A stretch of DNA of 49,702 bases from a virus: the IMG/VR virus record IMGVR_UViG_3300033150_000531, positions 1-49,702 of that record. One strand, 5' to 3'. Below the pieces are notes generated by a model, which was not told where the DNA came from, ran no database searches, and was given only the letters and a program-made list of their open reading frames with translations. Shown piece by piece: positions 1-49,702 of this stretch (positions are counted from its first letter, which is position 1; every line of letters starts with the position of its first letter). A program made the position numbers and the translations under genes.

Positions 1-114
1 TTCTCCCGATGCTGACAGAGGGGTCGGCCATCTTCTGGATCGGGACCCTCATCAGCCGCAAGTCCTACCTGTACACCGTCACGAAGGGCTCCGATCCACG
101 CTTCCAGTTCTTCA
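1..114. repeat. Terminal direct repeat, left copy
   Basis: Bases 1-114 are identical to 49589-49702. The repeat lies inside the large terminase gene, and joining the two copies keeps the reading frame open. This is either the overlap left when a circular or circularly permuted genome is assembled, or a short true terminal repeat. Sequence alone cannot separate the two; the position inside a coding gene favours an arbitrary cut of a circular map. Confidence 0.95.
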
Positions 115-1214
115 ATCGTCGCGTCCTTTCCGTCATCACGGACGACGGGAAGCTCCTGTGGCCCGAACGTTGGTCCCACGAAACCATTGAGTCCATGAAG
201 GAGCTCTACGGGACCGTCGCGTTCCAATCCGAGTTCATGAACAACCCGGGCACGACAGCCGCCAAGCTGTTCCGGGTTCACCCGGAGTACGGCGTCTATT
301 CCGTGGACGGCTCACCCCACAAGCTCCCGAATCCGCTCGAATCCGGCGACACGCTCACATACACGAAGCGGGTCCGTCACGGCGAGCAGTACACGAACGT
401 CACAGAGCGGGTTCCCTTCGGCGAGTTCACGAGACGTCTCTACCGCATCATGACGGTGGACTACATCCGGAAGCCGAGCCCTACGAGCGACTACGCGGCC
501 ATCCTTGTCGTCGGCTACGATGATGAGGACACCCTCTGGGTCCTGGACCTGTTCCTGGAGCGAGTCGCGGGTGGTACCTTCCTCCGGGAAATCTTCAAGA
601 TGGCCTTCAAGTGGCAGGTCCGCGTCATCGGAACCGAGGCCGTCTCCATCCAGGAGGATGTGGCTCGTGAGACGGCTGCCTTCGTTAAGGAGATGGCTGT
701 CCAAGCTGGGTACGCCCCTCGCGTGCTCCCGATCAAGTACGCAAGACGACGCCTCAACCCGGGTGCTCCCCCGACCTCTATCACGAAAGCGGAACGGATC
801 GCAGCCCTCGAACCTCGCTTTCTGAGACACCAGATCCGGCTCCCGATCCACAGACGCCAGGAGTTCGCAATCGCCCAACTCTGGCACCAGATCGAGAACT
901 TCACGCTGGACCTCAGTCTCTTGCGGTACGATGACGCCCTCGATACACTGGCGATGACACAATACGTTCCTCACCGGAGAGGGACCGTCCGTCGCGTCAC
1001 CCAATACAAAAGGATCACGGACTTCCTCTCCGAGGGCAACTTCGTGGACGAAGATTCCGGTCTCGTATGGGCACACGGCCTCGATCTCTCCCGCACACCT
1101 CTCCCCCCGGACGTTCTGGCCCGAATCCGTGCCAACCAACTCGAAGAAGCCGACACCACCCCCGCGGAGGATCCTTTCAGATGGCCGACGGGACCTATAC
1201 AGATTCGATACTGA
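1..1214 (+). CDS. terL: Large terminase subunit, C-terminal part (continues from the right end)
   Basis: This is the C-terminal two thirds of the DNA-packaging motor; the N-terminal part is at 48868-49702. Codons are in frame from base 3, and the joined protein is 644 aa. The RNase H-like nuclease that cuts concatemers is visible: an acidic pair in TVDYIRKPSPTSDY (about D394 and D404 of the joined protein), the Glu of VIGTEA (about E453), and the C-terminal motif YDDALDTLA (about 551-557), all typical of terminase nucleases. The stop overlaps the start of the downstream membrane protein by 34 bases, so the two are translationally linked. An ATG at base 9 is internal and not a real start. Confidence 0.92.
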   Translation, partial: LPMLTEGSAIFWIGTLISRKSYLYTVTKGSDPRFQFFNRRVLSVITDDGKLLWPERWSHETIESMKELYGTVAFQSEFMNNPGTTAAKLFRVHPEYGVYSVDGSPHKLPNPLESGDTLTYTKRVRHGEQYTNVTERVPFGEFTRRLYRIMTVDYIRKPSPTSDYAAILVVGYDDEDTLWVLDLFLERVAGGTFLREIFKMAFKWQVRVIGTEAVSIQEDVARETAAFVKEMAVQAGYAPRVLPIKYARRRLNPGAPPTSITKAERIAALEPRFLRHQIRLPIHRRQEFAIAQLWHQIENFTLDLSLLRYDDALDTLAMTQYVPHRRGTVRRVTQYKRITDFLSEGNFVDEDSGLVWAHGLDLSRTPLPPDVLARIRANQLEEADTTPAEDPFRWPTGPIQIRY

Positions 1215-1519
1215 CGATCCTTTTCGGGATCCAGAGTCTTCTGGTCGCAGCTCTCTGTTTCATTGTTATGTGGATCACGAGACGTTGGGTCCGAGAAGAA
1301 ACCGAAGCTCTTATCCGTCTCAAAAGAGCCGAGCAGATCGCGTCGTTGGCTCGGCACGGCTCGGAAACGGCCCGTGTTGCCGGTATCAAGGCCCTCCAGC
1401 AAGAGGACCAGGGGCTCACGCTCAAGAGCCTCGTCCCGGGTCAAGAGCCTGAGGAGCCGGAAACTAGAACGACCGCAGCCCCTGAACCTCCGGCCTTTCG
1501 ACAGACGACGGCCTTCTAA
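1181..1519 (+). CDS. Small one-TM membrane protein
   Basis: 112 aa. Residues about 8-31 form one hydrophobic helix (ILTILFGIQSLLVAALCFIV within it), followed by a charged amphipathic helix with many Arg and Glu and a Pro/Thr-rich tail. The start ATG at 1181 is preceded by GCGGAGG and overlaps the terminase end; an upstream in-frame GTG-type extension lies fully inside terminase and is less likely. The position between terminase and portal and the single TM with a cytoplasmic helix would fit a holin- or pinholin-like or other membrane accessory protein, but no family is recognised. Real gene likely, function open. Confidence 0.65.
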   Translation: MADGTYTDSILTILFGIQSLLVAALCFIVMWITRRWVREETEALIRLKRAEQIASLARHGSETARVAGIKALQQEDQGLTLKSLVPGQEPEEPETRTTAAPEPPAFRQTTAF

Positions 1520-1598
1520 GATCCCCCGACGCCGACCCAAGAAGAAGCTTAGGTGGGGAACCAAGAAGCAACCCATTAGGGCACTCAAGAGGTTTTCC

Positions 1599-1614
1599 CC
1601 TTCGTTCCGGCCTC
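1599..1614 (+). repeat. 16-bp repeat CCTTCGTTCCGGCCTC in the portal leader
   Basis: This 16-mer occurs at 22555-22570 in the same orientation and at 38954-38969 as reverse complement. The 22570 copy is the predicted first base onward of a minus-strand transcript, so that RNA would be exactly complementary to the portal leader here. The site is 69 bases upstream of the portal ATG. A role as antisense target is inference. Confidence 0.6.
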
Positions 1615-1620
1615 CACCGA

Positions 1621-1635
1621 GCCCGCGAAGCGGGC
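1621..1635. other. GC-rich hairpin upstream of portal
   Basis: GCCCGC-gaa-GCGGGC forms a perfect 6-bp stem with a 3-base loop. No T-run follows, so it is not a classical terminator. It lies between the 16-bp repeat and the portal ribosome site and may shape the leader RNA. Confidence 0.6.
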
Positions 1636-1682
1636 GAGGCTACTGATTTAAGGCACTCGTGAGTGTAACGAGGGGGTTTGAG

Positions 1683-3749
1683 ATGTTGGAGTTGCCATCC
1701 TCAAATGATGCGAAGATTGAGATCCTGACGCAACTGCGGCAGCTTTCAGAGGATGCTGTACGGCCTCTGCATGTTCAGTGGGCACTTAATCATCACTGGA
1801 TGCAGGGGGCTCGGCACTTTCGCGTCAACTATACGGACGGGACCGTTGTGGCTTCGTATCTTCAGGCGAATGAGGGAGGTGAACCGCGGCTTCGTGTGGA
1901 GGACCTGGTGCCGAAGGTGCAGGCCGAGATTGGTCGGTTGCTGCGGATGGATGTACGGCCTTCCACGAAGTACAAGGGGTTCGGGCTCGATGCGGTCCGA
2001 AAGGCGTCCGCGGCCAAAGTGATCCTGGAGTATCTGACGGCCCACGTCAATTTCGACAAGCTTAAGCTCATGACGGCGTATCATCTGGTCCTCTATGGGG
2101 CCTGTGGGTTGGGACTTTGGGTTCGGCCCTCGTCTGTGGGAGCGGCTCCGGAAGCTCTGGAGTCCGGGATGGCGTTCCAGGGACCGGCTCCCGCAGGACC
2201 TCCGGGTTTGCCGCGGATCACGATCGAGGTGATTCCGATCTGGCAACTGTATCCAATCCCCGCGAATCCACTGACGCCGGAATCTGTCGATGGGTTTTTC
2301 CGAAAGCGGTGGGTCACGTTGGATTGGCTTAAGCGACGAGCGGGTCTTTCGTTGCCGAAAGATATCTCGAAGTTGGAGCCCGTGCGGGCACCTTACGGGC
2401 AGCCTCCGACCTTGAATCCAATTTCCGAGGAAATGGCATCTACGGGTCTGGAGAGCTTCGGGGGTGGATCCGGGAAAAGTTCGAAACGCTCGAAGCTGGA
2501 GACGGAATATGTTCTTCTTGAGGAGTATTTCGGGCTTCATGAGGATCGGGATCGGCTCCAGCGGTGGACCGTCAAGATTGGATCCCATATTGCAAGGGAT
2601 GATGTCTATGAGGACCTATCTGTGTACTGTCCGATCGGGATTCCGCGATACTATCCCTTGGGTGGGTTCTATGGGCGGTCCTTCGTGGAGATTCTTCAGC
2701 CGATCAATGCGGAGCAGGAGGCGATGGCGGCCCGGTTGTTCCAGGTCGTCAAGGACCTGGACGCCTACGGGACGACTCTGATTCCGTCTACGTGGGGGCT
2801 CTCGAAGCGGGAACTCCTTGATTCGAGACGTCGGAATAAGGTCTGCTTCTATGAACCGGAGGTCGGAACGGAGCGATCGGTGGTTCAGCAGATTCAGCCC
2901 GTGAACCTTGGGGATTTCCCGGGGAAGGTGGCTGCGATGGCTTCCCAGATGTTGGATCGGCTTGCGGTCCAATCGGAGCTTCTCCGGGGTGGAGCTCCGG
3001 GCCGCGTCGATTCGGCTGCGGGGCTTTCCTTCCTGCATGAGACGAGTTCGGTACCTTTGACGGTACCGGCTCTTGCGATCGCGGACGGCTTCGCACAGGT
3101 CTATAAGGAGCTCTTGGCTGCGGCTCCCGAGCTTCTGGAGGGGACGCCTGCGCTGCCGATTAGCGGTTTGGACGATTCGATTCTGGGACTCATTGTGGAT
3201 CCGGATACTGGGACCGTGACATTGGATCCTCGGAATTACCCGGCACCTTTCGAGGTATCCGTGGATATTCGGGATAAGCTTCCGGTTCCTCCGATGCTCC
3301 GGGAGCAGAAGCTGAACCAATCGCTCCAGATGGGTCTTATTACGCCGATCCAGTATCGGTTCATCGTCTGGAAGGAAGGACTCGATATCCCCGTTGGGAA
3401 TTGGGCCGAAATGGAGTCTTTCCGGAAGGCGACGCTCCAGGTTCTGACGCTCTTCGGGGACGGTCAGAAGCCGGGGCAAGTTGTTTCGTCTGCGGAAGCT
3501 GATAACGCGGAAGTGCATCTCATGGTGATCCAGGCTTTCATGGCCAAAGTGGAGTTCCAGTTCGCGTCTATTGAGGTCCGTGAAGCCTTCGAGAACCTGA
3601 AGAAAACGTACATGGGGTTCTTGGGTAAAGGAATCCCGGAGCAGTTTCCGGGACCCATTGAGTCTGCGGAGATGGCAGCCGTCGCTCAGCAAGGGGGGTC
3701 GGCTGGACCTGGTTCGCAGATGATACCCCAGATGATGCCTACTCGTTAA
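1683..3749 (+). CDS. Portal protein
   Basis: 688 aa. It forms the dodecameric ring at the capsid vertex through which DNA is packed and ejected. Evidence is its place directly after terminase and before scaffold and major capsid, its length close to the large podovirus-type portals, an N-terminal helical wing (LTQLRQLSEDAVRPLHVQWA), and a central stretch with ITIEVIPIWQLYPIPANP and long helices in the stem-crown order. The C-terminus is Gln/Met/Pro-rich (from about 670). ATG 1683 follows GAGGGGGTTT; an upstream in-frame start at 1659 lacks a comparable site. The scaffold gene begins 15 bases after the stop with its own strong ribosome site. Confidence 0.85.
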   Translation: MLELPSSNDAKIEILTQLRQLSEDAVRPLHVQWALNHHWMQGARHFRVNYTDGTVVASYLQANEGGEPRLRVEDLVPKVQAEIGRLLRMDVRPSTKYKGFGLDAVRKASAAKVILEYLTAHVNFDKLKLMTAYHLVLYGACGLGLWVRPSSVGAAPEALESGMAFQGPAPAGPPGLPRITIEVIPIWQLYPIPANPLTPESVDGFFRKRWVTLDWLKRRAGLSLPKDISKLEPVRAPYGQPPTLNPISEEMASTGLESFGGGSGKSSKRSKLETEYVLLEEYFGLHEDRDRLQRWTVKIGSHIARDDVYEDLSVYCPIGIPRYYPLGGFYGRSFVEILQPINAEQEAMAARLFQVVKDLDAYGTTLIPSTWGLSKRELLDSRRRNKVCFYEPEVGTERSVVQQIQPVNLGDFPGKVAAMASQMLDRLAVQSELLRGGAPGRVDSAAGLSFLHETSSVPLTVPALAIADGFAQVYKELLAAAPELLEGTPALPISGLDDSILGLIVDPDTGTVTLDPRNYPAPFEVSVDIRDKLPVPPMLREQKLNQSLQMGLITPIQYRFIVWKEGLDIPVGNWAEMESFRKATLQVLTLFGDGQKPGQVVSSAEADNAEVHLMVIQAFMAKVEFQFASIEVREAFENLKKTYMGFLGKGIPEQFPGPIESAEMAAVAQQGGSAGPGSQMIPQMMPTR

Positions 3750-3764
3750 AGGAGGTAACCGTTT

Positions 3765-4781
3765 ATGGCACCTGACACTGATGTACCGCTGGTGAATCAG
3801 GATTCGGATCCGGTTTCGAGTTCGCAGTCGGAGCCTCAGTTGTCGGACCCGGGTGAATCCAGAGAATCCAGAGAATCTGGAGAATCCGGGGATCGAAAAG
3901 GTCGGATTCCGGTCCGAAAGCTGCCGGATGGTCGATATGCCTTGACTGTTATGGGCCAGGAACGGGTCTTGACGGAAGAAGAACTTTTTCAGAAGGCCCT
4001 TCTTGCGGAAGGGGCTTATTCGAAGTTCGAGGAAGCCGCGAAACTCCGCAAGGAATGGGAACAGGAAAAGGCTCAGATCGAGGAGGGGCTCGTGATGCTC
4101 CAGGATCTCTTGAAGAAAGCGATCCTGGAGGGTGACATTGAATCTACTCAAGAAATACTGAAATTTGCCGGTATCTCTGAGATGGAGGCCGAAAAGTTGT
4201 TGAGGAACGCAAATATGACGGCAGAGCGAATGGAACAGAAAGATACCAATGCGGACCTTCGGAAGGCCCAGATGACCCTGGACGAAATTCCCCTGGAGAA
4301 GCTGCCGCCGGAGGTCCAGAAATTGGCGAAGATTCTTGGGACCGAGGAAGGGGCTCGGATGTTAGCCCGCCTCTACGAGTCCCAGAAGGAAGAGGACCGG
4401 AACCGGGTCTATCGGGAACTCTGGACGGCAGTTGAAGCTGATGAGAAGCTTGGTAAAATAGTGAAGAAGGGTGGACCCCGTGCTGAGAAGCTGCGGGAGT
4501 TTGCCCAAGAACTGATCGCCGGTCGGATCCTTCGTGGCGAACAGTATGGTCCCGAATTGCTGGCTTCCGTGGTCCGACAGCTACGGTCGCTGGCGGAAGA
4601 ATTCGGGACCGGATCTTCGGAGACCCCAATCCCGAACCTTGGGATGGGTCCCGGGATCAGCCACCTGGTATCCCAAACCGATGAGGCTCCGAAACGGGAA
4701 CCCATCAATAGCCCGAAGTTCGAGGAGTCTATTGGCCGACGACTCATTCACAAATTGGCGACGATGGCCGGGAACTCCTGA
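3765..4781 (+). CDS. Capsid scaffolding protein
   Basis: 338 aa, strongly acidic and helical. After a disordered Ser/Glu/Pro N-terminus with a GESRESRESGES repeat (about 30-41), residues 70-260 are rich in Glu, Lys, Leu and Ala with coiled-coil character (KLRKEWEQEKAQIEEGLVMLQ). The C-terminal end is basic (RRLIHKLATMAGNS), as usual for the coat-binding end of scaffolds. It sits between portal and major capsid, the standard place. Ribosome site AAAGGAGGTAA precedes the ATG. Assignment rests on context and composition, not a residue motif; no protease domain is visible. Confidence 0.75.
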   Translation: MAPDTDVPLVNQDSDPVSSSQSEPQLSDPGESRESRESGESGDRKGRIPVRKLPDGRYALTVMGQERVLTEEELFQKALLAEGAYSKFEEAAKLRKEWEQEKAQIEEGLVMLQDLLKKAILEGDIESTQEILKFAGISEMEAEKLLRNANMTAERMEQKDTNADLRKAQMTLDEIPLEKLPPEVQKLAKILGTEEGARMLARLYESQKEEDRNRVYRELWTAVEADEKLGKIVKKGGPRAEKLREFAQELIAGRILRGEQYGPELLASVVRQLRSLAEEFGTGSSETPIPNLGMGPGISHLVSQTDEAPKREPINSPKFEESIGRRLIHKLATMAGNS

Positions 4782-4949
4782 GTCCCCAAGCCGTACCGCA
4801 GACGCCGAAAAACCAAGAGTCGGCCCTGATCTGTTGTTTGGTTGTGGTTGGTTGATGATTGGTTGTTAGGTGTCTGTGGCTCTACGGCTGATCGGTCTAT
4901 CTGATCGGCTCGTTGACGCTCGCAGACCAGCAAGTTGAGGAGGTAAAAA
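4782..4949 (+). promoter_or_regulatory. Leader of the major capsid gene with GGTTG and GATCGG repeats
   Basis: The 168-base gap holds a run of TGGTTG-like units (about 4834-4868) and two GATCGG copies around 4890-4912. The last bases give a strong ribosome site, GAGGAGGTAAAAAATG. The layout would suit extra or stabilised capsid mRNA, but no promoter matches convincingly. Confidence 0.35.
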
Positions 4950-6392
4950 ATGGCGACTATTGCTGATGCCATCTCTGATACGCTACGAGAAGAACTGTCG
5001 CCCATGCTGGATGAGAGCCTCTTCGAGGTCGATCCGCTCATGAGAAAGATCGAGAGGAGCTCCATCGGTGTGGAGCGGGATGCTGTCGGGCGTAACTGGC
5101 AGAAGGTTCAGACGTTCATTACGTCGTTGGCTGGTGCTATCAAGGCTGAAGCCGACAGTGCCATCAATGGCGATACCCTGACGTATGGTGGTGGCGATGG
5201 CGACACTGCCGTGATCTATGGCCAGTCCACGACTTGGCCGGGGATCACGGAGACGGTGGCTCCGGGTTTCGCTCAGAGGACGATTACGCTGAAGCGGTGG
5301 AAAGGTAACATTTTCCTGCCGCTGGATGTGATCCGTGCGGACCGAATGGATGCCTCGATCATCTCGGTCGTGGCTGCAACTATGCGGCAGACGGCTCGGA
5401 ACGTGGCGATCCAGCGGTTCAACAACTTCCTCGCGGCGGATTCCAAGCGGGCCATCGTGACTGTCGGCTCCAGCATCACTGACGGTGGCACCGACGATGC
5501 CAGTGTCACTTGTAGTATCGGGTCCACGGATCGGATTGCCCGTATTCGCAACGGTATGCTCGTGGACATCTACGAGCCGTCCGCTGATTACAGCAAGCGA
5601 AACCAGGTAGCCCTGATCGTGAAATGGGTGGATCCCATTAACAAAACCGTCTGTATGGAGGCGGCTGATGGGTCCACAACGTTCGCGGAACAGGTGGCCA
5701 CTGGGGATATTGTGGTGCTGCATGACGGGTTTGCCAGCGGTACGGGCTACGGTCCGACGAACCTGCGGTCGTGGTTGACGGACAGCGGTACCGTTTTCGG
5801 TATCAACCTGGCCAACTACCCGTGGTTCAAGTCGTCCGTGAACAGCCTGTCGTCTCAGACTCCGACGGAGGAACTGTTCCGGAAGTACCTGGGGCAGTTC
5901 GCGGATGTCCACACCCGCGATCAACTTCCGGAGACGGGTTTGACGACCTCGGGTGTGATCGCGGATTACGTCGGGAACGCGGACAGCCTGCGGACCTTCC
6001 CGGTTCAGGGTGCCGTCGTCAACTACAAGGGCGGCTTCCAGTCCGATGAGGATGGCGGTATTCCGATCTTGCTGGACGGTTTTACATACACACTGAAACC
6101 GTGCAGCCTGATCCCGTCCGGGAACGTCTGGTTCGTGAAGCTCCGGGACGGCAATATCAAGCGGTTGGTCCCCCCTGCGTTGCCGAAGGCTGGTTCCGCC
6201 GGTGGATTCCCGCAGGATGTGGAGTTCATTGGTCCGGCTCTCGGTGGTAGTGGAATTTGGCTCCCGGCTCAGGATTCGTCCGCGAATCTGACGCCGTATG
6301 TCCAGGCTCCGTTCGAGATCATCGAGGAGTATGTACCGGACTCTCTGCCCGGTCTTGTCCTCACGGGTCTGACGGAGTACACTGTCTCGTGA
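4950..6392 (+). CDS. Major capsid protein
   Basis: 480 aa. The start is given by an ideal GGAGG ribosome site. The N-terminal helical arm (ADAISDTLREELSPMLDESLFEVDPL) is followed by beta-rich sequence with many Gly/Thr/Asp, consistent with an HK97-fold shell protein of the podovirus kind. Context is decisive: portal, scaffold, this gene, terminator, then connector genes. There is no obvious protease cleavage site after the arm, in line with use of a separate scaffold. The terminator just downstream suggests high, bounded expression. No other protein in the window is a better candidate. Confidence 0.85.
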   Translation: MATIADAISDTLREELSPMLDESLFEVDPLMRKIERSSIGVERDAVGRNWQKVQTFITSLAGAIKAEADSAINGDTLTYGGGDGDTAVIYGQSTTWPGITETVAPGFAQRTITLKRWKGNIFLPLDVIRADRMDASIISVVAATMRQTARNVAIQRFNNFLAADSKRAIVTVGSSITDGGTDDASVTCSIGSTDRIARIRNGMLVDIYEPSADYSKRNQVALIVKWVDPINKTVCMEAADGSTTFAEQVATGDIVVLHDGFASGTGYGPTNLRSWLTDSGTVFGINLANYPWFKSSVNSLSSQTPTEELFRKYLGQFADVHTRDQLPETGLTTSGVIADYVGNADSLRTFPVQGAVVNYKGGFQSDEDGGIPILLDGFTYTLKPCSLIPSGNVWFVKLRDGNIKRLVPPALPKAGSAGGFPQDVEFIGPALGGSGIWLPAQDSSANLTPYVQAPFEIIEEYVPDSLPGLVLTGLTEYTVS

Positions 6393-6436
6393 GATTGGTG
6401 GGGCTTGTGCCCTTGCCATGATCAACCCCTTAGGGT

Positions 6437-6464
6437 CAGGGGGCTCTCAGGCGGGAGCCCCCTG
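6437..6464 (+). terminator. Strong hairpin after the major capsid gene
   Basis: CAGGGGGCTC and GAGCCCCCTG form a perfect 10-bp stem with an 8-base loop 45 bases after the capsid stop. It is followed by GTCCGGTATTTT, a weak U-run, so partial termination or an mRNA-stabilising 3' structure is likely. It separates capsid mRNA from the connector genes. Confidence 0.75.
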
Positions 6465-6543
6465 GTCCGGTATTTTCACGTCTGAGGCATCTTAGATCCG
6501 GCCTGACATTCGAGTGGATCCCCCGCATCTGGGATCTTCTCTC

Positions 6544-6978
6544 ATGATTGTCAGTCCCGTAACGCCGTATGACCCGGAAAAACATCGGCTCTTGGAACAT
6601 GAAATCGTCCGTTACCTGAGAAGGCAGACGGGCATCAAGAATCTCATTCTGTACCGGCATCAGAGGACCCAGAATTGGGTCCTTGCTGTTTGGGTTCGGC
6701 CGCGTTGTCTTCTCGTGGAGCTCATGACGTTCAAGAATCTCCGAGATTTCGATAGAGGACGAGCCCAGGCGATTCTTCGGTGGGCTCGCGGCAACTCCAC
6801 GAGGGCTAAGGAGATCGTCCGGGAACTTCGGGGTCGGGACCTCGCGGAACTTCGTGCAATGGAAGATGAAGCCCGCGAGAGCATGAATCTCAAGAAGTAC
6901 ATTGCCCGAAAGCTCAACTCGGATCACCCATTCTGGAAGCACCCGGGCTGGATGGCTCATCTCGGGAGGGCTAGCTAA
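6544..6978 (+). CDS. Hypothetical head protein downstream of capsid
   Basis: 144 aa. N-terminal part mixed alpha/beta (VLAVWVRPRCLLVELMTF), then a long basic-acidic helix region (residues 70-125, ARGNSTRAKEIVRELRGRDL). No family recognised. ATG 6544 is chosen because the protein then begins before a compact domain; a GTG at 6514 adds ten residues. Both ribosome sites are weak. The stop TAA overlaps the next ATG (TAATG), so it is coupled to the connector gene. Position between capsid and connector suggests a minor head or connector-associated role. Confidence 0.65.
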   Translation: MIVSPVTPYDPEKHRLLEHEIVRYLRRQTGIKNLILYRHQRTQNWVLAVWVRPRCLLVELMTFKNLRDFDRGRAQAILRWARGNSTRAKEIVRELRGRDLAELRAMEDEARESMNLKKYIARKLNSDHPFWKHPGWMAHLGRAS

Positions 6979-7856
6979 TGGCAGTCACATACGCGATCGA
7001 CCGTATCGTGAACCAGATCCGCAAGCTCTTGGACGAACCCTCCGTGAAGGCCAAGTACAGTGATGCGGATCTCTTGGGCCTCGTGCAGTCCGCGATTCCG
7101 CAAGTGTTGACGGACTGGAACGGAACCCGGGACGACTGCTTGATCGCAAGGCATGAAATCTCGGTCCAGGACGGGTCCACGACGTTCTTGCTCCCTCCGA
7201 ACGTCGAACAACTGCTCTGGATCGTCAAGCGGGATAGTGAGAACCGAGTTCAGTTTAGAATCGGGCCCCGGGCTCCCACGCGGTTTCAGGGACCCGGACT
7301 TCGACTGGAAGGCCGCGTCCTCCGATTTGAGCCGTCCTGGGACGGGAACTCGTACACGTTGGAACTCGGCTACGTTCCGAATGGTGATGTCCTCCTGCAT
7401 TACGGGACCGCGAGTTCCGCAACAAGTGCCAGTATTGTTTTTGCGGCCGCTCCGACAGGTGGTTCCTTGGACACCCGTGAAAACGCGTACATCGGTTCCG
7501 TTGTTCGGATTGTGTCTGATAGCAATGGGTATGTCCAGGAACGCATTGTGACGGCCTATGATCGAACCACGAGGACCGCGATTGTGGATCCGGCTTTCAG
7601 TCCGACACCTACTGGAACGATTTTGTACGAAGTGGTGCCGGACTACTGGACGCTCTTGGAAACTGCATTGGCTCTCCGGGTTGCTCTCACGATCTTGGCT
7701 GTCCGTGGTGAAAGTCCTCGGTATGGCCTTTTGAACCGAGAATACCAGAAGGTGATTCGGAGTATTCGGGTAGCGACAATTCGGAAGGAGTCCATCTTCG
7801 GTGACTACTTCTCGAAGTCGGACTGGGGTACGACCCTCAGCTACTTGTACCCCTGA
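6978..7856 (+). CDS. Head-tail connector / adaptor-like protein
   Basis: 292 aa. The N-terminal helical segment (YAIDRIVNQIRKLLDEP, then SDADLLGLVQSAIPQVLTDW) followed by beta-rich sequence is the usual look of head-to-tail adaptors of the tail tubular A / gp4-gp11 type. The C-terminal quarter returns to helices (YWTLLETALALRVALTILAV). Gene order (capsid, small protein, this, tail proteins) supports it. Translation is coupled to the gene before. Family assignment is from context and pattern, not a fixed motif. Confidence 0.65.
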   Translation: MAVTYAIDRIVNQIRKLLDEPSVKAKYSDADLLGLVQSAIPQVLTDWNGTRDDCLIARHEISVQDGSTTFLLPPNVEQLLWIVKRDSENRVQFRIGPRAPTRFQGPGLRLEGRVLRFEPSWDGNSYTLELGYVPNGDVLLHYGTASSATSASIVFAAAPTGGSLDTRENAYIGSVVRIVSDSNGYVQERIVTAYDRTTRTAIVDPAFSPTPTGTILYEVVPDYWTLLETALALRVALTILAVRGESPRYGLLNREYQKVIRSIRVATIRKESIFGDYFSKSDWGTTLSYLYP

Positions 7857-7891
7857 GGTGTGAATGCTGGATCCTTGAGGAGTGATCGACC

Positions 7892-8497
7892 GTGGAGCGT
7901 GAACTGACGAGACGTAACCGACCGTTGTCCCGAGATCGGCTCCTTTCTCATTTTCCCGTGGACCGAGATGGATTCATCGTACCCAAGGGATTCCGGGACT
8001 TCATCGAAGCTGTTTGGGGGGCTTATGGTTGTCTCCGGAACGGTGAAGGTATTTATATGGATATGGAGCAGCGGCCCTGGATCTGGTACCCCGTCTATCA
8101 CCAGTACTTAGGGTTGTCCGGTTACTTCTCGAATGCATCTCAGTTGTTGCCGGTCCAGGAAGACGGGCTCGTCATCATGGAGGACGGCCTCTACTATGTG
8201 GCTGCTTGCATCGGGCTTTGGAACAAATCTACCTCGGATGGTCTTTATGAGATCGGGATCGGATTCGTACCACCGACGTCACTTGGGGAGCCCAGCATTC
8301 CAAAGACGACTACGATGCACATTTCGTCCCTGACGGCTTCTGAGGATCGTCGGAATCAGCCGGAACTCATTGGCGGTCTTCTTTGGATTCCGGGGGGTTC
8401 ATCGCTTCGTTGCTATATTCGGACTCCGGCCCAGTCCGGTTCTGGTATCAATCTCCAGTACTATATCTGGTGGTTGTCGGCGGTTCGGATGGCATAA
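7892..8497 (+). CDS. Small beta-rich virion protein, jelly-roll-like, paralog 1
   Basis: 201 aa. The GTG start at 7892 is supported by TTGAGGAGTGATC. The sequence is beta-rich with the segment DGLYYVAACIGLW, which aligns by eye with SGIYIVSLVTSLYF and DGVYLIGLSTSVRS in the next two genes. This G-hydrophobic-Y-hydrophobic strand followed by a Ser/Thr/Gly-rich strand resembles C1q/TNF-like jelly rolls used in phage trimeric tail or head fibres. Role in the tail or head surface is inferred from position before the nozzle gene. Confidence 0.6.
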   Translation: MERELTRRNRPLSRDRLLSHFPVDRDGFIVPKGFRDFIEAVWGAYGCLRNGEGIYMDMEQRPWIWYPVYHQYLGLSGYFSNASQLLPVQEDGLVIMEDGLYYVAACIGLWNKSTSDGLYEIGIGFVPPTSLGEPSIPKTTTMHISSLTASEDRRNQPELIGGLLWIPGGSSLRCYIRTPAQSGSGINLQYYIWWLSAVRMA

Positions 8498-8512
8498 ATT
8501 GAGGGTGCCTGT

Positions 8513-9070
8513 ATGGCTGATACTGTACGCTCGAAAGTCGATCTTCTGGGCAGATTTCAGCCTTCCTCGAACATCACGAAACAAACACTTCGTGACCTTG
8601 TTGTTTCTGTCTTCGGGGATTATGCGGCTATCTGGTCGCCTCATACGACTTATAAAACTTTGTCACTTACGACATCACTTGCGGAGGCAGATCCGGTACC
8701 GTGGGCAAGTTCAGAAGGTCAGGACCTCTCGATTTCGGACACGATTCAGATTACGTCACCTTCATCCGAAGTGCGACGATTTCAATACACAACATCCGGT
8801 ATTTATATAGTGTCCTTGGTGACGTCTCTGTATTTTACAACAACGGATCGGGTTTCTTTGTATTTGCGGTGGACTAGTGACGGTTCCTCATGGATGACGA
8901 TTGCATCGGCGGCTTTGAAACCCAGCACGACGGATCAATATATTCCTGTTCACTTAATGGGTTGTGTCAAATGTTGGGCCAACTGCGAGATTGGGTTTTT
9001 TGCGAATTCTGATGTGACTATGGATGTCGGACTGCGAGATGGTGCCCTCTTGACGTGGAGGGTTGGCTGA
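8513..9070 (+). CDS. Small beta-rich virion protein, jelly-roll-like, paralog 2
   Basis: 185 aa. It shares an N-terminal signature with the next gene (RSKVDLLG here, RSKTDLLTD there), and the strand SGIYIVSLVTSLYF with both neighbours, so the three genes look like tandem duplicates that diverged. Mostly beta, with a Trp/Cys patch near the C-terminus (MGCVKCWANCEIGFF). Its TGA overlaps the ATG of the next gene. Likely a surface or tail accessory protein. Confidence 0.6.
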   Translation: MADTVRSKVDLLGRFQPSSNITKQTLRDLVVSVFGDYAAIWSPHTTYKTLSLTTSLAEADPVPWASSEGQDLSISDTIQITSPSSEVRRFQYTTSGIYIVSLVTSLYFTTTDRVSLYLRWTSDGSSWMTIASAALKPSTTDQYIPVHLMGCVKCWANCEIGFFANSDVTMDVGLRDGALLTWRVG

Positions 9071-9603
9071 TGGATGAGGTGCGAAGCAAAACGGATCTTT
9101 TGACGGACCTGGATTCGGGGTTTGTATCTGCTCAATGGTGTCGGAATCTCGTGCAATCTCGGATTGGTGGTTATGCATTTGTCAATGCAGATAATGAAAC
9201 TCATACGAACTCACAGGGTGGCTTCTCTTGGGTTGTGGACCCCCCCTGGGATACGCCGGAAGTTGCCTCGGATTTGGTAGATCTCGAAGTTGTTATTGAC
9301 GAAACCGCGGCACCTGTGCTCCGGATCAATGTGCATGTGGATGGTGTGTATTTGATCGGGCTTTCGACGAGTGTTCGTTCCCCGACTGGTGTCAACTGTG
9401 CCTTGGGATTATGGGTTTCAGGCGGTATGGGTGTTGTTGCGAGTCAGTGGTATCGGACCTCGACGGCAAACCTCTGGAAACACATGAACCTTGTCGGTAT
9501 GGCTCAAATTTCTGCTGGTTGCTACGTAACCCCCATCATTGATACGGATAATTATGATGTTGATTTGTTCGGGGGCCAGTTCTGGATGCGTCGTATCGGT
9601 TAG
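9070..9603 (+). CDS. Small beta-rich virion protein, jelly-roll-like, paralog 3
   Basis: 177 aa. The ATG at 9070 overlaps the previous stop (TGATG); an upstream in-frame start at 9055 is inside the previous gene and unnecessary. Strand DGVYLIGLSTSVRS and a matching C-terminal block (VGMAQISAGCYVTPII against HLMGCVKCWANCEIGFF in the previous gene) mark it as a paralog. Function as for its neighbours, inferred. Confidence 0.6.
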   Translation: MDEVRSKTDLLTDLDSGFVSAQWCRNLVQSRIGGYAFVNADNETHTNSQGGFSWVVDPPWDTPEVASDLVDLEVVIDETAAPVLRINVHVDGVYLIGLSTSVRSPTGVNCALGLWVSGGMGVVASQWYRTSTANLWKHMNLVGMAQISAGCYVTPIIDTDNYDVDLFGGQFWMRRIG

Positions 9604-9612
9604 GGGAATGTC

Positions 9613-9843
9613 ATGATTATTGGTCCCGGCTACATTTCAAGAACGCTGCAACCGGCGGTGGTCCGAACCCGCTATGGTTGGGGTCCGGTTCAAGATGGGT
9701 TTTTCTTGGAGAGATTTGGAACGGGGGCTGGTGTAACGGATCCGCTTCTTCTTCTGTACGGTTACAGAGATATCCGACTGCCGCCCTGGGAACGACCGAA
9801 ACCGGCGTTTGAGTTGCCGGAAGATCTTCTGGAGTCATCTTGA
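9613..9843 (+). CDS. Small hypothetical virion-region protein
   Basis: 76 aa, Gly/Pro/aromatic-rich (YISRTLQPAVVRTRYGWGP) with an acidic C-terminus. Preceded by TAGGGGAATGTC and placed tightly between virion genes on the same strand, so it is likely real. No family recognised and no TM segment. Confidence 0.5.
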   Translation: MIIGPGYISRTLQPAVVRTRYGWGPVQDGFFLERFGTGAGVTDPLLLLYGYRDIRLPPWERPKPAFELPEDLLESS

Positions 9844-9858
9844 GAGGGTTCGTGAACG

Positions 9859-12216
9859 ATGGATGCGAACTGGACATATCGGTTTCCGGCACCGATCGCG
9901 GATTATCGGACGGATCCAGCTTTCGTAGCGACGTTTCGATCCACGGACCTCATCGGTGTGGACGGACGGGAAACCGGCAAACTCGCACGATTTCCGGGTT
10001 TTCAGGTCGTGGATAGGCTCCCGAATGTCACGAGCTCGGGTTCTTCGCCCTTTGACGAGACACAGTTCAGTTCCGAGTTTCAGAAGTCCGGAATCGTGGA
10101 CTACCTGAAATATGTTGCAATCCAGAAAGAGGATTCTGCCTATCAACTGGAAGGCTTCGTGTACAGAACTGGCTACAACGTCTATTTCCGGTACTACGAT
10201 ACGGAGACGGGAACTTGGGGTACGTACCAAATTGATGATGAATCTGCGGGCCACATGGACGTCACGTTTGGGGGTCGCTACCTCTGGTACGTCTGCGAGC
10301 GGCTCTATGGATACACCGTGTACATGAAGGATGGGTTTTGGCATCGGGCTCAGTTCGGCCACGTTGGTATGCCAGCCCCGCTTCTGGGCCTTCAGATCAT
10401 TGAGACCTCTACGGCACCTTACGGCAAGGTGGATTTGACGGGCTTCACGGACGCGATTGTGTATGTCGGAGTTCGTTTCAAGGATTCCCGTCGTATGAAC
10501 CTCGTGAGTCCGCTTCGGGTCCAGCGTGCGATCAAGGTGGCCCCTTCTGCGGATTGGGGTTTCGTCGTCGGTTATATTCCGATCCGGCCCTACGAACTGG
10601 ACCACTACGATACGATCGAAGTCTATAGGTCTGTCAACAATGGAACTTCCTGGTATTTGGAAATCTCTCAGTGCATTCCGATCTCGAAGGGTCTCCGGGA
10701 TGGTACTCTTTCGCATTTGTGGACAGAAGGTTATCACGAGTATCCGCCGGTTCAATCCGTGGACCAGGACCAGGAGCCCTATGCTCTGATCGGATTCTGC
10801 CTAGGAGCTCCGGATGAGATCACGACGGACGAAGACGATTATTTCAATGATCGTTTGATTCCGTACCTCCGGAGCACGCTTGTTGAGGAGGGGCTCGTAC
10901 TTCAGACGACCTATGATAGTACTATTGATGATGCCGGTGACGAACCGACTGGTGATGCGATTCTGTACACGGAGGGGCTCACGTTGCTTCGTGTGGATAC
11001 GGGGCTCGAAACGTCCGGTGCCGGAGACATCTGGTATTCCAATACGTACAGGGCCGCCCCTGAGACGTTCCCATCTCTGAATATGTATCCGATCTCCAGG
11101 TCTGCGGACGTCATTCGTCGATTCGTGAAGGCCGGGGACCACATCGTGGGTCTGGCTCCCGGGCGGATTTATCGGTTCACGAGAACGGGGGCTAGCGTCG
11201 TTATCTCCCAGTTGGCGTCTGGTGTCGGTATCGAGGCCCGCCATAATGCGGACGTGTTCCAGACATCCATCGGCATCATAAGCCGGAACGGGCTCCGGAT
11301 TCTGGATCCGAGTTCCGGTGATCTGATGGTCGTGGGGGCCGTTCATAGGCTTGTGAAGGAGTGGTCCACGAGTATTGAGAATGTTCATGTCGGCTTTGAT
11401 ACGGCCCTGGGGGCCTTCGTGGTTCTAAATACGGCTCAAGAGGATGCCTTCGTTCTGTGGCCGGACACATCCTCTGTTACGAGGCTTAAGGACATGCGGT
11501 TCTCGGCTCTCACGGTGGGACCGAATCCGGGAGCCGGAACTCCGGATCAGATCTTCCTTGTGACGCCTGGTGGCCTCCTTCTGACGACGATTCAAGACAC
11601 GTCCAACGCGATGGCTATCATGCAATACCATTCGGGCTCCGGAATGACGTTCTCCGGGACCATTACGGGGGTTGTAGGATCCCTCCTGGAGGATACGAAT
11701 GCCGTTATTCCGAGCGACATGGAGGACTGCTACCTCTATATTACGTCTGGGACTTACACCGGGAACCGCTACCGAATTACGGGCACAGACCCCTCGGCCC
11801 ACCGGTACTACCTGGACCCGGCTCCTCCGGCGGACGTCGTGGGGGCGACCTACTCGATAGCCCCCGTCAAGTTCCAGTGGACCGGCTGGCCCTTGGGGGC
11901 CATGCAGCAGGGATCCGACTCGATTGCGGAGTTGTTTCACCGGAAGAATGTTCGTACAATAGGAGTTGCGATCGGGGACCTGTCCGCCGGAACGCACTAT
12001 CTGCATTTGGGTCTCCGAGAATCCCCCGACGACGACTTCCTGGTCTCCGAATCGCTTGTCGCAACGACGGAACCGGACGACTGTTTCGTGTACGTCAATG
12101 CGGCACGACCACTTCTGTTCCCAAGCCTCGTCTCTTACGAATCCAATGTGGAATTCTCGGTCCGGGCTGTGACCGTGGACGGCGATTATGAGCTCAGTCG
12201 AGAATCCGGGTCTTAA
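9859..12216 (+). CDS. Tail nozzle / tail tubular protein B-like
   Basis: 785 aa, almost entirely beta, with repeating Gly-aromatic strands and turns (for example VDLTGFTDAIVYVGVRF, HIVGLAPGRIYRFTRTG, IGIISRNGLRILDPSSGDL) in the manner of beta-propeller nozzle proteins of short-tailed phages (tail tubular B, gp12-like). Length agrees with that family. It lies after the connector and before the inner proteins, the expected order. In short tails this protein forms the hexameric tube end and carries the spikes. No enzymatic motif seen. Confidence 0.7.
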   Translation: MDANWTYRFPAPIADYRTDPAFVATFRSTDLIGVDGRETGKLARFPGFQVVDRLPNVTSSGSSPFDETQFSSEFQKSGIVDYLKYVAIQKEDSAYQLEGFVYRTGYNVYFRYYDTETGTWGTYQIDDESAGHMDVTFGGRYLWYVCERLYGYTVYMKDGFWHRAQFGHVGMPAPLLGLQIIETSTAPYGKVDLTGFTDAIVYVGVRFKDSRRMNLVSPLRVQRAIKVAPSADWGFVVGYIPIRPYELDHYDTIEVYRSVNNGTSWYLEISQCIPISKGLRDGTLSHLWTEGYHEYPPVQSVDQDQEPYALIGFCLGAPDEITTDEDDYFNDRLIPYLRSTLVEEGLVLQTTYDSTIDDAGDEPTGDAILYTEGLTLLRVDTGLETSGAGDIWYSNTYRAAPETFPSLNMYPISRSADVIRRFVKAGDHIVGLAPGRIYRFTRTGASVVISQLASGVGIEARHNADVFQTSIGIISRNGLRILDPSSGDLMVVGAVHRLVKEWSTSIENVHVGFDTALGAFVVLNTAQEDAFVLWPDTSSVTRLKDMRFSALTVGPNPGAGTPDQIFLVTPGGLLLTTIQDTSNAMAIMQYHSGSGMTFSGTITGVVGSLLEDTNAVIPSDMEDCYLYITSGTYTGNRYRITGTDPSAHRYYLDPAPPADVVGATYSIAPVKFQWTGWPLGAMQQGSDSIAELFHRKNVRTIGVAIGDLSAGTHYLHLGLRESPDDDFLVSESLVATTEPDDCFVYVNAARPLLFPSLVSYESNVEFSVRAVTVDGDYELSRESGS

Positions 12217-12241
12217 TGGATTTGATTGAGAGGGTTCGACG

Positions 12242-14026
12242 ATGCCTAATCCTCAACCTCGACGCACAACGTTGATTGACATTGCTTTCAATCCGAAAGC
12301 TCGAGCTCGATGGTGGTATGAATTAACGGGCCTCCAGACGCCTGGATGGGATGAATGGCCCGTCATCAACCCCGATGCTCGCGTGTACCAGAACCACCCA
12401 TCTCAGGGGGGTGGAACTGCTCCTGCGTCTAGTGGTTCGTCTAGTGGTTCGTCCAGTAGTCCATCCAGTAGTTCATCCAGTAGTTCGTCTGGAGAGGCTA
12501 CAGTGGAACGGATTTTCGATAGACCAGGGCCTCAATATAGTCCCAGTCCGAATCTGAAGTTTGATAAACCTCAGAATGTTCCCCCTCCAGGAATGAATCC
12601 AAATCTGGTGGATTACGCGAATCCGGAAGATCGTCCGAATCGAAAATGGACTCTGGACCTTATCGAGGACATCAAGAATGCCCAGATCTCCGGGGCGTTG
12701 CCGACCGTGAGTGGAAGTGGCCCGTCTCTGGCGACTCTGAATCCTCAGAGTCCCACGGACGTCCTTGAGGCGTTCCGGGAAAGTGGCTTGCCGATCGACC
12801 GGTTGGCATCGTCGGAACCCGTATATTATGACCCTCGTATTGACGACAAAAAACCACTTCTGGAGTGGCTGACGAATTCGATGTATGAAGCTGCCGGGAA
12901 AGACCCCCGGGCACAACGGATCGCAACCGCCCTCTTCAATGACTTGATCGAATCTATAGAGCATACGAACCGGCAGGCTCTTCTGACGCGACTTTTCGCC
13001 AAGTCGATTTCGGATGCTGAAACAAATCGAGCGGACACACTTCGTTCGGACATAAATAAGATCTTCGGTGGTAGTCCGGAGAACGCGCGTTGGCTCATCC
13101 GTAAATTGGGTGAGGAAGATAAAAATTTGGCCGGTCAAATCTACCACCAGACGCTTTCGACGACAGAAGCTGCCATGAATGATGTCATGGAAACTACAAA
13201 GTCCGTAATCGGAGAGGCGTCCGAGCGGTTGGAGTCCGGGCTGAGCGACATTAAGGAACTCAAAGCCCAGACGCTCGCGGAGTTCAGGAATGATACGGCC
13301 CGAGCCGTCGATGTTCAACGAAATGCGATCAAGGCCAACTTCAATCAGCAACGTCAGCAATTGCTTCAGAATCTCCAGGCGTCCGGTATCTCCTTGGATA
13401 GTCCACAGGCCCAAATTGCTCTTACGAACCTCAACATGCAGGAAGCTCAACAGGTCGGCCAAATCGCTAATCAAGCTTGGCTGAAATACAACCGGGATCG
13501 TGCAAATATGGCGGCTACCTATGATACTCTGATCTCCGATGTTACGAAGACACTAATGGAAGATACCACAAGACTTGCAACCACGGGAGCGGAAGTTGCT
13601 TTGGAAGTTGGAAAAACGAAATCCTGGGTTATGGAAGAAACCGGAAAGAATTACGGTGCTCTCGTCAGTGATATCGACAAGTGGGTGGTGCAGGAGACCA
13701 ATCGGCTTGGTCAAGTTTATTCATCGGTTCGGGTTGCTGCCGATAGTTTGGAGCAAGCCGGGTTTGGTATCATGGCCGATGGTTTTCGGATGGCCCTCGA
13801 ATACGATAAGTGGGTTCCGATGACGCCATTGGTCCAAAGTGTCATGGGAACATTCATGGCACTCCAAGATCGAGACCTGGCTCACTTGTTCAACTTTATA
13901 AATCTTGGTTTGAACATTTGGAATACATTCAAAGGTAACAGTGGTGGTGGCAGTGGGAGTTCAGGCTCTGCCGAGGCCAATATGTGGACGAATACGGCCC
14001 TTGCTGGTCTTGGAATTCTATTGTGA
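12242..14026 (+). CDS. Inner virion / ejection protein with Ser-rich linker
   Basis: 594 aa. An N-terminal 60-residue globular segment is followed by a Gly/Ser linker (about residues 60-85, coded by tandem AGTGGTTCGTCT/CCAGTAGT units), then long helices with heptad character (about 240-480; EFRNDTARAVDVQRNAIKANF region) and a Gly/Ser-rich C-terminal end with a short hydrophobic tail. Such long helical proteins after the nozzle are typical of the internal core or ejectosome of podoviruses. No peptidoglycan hydrolase motif is visible. Neighbouring spacing (10-25 bases) shows one operon. Confidence 0.6.
   Translation: MPNPQPRRTTLIDIAFNPKARARWWYELTGLQTPGWDEWPVINPDARVYQNHPSQGGGTAPASSGSSSGSSSSPSSSSSSSSSGEATVERIFDRPGPQYSPSPNLKFDKPQNVPPPGMNPNLVDYANPEDRPNRKWTLDLIEDIKNAQISGALPTVSGSGPSLATLNPQSPTDVLEAFRESGLPIDRLASSEPVYYDPRIDDKKPLLEWLTNSMYEAAGKDPRAQRIATALFNDLIESIEHTNRQALLTRLFAKSISDAETNRADTLRSDINKIFGGSPENARWLIRKLGEEDKNLAGQIYHQTLSTTEAAMNDVMETTKSVIGEASERLESGLSDIKELKAQTLAEFRNDTARAVDVQRNAIKANFNQQRQQLLQNLQASGISLDSPQAQIALTNLNMQEAQQVGQIANQAWLKYNRDRANMAATYDTLISDVTKTLMEDTTRLATTGAEVALEVGKTKSWVMEETGKNYGALVSDIDKWVVQETNRLGQVYSSVRVAADSLEQAGFGIMADGFRMALEYDKWVPMTPLVQSVMGTFMALQDRDLAHLFNFINLGLNIWNTFKGNSGGGSGSSGSAEANMWTNTALAGLGILL
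12424..12493 (+). repeat. Tandem Ser-codon repeat
   Basis: Repeated 9-12 base units (TCTAGTGGTTCG, then TCCAGTAGT) encode the poly-Ser/Gly linker of the inner virion protein. Copy number could vary by slippage and alter linker length. It lies inside coding sequence and stays in frame. Confidence 0.75.
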
Positions 14027-14036
14027 GGTATAGTCG

Positions 14037-15554
14037 ATGGTGAATGGACGAGTTGATCCGAATGCGGTATTGCTTCCGGGTGGAACCGGCTTCGAGGAAG
14101 GCCAGAAAGCCATTAACCCAACTTCGATGGGTGCCATGCAACGAGCGGCTGATACGCTTATTTACTCGTTGCGGGACATAGCCAAGGAACGTGCTCGTGC
14201 TCGTGAGGCTGCGGCCGAACGCGAGCATGAACTGAAGATGCAAGCCCTGAAGCAGTCCAATGACATGGCTCAGTTCATACTCGGTGAAGTCATGGAAAAC
14301 AAGCGGCTCCAGAAACAACTGGAGGCCCAGCAAGAACTCACCATTCAGACGAACCGGACTCGTGAAAGAATCGCCAAGATGGGAATCGTCGGGGACTTGG
14401 TTCGGAATACGAAGGGTTACAGTGGTACGGCTGTTACAGTTCAGGGTGCCATAGAGAAAGCCAAGTTTATGTCCGGCCTCGCGGGTGCGATCAAGGAGTT
14501 CGTTTCCAAAACGAAAACTGCTGAGGCGATTAGCAGTGATCCGACCCTGAACGCTGCCACGGAACGAGTGAAAAGCATGATGGGCGGTCAAGCTAGGGTT
14601 CCAGGAACTTCTGGGGTCACGGCACCGGGGCAGATGGATCGTTTGAGTGCACCGCCCGTACCCTCCGGTGGTGTCAGTCCCCAAAGCCAACCGGGACGTT
14701 CTTCCGTGTCTCCGGAAGCATTCCGGACCGGCTCTGCGGCCCCTATGGATAACGAGCTTGTGGCTCTTCTGAAGCAGCAACGTCCGAACGAGACTCAACG
14801 AAAGATTCAGGAAACTCGTCTCCAGTTTGGGGCCGGAATCGCGGACGGTATTCAAAAGGGGCAACGAGAACTCGTCAACGCGATGGGTTGGAACTTCTCC
14901 GAGGCTCTGAACCCGCCTATCGTCGTTGATCTTGTGGACCCCCAAAAGGGTTGGGCTTCTCTCTGGGATACGATTAGTCAGCTTCCGAGCGCCAAGGCGG
15001 GAGCGACCGGCCAGATGATGCGGCGGATTGTCGAGGCTTTTCAGGATCCTCAGAAAGCCATCGACCCCGCCCTCATGGGTAAGTTTCCGCCCGGACTCGT
15101 TTTCGGGACTGCCAACACCCTGGACAACATCGCCGTCGGTCTTTTCGGTAAAGCCCAGGCCGTTAAGGATCCCCAGCTACAGAGGGCTTACGAGGGCTTT
15201 GCGGAAGAGATCGCTCAGCTTACACCTCGAATGCGGCAAAATTACTTGAGGGCAGCATCGGGATACATGAGTGTCACCCCGAATGACTTAGAAGATTTCG
15301 CTTCCGGAGATCCGGATCGCATGTTGGCCGCGGCTACTCGGCTCGAAGCTCGTGCGAACCAGACGCTTAATGGGCTCATGAGTCTCGATCGTGCCAAGCT
15401 GGAAGCCATGATCCGTGCTGAGCGACAAATGGATATCCTGGACCAACTGAAATTCTATAATGATGCCCTTGAGTCAATTTATACCGGCAACCTTGAGACG
15501 TTCCAAAAACAGTACGAAGAAGAACTCCGGAAGCGAGGGCTATTGCCTGATTAA
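14037..15554 (+). CDS. Inner virion / ejection protein, coiled-coil
   Basis: 505 aa. Residues 40-115 form a highly charged coiled coil (ERARAREAAAEREHELKMQ), followed by a Pro/Ser/Gln-rich linker (about 195-245) and a second helical domain to the C-terminus ending in KQYEEELRKRGLLPD. Composition and order match phage inner-core proteins. No catalytic motif seen. Ten bases separate it from the gene before. Confidence 0.55.
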   Translation: MVNGRVDPNAVLLPGGTGFEEGQKAINPTSMGAMQRAADTLIYSLRDIAKERARAREAAAEREHELKMQALKQSNDMAQFILGEVMENKRLQKQLEAQQELTIQTNRTRERIAKMGIVGDLVRNTKGYSGTAVTVQGAIEKAKFMSGLAGAIKEFVSKTKTAEAISSDPTLNAATERVKSMMGGQARVPGTSGVTAPGQMDRLSAPPVPSGGVSPQSQPGRSSVSPEAFRTGSAAPMDNELVALLKQQRPNETQRKIQETRLQFGAGIADGIQKGQRELVNAMGWNFSEALNPPIVVDLVDPQKGWASLWDTISQLPSAKAGATGQMMRRIVEAFQDPQKAIDPALMGKFPPGLVFGTANTLDNIAVGLFGKAQAVKDPQLQRAYEGFAEEIAQLTPRMRQNYLRAASGYMSVTPNDLEDFASGDPDRMLAAATRLEARANQTLNGLMSLDRAKLEAMIRAERQMDILDQLKFYNDALESIYTGNLETFQKQYEEELRKRGLLPD

Positions 15555-15569
15555 CGTGGAGAATCGCTG

Positions 15570-16589
15570 ATGGCCACGATCATGAAATCTCGAAATCGAA
15601 ATGAGGCATCGGAGGCGTTTCATCCGCTTCTCCTGGAGAAAACGAGCCGCCCGAGTTCTACGGAAGAGCGACTTGCGGACGCTTTCATCCAGCAACGACT
15701 GCGGGAGGCCGGTCTGGGTGCCTCGACGTTTGCGGAAGTACCTCCGATGACGGTCGATTTGGAGGATGTCGAACCCCTGAATCCGGAGCAGGAAGCCATG
15801 TCGGAACGGGGCCGCGGAGAACTTTTGGGTCGCGTCGGGCTTCGATCCCTCCGGAATCTGGGTCTTGGCCTCGGATGGCCCGGCATCGGTACGGGGCTTG
15901 CGGCTCTGGATCAGGCCAAGATGCTCAAGGATCTTGCGTCGTCTGAAAATCTTGAGAAAGCCTATGAGAAGATTCAGCCCGTCGGCAAGTCCGAGATGGC
16001 CCTTGCGTTCATCCCGATCGCCGGTGGTGTCAAGTTCGTTGGCAAAGGTGGCAAGCTGGTCAAAGGTGCCACGAAACTGGTCGGTAAAGGTGGAAAGGCC
16101 ACTGGAGCTCTAAAGAAAGTTGGGGAGCTCGCAGCGAAGGCCGGGACCGCAGCCTCGAAAACAAAACAAGCCGCCGGAACCATTGGTCGCTTGCTCACGA
16201 AGGGAGCCTTCACGATCGGTGGGCTCGCGGGGGCTATCGGTATCGGTGGCCGCTACGTTGTCCCGTGGGTCGCCGAATCTCTCCGGGAAGCCAAGCGAGC
16301 CATCAAGGGTGAACCCTCTGGGGCGGAACTGAGGGAGATGGGCCGAAGGGAGGCCGAACGAGCTTTTACCCAAGAACTCCTGGAAGCCCGAAATCGACAA
16401 TTGGAACTGGAACTGAGAGAGCAACAACAACGGCTTGCCCAGATGATGTACTTCCATCTTCTAGAGCGGCAAATGGAACTCAACCGTCTGAGCGAAGCCG
16501 AAAAGCAACGAGCTCGTAGTGAACTCCGTGAGGCATTCCAAGCCTACACGGAACGGTACTTGGACGATCTTCGAGCCTTGACGGAGTGA
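15570..16589 (+). CDS. Inner virion protein with amphipathic, possibly membrane-active region
   Basis: 339 aa. Residues about 145-215 are a Gly/Lys/Ala-rich segment with KGGKLVKGATKLVGKGGKAT-type repeats followed by a weakly hydrophobic stretch (FTIGGLAGAIGIGGRYVVPW, about 211-230). The C-terminal 80 residues are an intense Glu/Arg/Gln coiled coil. This mix suits an ejected protein that inserts into the host envelope. Family not recognised. Confidence 0.55.
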   Translation: MATIMKSRNRNEASEAFHPLLLEKTSRPSSTEERLADAFIQQRLREAGLGASTFAEVPPMTVDLEDVEPLNPEQEAMSERGRGELLGRVGLRSLRNLGLGLGWPGIGTGLAALDQAKMLKDLASSENLEKAYEKIQPVGKSEMALAFIPIAGGVKFVGKGGKLVKGATKLVGKGGKATGALKKVGELAAKAGTAASKTKQAAGTIGRLLTKGAFTIGGLAGAIGIGGRYVVPWVAESLREAKRAIKGEPSGAELREMGRREAERAFTQELLEARNRQLELELREQQQRLAQMMYFHLLERQMELNRLSEAEKQRARSELREAFQAYTERYLDDLRALTE

Positions 16590-16599
16590 AGTAACACCG

Positions 16600-18777
16600 A
16601 TGGCTACAAAACGAACAAGATCAACAAAACCTACAGCATCCATGAAGGCACCTACGAGAAAAAAATCAGCCTCGAAACGGACCGCAGCTAGGTCCTTGCC
16701 GTCGGAGCTCAAAGAGGTCATTCGAAAAGTCGAAGAAGCAACCACGAAAGCAAAAGCTCAGCAAGCTATAGAGGCTGTTCGGGGTCTTTCGTCGTCCAGC
16801 TTCAAGGGCACCGAGGAACTTATGCACTTGCTTGAGACGATTGGGGCGGATCCCGTTCTATTGCGAGCAATCCATCAGGCCCGAATCCGAGCCGCCTCCA
16901 TCCTTCTCGATCACCTGGAAGATATCAGGAAAGGTCGCATCGAGGATGTTCTGGACGAAGCACAGAAAGCCATCAAGGACGTACTGATGGCTGCCCAGGA
17001 CCGGATGCATGGTCGTCTCCATCCGGAACTGCTTAAGGACGTTCAGAAAACCCTCGTCATCGAACTCAAGGGCCGGGCTTGGCAGGGTGAACTTGTCCAG
17101 TACTTCGATGATGTTGGGATCAGGCTCGAAAAATCGACTAAAAACGTCTTTAAGCAGGTCAGCACGGATCTCCACAAACAAGTTAAAAAGGCTTTCGATA
17201 AGGATATCAAAGAGCAAGCTCGGAAACAACTGAAGTTCACCAAGGAACAGGAGGCCAAATATCTTCAGTCGCCTCCGGAAGAAGCTGCGGAAGAAGTCAC
17301 GTCGAAGCTGAAGCAGTTAGGGTCCCGGAAGACGGCTGCAAAGGCTACGAAGGTTACGAAGGTTGTGGAAGCTACCGAAGAAGCTGTTGAGAAGGCTGTC
17401 TCGAAAGCCAAAGGTGCCGCTTCTGCTACGACCAAACTTGCGAAACTCGGAAAAAAAGGAAAAGCTTCGGCCACCAAAGGTACCGTTACGTCCACAGTTG
17501 CCAAAGCTACCAGAACCGCTAAAGCCGTCGAAAGTGAACCCCTAGCAGCCGTTAAGCGGCTTGTCGAGAGTCGCCCCCGAAACGTCGATAAGTATGTAGC
17601 CGCCGACATCGCGGAAGACTTGGTGGGCTATCAAGAGCTCCTGGCCGACCTATCCGATACGCTTGCAGGCGGATTTGTCAAAGAGGACCTCAAATTCTCC
17701 GCCAACCAGGTCCGCCGCATGATGAACGAGATCGAGGCCCACGCCAAGACGCTCGGGCTCTCGGACGAGGTAGCTACGGCTCTCAAGGGGATCAAGGCTC
17801 GACTTCCGGCAGCCGCCAAAGATGCCGAAGTCCTCAAGTCCGTCACGGACGATCTGCTGGTCGTAGCGTCTGCTCTCGGGGCTCATGTCGGTGCTGGGGC
17901 CGCAGGGATTGGAGCAAGACTCTCAAAATCTACGAAACGGACCTCGACACCAACACCAGCACCAACACCTGAGGTTTCCGAGGCTCCTGAGGCTTCCGAG
18001 GCACCGAAGACACCGGAACCCAAGCCGAAAGCCGGTCGGTCCAGAAAGCCGACGAAGCAAGAACAGCTACGACAAAAGAAGCTTCAGACGCTCACGGAAG
18101 AGGTTGAAAAGGTCCGCCGAAAACAGGCCGCTCAACAGGTGAAACAACGAACGGCCCGAAAACCGGTCCAGGAAGTAGCCGAGGAAGCTACTGAGCAGAC
18201 CCTCAAGAGGACCGGTCGAAAGGCGGTAGGAGAAGTCACCGAGCAGACGGTCAAGCAACTTGCCAAAAAGGGCCTCCTGAGACGACTCGGAGGCAAGCTC
18301 TTCGGTGCGGCAGCCGTTCTCACGCTGCCTTGGGATATCGAGTTCGCGGCTGAGGGGATCCGTCACGGTTACGAGACGATCAAGACTGGTCGAGATCCTC
18401 TCAAGGAGGCGGAGCTCGAAGCCAAGCGTCGTCGGGCTATAGAACTCTTCGGTGAACTGGAAGCTCGCCTGGAAATGGACCGAAAGGCCCGGCAGATCGA
18501 GGACATCGTTCAGGAGCGGGCAGAACTTCTGGCGACGAAGGCTCCATCCGTGGCCCGGATTTTGGCCGGTCTGCCGCTTGTCACGAAGTCCGAGGTCGTC
18601 GTGGGTGGACCGAAACCCAACACGAGACCCATTTTCGATTTCGCAAGGTTGTCGGCGAAGTTGCAGGGGCTCCCGATGGAAGCCGAGGATGCGGCCTGGG
18701 AAGCCTTGATCCGACGTCTTGAAATGGGAGTCGAAGCCCCCGTGGGTACCCCTGGCCTCCAGGAGTCCTTGCCCTAA
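16600..18777 (+). CDS. Large basic inner virion protein with histone H1-like segment
   Basis: 725 aa. The N-terminus is Lys/Thr/Arg-rich (MATKRTRSTKPTASMKAP). A middle region (about 245-310) is Ala/Lys/Thr-rich with repeated AKATK/AVEKA units like the tails of histone H1 or DNA-compacting proteins. Another Pro/Glu/Lys linker spans about 448-480, and one weakly hydrophobic helix is near 567-580 (LFGAAAVLTLPWDIEF). It likely packs around or travels with the DNA end and is ejected; this is inference from composition and from its place among inner proteins. Confidence 0.55.
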   Translation: MATKRTRSTKPTASMKAPTRKKSASKRTAARSLPSELKEVIRKVEEATTKAKAQQAIEAVRGLSSSSFKGTEELMHLLETIGADPVLLRAIHQARIRAASILLDHLEDIRKGRIEDVLDEAQKAIKDVLMAAQDRMHGRLHPELLKDVQKTLVIELKGRAWQGELVQYFDDVGIRLEKSTKNVFKQVSTDLHKQVKKAFDKDIKEQARKQLKFTKEQEAKYLQSPPEEAAEEVTSKLKQLGSRKTAAKATKVTKVVEATEEAVEKAVSKAKGAASATTKLAKLGKKGKASATKGTVTSTVAKATRTAKAVESEPLAAVKRLVESRPRNVDKYVAADIAEDLVGYQELLADLSDTLAGGFVKEDLKFSANQVRRMMNEIEAHAKTLGLSDEVATALKGIKARLPAAAKDAEVLKSVTDDLLVVASALGAHVGAGAAGIGARLSKSTKRTSTPTPAPTPEVSEAPEASEAPKTPEPKPKAGRSRKPTKQEQLRQKKLQTLTEEVEKVRRKQAAQQVKQRTARKPVQEVAEEATEQTLKRTGRKAVGEVTEQTVKQLAKKGLLRRLGGKLFGAAAVLTLPWDIEFAAEGIRHGYETIKTGRDPLKEAELEAKRRRAIELFGELEARLEMDRKARQIEDIVQERAELLATKAPSVARILAGLPLVTKSEVVVGGPKPNTRPIFDFARLSAKLQGLPMEAEDAAWEALIRRLEMGVEAPVGTPGLQESLP

Positions 18778-18823
18778 GTCCTTATAAGCTCTCAAGTCTT
18801 CGTAGTCTGGAGCCTAGATTACG

Positions 18824-21800
18824 ATGGCCGATACCCTTGACAGATTATTGAGTGGTGGTGGCCTCCGATCGGAAAGGCCGGAACGATTCTTTGTTCCACA
18901 TTCCGTCATGGACCGTCCTTATGCAGCAGGTCGTCAGGTTCTTCGTGGAGACATTCGGGGTACTCTGACGGCTCTCGTGGACCCGCAGCGTCTGAGTCCA
19001 TACCAATTGGGTGAGTCCAAGAGTCCTATCGAGGATGCTCTCCGGGCTGCGGTTCCGTTGGTAGCCGCCGGTGCAATTCTGTCCATGAGGTTCCCAATCG
19101 GGTCTGTTCGTAAATTCGCAAGGCGGCTTTTGGCTGAATCGTCCAAGTACACGAGCCCGACACTGCCGGTCCTGAACCGGTTCCAAGACATCCATAGCCT
19201 GTTCGAGGGAACCCGATTCGGCAAACGATACCTGCAATTGCTGGATGACGTTCGGGATTTTAAGCATCTCGTTTGGCAGCGTGTCTCGGAGGGGTTCAGT
19301 CGTTTCATGGAACGGGCTGGTCGTTCCCCCAGTATGGCCGAACAAGTGGCCACTGCGATGGCCCACGATAACCTGATTTCGTATGGGCATCCCGTATGGC
19401 AGCTTCTCCGGGATCGAACTCGTCGTATCCTGTATCAGGCCCGCTATGGGATGACGCTGCCACAACTCCAGAAAGTTCATGGAGCCGACTTCGTGGATGA
19501 CGCCATCGAGGAGTTCGTGGGTCGTATTGGTCAAGTTTCCCTCTATGATATTGAACAGCTTTCATCACCGGAGCTTTTGGAGGCCGGTCGCCGTGCGGCT
19601 GCTGAAAGCTTCGAGAAAATCCTCATCGAGGAAGAAGGACTCAAACGGTTGGTTCAACTTCGGCTCCGGAAAGAAGGACCGAAAGCCCGACGATGGGCCA
19701 AGAGAGTCCGAGAAGCTCTTCAGACGATCCATGAGGGAGACCTCAAGAAGATCCAAGCGATGCTGGACAAACACGGCATCGAACTTCCGGAGCTTCCCCT
19801 GAACGCCTCAAAAGCCCAACGGCAAGCATGGCTTCAGGAGGCTCGAAAACGGATTCTGGCCGGTTGGCGTCCGGACTACTTCCCGCATGTGAGGGCCACG
19901 ACGTTCGTGGAGTATGAGGAAGCGGCCAAGAAAGCCCTTCGACGTGAACTGGATATCGAACCAGGCGAACGATATCTCCTGGAAACACTCTACGATATTG
20001 ATCCAAGAGCTCGCCAGGCTGTCCGGGAGGCTGGGGCCACGCCGTTGACGGGACCTGCTCGCATCATGGAGAACCGGATGCTCCCGGCTGTCGAGGATCT
20101 CCGGTTTTTGCCGAGAGGAACCGTGTCCGATGAGACGATCGAGGCCCTGGCCATGTTCCAGTTGGACGATGAGATGCTTCGTCGCCAGGCCCTGGCACGG
20201 ATCGCGGGCGGGTACGCATCCGAGATCCCGGTTCCGAAGTTCGAGCCCTACAGCCTCCGATACGCGGCTGTCTGGGAACGCTACGGCCACTCGATGGGGC
20301 GGACCTACGGCTGGGTCGTCCGGGGCCACGGTCCGGCTCTCCTGGAGGAAATCCACGGCCCGATGCGGGAGCAGGCCAACTATTCCGGAGCAGCCAGGCT
20401 TCGGCTCCATCTGGCCCGTGAGAAGTTCCTTCCGATCGCAATGGCCCAACTAAGTCCCTCCGAGACGTTCTATACATTGCAGTGGGGGGCCCTCAAGAAG
20501 GCGACCCACGAGTTCTTCGGGCAGGAACGCGTCCGGAAGCTGATCGGGACGAAGACGGCTGAGTGGTTCCAACGTCAATTGGAACGACCCTCGATCCAAA
20601 ACCTGACGCTCCGGAACATGGGAGCCAAGATCGCGGGTTGGTTCTACTACAGCACGTTGGGCCTGAACCCGGCATCCGCGGGCCTCAACCTCATGCAGAA
20701 CCTCATGACGACAACGGGTGTGGTCCCCATGAAGCATGTCGCCGAAGGATTTCGTCGAATGGCGGAAGGTCAAACCCGCTTCCTGAAGTATCTCAGCGAT
20801 GGTATGCAGGCGGATCGAGCTTGGGCCAAGGCGTTTCCGGAGTGGGAAAAACTCGTGGGCGTCTCGGAACCTGGAGCCGTCGAGATTCTTCGTGAGGCCC
20901 GCCTGGGGGCATCTCCGGTGGCCCAACGTCTGGAGAAGGGTAAGAAACTCCTGATGCGGCTTTTCACGTATTCGGAGCGGACCAATAAGATGTGGGCCTA
21001 CTATGCGGGTCGCTCATGGGCCGAGGCCGAGAAGGTAAAACCGGAGATCGCACATCTCGTCGGCAAGCGGGTCCTAGAGATTACGCAGTTTCCCGGTGGT
21101 CCGGCCCATCAGCCGATCCTGACGCTGAACTGGTGGGCTCCCTTCCGGCAGTTTACGCAGTTCCCGCTCAAGACGCTGGGCCTCTTCACGAAGGGCTGGG
21201 AGCACGGGGATTTTGGGACGATGGGTCGTATGTTGATGGCATCCGGGGCCGTCTATGGGGCCGGTCGAGCTCTCGGTCTGAATCTGAGTCGTGGTCTCAT
21301 TTTCGGTGCGATGCCAACACCCCAAGACCCGGATCAGCCTTTCTATCCACTACCGATCGTGCCTCCGTTCCTCCAGTTGGTTGGGGGTACGGCGGCAGAC
21401 ATCATGGAGGGCTCCCTGAAGCACACGCAACGGAACATTCCGCTCCTGATCCCGGGGGGCGTCGCACTCGCAAGGGCTTCCACCGCGATCCTGCCGGGGG
21501 TGGCCAAGCTCCTCGGACGCCGCTATGTGGACTACGAACATCCAAGGCCGGACGGTACCTACCCCGTCTATAGTGCGAGCGGCAATCTTTTGGGCTTTGA
21601 GACACCCCTCCAGATCTGGGCTCGGGCTCTCGGTTGGCGATCCCTGACGGGTGATCCGGAAGGAGAGTTGGCCGCATATCTCCTGAAGCATCGAGACCAG
21701 ATGAGAGCCTATCATCGGGAATACGTGGAAGCCCTGGCCCGCAACGATATGGAAGAAGCCGCCGAGATCAACAGGCGATACCAAGAGCAATACAACCTGG

Positions 21801-22183
21801 GGCCGATTCAGGTGTCCCCGGCGGATCTGAGAGCCATTGAGCTTCGACATCAGGTTTCCCGGTTGGAGCGTATCTTGGAAACGATGCCTGCCACGAGCCG
21901 AGCCGAGTTTGGAGCTTATGTGACGGCGGCCCTCGGGGACATGGCCGAGCAGTTCATGGGCGTCAATCCGGAGCTCCTGCGGCTTTCGGAAACCCGAACG
22001 ATCCGCAGTCGTATCCCCGGTCGTCGGGCCTGGAATACGTCGCTACGGCAACGGCTTCAGCAGTACCTTCCGGGGTCCGGTTCTACGACGGACATCCTAA
22101 GCCCGCTCCGACAAGATCAACTCGGATCCCAACCCAAGCTTCCGTTTACAGCCTTCGAGGGTTTCAGCGATTTTAACCAATAA
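18824..22183 (+). CDS. Giant inner virion / ejection protein
   Basis: 1119 aa, the largest gene and the last of the plus-strand late operon. Mostly alpha-helical with Arg/Glu/Leu-rich repeats; hydrophobic stretches near 73-88 (AAVPLVAAGAIL) and 810-860 (MLMASGAVYGAGRALGLNL). Podoviruses usually place one very large helical protein at this point, acting in the core and trans-envelope channel. I looked for a lytic transglycosylase or glucosaminidase motif and saw none. The stop TAA touches the A-tract of the opposite-strand terminator, so the two transcripts converge here. Confidence 0.6.
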   Translation: MADTLDRLLSGGGLRSERPERFFVPHSVMDRPYAAGRQVLRGDIRGTLTALVDPQRLSPYQLGESKSPIEDALRAAVPLVAAGAILSMRFPIGSVRKFARRLLAESSKYTSPTLPVLNRFQDIHSLFEGTRFGKRYLQLLDDVRDFKHLVWQRVSEGFSRFMERAGRSPSMAEQVATAMAHDNLISYGHPVWQLLRDRTRRILYQARYGMTLPQLQKVHGADFVDDAIEEFVGRIGQVSLYDIEQLSSPELLEAGRRAAAESFEKILIEEEGLKRLVQLRLRKEGPKARRWAKRVREALQTIHEGDLKKIQAMLDKHGIELPELPLNASKAQRQAWLQEARKRILAGWRPDYFPHVRATTFVEYEEAAKKALRRELDIEPGERYLLETLYDIDPRARQAVREAGATPLTGPARIMENRMLPAVEDLRFLPRGTVSDETIEALAMFQLDDEMLRRQALARIAGGYASEIPVPKFEPYSLRYAAVWERYGHSMGRTYGWVVRGHGPALLEEIHGPMREQANYSGAARLRLHLAREKFLPIAMAQLSPSETFYTLQWGALKKATHEFFGQERVRKLIGTKTAEWFQRQLERPSIQNLTLRNMGAKIAGWFYYSTLGLNPASAGLNLMQNLMTTTGVVPMKHVAEGFRRMAEGQTRFLKYLSDGMQADRAWAKAFPEWEKLVGVSEPGAVEILREARLGASPVAQRLEKGKKLLMRLFTYSERTNKMWAYYAGRSWAEAEKVKPEIAHLVGKRVLEITQFPGGPAHQPILTLNWWAPFRQFTQFPLKTLGLFTKGWEHGDFGTMGRMLMASGAVYGAGRALGLNLSRGLIFGAMPTPQDPDQPFYPLPIVPPFLQLVGGTAADIMEGSLKHTQRNIPLLIPGGVALARASTAILPGVAKLLGRRYVDYEHPRPDGTYPVYSASGNLLGFETPLQIWARALGWRSLTGDPEGELAAYLLKHRDQMRAYHREYVEALARNDMEEAAEINRRYQEQYNLGPIQVSPADLRAIELRHQVSRLERILETMPATSRAEFGAYVTAALGDMAEQFMGVNPELLRLSETRTIRSRIPGRRAWNTSLRQRLQQYLPGSGSTTDILSPLRQDQLGSQPKLPFTAFEGFSDFNQ

Positions 22184-22211
22184 AAAAAGGCCCGGCGATG
22201 GGGACCGGGCC
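22182..22211 (-). terminator. Rho-independent terminator for the minus-strand transcript
   Basis: On the minus strand GGCCCGG-N9-CCGGGCC is followed by seven T. On the plus strand no T-run follows, so it chiefly stops leftward transcription coming from the promoter at 22.6 kb. It also marks the end of the late operon. Confidence 0.85.
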
Positions 22212-22305
22212 TGGCAGCGGAGAAGGAAGCATGGGTGAGCCGATGGGTATTGGAGAAACACGGGCAATCCACCATTCAGGAAGTTGCGATACGGCAAGAC
22301 AACAG

Positions 22306-22335
22306 ACTTCGCGGATGTCATAGATCCCGCGAAGT
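22306..22335. repeat. Inverted repeat ACTTCGCGG
   Basis: ACTTCGCGG and CCGCGAAGT form a perfect 9-bp stem around a 12-base loop within the predicted minus-strand RNA. It could be the structured core of that RNA or a protein-binding site. Confidence 0.6.
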
Positions 22336-22460
22336 GTAGCAATGGGCCTACGTTGCGTGCGGAAGCAGTCAACCATGAGGAAGTCAGGAACCCGAAACCG
22401 ACCCACGCCATGCTTGCGGACCCTTCTCCAATGGTAAAGGAGAGAAGGAGGAGAAGAGGA

Positions 22461-22544
22461 TTATAAGGCCATGTCAAAGAGCTTTGAGGCTAAGAACCCA
22501 GGAATAATTCGGGAGCCCAGAATGACCTTCCCCCGCGAGATCAT
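22461..22544 (-). CDS. Possible 27-residue leader peptide
   Basis: On the predicted minus-strand transcript, GGGAGG followed by six bases leads into ATG and an open frame of 27 codons (starts MISRGKVILG, ends FDMAL) closed by TAA. The ribosome site is excellent and is partly formed by the 19-base repeat at the transcript start. It could be a true micropeptide or a translated decoy. No homology can be judged at this length. Confidence 0.35.
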   Translation of the reverse strand: MISRGKVILGSRIIPGFLASKLFDMAL

Positions 22545-22576
22545 CCTGGGCCTCCCTTCGTTCCGGCCTCACTCAT

Positions 22577-22605
22577 AATATAGTAGGGCCGATAATGTTT
22601 GGCAA
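22577..22605 (-). promoter_or_regulatory. Sigma70-type promoter, leftward (P22)
   Basis: Minus strand: -35 TTGCCA (22605-22600), spacer 17, -10 TATATT (22582-22577), predicted start G at 22570. Seven bases upstream of the -35 box ends a CCTG-N10-CARG dyad shared with two other promoters of this phage. Confidence 0.75.
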
Positions 22606-22612
22606 GTGCGAC

Positions 22613-22630
22613 CCTGGAGAAATTTTCAAG
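22613..22630. promoter_or_regulatory. Activator-type dyad at P22
   Basis: CCTG-N10-CAAG, centred 51.5 bases upstream of the predicted start of the minus-strand RNA. The same element at the same distance stands at 31063-31080 and 35335-35352. AT-rich middle. Binding protein unknown. Confidence 0.6.
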
Positions 22631-22680
22631 GGGAAAATTCGTAAGGTGTTGGAGGGGCTTGCTTTATAAAGGTCGTCGTT

Positions 22681-22725
22681 GGGATCACACCCGTGAGGTC
22701 ACAGGTTCGAGTCCTGTATCGCCCA
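22681..22725 (+). other. attP core: 3' half of tRNA-Val(CAC)
   Basis: The segment reads as an anticodon loop ATCACAC (U33, anticodon CAC), the 3' anticodon strand CCGTG, variable loop, T-arm ACAGG-TTCGAGT-CCTGT, acceptor 3' strand ATCGCCC and discriminator A. The 5' half of a tRNA is missing: upstream bases do not pair with CCGTG beyond GG. This is the classic shape of an attachment site by which integration restores the host tRNA gene. The integrase starts 265 bases downstream. Expected host site: the tRNA-Val(CAC) gene. Confidence 0.85.
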
Positions 22726-22989
22726 ATTATAAGTGTTTGTGGTTACGAGGGTTATGAGAACTTAGAGGTAAATGGGGTACCCTGGATAAACGGAGATAAC
22801 CCTGAGAAAGAAAGGGTGTTCGGTAGTTGTTAGGATTAGCAGAGCTTGGGGATCGGAATTATGCCGTTTTTGAACTGGATTCTGGGGACCTAATCGCCTA
22901 TAGTTAGAACGGTGCGGATGCATGGATGGGCACATCTCACTGTTCTACGACCCCTAAAATGATCGTTGGTTGCAGTAGGAGAAGGAATA
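22726..22989. promoter_or_regulatory. attP arm region and integrase leader
   Basis: Between the attP core and integrase there is no gene. It contains GGGGTACCC, an ACCCT-N9-AGGGT inverted repeat (22799-22817) and GGTTACGAGG/GGTTATGAG near repeats that could be integrase arm sites. A possible -10 TATAGT lies at about 22900-22905 with only a poor -35. The integrase ribosome site is AGGAGAAGG. Confidence 0.4.
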
Positions 22990-24069
22990 ATGGGTCGTGT
23001 ACGGGTCCCCACGTTGTCCCGGCATCCCCGGTACAAGTATTGGAGGGTTCAATCCACTGTTTGGCCGTCTGGGGAAAAGCACCTGGCTCCACCGGATGCG
23101 GACCAGAAGGAAGTTGAAAAGGCTTACTTGGATGCGATTGAAGAATGGCGACGGCTTCGGGCCTGGAAAAAAGAGCGCCGTGCTGAGAAGGCTCGATTGC
23201 GAGGTTATCCGAAGCGAGTCAATTATCTGATCGAGCGGCTTGCGAGGGAGTTCCTGGAGATTAAGGCTCGTGAAGGGAAGGATGGATATTATCGGGCTCA
23301 TCTGCGGCGGTTTGTGGGACCGTTCCAAAACGTGGACATTCGGGAAATTCGTCCCTCTGATCTTCAGTTGCTCGTGGAGGAGATGCAGCGGGGCGGGTAC
23401 CATCCGAAGACGATTCAGCATGACCTGGGATGTGTAAAAACGTTTCTGCGGTGGGCCTCCCTTCGTCTGGACATTCCGATGCGGGATTTTGGTGCTGTAC
23501 GAGCACCGACGTTACCACCGACACTCAAAAAAGCTCTCTCGTGGCCGGAGACACGGGCATTTGTACTGGGAGCCCCCGACCCAGTACGCCCGTGGCTCGC
23601 GGTCCAATATCTGACAGCGGCTCGTCCTTCGGAAATGATTCGGATCATTCAAGGGGACGGTTCCTGGGAAGAGCCGTGGTTATTCGTCTGCAATTCTAAG
23701 ACGACATGGCGTACCCGCGAGTTTCGCCGCATCGTTTTTTCGGAAGAGGCACTCGAATGGTTGAAACGTTGTGAGCCGCGGTGGACCCGTCGGGACGCTT
23801 ACTATCGGGCCGTCGCCCGGAAGTGCGGACCCGGTGGGCCTCATCCTCTCCGGCATTCCGCAGCGACGCATCTAGCTCAGGTGGGGGTAACTCGTAGCGA
23901 CATTGACCTTTTGTTAGGACATTTACCCTCTCGCGTATCCTTGACTTACGTCCCAGTATTCTGGCAACATCTTCGGCAGATAGCCACTCATCTGACGTTA
24001 CGCGATGCATGTCCGTTATCCCTCCGACCAGTCGCTTCCTTTTCGACCAATACGAAGGAATTATATTGA
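22990..24069 (+). CDS. int: Tyrosine-type integrase
   Basis: 359 aa. It catalyses attP x attB strand exchange. An N-terminal Arg/Lys-rich arm-binding part (1-80) is followed by a core-binding helical domain (about 80-165; YLIERLAREFLEIKAREGK). The catalytic domain keeps the family residues: R212 in AARPSE, K237, H285-x-x-R288, H311 in LLLGHL and the nucleophile Y320 in SLTY. Start ATG 22990 has AGGAGAAGG upstream; an in-frame start at 22966 is less supported. It faces the minus-strand recombination operon tail to tail (next gene ends at 24081). The adjacent tRNA-Val half-site is its likely substrate. Confidence 0.92.
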   Translation: MGRVRVPTLSRHPRYKYWRVQSTVWPSGEKHLAPPDADQKEVEKAYLDAIEEWRRLRAWKKERRAEKARLRGYPKRVNYLIERLAREFLEIKAREGKDGYYRAHLRRFVGPFQNVDIREIRPSDLQLLVEEMQRGGYHPKTIQHDLGCVKTFLRWASLRLDIPMRDFGAVRAPTLPPTLKKALSWPETRAFVLGAPDPVRPWLAVQYLTAARPSEMIRIIQGDGSWEEPWLFVCNSKTTWRTREFRRIVFSEEALEWLKRCEPRWTRRDAYYRAVARKCGPGGPHPLRHSAATHLAQVGVTRSDIDLLLGHLPSRVSLTYVPVFWQHLRQIATHLTLRDACPLSLRPVASFSTNTKELY

Positions 24070-24080
24070 GTTTTAGGGAT

Positions 24081-24374
24081 TTAGTAAGCTGAGCAACACC
24101 ACGGGAAGACTGTTTGGCCGGGTATGTCTAAATCATCTTCATCGTCCTCGGAATCGGATTCCTCGTCGGCCTCATGAAGGAGACTCTTCAGATAGTCATA
24201 GAGGCGATTTAGCATGGCTGTTCGTCCGAGGGTGTCGGCTTCCAGGAAGGCCAGGATTCCGGCACAGACAATGCGTTCCTTGACGTAGCTATTCTCGGCA
24301 GCCACCTTGTCGAGCCACTGACAGAGTGGCTCCGGAATGTAGTAGGATCGTTTCGGTTTCAGTACGACGCCCAT
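24081..24374 (-). CDS. Small acidic-tailed protein, possible ribbon-helix-helix regulator
   Basis: 97 aa. The N-terminus (LKPKRSYYIPEPLCQWLDKV) with a beta-like start followed by two helices recalls small ribbon-helix-helix DNA-binding proteins, though no diagnostic residue can be fixed by eye. Residues 70-85 are almost all Asp/Glu/Ser. Ribosome site AAAGGAG gives the start. Last gene of the minus-strand operon and next to integrase, a usual place for a directionality factor or regulator. Confidence 0.5.
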   Translation of the reverse strand: MGVVLKPKRSYYIPEPLCQWLDKVAAENSYVKERIVCAGILAFLEADTLGRTAMLNRLYDYLKSLLHEADEESDSEDDEDDLDIPGQTVFPWCCSAY

Positions 24375-24397
24375 AGCTATCTCCTTTCATGGGTCTT

Positions 24398-24883
24398 TCA
24401 ATTGGGGCCTGGATTGTTGGCTTTTGCTTCCTGACGCCAAGAGTTTACGAGTGTCCGAAGATCAATGTTATACTTGGGGTCCACGGTTCCGACCATATAG
24501 AAGTTGGCTACGGGACCCGTTGGAGCGTGGATAGCATCTTCCTTGCCCATCATGAAATCCTCAAAATCGAGCATTTGCTTCGGGTCTAAGACGAGAACTT
24601 TAAGATTATCTGGATGGTTCGACAGGAGATGTATCAGAATTGAGGCTCCCATTGCGACAGTACTAGATTCATCGAAAATTGGATCCTCGGGTGAACGCTG
24701 GAATAATCGCAACAACATAACTACAACAAGTGCAGGTCCGAAGACACGAACAGCCCCTCGAATGATTCCCTCGATAAGGGCATTAGTGGCTGTAAATGTT
24801 TCTACGTTGAATCCTATGGGTTTATCATTACCGTTGTTGTTATTGCCATTGTCATTGTGATTGTTGTTGGACTGGACCACCAT
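24398..24883 (-). CDS. Asn-rich one-TM protein
   Basis: 161 aa. Residues 5-20 are an Asn/Asp run (NNNHNDNGNNNNGN), followed near 45-62 by a hydrophobic helix (AVRVFGPALVVVMLLRLF) and a soluble acidic domain. GGGAGGAG precedes ATG 24883; a longer in-frame start at 24961 has no ribosome site. No family recognised. The single TM helix suggests a membrane-anchored accessory protein, perhaps superinfection exclusion or lysis control, but nothing decides this. Confidence 0.5.
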   Translation of the reverse strand: MVVQSNNNHNDNGNNNNGNDKPIGFNVETFTATNALIEGIIRGAVRVFGPALVVVMLLRLFQRSPEDPIFDESSTVAMGASILIHLLSNHPDNLKVLVLDPKQMLDFEDFMMGKEDAIHAPTGPVANFYMVGTVDPKYNIDLRTLVNSWRQEAKANNPGPN

Positions 24884-25125
24884 GATTATTACTCTCCTCC
24901 CGTAAGAGATTTTAGAAAAAGGGATCAGGGCAGAAGGTTGGGGTTCCACCAACCGGATCATATTATTGGTAATTATGAGTATGTGAATCGTGCAAGCCTC
25001 GGGTCTCGTTCAACCAAGGGGTAAGGAGCCTAACAAAATACACATTTATACACTTTTCCACGATTCACCGATCCGTCTCTTGACACCGAGACTTCCGCCC
25101 TTAATCCCCACTTGGACAGTTCTCC
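24884..25125. other. Gene-free stretch in the minus operon
   Basis: No convincing gene, promoter or terminator is seen. A short AT-rich segment (about 25033-25060, ACAAAATACACATTTATACAC) stands out. It may be leader sequence for the TM protein upstream of its ribosome site. Confidence 0.3.
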
Positions 25126-25314
25126 TTATTTCTTAGAACGTTTCCGGGTCGAGTGCCTTCGTGCCCGCTTACGAGCTTGTTTTCGGGCCTGCTTCTTTTT
25201 GTGTCTTTCCTCGATCTTCCGGAGCGTATCGTAAACATAGGCGTCCAGTCGATCTCCGGTGAGACCTAGCTTGTGAGCTTGCCGGACCAACTTGTCATGG
25301 AGTTCTTTTGGCAT
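25126..25314 (-). CDS. Small highly basic protein
   Basis: 62 aa. The N-terminal half is helical (MPKELHDKLVRQAHKLGLTG), the C-terminal 28 residues are almost all Lys/Arg (KKKQARKQARKRARRHSTRK). GAAAGGAA precedes the ATG. The basic tail suggests nucleic acid binding, perhaps of the recombination or replication intermediates handled by the operon. No family recognised. Confidence 0.5.
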   Translation of the reverse strand: MPKELHDKLVRQAHKLGLTGDRLDAYVYDTLRKIEERHKKKQARKQARKRARRHSTRKRSKK

Positions 25315-25335
25315 CAAAAGTTCCTTTCGGGTTTC

Positions 25336-25563
25336 TCAGAATTCAATGTCTTCGATTTCAACGTGGCCGCAACCGCAGAGCCGATTTTCGAGTTCATCTC
25401 GGACAGCTTCCTCGGCTTCGGCTTCGTCCGTTACATTCCAATCGTCATCTACATTGAAAGTAACGCGGACGTAGGCGATGACAGGTCCGGTCCAGAGATC
25501 TCGTTTCTCCGGTGGGGGGCCGCCGAAGATTTCCGCATACTCGATATAAGGTGCATCTCGCAT
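25336..25563 (-). CDS. Small acidic hypothetical protein
   Basis: 75 aa, acidic, with a probable beta hairpin (VIAYVRVTFNVDDDW) and a C-terminal Cys pair (LCGCGHVEIEDIEF). AAGGAG is eight bases before the ATG. It follows the tRNA-like element in the direction of transcription. Function unknown. Confidence 0.45.
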   Translation of the reverse strand: MRDAPYIEYAEIFGGPPPEKRDLWTGPVIAYVRVTFNVDDDWNVTDEAEAEEAVRDELENRLCGCGHVEIEDIEF

Positions 25564-25609
25564 AATGACATCTCCTTAGCTTAGAGTTTTTGTTCTTCAG
25601 TTCTCCGAA

Positions 25610-25701
25610 AGGGTGGGGCCGGAGTCGAACCGGCCTGGGATTCCGCCTGGCCACCCTTGCGGGATCGGGACGTCGGCTCCACCGAGTCCCGACCCCACCC
25701 T
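25610..25701 (-). tRNA. tRNA-like element, possibly an aberrant tRNA-Gly(CCC)
   Basis: On the minus strand, AGGGTGGGG at the 5' end pairs with CCCCACCCT at the 3' end, and the T-arm is textbook (GCCGG-TTCGACT-CCGGC). The discriminator would be T, as in Gly tRNAs, and CCA is not coded. The middle is not canonical: CGGGAC pairs with GTCCCG, competing with a GTCGG/CCGAC D-arm. A loop ATCCCGC would give U33 and anticodon CCC but on a stem with two mismatches, leaving an oversized variable region. It may be a degenerate tRNA, an unusual long-variable-arm tRNA or a tRNA mimic. It sits in the operon where an RNA processing enzyme could cut. Confidence 0.45.
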
Positions 25702-25768
25702 ACGAACCCCCACCATTCATGGACTCAAAAGCCAAGGGTCCGGGAACTTGTGGGTCCAGATTCCGTTC

Positions 25769-26254
25769 TCAGAAGGGGGGTTTATCTTCTGAGGTCGATC
25801 CGGACTCCTTGGTGTCTTCCGCAGTTGCGATCATTTCCATGACGCGATCGTTGCGGTACTCACCACGTTCCGTGATGCGAATCCGATAAATGTTTCCGAC
25901 AGCCTGTTGAGCTTTCTCCAGGTCGGCTTTCAGGTCGCCGTCGGAGCCGCCGTTCAGGATTTCCAGCAGGGTCCGCAGTTGTTGAAGAGCGACCTGGTTC
26001 CGGGTTGTCCGCATGTCGCCGTGGAACGTGGCCCCGTCCAGATTCGTGTCTCCGTAGATGGTCCAGACGGGCCGAACCCCCAGGAGTTTTTTGGACGGAT
26101 CGTTGCGGTCTTCGAACGTTATAACCGCCAGATCAGCCAACATGCAGACATACTCGCCGGGGTCCGGCTTCCAACGAGTCGTGGCCCGGCTGTACTCTTC
26201 CTGACAATCCGCCAGGATCCGATTGAGATCAGCAACTTCAGTTTGGAACGGCAT
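25769..26254 (-). CDS. Single-stranded DNA-binding-like protein
   Basis: 161 aa. Central beta-rich core (PGEYVCMLADLAVITFEDRN, LLGVRPVWTIYGDTN) and a disordered acidic tail ending EDKPPF, which mimics the SSB tip (acidic residues then Pro-Phe) that recruits replication and repair enzymes. It is encoded directly after the Sak4-like ATPase, the usual partner of phage SSBs. The fold resembles DUF669-type phage proteins in length and layout, but sequence identity cannot be tested here. GGAGGTGTTTT precedes the ATG. Confidence 0.55.
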   Translation of the reverse strand: MPFQTEVADLNRILADCQEEYSRATTRWKPDPGEYVCMLADLAVITFEDRNDPSKKLLGVRPVWTIYGDTNLDGATFHGDMRTTRNQVALQQLRTLLEILNGGSDGDLKADLEKAQQAVGNIYRIRITERGEYRNDRVMEMIATAEDTKESGSTSEDKPPF

Positions 26255-26294
26255 AAAACACCTCCACTTAAAAACCTTAAAAACTCATTAAATA

Positions 26295-27260
26295 TTACTG
26301 GTTGTTTCCGTTTTCACTGCCATTACTATCACTAAGATGTTCGCGGACTCGTTGGACTTCTGTCTCGTAGGCGGTCTTGTACACCTGGTAGCCGTCGGCT
26401 TCCGGGAGCTCCAGTTGGCCCGGGATCTGGACCCGGCAGCCCGTATTGTGGTTGTCCGACATCTTGACGGCTTGCAGAACAATGCGGTTTACAGTTTGAG
26501 GTTCCGTCTTAATTTCGACGGTTCGGTACTCACCGGGCTTGCCGGGCACGGGGACCCTTTTCGTCGGGTACACGATCTGGGGCACACTGGCGATCGTGAG
26601 GATCTGGTCTGCCCATCGAGCCAGTGGTCTCAGGAGCGAGTCCCGAATGTTGGGTACGATCCGGAATCTCTGGTTGCCGCTATCATCGTAGGACTTTTCG
26701 GAGAGGTGCCCCACGAGCATAATTCCATAGCCCGCATCTTCAAAAGTCCGGAGCTCGTCCAGAATTCGCATGTTGACGCGATGGTATCCGGCACCTCCGG
26801 ACCTGTATTCGCCAAGGTCCGTGATTCCGTTCTCGGCACAGAACGTTGCATCCCAGCGATCCGCCATGAAGTCGATGCTGTCGATGACGACAACCTTGAA
26901 CTGGGGGTCCACCGACCTGGCATCCTCGATCAAGAGGTTCTTGATCTTCTGATAGCGGTTCAGGACATCACCGGACGCAGGGCTCAGATCCACAACGTAA
27001 GCTCTCGGGTGTACGACGGCATTGGCTCCACCCTCGAAGTCCAGCACGATCGCATCCGGATTGCTACAGACAAACGTCGTCTTGCCGGACTTCGGAAGTC
27101 CCCAGACGAGGACGCGACACTTTTCCACGGGTCTGGGTCTGTATTCGCAGACGGCCAGATCTTTGAAAATCCGCTTGAGGGGCTTCGGACTCCAGGGACT
27201 TGTAATTTCCTGGATCGGAGTCTCTTCGATCACAGCACTATCGGTTTTGGCTTCAGACAT
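26295..27260 (-). CDS. Sak4-like RecA-fold ATPase (ssDNA annealing/recombination)
   Basis: 321 aa. Walker A GLPKSGKTT (residues 54-62), Walker B VVVIDS (about 123-128) and a downstream LVGHLSEKSY segment match the AAA_24/Sak4 group of phage RecA-like recombinases. The first 45 residues are a variable extension. ATG 27260 is preferred over 27266 because GGAG then lies seven bases upstream. It works with an SSB (next gene) in single-strand annealing and is followed by nuclease genes upstream in the operon, forming a recombination module. The start overlaps the gene before by eight bases. Confidence 0.75.
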   Translation of the reverse strand: MSEAKTDSAVIEETPIQEITSPWSPKPLKRIFKDLAVCEYRPRPVEKCRVLVWGLPKSGKTTFVCSNPDAIVLDFEGGANAVVHPRAYVVDLSPASGDVLNRYQKIKNLLIEDARSVDPQFKVVVIDSIDFMADRWDATFCAENGITDLGEYRSGGAGYHRVNMRILDELRTFEDAGYGIMLVGHLSEKSYDDSGNQRFRIVPNIRDSLLRPLARWADQILTIASVPQIVYPTKRVPVPGKPGEYRTVEIKTEPQTVNRIVLQAVKMSDNHNTGCRVQIPGQLELPEADGYQVYKTAYETEVQRVREHLSDSNGSENGNNQ

Positions 27261-27651
27261 CTTCATTCTCCTTCTTATCTTTTAGAATCCGAATATCGAC
27301 TTCTGTGTTGTCTTTGAGTTTGTGTGATGGTTTCAGTTCAGGATCCAAGAATACGGGCAGATTGATCCTTGCAATTGAACAGATGACCGGTTTCCATTCT
27401 TCCATACGAGCGCCCTTACCGATGATGTAGTCCAAGGCTGTCTGGGCCGCTCTCCGCATGGTTGCTGCCTCGTCGTAGCCCAGAGTCGGTGGAACAATAA
27501 CGAGGCATCGTTTCTGGGTTCGTGTCTCCATTGAGACGATTCTTCGCCAAACCTCGTCGTGAAAATTGCCCCGGTAACTCTGAATCAACTTGTCACGTTC
27601 CCGAGATGCATCCCAGTCTTCCAACTCGAGTACGATTTCATATGCGAGCAT
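27253..27651 (-). CDS. Hypothetical protein of the recombination operon
   Basis: 132 aa, mixed alpha/beta. It starts LAYEIVLELEDWDASRERDK and ends with a Lys/Asp/Glu-rich tail. AAGGAG is seven bases before the ATG. It overlaps the ATPase gene downstream and follows the RecB-like gene by 11 bases. No family recognised; context suggests a DNA metabolism accessory. Confidence 0.55.
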   Translation of the reverse strand: MLAYEIVLELEDWDASRERDKLIQSYRGNFHDEVWRRIVSMETRTQKRCLVIVPPTLGYDEAATMRRAAQTALDYIIGKGARMEEWKPVICSIARINLPVFLDPELKPSHKLKDNTEVDIRILKDKKENEDV

Positions 27652-27662
27652 GGTCCGACTCC

Positions 27663-28868
27663 TTAAGTGTCAGTCTCGTCGTCGGCCAGAGCCTCTTCGG
27701 GTCGAGGCTCGTGCCGATAGTTCTCTCGGATCACGTCGGTCCAGAGCTCTACGCGGCGGCGGCAGATATCCAGATACGGGCACACAGTGTTCCCGTAGCG
27801 ACCACAACAGGACGCTGGATTCGGGTGAAAGAAACCGAGGTTCAGTCGGCAACGAGCCGCCCGATCCAAGATCGCCAACCGCCGTAGAAGATCTTCCGTA
27901 ACAAGTGGATTCGGAACTGGGATCACGGACTGGTACAGAGGTGGATCCTCGGGGTCCGTCATACCTTTCTCGTGATACCAGTTTCGAACTCGCTCGATGT
28001 ATTCGTCCGTGAGCTCCCCCCGTCGGCGTCGAATCGTGGGCCGCCGGATGACGGCATGAATCGTTCCGCCGAGCTTGATGTCTTGGTTCGGGTATCGGGC
28101 TCTCAGGACCTCATAAAGAACCCATAGGTAGAGTCGGGGTTGAACCTCAAGCGGGATAATGAGAGCCCTCTGGTTCGCGGGGATTCCGGTTGTCTTGTAG
28201 TCCAGGAGCCAGTAAGCCCCCGTCTTCCGGTGCCGCAGCAGCATATCGACGCGGATCACGATCGGCTGCTTGAGACCGCCGACCCGGAGACCGTAGGGCG
28301 TCTCAAGAGCCACGACCTCGTAGTGCTGCTGGAGCTTTTCGACGGGGTAGTAGTGTAGGTACGCTTGGGCCATCGCAAGGGCCATCTGGCCGTCACGCTC
28401 GGCGGTCTCGATCGCGTCCAGGACCGAGTATCCGTTCGGTAACAAACCAAGTTCATCAGCATCGGCCTGGAGCTTTTCCGTATGTTGCCGAACCCGTTCC
28501 GCAACCAGACGGTCCAGAGCTTCCACGGGCGACCCCATGAGAACCTGGGCCAACAGATCATGGAACAGGATGCCAACCTCGATGGAAGAACGGTATTCAC
28601 CCCGACGCCGCAGCCCGAGCCGTTCCTGGAACATATACTTGCGAGGGCACTCCTGGAACAGCTTCAGGGCCGAGACCCGCAATGGCGGACGAATTACTTT
28701 GGGAACCCGGCAAGCCTTCAGGAACAATTTCGTGAGAGTCTGGGATCGCCCGTAGGTCCGAAGTTCCCTCGGCATTGAATCCAAATGGACTCGGAAATCC
28801 GGACCCTTTGTTTTCTGGGTCGGAATCTGGACTTGCTGTTCAAGGGTCTGGTTCTGGGTTACGTTCAT
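27663..28868 (-). CDS. RecB/Cas4-type PD-(D/E)XK nuclease
   Basis: 401 aa. The family order is clear: VSALKLFQECPRKYMFQERLG (residues about 65-85, start of RecB-type domains), H103 in VGILFHDLL, D208 in IVIRVDML, and D223-Y-K225 in LLDYKTTG. Cys74 together with C353/C354, C362 and C368 would ligate a 4Fe-4S cluster as in AddB/Cas4 enzymes. Likely a 5'-3' exonuclease producing the single strands used by the Sak4-like protein. Its ATG overlaps the stop of the ERCC4 nuclease gene (ATGA). Confidence 0.82.
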   Translation of the reverse strand: MNVTQNQTLEQQVQIPTQKTKGPDFRVHLDSMPRELRTYGRSQTLTKLFLKACRVPKVIRPPLRVSALKLFQECPRKYMFQERLGLRRRGEYRSSIEVGILFHDLLAQVLMGSPVEALDRLVAERVRQHTEKLQADADELGLLPNGYSVLDAIETAERDGQMALAMAQAYLHYYPVEKLQQHYEVVALETPYGLRVGGLKQPIVIRVDMLLRHRKTGAYWLLDYKTTGIPANQRALIIPLEVQPRLYLWVLYEVLRARYPNQDIKLGGTIHAVIRRPTIRRRRGELTDEYIERVRNWYHEKGMTDPEDPPLYQSVIPVPNPLVTEDLLRRLAILDRAARCRLNLGFFHPNPASCCGRYGNTVCPYLDICRRRVELWTDVIRENYRHEPRPEEALADDETDT

Positions 28869-29443
28869 GACGATTTTCTCCGCACCTTCGAGGTTCTCTC
28901 ACGGTGATTACAACGATTCCATTGCTGGGCCGCCGACAACATGAGTCGGATCAGTTGGGCCCCGAGCCGCCTGCGGGATACCAAGGATTGTGAACGACCC
29001 GTCCAAAGCGTAAGTGCCGGAGGGTTCGCAAGCACAAGATCCCAGAAGGCCCTTGCGATTTCGGAACCTGTGATGCGGCCCTCGTAATAAATGGCGGCCT
29101 GTGAAAGGCTCGGCGGTACTTCATCGAGTTTTTGGATCGCATCATCAACGACAAGCACGGGGCACAGGCAACTCGTAACAAAACGGACCCAAGCGTTCCG
29201 GAAGCGTTGACGGTCCCGCTTCGTTAAGAGGTTCTGAGCAAGTTCGGCAACCGATCCCTTTCGCTCAATGACACAAGCTCTCGGATAACGTGCCAACCTA
29301 TAGTCTCCGTACCGAAGTCTCGCATCCCGAACCTGAACTTCAATGAGTTCTTGGTGCCCCGGCTGCGGACTCCAGAGCAATTGCTTCGGAAACAGGATCG
29401 GTTTCTTTTCCCGATCATCGACCTCGACAACAACATGCCTCAT
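28865..29443 (-). CDS. ERCC4/XPF-type nuclease
   Basis: 192 aa. The ERCC4 signature is visible: VEVDDRE (residues 6-12), YGDYRL (45-50) and VIERKGS (58-64), followed by a region typical of the fold. Such phage proteins cut branched DNA or process recombination intermediates. There is no C-terminal HhH pair recognisable; the tail is Arg/Ser-rich. It overlaps both neighbours by ATGA junctions, so it is translated in a coupled chain with the kinase and the RecB-like protein. Confidence 0.8.
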   Translation of the reverse strand: MRHVVVEVDDREKKPILFPKQLLWSPQPGHQELIEVQVRDARLRYGDYRLARYPRACVIERKGSVAELAQNLLTKRDRQRFRNAWVRFVTSCLCPVLVVDDAIQKLDEVPPSLSQAAIYYEGRITGSEIARAFWDLVLANPPALTLWTGRSQSLVSRRRLGAQLIRLMLSAAQQWNRCNHRERTSKVRRKSS

Positions 29444-30381
29444 GATTCACCGGTTCCCTTAGATTCGTTATTTTTGCAGCGACCTTGAATCAACAGGGGG
29501 CAGATCTCGTTCAACACTTTCAGAAAATCCAGAACAGTTTCGACCAATTGCTCCACAGGTTTCGTGGCATCAAGATATAGCACAGGTCGCCAGCGAACAG
29601 ATGGATCTCCGTAAACTTCCAAGAACGTCAAGCCGTAGTCCCCCTCATACTTACGACCTCCCAACCAAGCGTAATGCGTCCTGTAAATGGAATGGATGAT
29701 CGGGAGAGGAACTTGGTCGTTCGGAATCCGCCGAGACTCAAACCGCTTGAGAGCAACATCACTAGGTACGTCCAAGATGATGAACAAATCCGGCATTCGG
29801 CCACCGAGAAGCCCCAGCATCCGACAATAGGTTGCTGCGGAGATTCCCGGCACGTGTTCCACCTGGTAAATCAAAGTGCTCAAAAAGGACCGATCCATGA
29901 TAATGTTGTGAGTTGGTAGCTTGTCTCTGATATACGCGTATAGATGCATCTCGTTCTGGAGATATGCGAACAAACAATTCTCTGCGTCTCCAATCGTCCA
30001 AGAAATCGGGTTCTTGGCACGAAGCTCCGCCAGATGATCGTAACCTGGATTGTGAACAGACTGACCGCTTCTAGGGTCATTAAGCGTGATGTTGTATTGC
30101 GTATAGAATGGTAGCTTGGATTGACGGAGACCATGCAAAAGCATGGGGACCAACGTGGTCTTGCCTGTACAGTCAAGACCTTCCAACACGATGAACAAGC
30201 CCCGATTCCCCGCTACATAAGGGGGGAGTATGCAGGAAGGGACGTTTCGGCAGATCTGAACCGGAGCCCAAGGAGCCAAGCACTTCAGGTGGGGATCCGG
30301 GACCGGAAAGCTCGTAGCCGCAAATTGATCTGCCGAAGATTTCAGTTGAAGGTTGCTAGTCGTAGGAATTGTATCCGTCAT
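29440..30381 (-). CDS. Thymidylate kinase-like protein with N-terminal extension
   Basis: 313 aa. From about residue 60 it follows the dTMP kinase plan: P-loop FIVLEGLDCTGKTT (63-76) and the DR motif MDRSFLSTLIYQ (162-173), both typical of the family. It may supply dTTP precursors or phosphorylate a modified nucleotide. An extra N-terminal 60 residues (Ser/Thr/Pro-rich, then Cys-containing) are unlike cellular enzymes. ATG 30381 is chosen for GGAGAGGTTACG upstream. The partner polymerase lies in the neighbouring operon. Confidence 0.75.
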   Translation of the reverse strand: MTDTIPTTSNLQLKSSADQFAATSFPVPDPHLKCLAPWAPVQICRNVPSCILPPYVAGNRGLFIVLEGLDCTGKTTLVPMLLHGLRQSKLPFYTQYNITLNDPRSGQSVHNPGYDHLAELRAKNPISWTIGDAENCLFAYLQNEMHLYAYIRDKLPTHNIIMDRSFLSTLIYQVEHVPGISAATYCRMLGLLGGRMPDLFIILDVPSDVALKRFESRRIPNDQVPLPIIHSIYRTHYAWLGGRKYEGDYGLTFLEVYGDPSVRWRPVLYLDATKPVEQLVETVLDFLKVLNEICPLLIQGRCKNNESKGTGES

Positions 30382-30413
30382 CGTAACCTCTCCGTCCAAG
30401 CAAACCCTGTACG

Positions 30414-30884
30414 TCAGTTGTTCTTAGAAGGAGCCGAGGATGCCAACTTCATTTTGTAGGCGACGTCCGCCGGTAGAAACTGTCTAAGTAGCCCCGTCCG
30501 AAGCCCGTAGCGGGACCGAAGCAACTGAACGATCTTTTCAATGGACGGAATTTTGTCGTGGTTTTTTTCATACTCTTGTTGAATAAGACGGAAGGTATCT
30601 TCGAAGAACTCTTTGAAAGTCATGTAGTCATATATGATGCAGAGCAACACAAGCCCTACGAGAGAATTATGCCCATAGAACTCTGCGAAAGATTTCACGG
30701 CCTCTGTCAATCGTTCCGAAGATTGGGATTCCCACGCCCGTAAGATCTCAAGGGACCTTTCTCCCCAAGTCCCCAGGACATCATCTATGGCCGCGATAGG
30801 AGCGACATCCAAGAGATCTGCATGGGTTTCTACAAACTCTCCGATGTTCGGAAACTGAGGCAGTGCCGATGGGTCAGGATTCAT
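30414..30884 (-). CDS. Hypothetical protein, first gene of the P31 operon
   Basis: 156 aa, helical. Residues 76-92 are hydrophobic (LVGLVLLCIIYDYM) but with charged neighbours, so a buried helix is as likely as a membrane span. The Lys/Glu-rich second half ends with SSAPSKNN. AAGGAAG lies before the ATG. As first gene after a regulated promoter it may be an early regulator or host-takeover factor; no family recognised. Confidence 0.55.
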   Translation of the reverse strand: MNPDPSALPQFPNIGEFVETHADLLDVAPIAAIDDVLGTWGERSLEILRAWESQSSERLTEAVKSFAEFYGHNSLVGLVLLCIIYDYMTFKEFFEDTFRLIQQEYEKNHDKIPSIEKIVQLLRSRYGLRTGLLRQFLPADVAYKMKLASSAPSKNN

Positions 30885-30921
30885 GGTCTGCTTCCTTCAT
30901 CCGCAAGTAACCGATGTCTGC

Positions 30922-30943
30922 CCGTACAAGCCGCCTTGTACGG
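30922..30943. repeat. Perfect inverted repeat in the P31 leader
   Basis: CCGTACAAG-ccgc-CTTGTACGG, a 9-bp stem with a 4-base loop, about 75-100 bases into the transcript and 38 bases before the first ATG. It may be an operator or an RNA hairpin that controls translation of the operon. Confidence 0.65.
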
Positions 30944-31026
30944 TGCCGCCGTCTCACCCTCTCAAACTGCCGTCGCCACCGATCAAGCCCACCGATAAAG
31001 GGTGATCGGTTGCGTCCACCACCTAA

Positions 31027-31055
31027 AAGATAGCACGGCTCCCTTGCGTTGGCAA
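31027..31055 (-). promoter_or_regulatory. Sigma70-type promoter, leftward (P31)
   Basis: Minus strand: -35 TTGCCA (31055-31050), spacer 17, -10 TATCTT (31032-31027), predicted start G at 31020. It would drive the operon from the 156-aa gene to the gene at 24081. The upstream bases CACTTGCCA are identical to those at P22. Confidence 0.72.
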
Positions 31056-31062
31056 GTGTTAC

Positions 31063-31080
31063 CCTGCGATTTTTTACAGG
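31063..31080. promoter_or_regulatory. Activator-type dyad at P31
   Basis: CCTG-N10-CAGG with an A/T-rich centre, ending seven bases from the -35 box, centre at -51.5. Same element and spacing as at P22 and P35(+). Confidence 0.62.
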
Positions 31081-31115
31081 AAATTTGTGCCACAGCCTCG
31101 AAAATACTTGATTTA

Positions 31116-31667
31116 TCACTGTTTATGGGCTTTTTTGCGATGTCGAGGATTTGTACTTACCGTGAGACGCAGACGGACATACCGAAACAAGAGGTAGCCG
31201 ATTCCGCCATACAGAACGCCGCGAACAACTGGCAAAACCGCAAGCAGTATCCAACTCCACCATGAAAACGGATCAGAGCTTATATTGGTAACATGGGTAG
31301 ATTGGTCAAGATGGGCAGACTGGTCCACGGAAGCATCGTGCTGAATCGTCCGGGATGTTTCGATGCTCGTGACGGGGACTGCTATGGTGCCGGTCGCCAC
31401 ATTCGAGACGGGCGGTGGTTCGGTTACGGGTTCCGTGACATTGATATTATTGTTCGCGGGTTCGGCAGTTGCAGTTACGGCTTGGCTACCATGTGGAGAT
31501 GTAGCAATGCAACCCGCCGACAATATATATAGGACGGCCACCGCCAGGATCCCACCACAGATCATCCCGAAGAGAGCTTCCACGGATCCCAGGAATTGAC
31601 TCAGCCGGAAGCTGGGTTCTACGACACGTTGAATTCGGATCTTGCGAGTGTTTGTGTTCGTTGTCAT
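31116..31667 (-). CDS. Possible unimolecular spanin (lipobox plus C-terminal TM)
   Basis: 183 aa. A hydrophobic N-terminal segment ends in LYILSAGC (about residues 46-53), which fits a lipobox with Cys53; a Thr/Val/Pro-rich periplasmic-type stretch follows, then a second TM (about 139-160, WILLAVLPVVRGVLYGGIGY) and a basic tail. A lipoprotein anchor plus a C-terminal TM is the u-spanin plan, which bridges outer and inner membranes during lysis of Gram-negative hosts. The n-region of about 30 residues is long for a signal peptide, a point against. AGGAGG precedes the ATG. Neighbours are membrane proteins of lysis type. Confidence 0.5.
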   Translation of the reverse strand: MTTNTNTRKIRIQRVVEPSFRLSQFLGSVEALFGMICGGILAVAVLYILSAGCIATSPHGSQAVTATAEPANNNINVTEPVTEPPPVSNVATGTIAVPVTSIETSRTIQHDASVDQSAHLDQSTHVTNISSDPFSWWSWILLAVLPVVRGVLYGGIGYLLFRYVRLRLTVSTNPRHRKKAHKQ

Positions 31668-31680
31668 TGGGAATCCTCCT

Positions 31681-31713
31681 AAAAAAAGGTTCGGAAGCTG
31701 GGAACTCCGAACC
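31681..31713 (-). terminator. Rho-independent terminator within the polymerase operon
   Basis: On the minus strand AGGTTCGGA-N10-TCCGAACCT (perfect 9 bp) is followed by six T. It lies just before the ribosome site of the spanin-like gene, so that gene would be expressed only by read-through or antitermination. Confidence 0.8.
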
Positions 31714-31750
31714 TGGTTTAATACAAATCCAGTTGTGTAAACCGTAATCT

Positions 31751-32134
31751 CTAGGGACTGGGAGCCGTCGCGGGTACGGCGGATGTTGCTCCGGCGATAT
31801 TACCGGATACACCGTCCAGTCGAACCGTTGCGGTCCAAACGAAGCCGGTGCCTACAATCCCGTAGCCGTCGATCTTGTAACCGGGATTGATGAGGGATGC
31901 CTGACCTTGCAGAGCCGCGGCCTGTGCGTTCAAGTCGGCTGCGGCCTCCTGGAGAACAGGCTTGATGACATCGGACATGATGGTCTGAGACGCCCGCTCC
32001 AGGGGTTCCGAGTTGGCTGCACATCCGGCTATTCCGAAGATACCGAGGACCGCGGCCAGGATCAGCTTGCCGAGATTACCCCAGAATGCCGAAAACCACT
32101 CCGTCAACAGAGCTACAAGAACTTGCAGGTCCAT
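31751..32134 (-). CDS. Putative small lipoprotein
   Basis: 127 aa. A hydrophobic segment (residues 20-38, NLGKLILAAVLGIFGIAGC) ends in IAGC, a good lipobox with Cys38, followed by a helical Ala/Gln/Glu region and a beta-like Gly/Val/Thr tail. GGAGGTAGCTC precedes the ATG. It could be an outer-membrane partner for lysis or an exclusion lipoprotein. It is followed by a terminator. Confidence 0.5.
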   Translation of the reverse strand: MDLQVLVALLTEWFSAFWGNLGKLILAAVLGIFGIAGCAANSEPLERASQTIMSDVIKPVLQEAAADLNAQAAALQGQASLINPGYKIDGYGIVGTGFVWTATVRLDGVSGNIAGATSAVPATAPSP

Positions 32135-32176
32135 GAGCTACCTCCATACCGTCTGTAGGGGGATATGCCTTAGACG

Positions 32177-32467
32177 TCAGTGAGCGGGTCGCTTCGTGAA
32201 CCAGGCTGTCACAAAGGCAATCGCCGCTGAGAGGCCGGAGGCTATCGTCATCGTGATCCCACGATGGGTCGCCAGCATCAAACGGATTTCGTCGAGCTTA
32301 TCGTTCTGAGCCGCAAGAACTTCCCAGAGGTTTGCTTGGTTCTGTTCCAGGTTTTCGAGCTTCGCGTGAATCTGCCCAAAGTTCTGATAGCAGACAAGGG
32401 GTCCCGGATTCGCGGAACCCTGAATAGGGCAGTCCATAGCCTCGAATTGGTCCAATGAATTCGTCAT
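32177..32467 (-). CDS. Holin-like protein (coiled coil plus C-terminal TM)
   Basis: 96 aa. Residues 28-68 form a coiled coil (IHAKLENLEQNQANLWEVLA), followed by one TM near 70-92 (GITMTIASGLSAAIAFVTAW) and a short basic end. This is the layout of XhlA-type holin-associated proteins. It follows the polymerase gene by 17 bases with no clear ribosome site. Function as holin is inference. Confidence 0.5.
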   Translation of the reverse strand: MTNSLDQFEAMDCPIQGSANPGPLVCYQNFGQIHAKLENLEQNQANLWEVLAAQNDKLDEIRLMLATHRGITMTIASGLSAAIAFVTAWFTKRPAH

Positions 32468-32484
32468 TGGTAGTGTCGGCTGTA

Positions 32485-35262
32485 TTAGCTGTGTTTGGGG
32501 GAAACCGATGATTGAGAGAGGCCGGTCCGTGGATCATGTTGAACCAGGACTGTTATATCATATTCGATGGGAACCTCGCGGGCAAGATGGTCCTGGAGCC
32601 AGCGGTAGTACGGGGGATTCGGGACAATCTGGGCCAGCAGATCCCGGACGGTCCCCATGTACGCGAGCGGCCCATCCAGAAAAAGACTATCGTAAATGTT
32701 CAAGCCCATGTAAACACGCCGTCGAAGCCGGTCCAGGACCATTCGAAGCTCAAACTGGATATCCAGGAGAATATTGGCCGCCGTGCTCTGAATCGGGCAG
32801 TTCAGAATCTCGGACGTATAGGTTTGCCGAATGGAACTCCGGGACCCCAGGAATGTCCTGGATTGCCCCGTATATGGGAGCTCCAGCCTGCATTCCCGGA
32901 TGGTCCGCTCTAAAAGCTCCCGTTGCCAGGCGGCCAAAACCTGATATCGTTGCCGATCCCTTTGGATCAGGGTGTCCAGAACATCCAGGGGTAGGTTCAC
33001 ACCGAGATCCGTCGCGTAGGTGGCCTGGAGCTTCCGGGCCGATCCTCCGTAGATGTTGAGGAAGTTCTGGGTCTTGCCGAGTTGTCGGAACGTATCGAAA
33101 CCATCCAAGGCTCGGGGTGTCTCCGAGTTTAAGTAGGACTGAAGTTCTTCGAGGCTGTAGGTTCGGGGGCCAACCTGGATCTCAGTGCGGTCCTGGCTCC
33201 GGAGCCAGTCCAGAAGTACCTCGATCAATCGAAGGGCCGTGCGGCTGTGACGATCCACGTTTTCCTGGTACTCAGAGATCATGAGGGGGTCGCCGGACAG
33301 AAGAGCCGCCACCCGGAGCTCGATCTGGGACAGGTCCATGCAGATCAGGAAGCCCGGCTCGTAGCGGGTCGTCAGACACGCCTTCAGGGGTTTCGGGAGT
33401 GTCTGGCACGCGGGTCCCTTGCTCGTGATACGGCCCTGGACGGTACCGCCCTCGATCATGTTCTCCGCGGGTCCCGGCACCGGGTACCAGGTCGGGTATG
33501 CGATTGCCAGGTTCGGGCGGGGACCGGGGGCCAGGCGACTCAGAATCGGATTTCGGCGTGTTCCGTACAGCATAGGCCGCGTATAGGAGTTCGTGAGTTT
33601 GACAATGTGTTCATATTCCTGTTGGAGCCGGATCTGTTCTGCAAGCGGATGATCCGGGTTCAGGTACTGCAAGATCAGGTTCGCGTTCTGGGCACTGGTG
33701 GCGATTTGGTTCGTCTTCGGGGTCCAAGCCAAAGACGGGTTGTTCAGGACCCCGGCGGCTTCAGCAGCATCCCGAAACAGAACCGACTTCGAGGTTCCGG
33801 AGCCGGGGCCGCTGAGGATGAGCCCATACTTGTGGTAGGCCCGACTCCAGATGAGGGCTCCCTGCAACGTGAGCCGGAAGTCCATCTCATCGAGGGCATC
33901 TCGATCGAACGCGATGCCGTCCTCTTCCATGTAGAGGACAGTCCAGAGCAGCCGGTTATACCAAGATCGGCAGGTCTCCGAGGATTTCCAGGAGTTCGGG
34001 AGCTCCCGGATCTTTTGCTCCAGGAACCGGACAGCCTTCAGGGTCATTACGGCGTCCTGGATGTTATACCGAAAAAGCTCCTCGGACACAGATTCGTAGC
34101 GTTCATGCCGAAGATCCAGGTGTTCCTCGTAGCCACCGAGACCCAAGAGGGGGGCCAGCGTCTTCAGGGATCGTTCCGGCCTCAATTCCGAATGCAGATA
34201 ATTGAGGACGCCGAGATCCTGGAGCTTCAGGGGTGGCCTCAGAACCCCCTTGAAGAAGGGATCGGCGGCCCTCAGATACAGAAGATCGAACTTCAGGTTC
34301 ATACCGATCAGGGTGCCTTCCCGAGCTCGAAGGTCCCGCAGAAGCCGCCAGAGCCGGAGCCGATGCCGAGGATCCCGGAAGTCGTAGATGGCCGCTCCGT
34401 CCGGTTCCCAGGCGACCGCAACCGTTACAATCAAGTCTCGGGGGTTCCGGATCCCATCAAACGCGAGGCTCTTGGCCGGATGAAAGCAGCGTTGCGGGGG
34501 GTAAGTGGCCACGGCCCCGTAGGTCTCGATATCCAGGCTCAGAGCATCCAGGGACGGTAGATTCGAGGGGTCGGGGGCCACCAAGTACGAAGTCTTCTCA
34601 GATGTTTGGGTGCTCGGTTCAGCTTCCCTCTGCACAAACTCTTGGACCCGGCCTAGATGGTCCCGGACCGCGACCAGGAGACTCGGCTGGCGGCCCGGCA
34701 ACAAGATCTCGGGACTATATGTTGCGAAGACGGTTACGGTGACGGACTCTGGAAGTTCTTGGCCTGCAAGAGTTTCCAGAATGGTGCCCTGTTTCCGGAA
34801 TGCGTCCCGGAGTGTGGACCCGAGCCGCAACGACTTGGCGGCCACGGCCCCAAGAGCCACGATCACGAGCCGCCGATAGCCGACAGCCGCCAGAGTCCGG
34901 ATGTCGTCCAGGAGCCGGGGTTCGCAAGCCCGTATGAGCCGCAGCGGAGGCGTATCCGGATAATTGCAACGGACCGCATAGGCACCATAAACGTCCGCGT
35001 AATTCGCAAGCCGAAAGGCATCCACGTAAAGTCGCTTCAAGAATCGTTGCAGAGGGACTTCACGAATGGACGGCATGTTCAGTAGCAGCAGAATAGCCGT
35101 CTCGGTTGAATGAGCCGCATCTTGAATCCGCCAAAGTGGATGTAGCTGTTGAGTGTTCCCTTCCGGTCCCGCAAGAGGACAATCCCCACAGAATCGGTCA
35201 AGTCGATCAGAGCAGCCGGAGGCGATCGACTCCGACCTCACGGAAGTTTCACAGGTTACCAT
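32485..35262 (-). CDS. Family A DNA polymerase with 3'-5' exonuclease and N-terminal UDG family 4-like Fe-S domain
   Basis: 925 aa. Residues 20-210 follow uracil-DNA glycosylase family 4: C25-x2-C28-x70-C99-x13-C113, RLVIVALGAVAAKSL and a degenerate FATYSPEIL where active enzymes have an His-Pro. Residues 240-415 are a DnaQ-like proofreading exonuclease: LDIET (D244, E246), MNLKFD (D326), YNIQD (D403). Residues 440-925 are the polymerase: motif A DLSQIELR (D643), motif B RQLGKTQNFLNIYGG (R726, K730, Y738), motif C NIYDSLF (D858). It copies the phage genome. ATG 35262 has AGGAG ten bases upstream and lies downstream of the mapped promoter; a longer frame from 35334 would overlap the promoter. 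Confidence 0.85.
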   Translation of the reverse strand: MVTCETSVRSESIASGCSDRLDRFCGDCPLAGPEGNTQQLHPLWRIQDAAHSTETAILLLLNMPSIREVPLQRFLKRLYVDAFRLANYADVYGAYAVRCNYPDTPPLRLIRACEPRLLDDIRTLAAVGYRRLVIVALGAVAAKSLRLGSTLRDAFRKQGTILETLAGQELPESVTVTVFATYSPEILLPGRQPSLLVAVRDHLGRVQEFVQREAEPSTQTSEKTSYLVAPDPSNLPSLDALSLDIETYGAVATYPPQRCFHPAKSLAFDGIRNPRDLIVTVAVAWEPDGAAIYDFRDPRHRLRLWRLLRDLRAREGTLIGMNLKFDLLYLRAADPFFKGVLRPPLKLQDLGVLNYLHSELRPERSLKTLAPLLGLGGYEEHLDLRHERYESVSEELFRYNIQDAVMTLKAVRFLEQKIRELPNSWKSSETCRSWYNRLLWTVLYMEEDGIAFDRDALDEMDFRLTLQGALIWSRAYHKYGLILSGPGSGTSKSVLFRDAAEAAGVLNNPSLAWTPKTNQIATSAQNANLILQYLNPDHPLAEQIRLQQEYEHIVKLTNSYTRPMLYGTRRNPILSRLAPGPRPNLAIAYPTWYPVPGPAENMIEGGTVQGRITSKGPACQTLPKPLKACLTTRYEPGFLICMDLSQIELRVAALLSGDPLMISEYQENVDRHSRTALRLIEVLLDWLRSQDRTEIQVGPRTYSLEELQSYLNSETPRALDGFDTFRQLGKTQNFLNIYGGSARKLQATYATDLGVNLPLDVLDTLIQRDRQRYQVLAAWQRELLERTIRECRLELPYTGQSRTFLGSRSSIRQTYTSEILNCPIQSTAANILLDIQFELRMVLDRLRRRVYMGLNIYDSLFLDGPLAYMGTVRDLLAQIVPNPPYYRWLQDHLAREVPIEYDITVLVQHDPRTGLSQSSVSPKHS

Positions 35263-35313
35263 AGACCGAGAACTCCTGACATCCGGGATTTTGGGTGCTG
35301 AAAGACCGCTTAG

Positions 35314-35342
35314 AGTATAGGCGGCTGAGTTCACCCTGGCAA
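35314..35342 (-). promoter_or_regulatory. Sigma70-type promoter of the polymerase operon, leftward (P35-)
   Basis: Minus strand: -35 TTGCCA (35342-35337), spacer 17, -10 TATACT (35319-35314), predicted start about 35307, 45 bases before the polymerase ATG. The -35 box lies inside the CCTG-N10-CAGG dyad, so a bound protein would compete with RNA polymerase here. Confidence 0.75.
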
Positions 35343-35352
35343 TTTTTGCAGG
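35335..35352. promoter_or_regulatory. Shared dyad between divergent promoters
   Basis: CCTG-N10-CAGG. It is centred at -51.5 from P35(+) and at -36.5 from P35(-). Occupation could activate the spike operon while blocking the polymerase operon. Confidence 0.62.
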
Positions 35353-35359
35353 GGGGCTA

Positions 35360-35388
35360 TTGCGGAAAGCCGAAATCTGTGCTACAGT
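35360..35388 (+). promoter_or_regulatory. Promoter of the spike operon, rightward (P35+)
   Basis: Plus strand: -35 TTGCGG (35360-35365), spacer 17, -10 TACAGT (35383-35388), predicted start G at 35395. The dyad ends seven bases from the -35 box, as at P22 and P31. Confidence 0.65.
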
Positions 35389-35395
35389 AAAAGAG

Positions 35396-35431
35396 TCCCG
35401 AACCGTCCGAGTGGCCGAGCGGTCGGGACGG
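35396..35431 (+). other. Structured 5' leader of the spike operon
   Basis: Two exclusive pairings are possible: GTCCCGA (35396-35402) with TCGGGAC (35423-35429), or CCGTCC (35403-35408) with GGACGG (35426-35431). The structure begins at the predicted first base of the mRNA, as a protective or regulatory 5' hairpin would. Confidence 0.5.
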
Positions 35432-35507
35432 CGAAGGCAGGCGTGGTAGGTGTGGTATTAAGGCCGTCGCCGGAGTATCGGTCACGAAGACATCGGAGAC
35501 ACATCTC

Positions 35508-35912
35508 ATGTCCAACAGCCACGGTTTCTATACGACCTTCGAGGGCGAAGCCACGACCGTCACGGATTCCCTGACAACAGTCTTGGAACTTTCCAATTAC
35601 AGGGGGTATCCGGGCCTCTTGCATCTGGAGGTCGAAAACTCCGGAGACTCAACTCTAAGTCAGTTTCGGATTGAACTTCGGGATCACCCAGATGGTGAAT
35701 GGTACACGTTCTTGGCCGACGGCGACTTCCTGGCCACGGATATCCGGAATCTGTTGTTCTCAGACGGCAACCTACCGACGTTGGCCCCCAGCGATAAAGG
35801 CCACTGCCATGTTCTGACGAATGCGGCCCAAGCAGTCCGAGTGCGGGCGGCTTGTACGTCCGGCAATAGCACGACGATTCGGGTCCGTGGTGCCCGGCTC
35901 GCAGCCATCTGA
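35508..35912 (+). CDS. Small beta-rich virion-like protein
   Basis: 134 aa, beta-sandwich look (GYPGLLHLEVENSGDSTLSQF, TIRVRGARLAAI), no signal peptide or TM. GGAG lies nine bases before the ATG. First gene of the spike operon under P35(+); may be a spike adaptor, head decoration or chaperone. A similar small beta protein often accompanies phage receptor-binding genes, but no family is certain. Confidence 0.55.
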   Translation: MSNSHGFYTTFEGEATTVTDSLTTVLELSNYRGYPGLLHLEVENSGDSTLSQFRIELRDHPDGEWYTFLADGDFLATDIRNLLFSDGNLPTLAPSDKGHCHVLTNAAQAVRVRAACTSGNSTTIRVRGARLAAI

Positions 35913-35970
35913 AATGCCATCTGAGGTGTCATCTAAAACCAGGCTTCCCTGAGATATTAGGACCGGAGCA

Positions 35971-37497
35971 ATGGCGACGTACTACGTTGATCCCGTAAAC
36001 GGAAATGACACGACCGGGAATGGTTCGCAGGAAGCACCGTGGGCCACGATCCACAAAGCGTTCTCGTCCTTGACCGCGGGAACTCACGAGGTGCTCATCG
36101 TCGGAAACGGGGCCATCGTCAACGAGGGAACCAACCAGATTACTCTGACGACGGACGGTGTGAACGTAACAGTGCGGCCCGAAAACACGGGCAACCACTT
36201 CACAGTCCATTGGGATTCCGAGATGTCGGATAACCGAGGCATCTATGTATCCGCGAATGGTTCCAGCATCACGTTCCAGAAGATGATTCTGGACCAGACG
36301 ACATATCCGGTGGATGCCTGGTACACGTTTTTCCTCGGAATCAACTGGACCAATGGCTCCCTGACGTTCAAAGATTGTGATCTCGATGCGAACACGGCAG
36401 CCTTCATGGACCTCCAGAACAATACGGGAACCACAAGCGGCTCCCTGACAATAACGAGATGCCGGATCCGAGCCAGTACGCCAACGACCGCCGCGATGCT
36501 CCGGCTCTACGACATAGGAAACGTTACTTTCACGAATTGCAGCTTCGAAGGGGCTGACGAATTGACGAGCCGTAGTGTGGTCCAAATCCGTGTCAAAGGG
36601 GACAACATCATATTCACGGGTTGTACGGTGGACACTCCCCACTATTACCTCTTGAGTCTCATCAACATGACGGACTACCTGGAGTTCATCACTGTGGAGA
36701 AGTGTAAGCTCAGAGTGGATTCCCTAATGCGAATAGCGGAGTACCTACGTCGTGTCGTCATTCAACACAACACAATCGAGAACACGGGTGAACAAGGTCC
36801 TCTGTTCGGGATTGAAACAGACGGCATAACTTTAACGGTGAACAATCACCCCTTTGAGGAAATTCTCATCTATCGAAACCTTTTCCAGTACACGAATTCA
36901 AATGCAAACCATCTGCTGAGCATTTTTATTGGGGCCGAAGATGCTCAAATCGTCGGAAACAGCTTCATCAGTGACGTTGGGGGGACATCATTCGGAATCG
37001 TTTTGAAGGCGGATCGGATTCACTTCCGAGGTAACTACATCCGGGGTCCCCAGAACAAGCTCGTCTATGTGAGTGGGGCAGCGGCGGCCTTCATCTATAA
37101 CAACGTGATTGTCATGATGAGTACAAATCAGGCATTGGCCGTATCCGTGAACCAGGACTACGACGTGGATCCAAACTACGGGCTGCCGACGGATGCGAAA
37201 CTCTTCGACAATATGGTTCTATGCCCGAATGGTGGCGTACCCTTGGCCGTAGAGTACGACCACCTGGGAGATGATGGAATTCTCGTAGATCAAAACCAGT
37301 ACGAGACATCAGGAACCACATTGGCAACTCTAGGTACGACAACGGTTTTAACTAGCAGTGGTATCAAGGGGCTTCAGGATGCTTGGTTCACGTTCGTAGG
37401 CGGACTCGGAAACAAGGGAGCCGCCAACGACATGAATTCAAGGCTCGTAACGGAGATTCTCGAACACCGGAGAGCTTGTCCGGTTCTTCGATACTAG
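35971..37497 (+). CDS. Right-handed beta-helix tail spike, copy 1
   Basis: 508 aa. The N-terminus (ATYYVDPVNGNDTTGNGSQE) is the start typical of parallel beta-helix proteins of the DUF1565/pectate lyase-like kind, followed by regular 20-25 residue coils rich in Asn, Thr, Ile and Val (NVTFTNCSFEGADELTSRS, LRRVVIQHNTIENTGEQ, AQIVGNSFISDV). Spikes of this fold bind or cleave surface polysaccharide. No catalytic residues can be assigned. It shares the N-terminal signature with the next gene, so the N-terminal part probably docks both to the same tail site. Confidence 0.7.
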   Translation: MATYYVDPVNGNDTTGNGSQEAPWATIHKAFSSLTAGTHEVLIVGNGAIVNEGTNQITLTTDGVNVTVRPENTGNHFTVHWDSEMSDNRGIYVSANGSSITFQKMILDQTTYPVDAWYTFFLGINWTNGSLTFKDCDLDANTAAFMDLQNNTGTTSGSLTITRCRIRASTPTTAAMLRLYDIGNVTFTNCSFEGADELTSRSVVQIRVKGDNIIFTGCTVDTPHYYLLSLINMTDYLEFITVEKCKLRVDSLMRIAEYLRRVVIQHNTIENTGEQGPLFGIETDGITLTVNNHPFEEILIYRNLFQYTNSNANHLLSIFIGAEDAQIVGNSFISDVGGTSFGIVLKADRIHFRGNYIRGPQNKLVYVSGAAAAFIYNNVIVMMSTNQALAVSVNQDYDVDPNYGLPTDAKLFDNMVLCPNGGVPLAVEYDHLGDDGILVDQNQYETSGTTLATLGTTTVLTSSGIKGLQDAWFTFVGGLGNKGAANDMNSRLVTEILEHRRACPVLRY

Positions 37498-37511
37498 TGA
37501 GGTAATGGACA

Positions 37512-38951
37512 ATGGCGACCTACTATGTTGACCCTGTAGATGGCAACGATACGAACACGGGCCAAAGCCCGACGGACGCCTGGAAGACGCTCCGATACGC
37601 GATCGAAAATGTTCCGAGTTCCGCAACTCATACGATCAAAGTTGTCGGGAATTCGCCCGTCTGCTTGGAAGACAACACGGGTCGCATCTACGTCCGAGGT
37701 AATCGAAACATCACAATCGAACCGGACACGGCGGACTCCTGGGAGTTTCAAATCGACACAAACGGTTGGACTGACTTGATCGTCTTTTATATTTGCGAGT
37801 CTGCAAATCTACGGCTCAAGAACTGCATTATGGATGGGAGCCCTTTGGAAAATCTGAGCCTTTACGAAATATTTGATTTTGGGACTGCTGGAGAGCTTGA
37901 ACTTACAGACTGTCAATTCACAAATATACCGACTCGAATTGTAAGTTCGGAAGGAAGTTTGGCCGCTACCGTCATAGCAACAGGCTGTCAATTCACGTCT
38001 TTGGGATCTGTATATTCGCTGTTTTACATTAACGGGTTTACGAAGCTGGAATTGCGAAATTGTATTCTGGAAGCCCCGTCAATCTGTCGTGTTTATGATG
38101 GCACTACAGAAGTCCGGATTCAAGGCTGCACATTAACACTCTCAAACACATTATTTGATCCTTGGAACGTAACAGATCCGACTACCAACAAGTTGGAGTT
38201 CTACGCGGAAAGTTGTGGAATCACGGTTCCAACACTCTGCAAGGAAAACCAAGGCGGTCGGTCCTTCAAGATGATTGCCTGCAATGTGACACTGACGGCT
38301 AATTTAAATGCGGCCATCTTCGGTTTAGCGGCAGGATCCACATATGAGCGACGTTGGGATTCAATCCATTTGGAAAAAACGACTATATCCTGGACTACAC
38401 GCATTGCGTCAAGTTACCCGGTTTTGCGGTTTGGCATTGGTTGCAATCACGTCGTTGTAAAAGATTGCCGGTTGCTACATTACAGCGGTTCAACAGGCGG
38501 ATTCGAGATCGCGGCGAACAATTGCCAAATTGTCCGAAACCGAATCCGAATGCATAGCGGTACCAAGATCCAGGGTGCCCAAAACATAGTTCTAGAGGGT
38601 AACTTGATCGAAGGGTGTTCATCAACTGTACCAGCACTTCACGTTACATCAGACGGGGCTTCCACACCAGCATATACAGGGGGCTTAAGACTTTTGGACA
38701 ACGTAATTCGGAATTGGTTCACGGGACCTGTATTAACAGTGGACGCAGGTGTCCTTTCCACAAATCGGTGCTGGGTGGACCGAAACGTGTACTACACGAA
38801 GGGAACAACACTTGCGAATATCGGCGGCATGTCCTGTAGCACAGTAGCAGATATGCAGGCGACCTGGACTACGAACGGCTGGTACGGCAACGATCAGCAG
38901 TCCGTCGTTCGAGATACGATCCATCTCGACGCAAATGACCTCGATATTTAA
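37512..38951 (+). CDS. Right-handed beta-helix tail spike, copy 2
   Basis: 479 aa. N-terminus ATYYVDPVDGNDTNTGQSPT parallels copy 1, and the body shows the same coil rhythm (LRLKNCIMDGSPLENLS, VVVKDCRLLHYSGSTGG, NCQIVRNRIRMHS). Bodies differ strongly between the copies, which suggests a duplicated anchor with diverged receptor specificity. GAGGT lies eight bases before the ATG. Codon use toward the 3' end is more AT-rich than in copy 1. The 19-base repeat follows two bases after the stop codon. Confidence 0.7.
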   Translation: MATYYVDPVDGNDTNTGQSPTDAWKTLRYAIENVPSSATHTIKVVGNSPVCLEDNTGRIYVRGNRNITIEPDTADSWEFQIDTNGWTDLIVFYICESANLRLKNCIMDGSPLENLSLYEIFDFGTAGELELTDCQFTNIPTRIVSSEGSLAATVIATGCQFTSLGSVYSLFYINGFTKLELRNCILEAPSICRVYDGTTEVRIQGCTLTLSNTLFDPWNVTDPTTNKLEFYAESCGITVPTLCKENQGGRSFKMIACNVTLTANLNAAIFGLAAGSTYERRWDSIHLEKTTISWTTRIASSYPVLRFGIGCNHVVVKDCRLLHYSGSTGGFEIAANNCQIVRNRIRMHSGTKIQGAQNIVLEGNLIEGCSSTVPALHVTSDGASTPAYTGGLRLLDNVIRNWFTGPVLTVDAGVLSTNRCWVDRNVYYTKGTTLANIGGMSCSTVADMQATWTTNGWYGNDQQSVVRDTIHLDANDLDI

Positions 38952-39225
38952 GGGAGGCCGGAACGAAGGGAGAGTAGGAGGCATTTCCTCTTCTTCGGAT
39001 GGGGCAAAAGAAATCCGTCTGAAATAAACAGCTAATAGAAATTTCCGAAAAGCTCGGACTTAAATTGAATTAAAGATTAGATTTGAATTGGATCGGAAGC
39101 AAAGGTCCTTGATCTGAATTGATGAGAGTCTAGTAAACCGCCGATTCCGCCGTGTGGTATGCTTCCGGCGGATTCAGCGGACCGGCCGCTGAATAAAGTG
39201 AATTAGGAGAAGGAGGAAAAATTAT
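38952..39225 (+). promoter_or_regulatory. Boundary between spike operon and accessory cassette
   Basis: AT-rich gap of 274 bases. It holds the reverse copy of the 19-base repeat (38954-38972), one AATAGAAATTTCCG box (39034-39047), several GAATTG-centred near repeats (39064-39120), an inverted repeat CCGCC/GGCGG around a possible -10 TATGCT (39158-39163), and a perfect hairpin ATTCAGCGG-N5-CCGCTGAAT (39172-39194). The same order of elements is met before two later genes of the cassette. No gene is seen. Confidence 0.5.
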
Positions 39226-39495
39226 GTGAACGAGAAGTGGATTAAAGCAAAAACAAATCAAGAAGTTATCGAGGCTTGGCTTCAAGGTTATCAAAGCCAA
39301 ACCGGAAACTTGGCATCTGACGGACGAATGCTTCGAAGTTATGGAGTGCCCATTGCAAGGTTGGTGAATGGAATTGTGTTCCTGGCACCGGAAATGAAAC
39401 GTTTCTGGTCCAAGAGCACGAGTCGTCATCTGGGTTTGGTAAAGGCCACCGCCAAGGCCAGAGGAATGATAATTAGGTGGCAGAAAGGAGAATAG
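39226..39495 (+). CDS. Small protein preceding the ubiquitin-like gene
   Basis: 89 aa, GTG start after GGAGAAGGAGG. Sequence of mixed helix and strand (KTNQEVIEAWLQGYQSQTGN, RSYGVPIARLVNGIVFLAPE) with a Lys-rich end. It ends two bases before the start of the modifier gene, so both share one mRNA and the terminator that follows. It resembles small phage/plasmid proteins with the SYG-x-x-IA pattern but I assign no function. It may be a cassette partner or substrate. Confidence 0.55.
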   Translation: MNEKWIKAKTNQEVIEAWLQGYQSQTGNLASDGRMLRSYGVPIARLVNGIVFLAPEMKRFWSKSTSRHLGLVKATAKARGMIIRWQKGE

Positions 39496-39497
39496 CA

Positions 39498-39716
39498 ATG
39501 GAGGAGAAAATCAGGATTCGGGTTCTCAATCGAGAGACGGGGGACTTCGAGGATCTCTTGATTCCCCAAGGCTCAACCATCCAGAGTGCAAGGGTGTCCA
39601 TCGGAGTGCCGATGGATGCAAGGGTCCAAGTCAACTACGAACCGGTTGACTCGGACTATGAGTTGAAAGAAGGAGACGTGATCACCTGGTCTCACAAGAA
39701 GATCGTGGGCGGGTGA
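39498..39716 (+). CDS. Ubiquitin-like / ThiS-MoaD-like beta-grasp modifier ending in Gly-Gly
   Basis: 72 aa. Strand 1 KIRIRVLNRETG, strand 2 FEDLLIPQG, a short helix region (TIQSARVSIG), strands RVQVNYEPV and VITWSHKKIVGG give the beta-grasp order, with VNYEPV...LKEGD recalling ThiS/MoaD. The protein stops immediately after Gly-Gly, so no processing is needed before adenylation by an E1. ATG 39498 follows AAAGGAG; a start at 39477 overlaps the gene before. It is followed by E2-like, JAB and E1-like genes, so conjugation to targets is the best reading; sulphur transfer is the alternative. Confidence 0.72.
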   Translation: MEEKIRIRVLNRETGDFEDLLIPQGSTIQSARVSIGVPMDARVQVNYEPVDSDYELKEGDVITWSHKKIVGG

Positions 39717-39735
39717 TCCTGTCCTCAAGAATAGG

Positions 39736-39772
39736 AGCCCAGGGCCTCCTAGTGGGGTCCTGGGCTTTTTTT
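39736..39772 (+). terminator. Terminator between modifier and enzyme genes
   Basis: AGCCCAGG and CCTGGGCT form an 8-bp stem followed by seven T. It ends 15 bases before the E2-like start codon. Only a fraction of transcripts would continue, making the modifier more abundant than its enzymes. Confidence 0.85.
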
Positions 39773-39787
39773 GAGGGAGGTGTGGAG

Positions 39788-41212
39788 ATGATTCGAGTGA
39801 GGGAATTTAAGGCTCATGAGCTCGATCCCTGGAAACCTAGAGACATCCGCTTGTTGTACAAGTGGTGGTCTCGGGTTCAAGAGAAACTAGACCGAGCCGT
39901 CTATGACCTAATTGGGGCCTTGAAACGCCAATGGGATGCACACTTGGAGCGTCTCTTGGCGAACTTGGGGGTGACACGAAGGACGGTTTCGCAGGTGATA
40001 TTCCATAGAACCTGGTATCGCTTGTGCCACGGTCATCGGCTAGGCCAGATGAGCTATACCCACCAGGCCACTTGGGGCCGAGTGTGGGATCATCTGGTCG
40101 CCATGAAGGATTTGATGGGTGTCGTGGAAGAAGTTTCCGCGATGGGGTTGAGAATGCCCTCGTTCCAGACTGTCCTAGAAGACGTGAGGATTGCCCACAA
40201 GGGCGGTCGAAGGTTCTTGTGGGTCCAGCATCCGAGAGAGAATCGGGATGCAACATTGGGCTTCCGAGTTGAAGCTCGGATTGAGAACGATGAGAGCTTG
40301 ATATCAGATCCGCCCTACGGAGTGTTCATGATACTCTTGGATATCTCGGATGTCGTACCCTCGTGGGAGCGGAATCTGAGAGCTTGGGAAGAGACTTTCT
40401 GGTACGAGGCTGCCAAAGAGTTGAAGGTGATTCCGGAGAAGCACATCCTGGACCCGATCCATTGGCCGAGTGGATTGGCTTGGATCTGCTTGGATGGTTG
40501 GCATCCGTGCTGGGGGGAGGCTCACGATCAAGTGGTTGCCTGCTTGAAACAAGGGCGTCTAGGTCTCTTGCAGGCAATCGTGGAGACGTGGCTCGGGACG
40601 CCTTCGACAAGTGGATACCTGGCTTGGAATGAATGGTACTCAAGTATCCTAGGCGAGCCGATCACGAGGACCTGTGATGTGTGCGGATATGAGTGCCCAG
40701 AAGGAGAGCTCATAGTGTGCCGAGAATGTAGAGCACATGCTTGTCCTGGGTGTGTAGTTGACGATGTGTGCGTCAATTGTTGTTGGGTCTGTGATGGTTG
40801 CGAAGAACGATACCCAATATACCAGGACTACTATATGTGCCCTGAGTGCGAGCGAATATATTGCGAAGATTGTTGGGATGCTATGACCGGCTCATATTGC
40901 AGGAGTTGTCAGCATGAGGGGTGCGATCAGTGTGATATGGGATTGGAGCAATGCGAGTTGTGTGGAAAGATGCAGTGCAACCACTGCAAAACGGAGCTTT
41001 GGCCACAGTGTCCCGCTTGCGGTAAGACGATTTGTGGGGAGTGTACGGAGGCGCTCATTAAAGAAGGGGAGAAGAAAGGAGTACCTCTTGTAACGGACAA
41101 GAACACGTTCTGCTCGATAGTGTGCTATCGAGCCTTGAATCCATATGAGGATGAAAAAAAGGTCGAGAAGGACCAAAGTCAGGAAGAAAAGGAGGTGCAA
41201 AATGCGGTGTGA
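39788..41212 (+). CDS. E2-like conjugating domain fused to RING/RBR-like zinc region
   Basis: 474 aa. After a helical N-terminal part (1-135), residues 135-290 resemble a UBC fold; HWPSGLAWICLDGWHP (225-240) parallels the E2 active-site stretch in which an His is followed about nine residues later by the catalytic Cys in ICL, here C234. Residues 296-446 carry about 30 Cys in CxxC pairs (CDVCG, CRECRAHACPGC, CPECERIYCEDC, CELCGKMQCNHC, CPACGKTICGEC), consistent with several RING/IBR-type zinc modules. One chain could thus act as E2 and E3. ATG 39788 has GGGAGG upstream. It overlaps the JAB gene by 11 bases. Confidence 0.65.
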   Translation: MIRVREFKAHELDPWKPRDIRLLYKWWSRVQEKLDRAVYDLIGALKRQWDAHLERLLANLGVTRRTVSQVIFHRTWYRLCHGHRLGQMSYTHQATWGRVWDHLVAMKDLMGVVEEVSAMGLRMPSFQTVLEDVRIAHKGGRRFLWVQHPRENRDATLGFRVEARIENDESLISDPPYGVFMILLDISDVVPSWERNLRAWEETFWYEAAKELKVIPEKHILDPIHWPSGLAWICLDGWHPCWGEAHDQVVACLKQGRLGLLQAIVETWLGTPSTSGYLAWNEWYSSILGEPITRTCDVCGYECPEGELIVCRECRAHACPGCVVDDVCVNCCWVCDGCEERYPIYQDYYMCPECERIYCEDCWDAMTGSYCRSCQHEGCDQCDMGLEQCELCGKMQCNHCKTELWPQCPACGKTICGECTEALIKEGEKKGVPLVTDKNTFCSIVCYRALNPYEDEKKVEKDQSQEEKEVQNAV

Positions 41213-42434
41213 GAAATGTGGTGTTGAAAGCCAACAAGCTTGTCACAGATGCGGTAGGTTCATTTGTGACGAGTGTCTAGAGAAGGGAAAAGCAAGCTTC
41301 TGTGTCATTTGCGGCACAATGCGATGTGAAGAGTGCCGCAAGATCGACCCTGGATACGTTGGAGAGGGAGATGATGGCGAGTGGACGGATTGGCTTTGTT
41401 GTGAGCGTTGCCGATCCGAATGGCAAGAGTCTTGGGGGGAATATGGAACAACGTACTCCCTGAGCGAGACGGATAACGAGGGCAAGGAGACGGAAGGAGA
41501 GGAAAAGGCTGAACCAGAAGGGGTTGTTTATGAGCCTCGGAAGCTCCAGATCAGTGTCTATGCCTGGCAGAAGTTGCTTTGGTTCGCCAGACAGACGGGT
41601 AAGGAGCTCTCGGCTTGGGGCTTGACGGAAGACCCAAAACGGCCGTGGCTCTTGACAGATATTGTGTTTCCTAAACAGAAGGGAACCGCAACGTCCACAG
41701 AGATCACGGAACATGGGGCCGAAGAAACTCAGATTAAGCTCCTGAAGCGAGGGCTCAAGGTTTGGCAATTCGATAGAATCTGGATCCATACTCACCCAAA
41801 TATGGATCCTAGTCCGTCGGCGACGGATTGGAGAACATTCGGGGAAGAGTATGGACACCAGAGCTACTCGATCATGGTGATCCTTGGAGAAGGAAATCGG
41901 CTCTCGGTCCACTTGAGAGTCAAGAGCCGCATCGGGAAGAATTATGTGGCTCTTGTGATTCCGTTGGATTGGGAGTTGTCTTGGGACGCGGACGTACCCC
42001 AAGATTGGCGGGATGAATGGGCCAGGATTCAAGAAACCTTGGATGAAGATGATAACCGAGCCTTGGGGATGTACGTTGGGATCGGTGGTTACCAGAGCCA
42101 CTATGCGGATGCAAGAGAAAGAATGTTGGAGCAAGCCGAGAGCATGACGTCAAGTCCAAGACCCCAAGAAGAACGAGAGACCGCATATGCGGCTTATGGG
42201 GCTTATGAAGCTAAAGATGAAGATGAAGATTCCATCGTGGAGAAGAGAAAGAAATGGTGGATGTCAAGATTGGTAGCTTCGGCTGGCTTAACGCCGGAAG
42301 GAATGAAGATGAGGGAAGAAAGGAGGGCAGACTCGGACCCTTTTGGAAAACAGAAGGGAACAGGGGGAAACGGCTGGTTGGGAAATCCGAAACGAAAGAA
42401 GCGAAAGCGGAAGAAACGCCGAAAGCGGCGATAA
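41202..42434 (+). CDS. JAB/JAMM metalloprotease with N-terminal zinc fingers (deconjugase-like)
   Basis: 410 aa. The N-terminus has CxxC pairs (C3/C6, C14/C17, C22/C25, C34/C37, C42/C45, C67/C70) like the zinc region of the neighbour. The catalytic domain has E135 in GKELSAWGL and the JAMM motif HTHPNMDPSPSATD with H196, H198, S206 and D209, complete for Zn2+ and catalysis. A low-complexity tail (from about 305) ends in a Lys/Arg run. JAB enzymes release ubiquitin-like proteins; as the modifier has bare Gly-Gly, removal from targets is the likely role. ATG 41202 follows AAAGGAGGTGC. Confidence 0.8.
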   Translation: MRCEKCGVESQQACHRCGRFICDECLEKGKASFCVICGTMRCEECRKIDPGYVGEGDDGEWTDWLCCERCRSEWQESWGEYGTTYSLSETDNEGKETEGEEKAEPEGVVYEPRKLQISVYAWQKLLWFARQTGKELSAWGLTEDPKRPWLLTDIVFPKQKGTATSTEITEHGAEETQIKLLKRGLKVWQFDRIWIHTHPNMDPSPSATDWRTFGEEYGHQSYSIMVILGEGNRLSVHLRVKSRIGKNYVALVIPLDWELSWDADVPQDWRDEWARIQETLDEDDNRALGMYVGIGGYQSHYADARERMLEQAESMTSSPRPQEERETAYAAYGAYEAKDEDEDSIVEKRKKWWMSRLVASAGLTPEGMKMREERRADSDPFGKQKGTGGNGWLGNPKRKKRKRKKRRKRR

Positions 42435-42470
42435 ATTGGTGGAGAATCTGAGAAAAAAGGAGGTTGAGTC

Positions 42471-43190
42471 ATGGATATTCAGGAACGAGGAACACGGTAT
42501 GCGGACTTGCTTCCGCTAAAGAATGTGGAGCAGTTGCATGTAGGGGTAATCGGGGTCGGGGGCCTTGGGTATCCAATCGTGAGAGCCTTGGCATCTATTG
42601 GGGTTGGACATATGGAGTTGTTCGATCCGGATCGGGTTGAGGTCGTGAACCTAGGGACCCAAGGATGGTGCCAGGATCACGTGGGCCTCTGGAAAGTAGA
42701 GGCGGCCGCACAAGAGGCTCAACGATTGAACAAGAGCGTCTCTATCGGTCAACATCGGGAGACATTCGAGGAAAACATGATTGTGCCTTGGGATTTGACG
42801 TTTGTGTGCGTCGATTCCATGAAGGCGCGAAAAGATGTGGTGACGGCGTTCTCTCGGAAACGATATGACTATCCAAGAACGTTGGTTGAAGGTCGGATGG
42901 GGGCAGAGGCTTTTGAGTTCCATATACTCCAGACGTTGAATGATGTAGAGCGTTGGCGTCGGGAGTATTGGTTTCCGGATTCAGAGGCGGTTCGAGAGCC
43001 TTGTACAAGAAGGGCAACGATGTGGTGCGGAGTCTCGACGGGAGCTTTGATGGCCGGATATGGTCTCAAGGCTCACTTTGGAATCCTGAAGATTAAGGAT
43101 TTGGTGGGTTGTTGGATTTCTGGGTTCTGTCGGGCCGTTTGGGAGTCTGATGTAGAGGCTTCCGAGATGGCAGAGGCAATCTCGGAATAA
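42471..43190 (+). CDS. E1-like/ThiF-family adenylating enzyme
   Basis: 239 aa. The ThiF/E1 Rossmann core is clear: GVIGVGGLG (25-33), acidic ELFDPDRVE (49-57) and VCVDS with D115. It would adenylate the Gly-Gly end of the modifier and pass it to a Cys; candidates are C178 (EPCT) and C186. The usual NLxRQ after the acid strand is NLGTQ here, so the conserved Arg is missing, an oddity. There is no second adenylation domain and no ubiquitin-fold domain, as in bacterial E1s. AAAGGAGG gives the start. A terminator follows, closing the unit. Confidence 0.82.
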   Translation: MDIQERGTRYADLLPLKNVEQLHVGVIGVGGLGYPIVRALASIGVGHMELFDPDRVEVVNLGTQGWCQDHVGLWKVEAAAQEAQRLNKSVSIGQHRETFEENMIVPWDLTFVCVDSMKARKDVVTAFSRKRYDYPRTLVEGRMGAEAFEFHILQTLNDVERWRREYWFPDSEAVREPCTRRATMWCGVSTGALMAGYGLKAHFGILKIKDLVGCWISGFCRAVWESDVEASEMAEAISE

Positions 43191-43199
43191 AAGTTTCCG
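43186..43199 (+). repeat. AATARRARTTTCCR box, copy at E1 stop
   Basis: AATAAAAGTTTCCG overlaps the E1 stop codon. Related copies: 39034-39047, 43275-43288, 43773-43786. All four lie at gene borders within or at the edge of the cassette and nowhere else noticed. Confidence 0.45.
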
Positions 43200-43209
43200 G
43201 TGAAGACAA

Positions 43210-43248
43210 GGGCACCGATGTCAAGAGGCGTCGGTGCCCTATTTTTTG
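43210..43248 (+). terminator. Terminator of the E2-JAB-E1 unit
   Basis: GGGCACCGA-N12-TCGGTGCCC (perfect 9 bp) followed by TATTTTTT. It ends the ubiquitin-like pathway mRNA 20 bases after the E1 stop. Confidence 0.88.
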
Positions 43249-43448
43249 TCTAGAGTTGGACAAGAGGAACTGGGAATAGAAGTTTCCATTTAAGGGCTTG
43301 ATTTGAATTGGGATGTAGTAAGGTTTTGGTTGGAATTAGAGAATGAATTGGATTGAGTTTTGACGGCGCCCATCAGCGGAATCCGTTACGCTATCGACGG
43401 CAATCGGTGGTGGACCGATTAGAGAAAAGAGATGAAAGGAGGTGCGAG
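43249..43448 (+). promoter_or_regulatory. Leader region of the 105-aa gene
   Basis: Contains the AATAGAAGTTTCCA box (43275-43288), GAATTG-type repeats (43299-43350), a TTGACG that could be a -35 (about 43364) and a leader hairpin AATCGG-N7-CCGATT (43402-43420). Order matches that before the genes at 39226 and 43924. The -10 is not clear. Confidence 0.45.
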
Positions 43449-43766
43449 ATGGTGCTTGTGAGAGGAATAAGGGCAAGGCGATGGGGAGAGGATGGGTATT
43501 TGATCTCGACACCTTGTGGAAGCTTTTGGGGTGTCGATGTTGGAGGGTTTCGATTGGGAGAGGATGCAGCTTTTGGGGTGGTCGTACTGATCGAATGGAT
43601 CGGGAAACATGAGGAGGAGCACATAAGGCAAGTGATGGAAGGCAAACACGCGACGTTTGTGTTAGCCCTTACGAGAGACGAGGTGGAGGAGTGGTTGCAG
43701 AAGGAGCAGACGGTGCAGAACCGTCGGAATCCTCGGCGTACTGAGGATTTGGAGATTTTGAATTGA
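43449..43766 (+). CDS. Hypothetical cassette protein
   Basis: 105 aa, mostly beta at the N-terminus (GYLISTPCGSFWGVDVGGFRL) and helical, charged at the C-terminus. AAAGGAGGTGCGAG precedes the ATG. It stands in its own unit after the ubiquitin-like genes with the same style of leader, so it may act in the same process, but no family is recognised. Confidence 0.55.
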   Translation: MVLVRGIRARRWGEDGYLISTPCGSFWGVDVGGFRLGEDAAFGVVVLIEWIGKHEEEHIRQVMEGKHATFVLALTRDEVEEWLQKEQTVQNRRNPRRTEDLEILN

Positions 43767-43772
43767 GGGGCT

Positions 43773-43786
43773 AATAGGAGTTTCCG
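43773..43786 (+). repeat. AATARRARTTTCCR box upstream of the hairpin gene
   Basis: AATAGGAGTTTCCG, eight bases after the stop of the 105-aa gene and about 60 bases before the promoter of the hairpin gene. Confidence 0.45.
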
Positions 43787-43833
43787 CCTAGAGATTTGGA
43801 TCATAGGGTGGGTGATGCCTTGAATGCCCGCCC

Positions 43834-43862
43834 TTGACAAGCTTTCGCCCGTCGTGTATGGT
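43834..43862 (+). promoter_or_regulatory. Sigma70-type promoter of the hairpin gene
   Basis: -35 TTGACA (consensus), spacer 17, -10 TATGGT, predicted start about 43869. A leader hairpin TTGGTCGG-N7-CCGATCAA (43872-43894, one G-T pair) begins at the mRNA 5' end. Confidence 0.75.
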
Positions 43863-43923
43863 GTTCGGCGGTTGGTCGGTGCGTTGCCGATCAAAGGGTT
43901 TTCTTACAAAAGGGGGTTTGATT

Positions 43924-44403
43924 ATGGCGAAGGGACAAGCACAAGCAACGGTTCCGCAGGACGTTGAGGAAATCTTGGGCCAGGGGTTTGAAACCCTGGC
44001 CGAGAAGGTGGCGTCGATGGTAGATCGTGAATATCTACCATCGGCATTGGTTTTGATTCGGCTTGCATGGTTGCAAGCCGAGGCGTGCAAGGCCAAAGAA
44101 TCAAAGTTCCTGTGGAAGGCGTTGTGGCCTTCCGATTTCGCAACCCTGGCCAACTATTGGCCAGGGGGTTGCGAAAACTGGGAAATGTTCCATGAGAATG
44201 TGACAAGCGTTCTCATGGAACAAGGGATCATATCGTTTTCGCCTGGAAGGAAAGGCGAAAACGATCGGAAACCTAAGCCACCACGTGTTCGGTTAGGGCA
44301 AGCGTCCTCCACCTTCCATGGCCAGGATGATCTAGATAACATCCTGGCCAAGACCTTAAAAACCTTGGCCAGAAAACAGAAGAAAAAGAAAACGAACCGT
44401 TAA
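43924..44403 (+). CDS. Hypothetical helical protein encoded by a chain of DNA hairpins
   Basis: 159 aa, helical (DVEEILGQGFETLAEKVASM, LVLIRLAWLQAEACKAKESK), no TM, with a Lys/Arg-rich C-terminus. AAAGGGGG precedes the ATG after an intervening spacer. No family recognised. What is remarkable is the DNA: from 43978 to 44371 nearly every segment belongs to an inverted repeat, most of them perfect, while the frame stays open. The unit has its own promoter and terminator. It may be a true protein gene under extreme RNA-structure selection, or mainly a structured RNA that is also translated. Confidence 0.6.
   Translation: MAKGQAQATVPQDVEEILGQGFETLAEKVASMVDREYLPSALVLIRLAWLQAEACKAKESKFLWKALWPSDFATLANYWPGGCENWEMFHENVTSVLMEQGIISFSPGRKGENDRKPKPPRVRLGQASSTFHGQDDLDNILAKTLKTLARKQKKKKTNR
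43978..44371 (+). repeat. Array of nine successive inverted repeats within one gene
   Basis: Stems in order: 43978-44001 GGCCAGGG; 44016-44042 GATGGTAGAT; 44059-44080 CGGCTTGCA; 44114-44133 GGAAGGC; 44136-44176 an 18-bp stem with a two-base bulge starting TTTCGCAACCC; 44187-44221 GTTCCATGAGAA; 44232-44265 ATCGTTTTCGCCT; 44319-44350 TGGCCAGGATG; 44345-44371 TGGCCAAG, which shares an arm with the one before and so is an alternative fold. Loops are 3-11 bases. Arms at 43978, 44136, 44319 and 44345 share GGCCA(G), so cross-pairing is also possible. Confidence 0.9.
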
Positions 44404-44409
44404 ACGCAA

Positions 44410-44445
44410 GGGCGGATGGTCTCCGGATCATCCGCCCTTTTTTTT
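44410..44445 (+). terminator. Terminator of the hairpin gene
   Basis: GGGCGGATG-N10-CATCCGCCC (perfect 9 bp) followed by eight T, seven bases after the stop codon. Confidence 0.92.
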
Positions 44446-44889
44446 GTGCCCATATACTCTCCAAATAGTTCGCCATGCCTCTAGCATCTTCCAGCCGCAT
44501 ATGGTTTGCTTTTCCGTTGTTCGCGGTCCGACATGCTGGCCGCCGAACGCGGTCGGCCCCCGTTGCTCATGGCCATTTTGGGGGAAACACCCCATTCACA
44601 CCAGTTCCCCCCGCCCCTTATCCTCCAATTGCCTCCACCCCTCCCCACCCGAAGAGGCCCGAAGAATGCCAACCGAGCCCGTTGGTCATCTTGGCCCCCT
44701 TCGGGAAAACTGGCCCCCTTCGATCCCCAACCATTTGCTTTTTCAAACATCCCCGCTACAATGAGAGCATCCACCCCACCCTACGTCCACCCCCCCTTAT
44801 CCGGCCCCCGAGCCCGAACTACGGCCAAACCGGCCAGAACGACCAAATCGGACTCGAAGTTGGTTCCCCCGAACGGAGTCACCGGAACC
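44446..44889 (+). promoter_or_regulatory. C-rich control region before the replication operon
   Basis: About 440 bases without a convincing gene. The plus strand is unusually C-rich (44560-44720) and has a direct repeat GGCCCCCTTCG (about 44692-44722). A promoter is likely at 44735-44762: TTGCTT, spacer 16, TACAAT, with a start near 44769. The open frame that runs through it is Pro-rich and low-complexity and overlaps the promoter, so I do not count it as coding. Confidence 0.5.
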
Positions 44890-45417
44890 ATGAGTACCAA
44901 TATACCTACACCACCCCAACCTTGGACACCTCTCGAACTCCCAAACGACAACTCGGGTCCCTTACTTGCCGTGGACCTCGAATCCTTCCTAGAGGAGCCT
45001 CTTGCTCGTGGTGCATCCAATGATGCCTGTGCTTCCTATCTTCTCCAACTTCTCCAGAGTACCGCGAAACTTTCCCCACCCAAACGCCCTCTCCTCTTCC
45101 TGTACTACCTGCACGCAGACACCCTAGAGGGTTATCACGCTCTCACGGACTTCCTGGAACGACACCGGATCCCTTTCGAGCCGCCGGACACTCGTTGGAC
45201 CGACTATCCGGACCACTACTACAGGGTCCGTTGTTTTATTCCACCGGGAGCCATCATCCTTACGTCCCGAACCCCCTCGGGCCAACTCCTACGCCATCTT
45301 CAGATCCAGCTACCTACGCCCCCGGCCACACTCCTGGAGGACATTCTGAACTCTTCGAGCTTCCCAGACGGGCCAGATGAGACAGCCCAAAACAACAAGG
45401 ACGACACTGACACCTGA
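44890..45417 (+). CDS. Hypothetical protein, first gene of the replication/packaging operon
   Basis: 175 aa from ATG 44890, which is downstream of the predicted promoter; longer in-frame starts exist at 44506 and 44761 but lie upstream of or within it. After a Pro/Thr-rich start, residues 25-150 look globular (LLAVDLESFLEEPLARGAS, RPLLFLYYLHADTLEGYHAL), and the tail is Asp/Ser-rich. No family recognised. It precedes the ATPase and may act in replication or its control. Confidence 0.5.
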   Translation: MSTNIPTPPQPWTPLELPNDNSGPLLAVDLESFLEEPLARGASNDACASYLLQLLQSTAKLSPPKRPLLFLYYLHADTLEGYHALTDFLERHRIPFEPPDTRWTDYPDHYYRVRCFIPPGAIILTSRTPSGQLLRHLQIQLPTPPATLLEDILNSSSFPDGPDETAQNNKDDTDT

Positions 45418-45455
45418 GCCAGCGGAGAACAGAAAGCACAGGGAAACTAACACCC

Positions 45456-46586
45456 ATGACAGCTAATGCTCCTTACACTCACGAGCGGATGGTTCAATCT
45501 CCTGAGGTGGGGGTTCGTAGGGATACTTCTTTCGACGATCCAACCCCGATAACCCCGATAACCCCGACCCCAATTCCGAACAATCCCGACCTTCTTCGGC
45601 AGGATCTTAACCTCTCCTTCGAGGTTCCGTCCACGTGGCTTCCTCGCAAGTGGTCCGAGGCAGGTCCCCAAGAAAACCTGGACTGGTTCTGGGAAGGCTA
45701 CCTGGGCCGGGGCACCATCACCATGCTCTCCGGCTACCCCAAGTGCGGCAAAACAACCCTTCTCGTCCACGTACTCCGCCTCATGAGCCATCCGGACGGG
45801 GGGTCCCTCGGTACTCCCATCGCACCGGCCAAGGTTCTCATCGTATCCGAGGAAGCCGGGCTCCTATGGTCCCGACGAGCCGATGAGCACAACATCGACG
45901 GCTGGGTTCTCCCTCATCCCTTCCCCCAACGCCCAACACTCCCGGTCTGGTTGGCCTTCACGGAATATTTAGAGCACCTCATGGACCACTACGACTTCGA
46001 GGTTCTGGTCCTGGACACGTTCGCAAGCCTGGCCCCCATCCTCGACGAGAACAACTCCGTCGAGATGTTGAACGCCCTCAACCCACTCCGTAGGTTTCGG
46101 AACGCAGCCGTCCTGCTCGTCCACCATCTCCGGAAGTCCGATGCTCACTCCGGCATGGGGGGTCGGGGCTCCAACGCTCTTCCGGGCTTCGTGGACATCA
46201 TCCTGGAGCTTCGGGCCTACGATAACCTGCACCGCGAAGACCGACGCCGTATCCTAACCGCCTACAGCCGCTTCCCCGAAACCCCACCCGAACTCATCCT
46301 GGAACTTTCGGATGACGGCCTACGTTATGATGTCTTCGAGGGACCCCGTGACAGCTTCCAGGACCGCCGAATCCGAGCCCTCGTGGCCCTCATTCAGGCC
46401 GCCCGAGAGCCCCTCACGAAAGACGACATCCTGACTCGGTGGCCCAAGGGACCTATTCCAAAGCCCAGTCCTGCCACACTCCGTCGTGATCTCCAGGACG
46501 CCACCCAACGAGGTCTCATCCAGGTCCAGGGCACCGGTGTCCGCAACGATCCCTTCCTCTTCTCCCCGGCCCCACCCTCATCCTGA
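45456..46586 (+). CDS. RepA-like RecA-fold replication ATPase (AAA_25 type)
   Basis: 376 aa. Walker A GYPKCGKTT (93-101), Walker B VLVLDT (183-188), LLVHHLRKSD (221-229) and GGRGSNALPGFVDIILEL (235-252) are the marks of AAA_25/RepA-like hexameric helicases used by plasmids and phages. The first 50 residues are Pro/Thr/Asn-rich; the last 90 (RRIRALVALIQAAREPLTKD onward) look like a winged helix. Likely helicase or loader for phage replication. The large gene-free region after it has repeats fitting an origin. Confidence 0.75.
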   Translation: MTANAPYTHERMVQSPEVGVRRDTSFDDPTPITPITPTPIPNNPDLLRQDLNLSFEVPSTWLPRKWSEAGPQENLDWFWEGYLGRGTITMLSGYPKCGKTTLLVHVLRLMSHPDGGSLGTPIAPAKVLIVSEEAGLLWSRRADEHNIDGWVLPHPFPQRPTLPVWLAFTEYLEHLMDHYDFEVLVLDTFASLAPILDENNSVEMLNALNPLRRFRNAAVLLVHHLRKSDAHSGMGGRGSNALPGFVDIILELRAYDNLHREDRRRILTAYSRFPETPPELILELSDDGLRYDVFEGPRDSFQDRRIRALVALIQAAREPLTKDDILTRWPKGPIPKPSPATLRRDLQDATQRGLIQVQGTGVRNDPFLFSPAPPSS

Positions 46587-46942
46587 CCTGGTTCCGAACC
46601 AGTCCTGAACCGGTCCCGAACCACCCCCGGAACCAGTTTGCCCCCACTCCGTTTCGTTTCATGTCACTTATAAGAGAGAGGATGAATGAAATAAAACGGC
46701 CCTCACAAAAGGCCAGTCCCACTGAAAATGGGGGGCTTCCCTACGAACCCCCACCCTCCTGGAGAACCAGCACTTGTGAGCCTAGGTAATTTAGGTAATC
46801 TGGGACCCTATAAAAATAGCTCGCTGACATGAAAAATTAAATTATTGTTTTATTTCACATGATCCGAAACCAGATGACACCAATAATTAGAATACTAAGG
46901 GGTAATGCTTGTGAAATCGTGAAATGTCTCCTACAGCCCATT

Positions 46943-46971
46943 TGACGGCCCTTTTCCCCCTCCTTATACAT
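46943..46971 (+). promoter_or_regulatory. Sigma70-type promoter of the packaging operon
   Basis: -35 TTGACG, spacer 17, -10 TATACA, predicted start about 46978. It would drive the genes from 47061 into terminase and the late operon. Confidence 0.72.
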
Positions 46972-46981
46972 ATAGAGAGCG

Positions 46982-47014
46982 AGCGTGACATGCTTTCGTT
47001 TCATGTCACGCTCT
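46982..47014. promoter_or_regulatory. Operator-like palindrome at the transcription start
   Basis: GAGCGTGACATG-N9-CATGTCACGCTC, perfect 12-bp arms, starting a few bases after the predicted start site. Either a repressor operator or a 5' hairpin in the mRNA. One arm contains the direct repeat of the region. Confidence 0.7.
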
Positions 47015-47060
47015 CTTATATAAGTGACGTGAATCAAAACAACACCGGACTTTCTTCAGC

Positions 47061-47906
47061 ATGTCTGAATCCACCCCTAAGCCCGACATCAACCCTTTTC
47101 CTCGTCGGGGACCCAAACCTAAGGCCAACCCCAAGTGCATCCGTCCTGTCCGCCTCTATCCCAAGGTAAAGCATGACCCCGTGAACGGGTCCGCCATCCT
47201 CCGCGACCTCCAACGAAAACAGCAACAGCAACGCCAGAAGCAATGGCAACGTCGCCAGCAACAACAACAATCCACCCTCAAGCCTCGAAAACTACCCTAC
47301 GATCTGCCCCCATCTACCCCAATTCGTGTTGATATGGAGATTCCGGACTTTACGAATCCGCCTAAGTCCCCTAAACTAACAGGAGACGGAGAAGCATCAG
47401 AATTCGTACCCGTGGGCTGGGCGGTCCGGCTCACGCGATTGGATCTATTTTCCAAGGCTCTCGGAACATCCGTAGAAGTTGCCCGCAAGCTCCTGGAGGT
47501 GCTCGATGTACCCGTACTGGACCTCGGCGATAACCGGATCTACTTCAATCTGCCGGTCCTCGAATTGGCTCTCTGGAGCCTTCTTCGACAGGGTGCTCCA
47601 GGTTGGACCTATTACCCGGAATCTCCAAAGATCCCCGACGACGTACATTTTCCTGCATACGAGGTCCAGAAGCCCGATCCTCTCGTCCGCGATGACGAGA
47701 AACGCCTCCTTTCGACGCTCCAGGAACAGCTATCGGTCCCCCGCGAGATGCAGGCTGTAGCAACCTACTACTATGACTTCAGCAAACGCCGTATGCTCCG
47801 AAAGCTCCGCCAAATCACGGGAGCTCTCCGTGCCTTCCGAAAACGCCGAGCTAACACCCATCGAGCCCTCCGAACCGTCCCAGATCCAGAGGCGGACGGC
47901 TGCTGA
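47061..47906 (+). CDS. Hypothetical DNA-packaging-region protein with Gln-rich segment
   Basis: 281 aa. Residues 50-72 are a Gln/Arg run (QRKQQQQRQKQWQRRQQQQQ), then a domain from about 115 with helix-turn-helix look (LDLFSKALGTSVEVARKLLE followed by VPVLDLGDNRIYFNLPVLEL). The C-terminal 40 residues are very basic. A DNA-binding, possibly packaging-site or regulatory, role is likely from composition and position. No family recognised. Confidence 0.55.
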   Translation: MSESTPKPDINPFPRRGPKPKANPKCIRPVRLYPKVKHDPVNGSAILRDLQRKQQQQRQKQWQRRQQQQQSTLKPRKLPYDLPPSTPIRVDMEIPDFTNPPKSPKLTGDGEASEFVPVGWAVRLTRLDLFSKALGTSVEVARKLLEVLDVPVLDLGDNRIYFNLPVLELALWSLLRQGAPGWTYYPESPKIPDDVHFPAYEVQKPDPLVRDDEKRLLSTLQEQLSVPREMQAVATYYYDFSKRRMLRKLRQITGALRAFRKRRANTHRALRTVPDPEADGC

Positions 47907-48507
47907 AGAAGAAAACGTCCTCAGCTTCTTCACGGTCCACGGTCTCGGGGCCGCCCTCCGTCTCACGGACTACAGCGTCGCGGAAGAGCTCGAAATCCTC
48001 ACGAGCATCGCAAGGGACGCCCCTGACCCCAAACTCCAAATGCTCGCAATCCAAATGATCCGGAACCACCTCAAGGAAGCCCTCCTCATGAATGGTGGTA
48101 TCCGGCAAATCTCCGGCACTCAATCCTGGCAGATGTCCGATGGCCGCCAAGTGACGGCCCATCTTCAGTCATATCAATTGTCCAAGTCTTCGGCCTCCGA
48201 GACGGAAGTCATGCTCCAGCAGGCCGCCGCTCTCGGTCGCCAACTACAATTGGAGGCTCACCATGACACAGAGTTCGCAGATCCCTCAGAATTCGGAAAC
48301 TCCGGCCCCGAAAACCCCAGACCCGAAAGCCCCGAAACCGGCTCCCAGGCCCAAACCAATCTACCCCCGGAAACCTCTGAGGCCGAGCCCGCAACCCAGT
48401 CCGGAGAAACCCGAGAGTCTGGAGAGTCCGAAGAACCCGGAGGCCCCGACGCCCTCCCAGGCGGAATCTGCTACGTCGCCCCCAGAGCCATCGACGCCCC
48501 CGCCTAA
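47830..48507 (+). CDS. Hypothetical protein, candidate small terminase
   Basis: 225 aa from GTG 47830, which has GGGAG six bases upstream; an ATG at 47773 in the same frame has no ribosome site. It overlaps the gene before by 77 bases. Residues 30-135 are helical (VAEELEILTSIARDAPDPKL, QMLAIQMIRNHLKEALLMNG) in the manner of small DNA-recognition subunits. The last 80 residues are Glu/Pro/Ser-rich and are coded by the same DNA as the start of the next gene in another frame. Small terminase role is inferred only from position. Confidence 0.5.
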   Translation: MPSENAELTPIEPSEPSQIQRRTAAEEENVLSFFTVHGLGAALRLTDYSVAEELEILTSIARDAPDPKLQMLAIQMIRNHLKEALLMNGGIRQISGTQSWQMSDGRQVTAHLQSYQLSKSSASETEVMLQQAAALGRQLQLEAHHDTEFADPSEFGNSGPENPRPESPETGSQAQTNLPPETSEAEPATQSGETRESGESEEPGGPDALPGGICYVAPRAIDAPA

Positions 48508-48862
48508 GCCGACGAAGCCGGAAGCCCCGAAAGCTCCGGACCTTCCGGACGTTTCCGAGTGGATCCCGAGGCTCCAGACGGTTCTCCGGGACCGGCACCG
48601 GGCTAACGCCTACGCGAAGCTCATCTGTACGACCGTCGGGTGCCATCTGGGAGTCCAGACCCGCGTGGTCCAGAACTCCATGATCCACCGCCTCGTCCAG
48701 GAGATCCTCAGTGACGACGAGTTCCTGGGTTCCTTCGTCGCGGGAATCCTGAAGGCCCACCCGGACCTTTCGTCCGTGATCCTGGGCCGCATCGTGTCCG
48801 TGGCTGTCTTCGGGGAAGCCCTCGTCCGCTACTCGGAGATCGTTCGAAAAGGAGCCAACTGA
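48263..48862 (+). CDS. Hypothetical protein directly before terminase, alternative small terminase candidate
   Basis: 199 aa. ATG 48263 has TTGGAGG six bases upstream, so translation inside the previous gene is well supported. Residues 1-85 are a Pro/Lys/Glu linker overlapping the previous frame by 245 bases. Residues 90-199 are a compact helical domain (DVSEWIPRLQTVLRDRHRAN, IHRLVQEILSDDEFLGSFVA). The large terminase starts five bases after its stop. It may be the small terminase or a terminase partner; no diagnostic motif. Confidence 0.5.
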   Translation: MTQSSQIPQNSETPAPKTPDPKAPKPAPRPKPIYPRKPLRPSPQPSPEKPESLESPKNPEAPTPSQAESATSPPEPSTPPPKPTKPEAPKAPDLPDVSEWIPRLQTVLRDRHRANAYAKLICTTVGCHLGVQTRVVQNSMIHRLVQEILSDDEFLGSFVAGILKAHPDLSSVILGRIVSVAVFGEALVRYSEIVRKGAN

Positions 48863-48867
48863 GCCCC

Positions 48868-49702
48868 ATGAGCCACCATTCGCCAATCATGGCACCGTCT
48901 CACGATGAGTCCCGTCCGGTCCGGTTCCGGAAGGAGAACAACCCCTGGTATCCCCTCCCGCCGGACTACGAGGACCTGACGGAAGACGGAAAGCGATTGG
49001 CTCGTCTCAATGCGGTCCGGCTCCAGGAAACCCCGGAGGACCTCGTGCACGCTTGGCGTTTTTTCCGGGAATGCTACCTGAAGCCCCAGGCCGCCCGTTG
49101 GTACAAGTTCTGGAAACCGAGCCCACCCATGCACTACCAGATGGTCTGGGACTTGGGCCGCTATCCCCGGAACGCCTGGGCCGCTCCTCGTGGTTTTTCG
49201 AAGACGACGGTCCTCCGGGAGATCGCCCTCCTCCTGACGCTCACGAGACCTCACTTCTACGTGAGCCTCATCCACGCAACCATCAAAAAATACCGTAAGT
49301 CTATGGACACCCTCAAATGGCAACTGGAGCACAACCCGCTCCTGAGGGCTGACTTCGCGCCCTACTTCGGCGAATCCTTACGGCCCAAGCGAGGCGACCG
49401 ACCTTGGGGTGCCGAGATCATGAGGCTCCCGAACGGCTCTCTCCTGGAGGGTGGGTCCGTCGAGGGTGCCCTCCGTGGCGACCGCCCAGACCTCCTAATC
49501 CTGGACGACGTTGAATACGATGACGACGAGGGCGGCTCCGACCCCACGGTTCTCCTCGCGGACTTCGAGACGCTCCTCTTCAAGACGCTTCTCCCGATGC
49601 TGACAGAGGGGTCGGCCATCTTCTGGATCGGGACCCTCATCAGCCGCAAGTCCTACCTGTACACCGTCACGAAGGGCTCCGATCCACGCTTCCAGTTCTT
49701 CA
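48868..49702 (+). CDS. terL: Large terminase subunit, N-terminal part (continues at base 1)
   Basis: The first 278 codons of the 644-aa packaging ATPase. Walker A-like PRGFSKTT is at residues 107-114, in the deviant form usual for terminases, and Walker B with the catalytic Glu is LLILDDVE at 209-216. The N-terminal 70 residues are a charged, Pro-containing leader. ATG 48868 lies five bases after the gene before, whose end carries an AAAAGGAG ribosome site. The frame runs through the terminal repeat into the left end of the window. Confidence 0.92.
   Translation, partial: MSHHSPIMAPSHDESRPVRFRKENNPWYPLPPDYEDLTEDGKRLARLNAVRLQETPEDLVHAWRFFRECYLKPQAARWYKFWKPSPPMHYQMVWDLGRYPRNAWAAPRGFSKTTVLREIALLLTLTRPHFYVSLIHATIKKYRKSMDTLKWQLEHNPLLRADFAPYFGESLRPKRGDRPWGAEIMRLPNGSLLEGGSVEGALRGDRPDLLILDDVEYDDDEGGSDPTVLLADFETLLFKTLLPMLTEGSAIFWIGTLISRKSYLYTVTKGSDPRFQFF
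49589..49702. repeat. Terminal direct repeat, right copy
   Basis: Identical to bases 1-114. Removing one copy gives a unique circle of 49,588 bases in which the terminase gene is intact. Confidence 0.95.

What the first reader, a model, noticed from the sequence alone, without database searches (positions are those of the whole stretch)
43924..44445. A gene built as a chain of perfect hairpins
Within 394 bases there are nine inverted repeats, including arms of 10 (GATGGTAGAT), 12 (GTTCCATGAGAA), 13 (ATCGTTTTCGCCT), 18 (bulged) and 11 (TGGCCAGGATG) bases, while a 159-codon frame remains open. None of the other genes I read shows this. Chance cannot give such a row. The product may be a structured RNA that doubles as mRNA: a dsRNA-like decoy, a nuclease-resistant message, a scaffold, or a source of processed hairpin RNAs. 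Two 3' hairpins share the arm TGGCCA and so form a switchable pair just before the terminator. It has its own consensus-like promoter and strong terminator.
Basis: seen in the sequence. Interest (0 to 1): 0.88.

Follow-up and report, generated by a model that had tools for sequence, protein, structure and literature searches.

The report
Phage gene made of perfect hairpins
A small protein-coding gene in an unusual uncultured phage is written almost entirely as back-to-back perfect inverted repeats; this cannot be chance, and it looks more like the footprint of a DNA-copying process that makes and repairs hairpins than like a message selected for its RNA shape, though no relative exists yet to prove it.

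Summary
ORF 43924-44403 (159 codons, with Shine-Dalgarno, promoter and terminator) carries ten local perfect inverted repeats with arms of 7-13 bp plus a nested outer stem. The RNA folds at z = -14.4 against dinucleotide shuffles; against synonymous reshuffling of its own codons z is about -9, other gene segments of this phage averaging -1.1. Perfect hairpins with arms of 8 or more number 10 here against 0.05 expected. Nothing in about 0.7 Mb of distant kin, or in T4, lambda, a Vibrio phage and E. coli controls, matches it.

A function-bearing RNA is not established. The repeats look made at DNA level: 7 perfect ten-bp stems and none with a single G-U, whereas RNA phages show 3 against 7. Neighbouring genes carry quasi-palindromes with no G-T over A-C preference. 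Closest precedents: template-switch arm homogenisation and coding palindromes of hairworm mitochondria. Preferred explanation: a fast-evolving accessory protein gene in which replication template switching makes and repairs hairpins. Rivals: a selected structured mRNA, or a replication site inside a gene, which sits at the genome's sharpest GC-skew switch. No homologue was found, so covariation could not be tested.

The parts
43834..43862 (+). sigma-70-like promoter TTGACA-17-TATGGT
   Evidence: 10 of 12 consensus bases; promoter-like matches in the region overall are at shuffle level
43908..43916 (+). Shine-Dalgarno-like AAAAGGGGG run upstream of ATG
   Evidence: read
43924..44403 (+). 159-codon ORF; no family in Pfam, PHROGs, NCBIfam or PADLOC; predicted mostly helical with a strand pair near residues 103-124 (low confidence)
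   Evidence: codon statistics favour this frame
43978..44001 (+). hairpin, 8 bp perfect, extended past a one-G bulge (GGCCAGGG(G)TT)
44015..44043 (+). hairpin, 11 bp perfect, loop 7, codon phase 1
44052..44105 (+). outer stem TTTGATTC/GAATCAAA enclosing the next hairpin
44058..44081 (+). hairpin, 10 bp perfect, loop 4, codon phase 1
44114..44133 (+). hairpin, 7 bp perfect, loop 6
44136..44176 (+). long hairpin: 11 bp + 10 bp perfect, joined by a GG bulge, loop CTA
44186..44222 (+). hairpin, 13 bp perfect, codon phase 2
44232..44265 (+). hairpin, 13 bp perfect, codon phase 3
44319..44350 (+). hairpin, 11 bp perfect (TGGCCAGGATG)
44344..44372 (+). hairpin, 9 bp perfect, shares CTGGCCA with the preceding one
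44408..44439 (+). intrinsic terminator, 14-pair stem then T-run
39143..43187 (+). upstream block with about 12 near-perfect quasi-palindromes (one mismatch in 10 bp), some inside the ORF at 39713, the JAB-like gene and the ThiF gene

Best explanation
It is a translated accessory gene of a tailed phage whose coding DNA has accumulated a chain of perfect short inverted repeats through a DNA-level process. A replicating polymerase pauses at a small imperfect inverted repeat, switches template, and copies one arm from the other, turning quasi-palindromes into perfect ones and repairing later mismatches. The protein, fast-evolving and weakly constrained, tolerates the changes as long as the frame stays open. 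The structured mRNA is then a consequence, not the selected feature. Shown: the repeats, their perfection, the open frame, the codon dependence, a milder form in the neighbouring genes. Inferred: the template-switch mechanism, translation of the ORF, weak protein constraint.
For: All-or-nothing perfection: 7 perfect ten-bp stems, none with one G-U, versus 3 and 7 in four RNA phages (Fisher p about 0.01); G-U in helices of 7 bp or more is 7% versus 15% (p about 0.017). The two imperfect long stems differ only in the length of a G run, as by slippage. All three codon phases are used, 46:43:22 bp, with phase 3 rarest, the order reported for long coding palindromes (PMC6649704). Hairpins are nearly all different in sequence and there are no direct repeats. 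The neighbouring 4 kb holds 12 one-off quasi-palindromes versus 0.4 expected, mismatches G-T:A-C:other 4:3:5, i.e. no RNA-strand preference. The reverse strand is also strongly folded. Kin genomes show a general two-fold excess of perfect hairpins, 466 versus 232. Known precedents: PMC8794818, PMC8604942, PMC6649704.
Against: The density in one 400-nt ORF (200 times expectation) is far above the neighbours, and a general replication process does not explain why only this gene. The chain ends sharply at the gene's 3' end. Counts behind the G-U test are small. Overall G-U in all helices is ordinary (9.2% versus 9.8-11.1%). There are no sequenced relatives to show arm conversion happening.
Confidence: 0.5

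Rival explanations
1. Selected structured transcript: the 0.57-kb RNA from its own promoter to its own terminator has an RNA-level role (stability, translation control, protein binding or dual coding/non-coding RNA), and selection on pairing has shaped the codons.
For: z -14.4; + strand folds better than - strand (z -13.5 versus -10.4); own promoter and terminator; synonymous codons carry the signal; one gene only.
Against: No single-G-U stems where RNA phages have many; no Rfam match; similar but milder quasi-palindromes in neighbouring protein genes; no homologue.
Confidence: 0.27
2. Replication site inside a gene: the ORF holds an origin or terminus of the phage, in the manner of the lambda origin inside gene O, and the inverted repeats act in DNA (protein binding half-site CCTGGCC, or hairpins in single-stranded DNA).
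For: The gene lies at the sharpest GC-skew switch of the genome, +0.36 to -0.29 over 900 nt on each side; about 1 kb upstream of an AAA_25 ATPase gene; CCTGGCC occurs 6 times here of 19 in the genome; in kin G014 the equally sharp switch lies beside the AAA_25 homologue and iteron-like repeats; weak winged-helix resemblances of the product; lambda precedent visible in its record.
Against: Most hairpins share no sequence; the direction of skew fits a terminus or physical genome end better than an origin; skew and hairpins are not linked across kin; G014's switch has one hairpin, not a chain; Foldseek matches are not significant.
Confidence: 0.15
3. Assembly artefact or non-coding palindrome cluster with an accidental ORF.
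For: Metagenomic contig, no second copy known, hairpins in G017 extend outside ORFs.
Against: ORF with ribosome site ends just before a terminator, and the other + frames have 6 and 7 stops; short-loop repeats of different sequence are not a known assembly error pattern (own knowledge).
Confidence: 0.08

Closest known systems
Coding palindromes in hairworm (Nematomorpha) mitochondrial genes (PMC6649704)
   Same: Perfect inverted repeats with short spacing inside open protein genes, nearly no imperfect ones, all codon phases with phase 3 rarest by length, suspected arm conversion.
   Different: Those are longer (mean 43 bp, up to 142-bp arms) and lie in conserved respiratory genes at many loci; here arms are at most 13 bp perfect, packed in one orphan phage gene.
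Template-switch homogenisation of short inverted repeats in genes (PMC8604942, PMC8794818)
   Same: Short arms (7-16 bp), short spacers, perfecting of quasi-palindromes, amino acid changes tolerated.
   Different: Reported mostly as single events per gene; here about ten repeats fill one 400-nt stretch.
Lambda gene O with its internal origin
   Same: Inverted-repeat elements inside a reading frame near replication genes; putative DNA-binding product.
   Different: Lambda has four similar iterons; here repeats are mostly unrelated in sequence, and origin activity is untested.
RNA-phage coding RNA (MS2, PP7, Qbeta, AP205)
   Same: Coding sequence rich in hairpins.
   Different: RNA-phage stems tolerate G-U and mismatches (3 perfect ten-bp stems in 15.6 kb; 13-16% G-U in long helices).

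Membership tests
Coding palindromes (Nematomorpha type) | perfect inverted repeats inside an open coding frame | tested here: met
Coding palindromes (Nematomorpha type) | no excess of imperfect repeats beside the perfect ones | tested here: met
   7 perfect, 2 one-off, 1 two-off versus 1.6 expected for two-off
Coding palindromes (Nematomorpha type) | arms of at least 15 bp | tested here: not met
   longest perfect arm 13 bp
Coding palindromes (Nematomorpha type) | both arms encode conserved residues of a known protein | not testable with these tools
   no homologue found
Known structured RNA family (Rfam 15, including large phage and bacterial RNAs) | covariance-model match at gathering score | tested here: not met
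Structure-selected coding RNA | G-U tolerated in stems as in RNA phages | tested here: not met
   small numbers
Structure-selected coding RNA | compensatory changes in homologues | not testable with these tools
   no homologue found
Palindromic repeat elements inserted in genes (Rickettsia RPE, MITE) | copies of one repeated element | tested here: not met
   hairpins differ in sequence, no direct repeats of 8 or more at short distance
Origin inside an initiator gene (lambda O type) | location at a replication switch point | tested here: inconclusive
   sharpest GC-skew switch at 44.2 kb, but sign fits terminus or genome end, and no link in kin
Origin inside an initiator gene (lambda O type) | iterated near-identical binding sites | tested here: inconclusive
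   CCTGGCC six times, partly forced by hairpin symmetry and by repeated Leu-Ala codons

The most novel reading that the evidence does not exclude
A phage gene under joint selection as a protein and as a chain of perfect hairpins acting in nucleic acid form (a dual-function structured mRNA, or a replication terminus/origin written inside a reading frame), i.e. a new kind of coding/structural element.
Probability: 0.25. Interest if true: 0.85.

Novelty: new variant of a known kind. Interest (0 to 1): 0.6.

Why it matters
It is by far the densest row of perfect hairpins inside a reading frame in all the sequence examined here. If made by template switching, it is a natural record of how replication writes palindromes into genes and how much a protein can bend to them, in a phage where the process could be tested. 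If selected, it would be a protein gene that is also a structured nucleic-acid element.

Tried and rejected
Homologue searches for the 159-aa protein: phages, plasmids, viral and genome contigs with two sets of peptides, kin records: none. The peptide-pattern searches need 8 identical residues, so only close relatives could have been seen. Searches with ThiF, AAA and whole polymerase in viral contigs: none; a polymerase-motif query found 22 distant kin. L002 5-hairpin cluster: largely intergenic, a different region. G017 (L033) hairpin-rich stretch 2.2-5.2 kb with a 142-aa ORF: looked like a second case, but its neighbours are about as structured (z -3.7 to -6.0) and it has no relatives, so it is only a milder parallel. 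Link between GC skew and hairpins: real at this gene, not in kin. AlphaFold single-sequence model is poor (pLDDT 50) and Foldseek gave nothing significant, only a tendency to winged-helix proteins. GGCC-site decoy idea: GGCC is not avoided in the genome. One search timed out; searches stopped with script errors after printing the results used.

Full report
WHAT WAS CHECKED. The ORF 43924-44403 has 159 codons, starts after an AAAAGGGGG stretch, lies about 60 nt behind a TTGACA-17-TATGGT promoter and stops just before a 14-pair terminator. The RNA of 43924-44445 folds at -257.8 kcal/mol, shuffles at -167.8 +/- 6.3, z -14.4. The ORF alone gives z -13.5 and its reverse strand -10.4. Keeping the protein and permuting its own synonymous codons gives about -162 +/- 7.5, z about -9; 41 other segments of this phage's genes average -1.1 (sd 1.8). 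So codon choice, more than the amino acid sequence, carries the structure. Ten perfect hairpins with arms of 8 or more (terminator included) lie in 522 nt against 0.05 expected; the other 49 kb holds 38 against about 15. In about 0.7 Mb of kin sequence, T4, lambda, E. coli and a Vibrio phage, no 400-nt stretch equals it (at most 7, in a GC-rich relative; 2-3 in the controls).

IS IT A PROTEIN GENE. The frame is the best of six by the phage's codon usage, at the level of its other accessory genes; the other + frames have 6 and 7 stops. No family was found in Pfam, PHROGs, NCBIfam or PADLOC. A single-sequence AlphaFold model is poor, mostly helices with a strand pair at 103-106/121-124 and a basic C-terminal helix. 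The insignificant Foldseek matches include several winged-helix proteins. I take 'small DNA-binding winged-helix protein' as a guess only.

SURROUNDINGS. The record is a 49.7-kb virus contig. The large terminase ORF runs off the right end (48715) and continues in frame from base 3 at the left end, both parts matching the same genes in kin, so the contig is a circularly permuted, probably complete genome. Twenty-two distant kin (about 25-38% protein identity; terminase, polymerase and other proteins shared) were found through a polymerase motif. The hairpin gene has no counterpart in them. The gene sits exactly where GC skew flips most sharply, from +0.36 to -0.29, about 1 kb upstream of an AAA_25 ATPase gene. 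The kin genome G014 has an equally sharp flip next to the homologue of that ATPase, with iteron-like repeats but no hairpin chain. Across kin, skew and hairpin density are unrelated.

RNA OR DNA. Natural coding RNA that is selected for structure is available as a control: four RNA phages. In 15.6 kb they hold 3 perfect ten-bp stems and 7 with exactly one G-U; the gene holds 7 and 0 in 0.48 kb (Fisher p about 0.01). G-U makes 13-16% of their helices of 7 bp or more, 7% here (p about 0.017). The numbers are small, and over all helices G-U is not unusual here (9%), so this is a moderate argument. The two imperfect long stems differ only by G-run length. Upstream, 39.1-43.2 kb holds twelve ten-bp inverted repeats with one mismatch (0.4 expected, five shuffles), in the ORF at 39713, the JAB-like gene, the ThiF gene and intergenic DNA, with G-T, A-C and other mismatches 4:3:5. 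RNA selection on the + strand should favour G-T over A-C; it does not. This looks like a pool of quasi-palindromes of which the hairpin gene is the perfected extreme.

COMPARISON. Template switching is known to create perfect stems in one step and to homogenise arms of short inverted repeats in genes (PMC8794818, PMC8604942). Perfect repeats inside coding sequence, 'binary' in perfection and with phase 3 rarest among long ones, are described in hairworm mitochondria, where a conversion process is suspected (PMC6649704). The gene here shares perfection, short loops and phase order (46:43:22 bp), but its arms are shorter and no conserved protein can be shown. I therefore say it works like a coding palindrome chain and do not claim membership.

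VERDICT. Observation confirmed; RNA function not shown; best explanation a DNA-level hairpin-making process in a tolerant accessory gene (0.5), rivals a selected structured mRNA (0.27) and a replication site within a gene (0.15). What remains unexplained is why the process, if it is one, is concentrated in this single ORF.

Noticed in passing
window 41145-42434 and 42471-43190: Adjacent phage genes with a weak JAB-like isopeptidase domain and a clear ThiF/E1-like domain, resembling the E1/JAB parts of CBASS and ubiquitin-like defence operons; kin L002 and L003 carry both near the polymerase.
   Followed up: partly
window 48715-49702 joined to 1-1214: The large terminase gene is split by the contig ends and continues in frame, so the contig is circularly permuted and probably complete although classed linear.
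   Followed up: yes
window 39000-49702: Very strong and opposite GC skews meet at 44.2 kb (cumulative maximum); minimum near 1.6 kb. Suggests terminus or genome end near 44.2 kb and origin near 1-2 kb.
   Followed up: partly
L031 13500-13640 (kin G014): Iteron-like repeats ACTCAC(AA/GT)CCCGAGTAATTAAA with an 11-bp hairpin in an intergenic gap at the sharpest skew switch, near an AAA_25 gene homologue: candidate replication region.
   Followed up: partly
L033 2160-5200 (kin G017): Hairpin-rich stretch (22 perfect hairpins, about 1.8 expected) including a 142-aa orphan ORF with its own TTGACA-TATAGT promoter, also near a skew change.
   Followed up: partly
window 46981-47013: Isolated perfect 12-bp hairpin GAGCGTGACATG in an AT-rich intergenic stretch upstream of the terminase region.
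   Followed up: no
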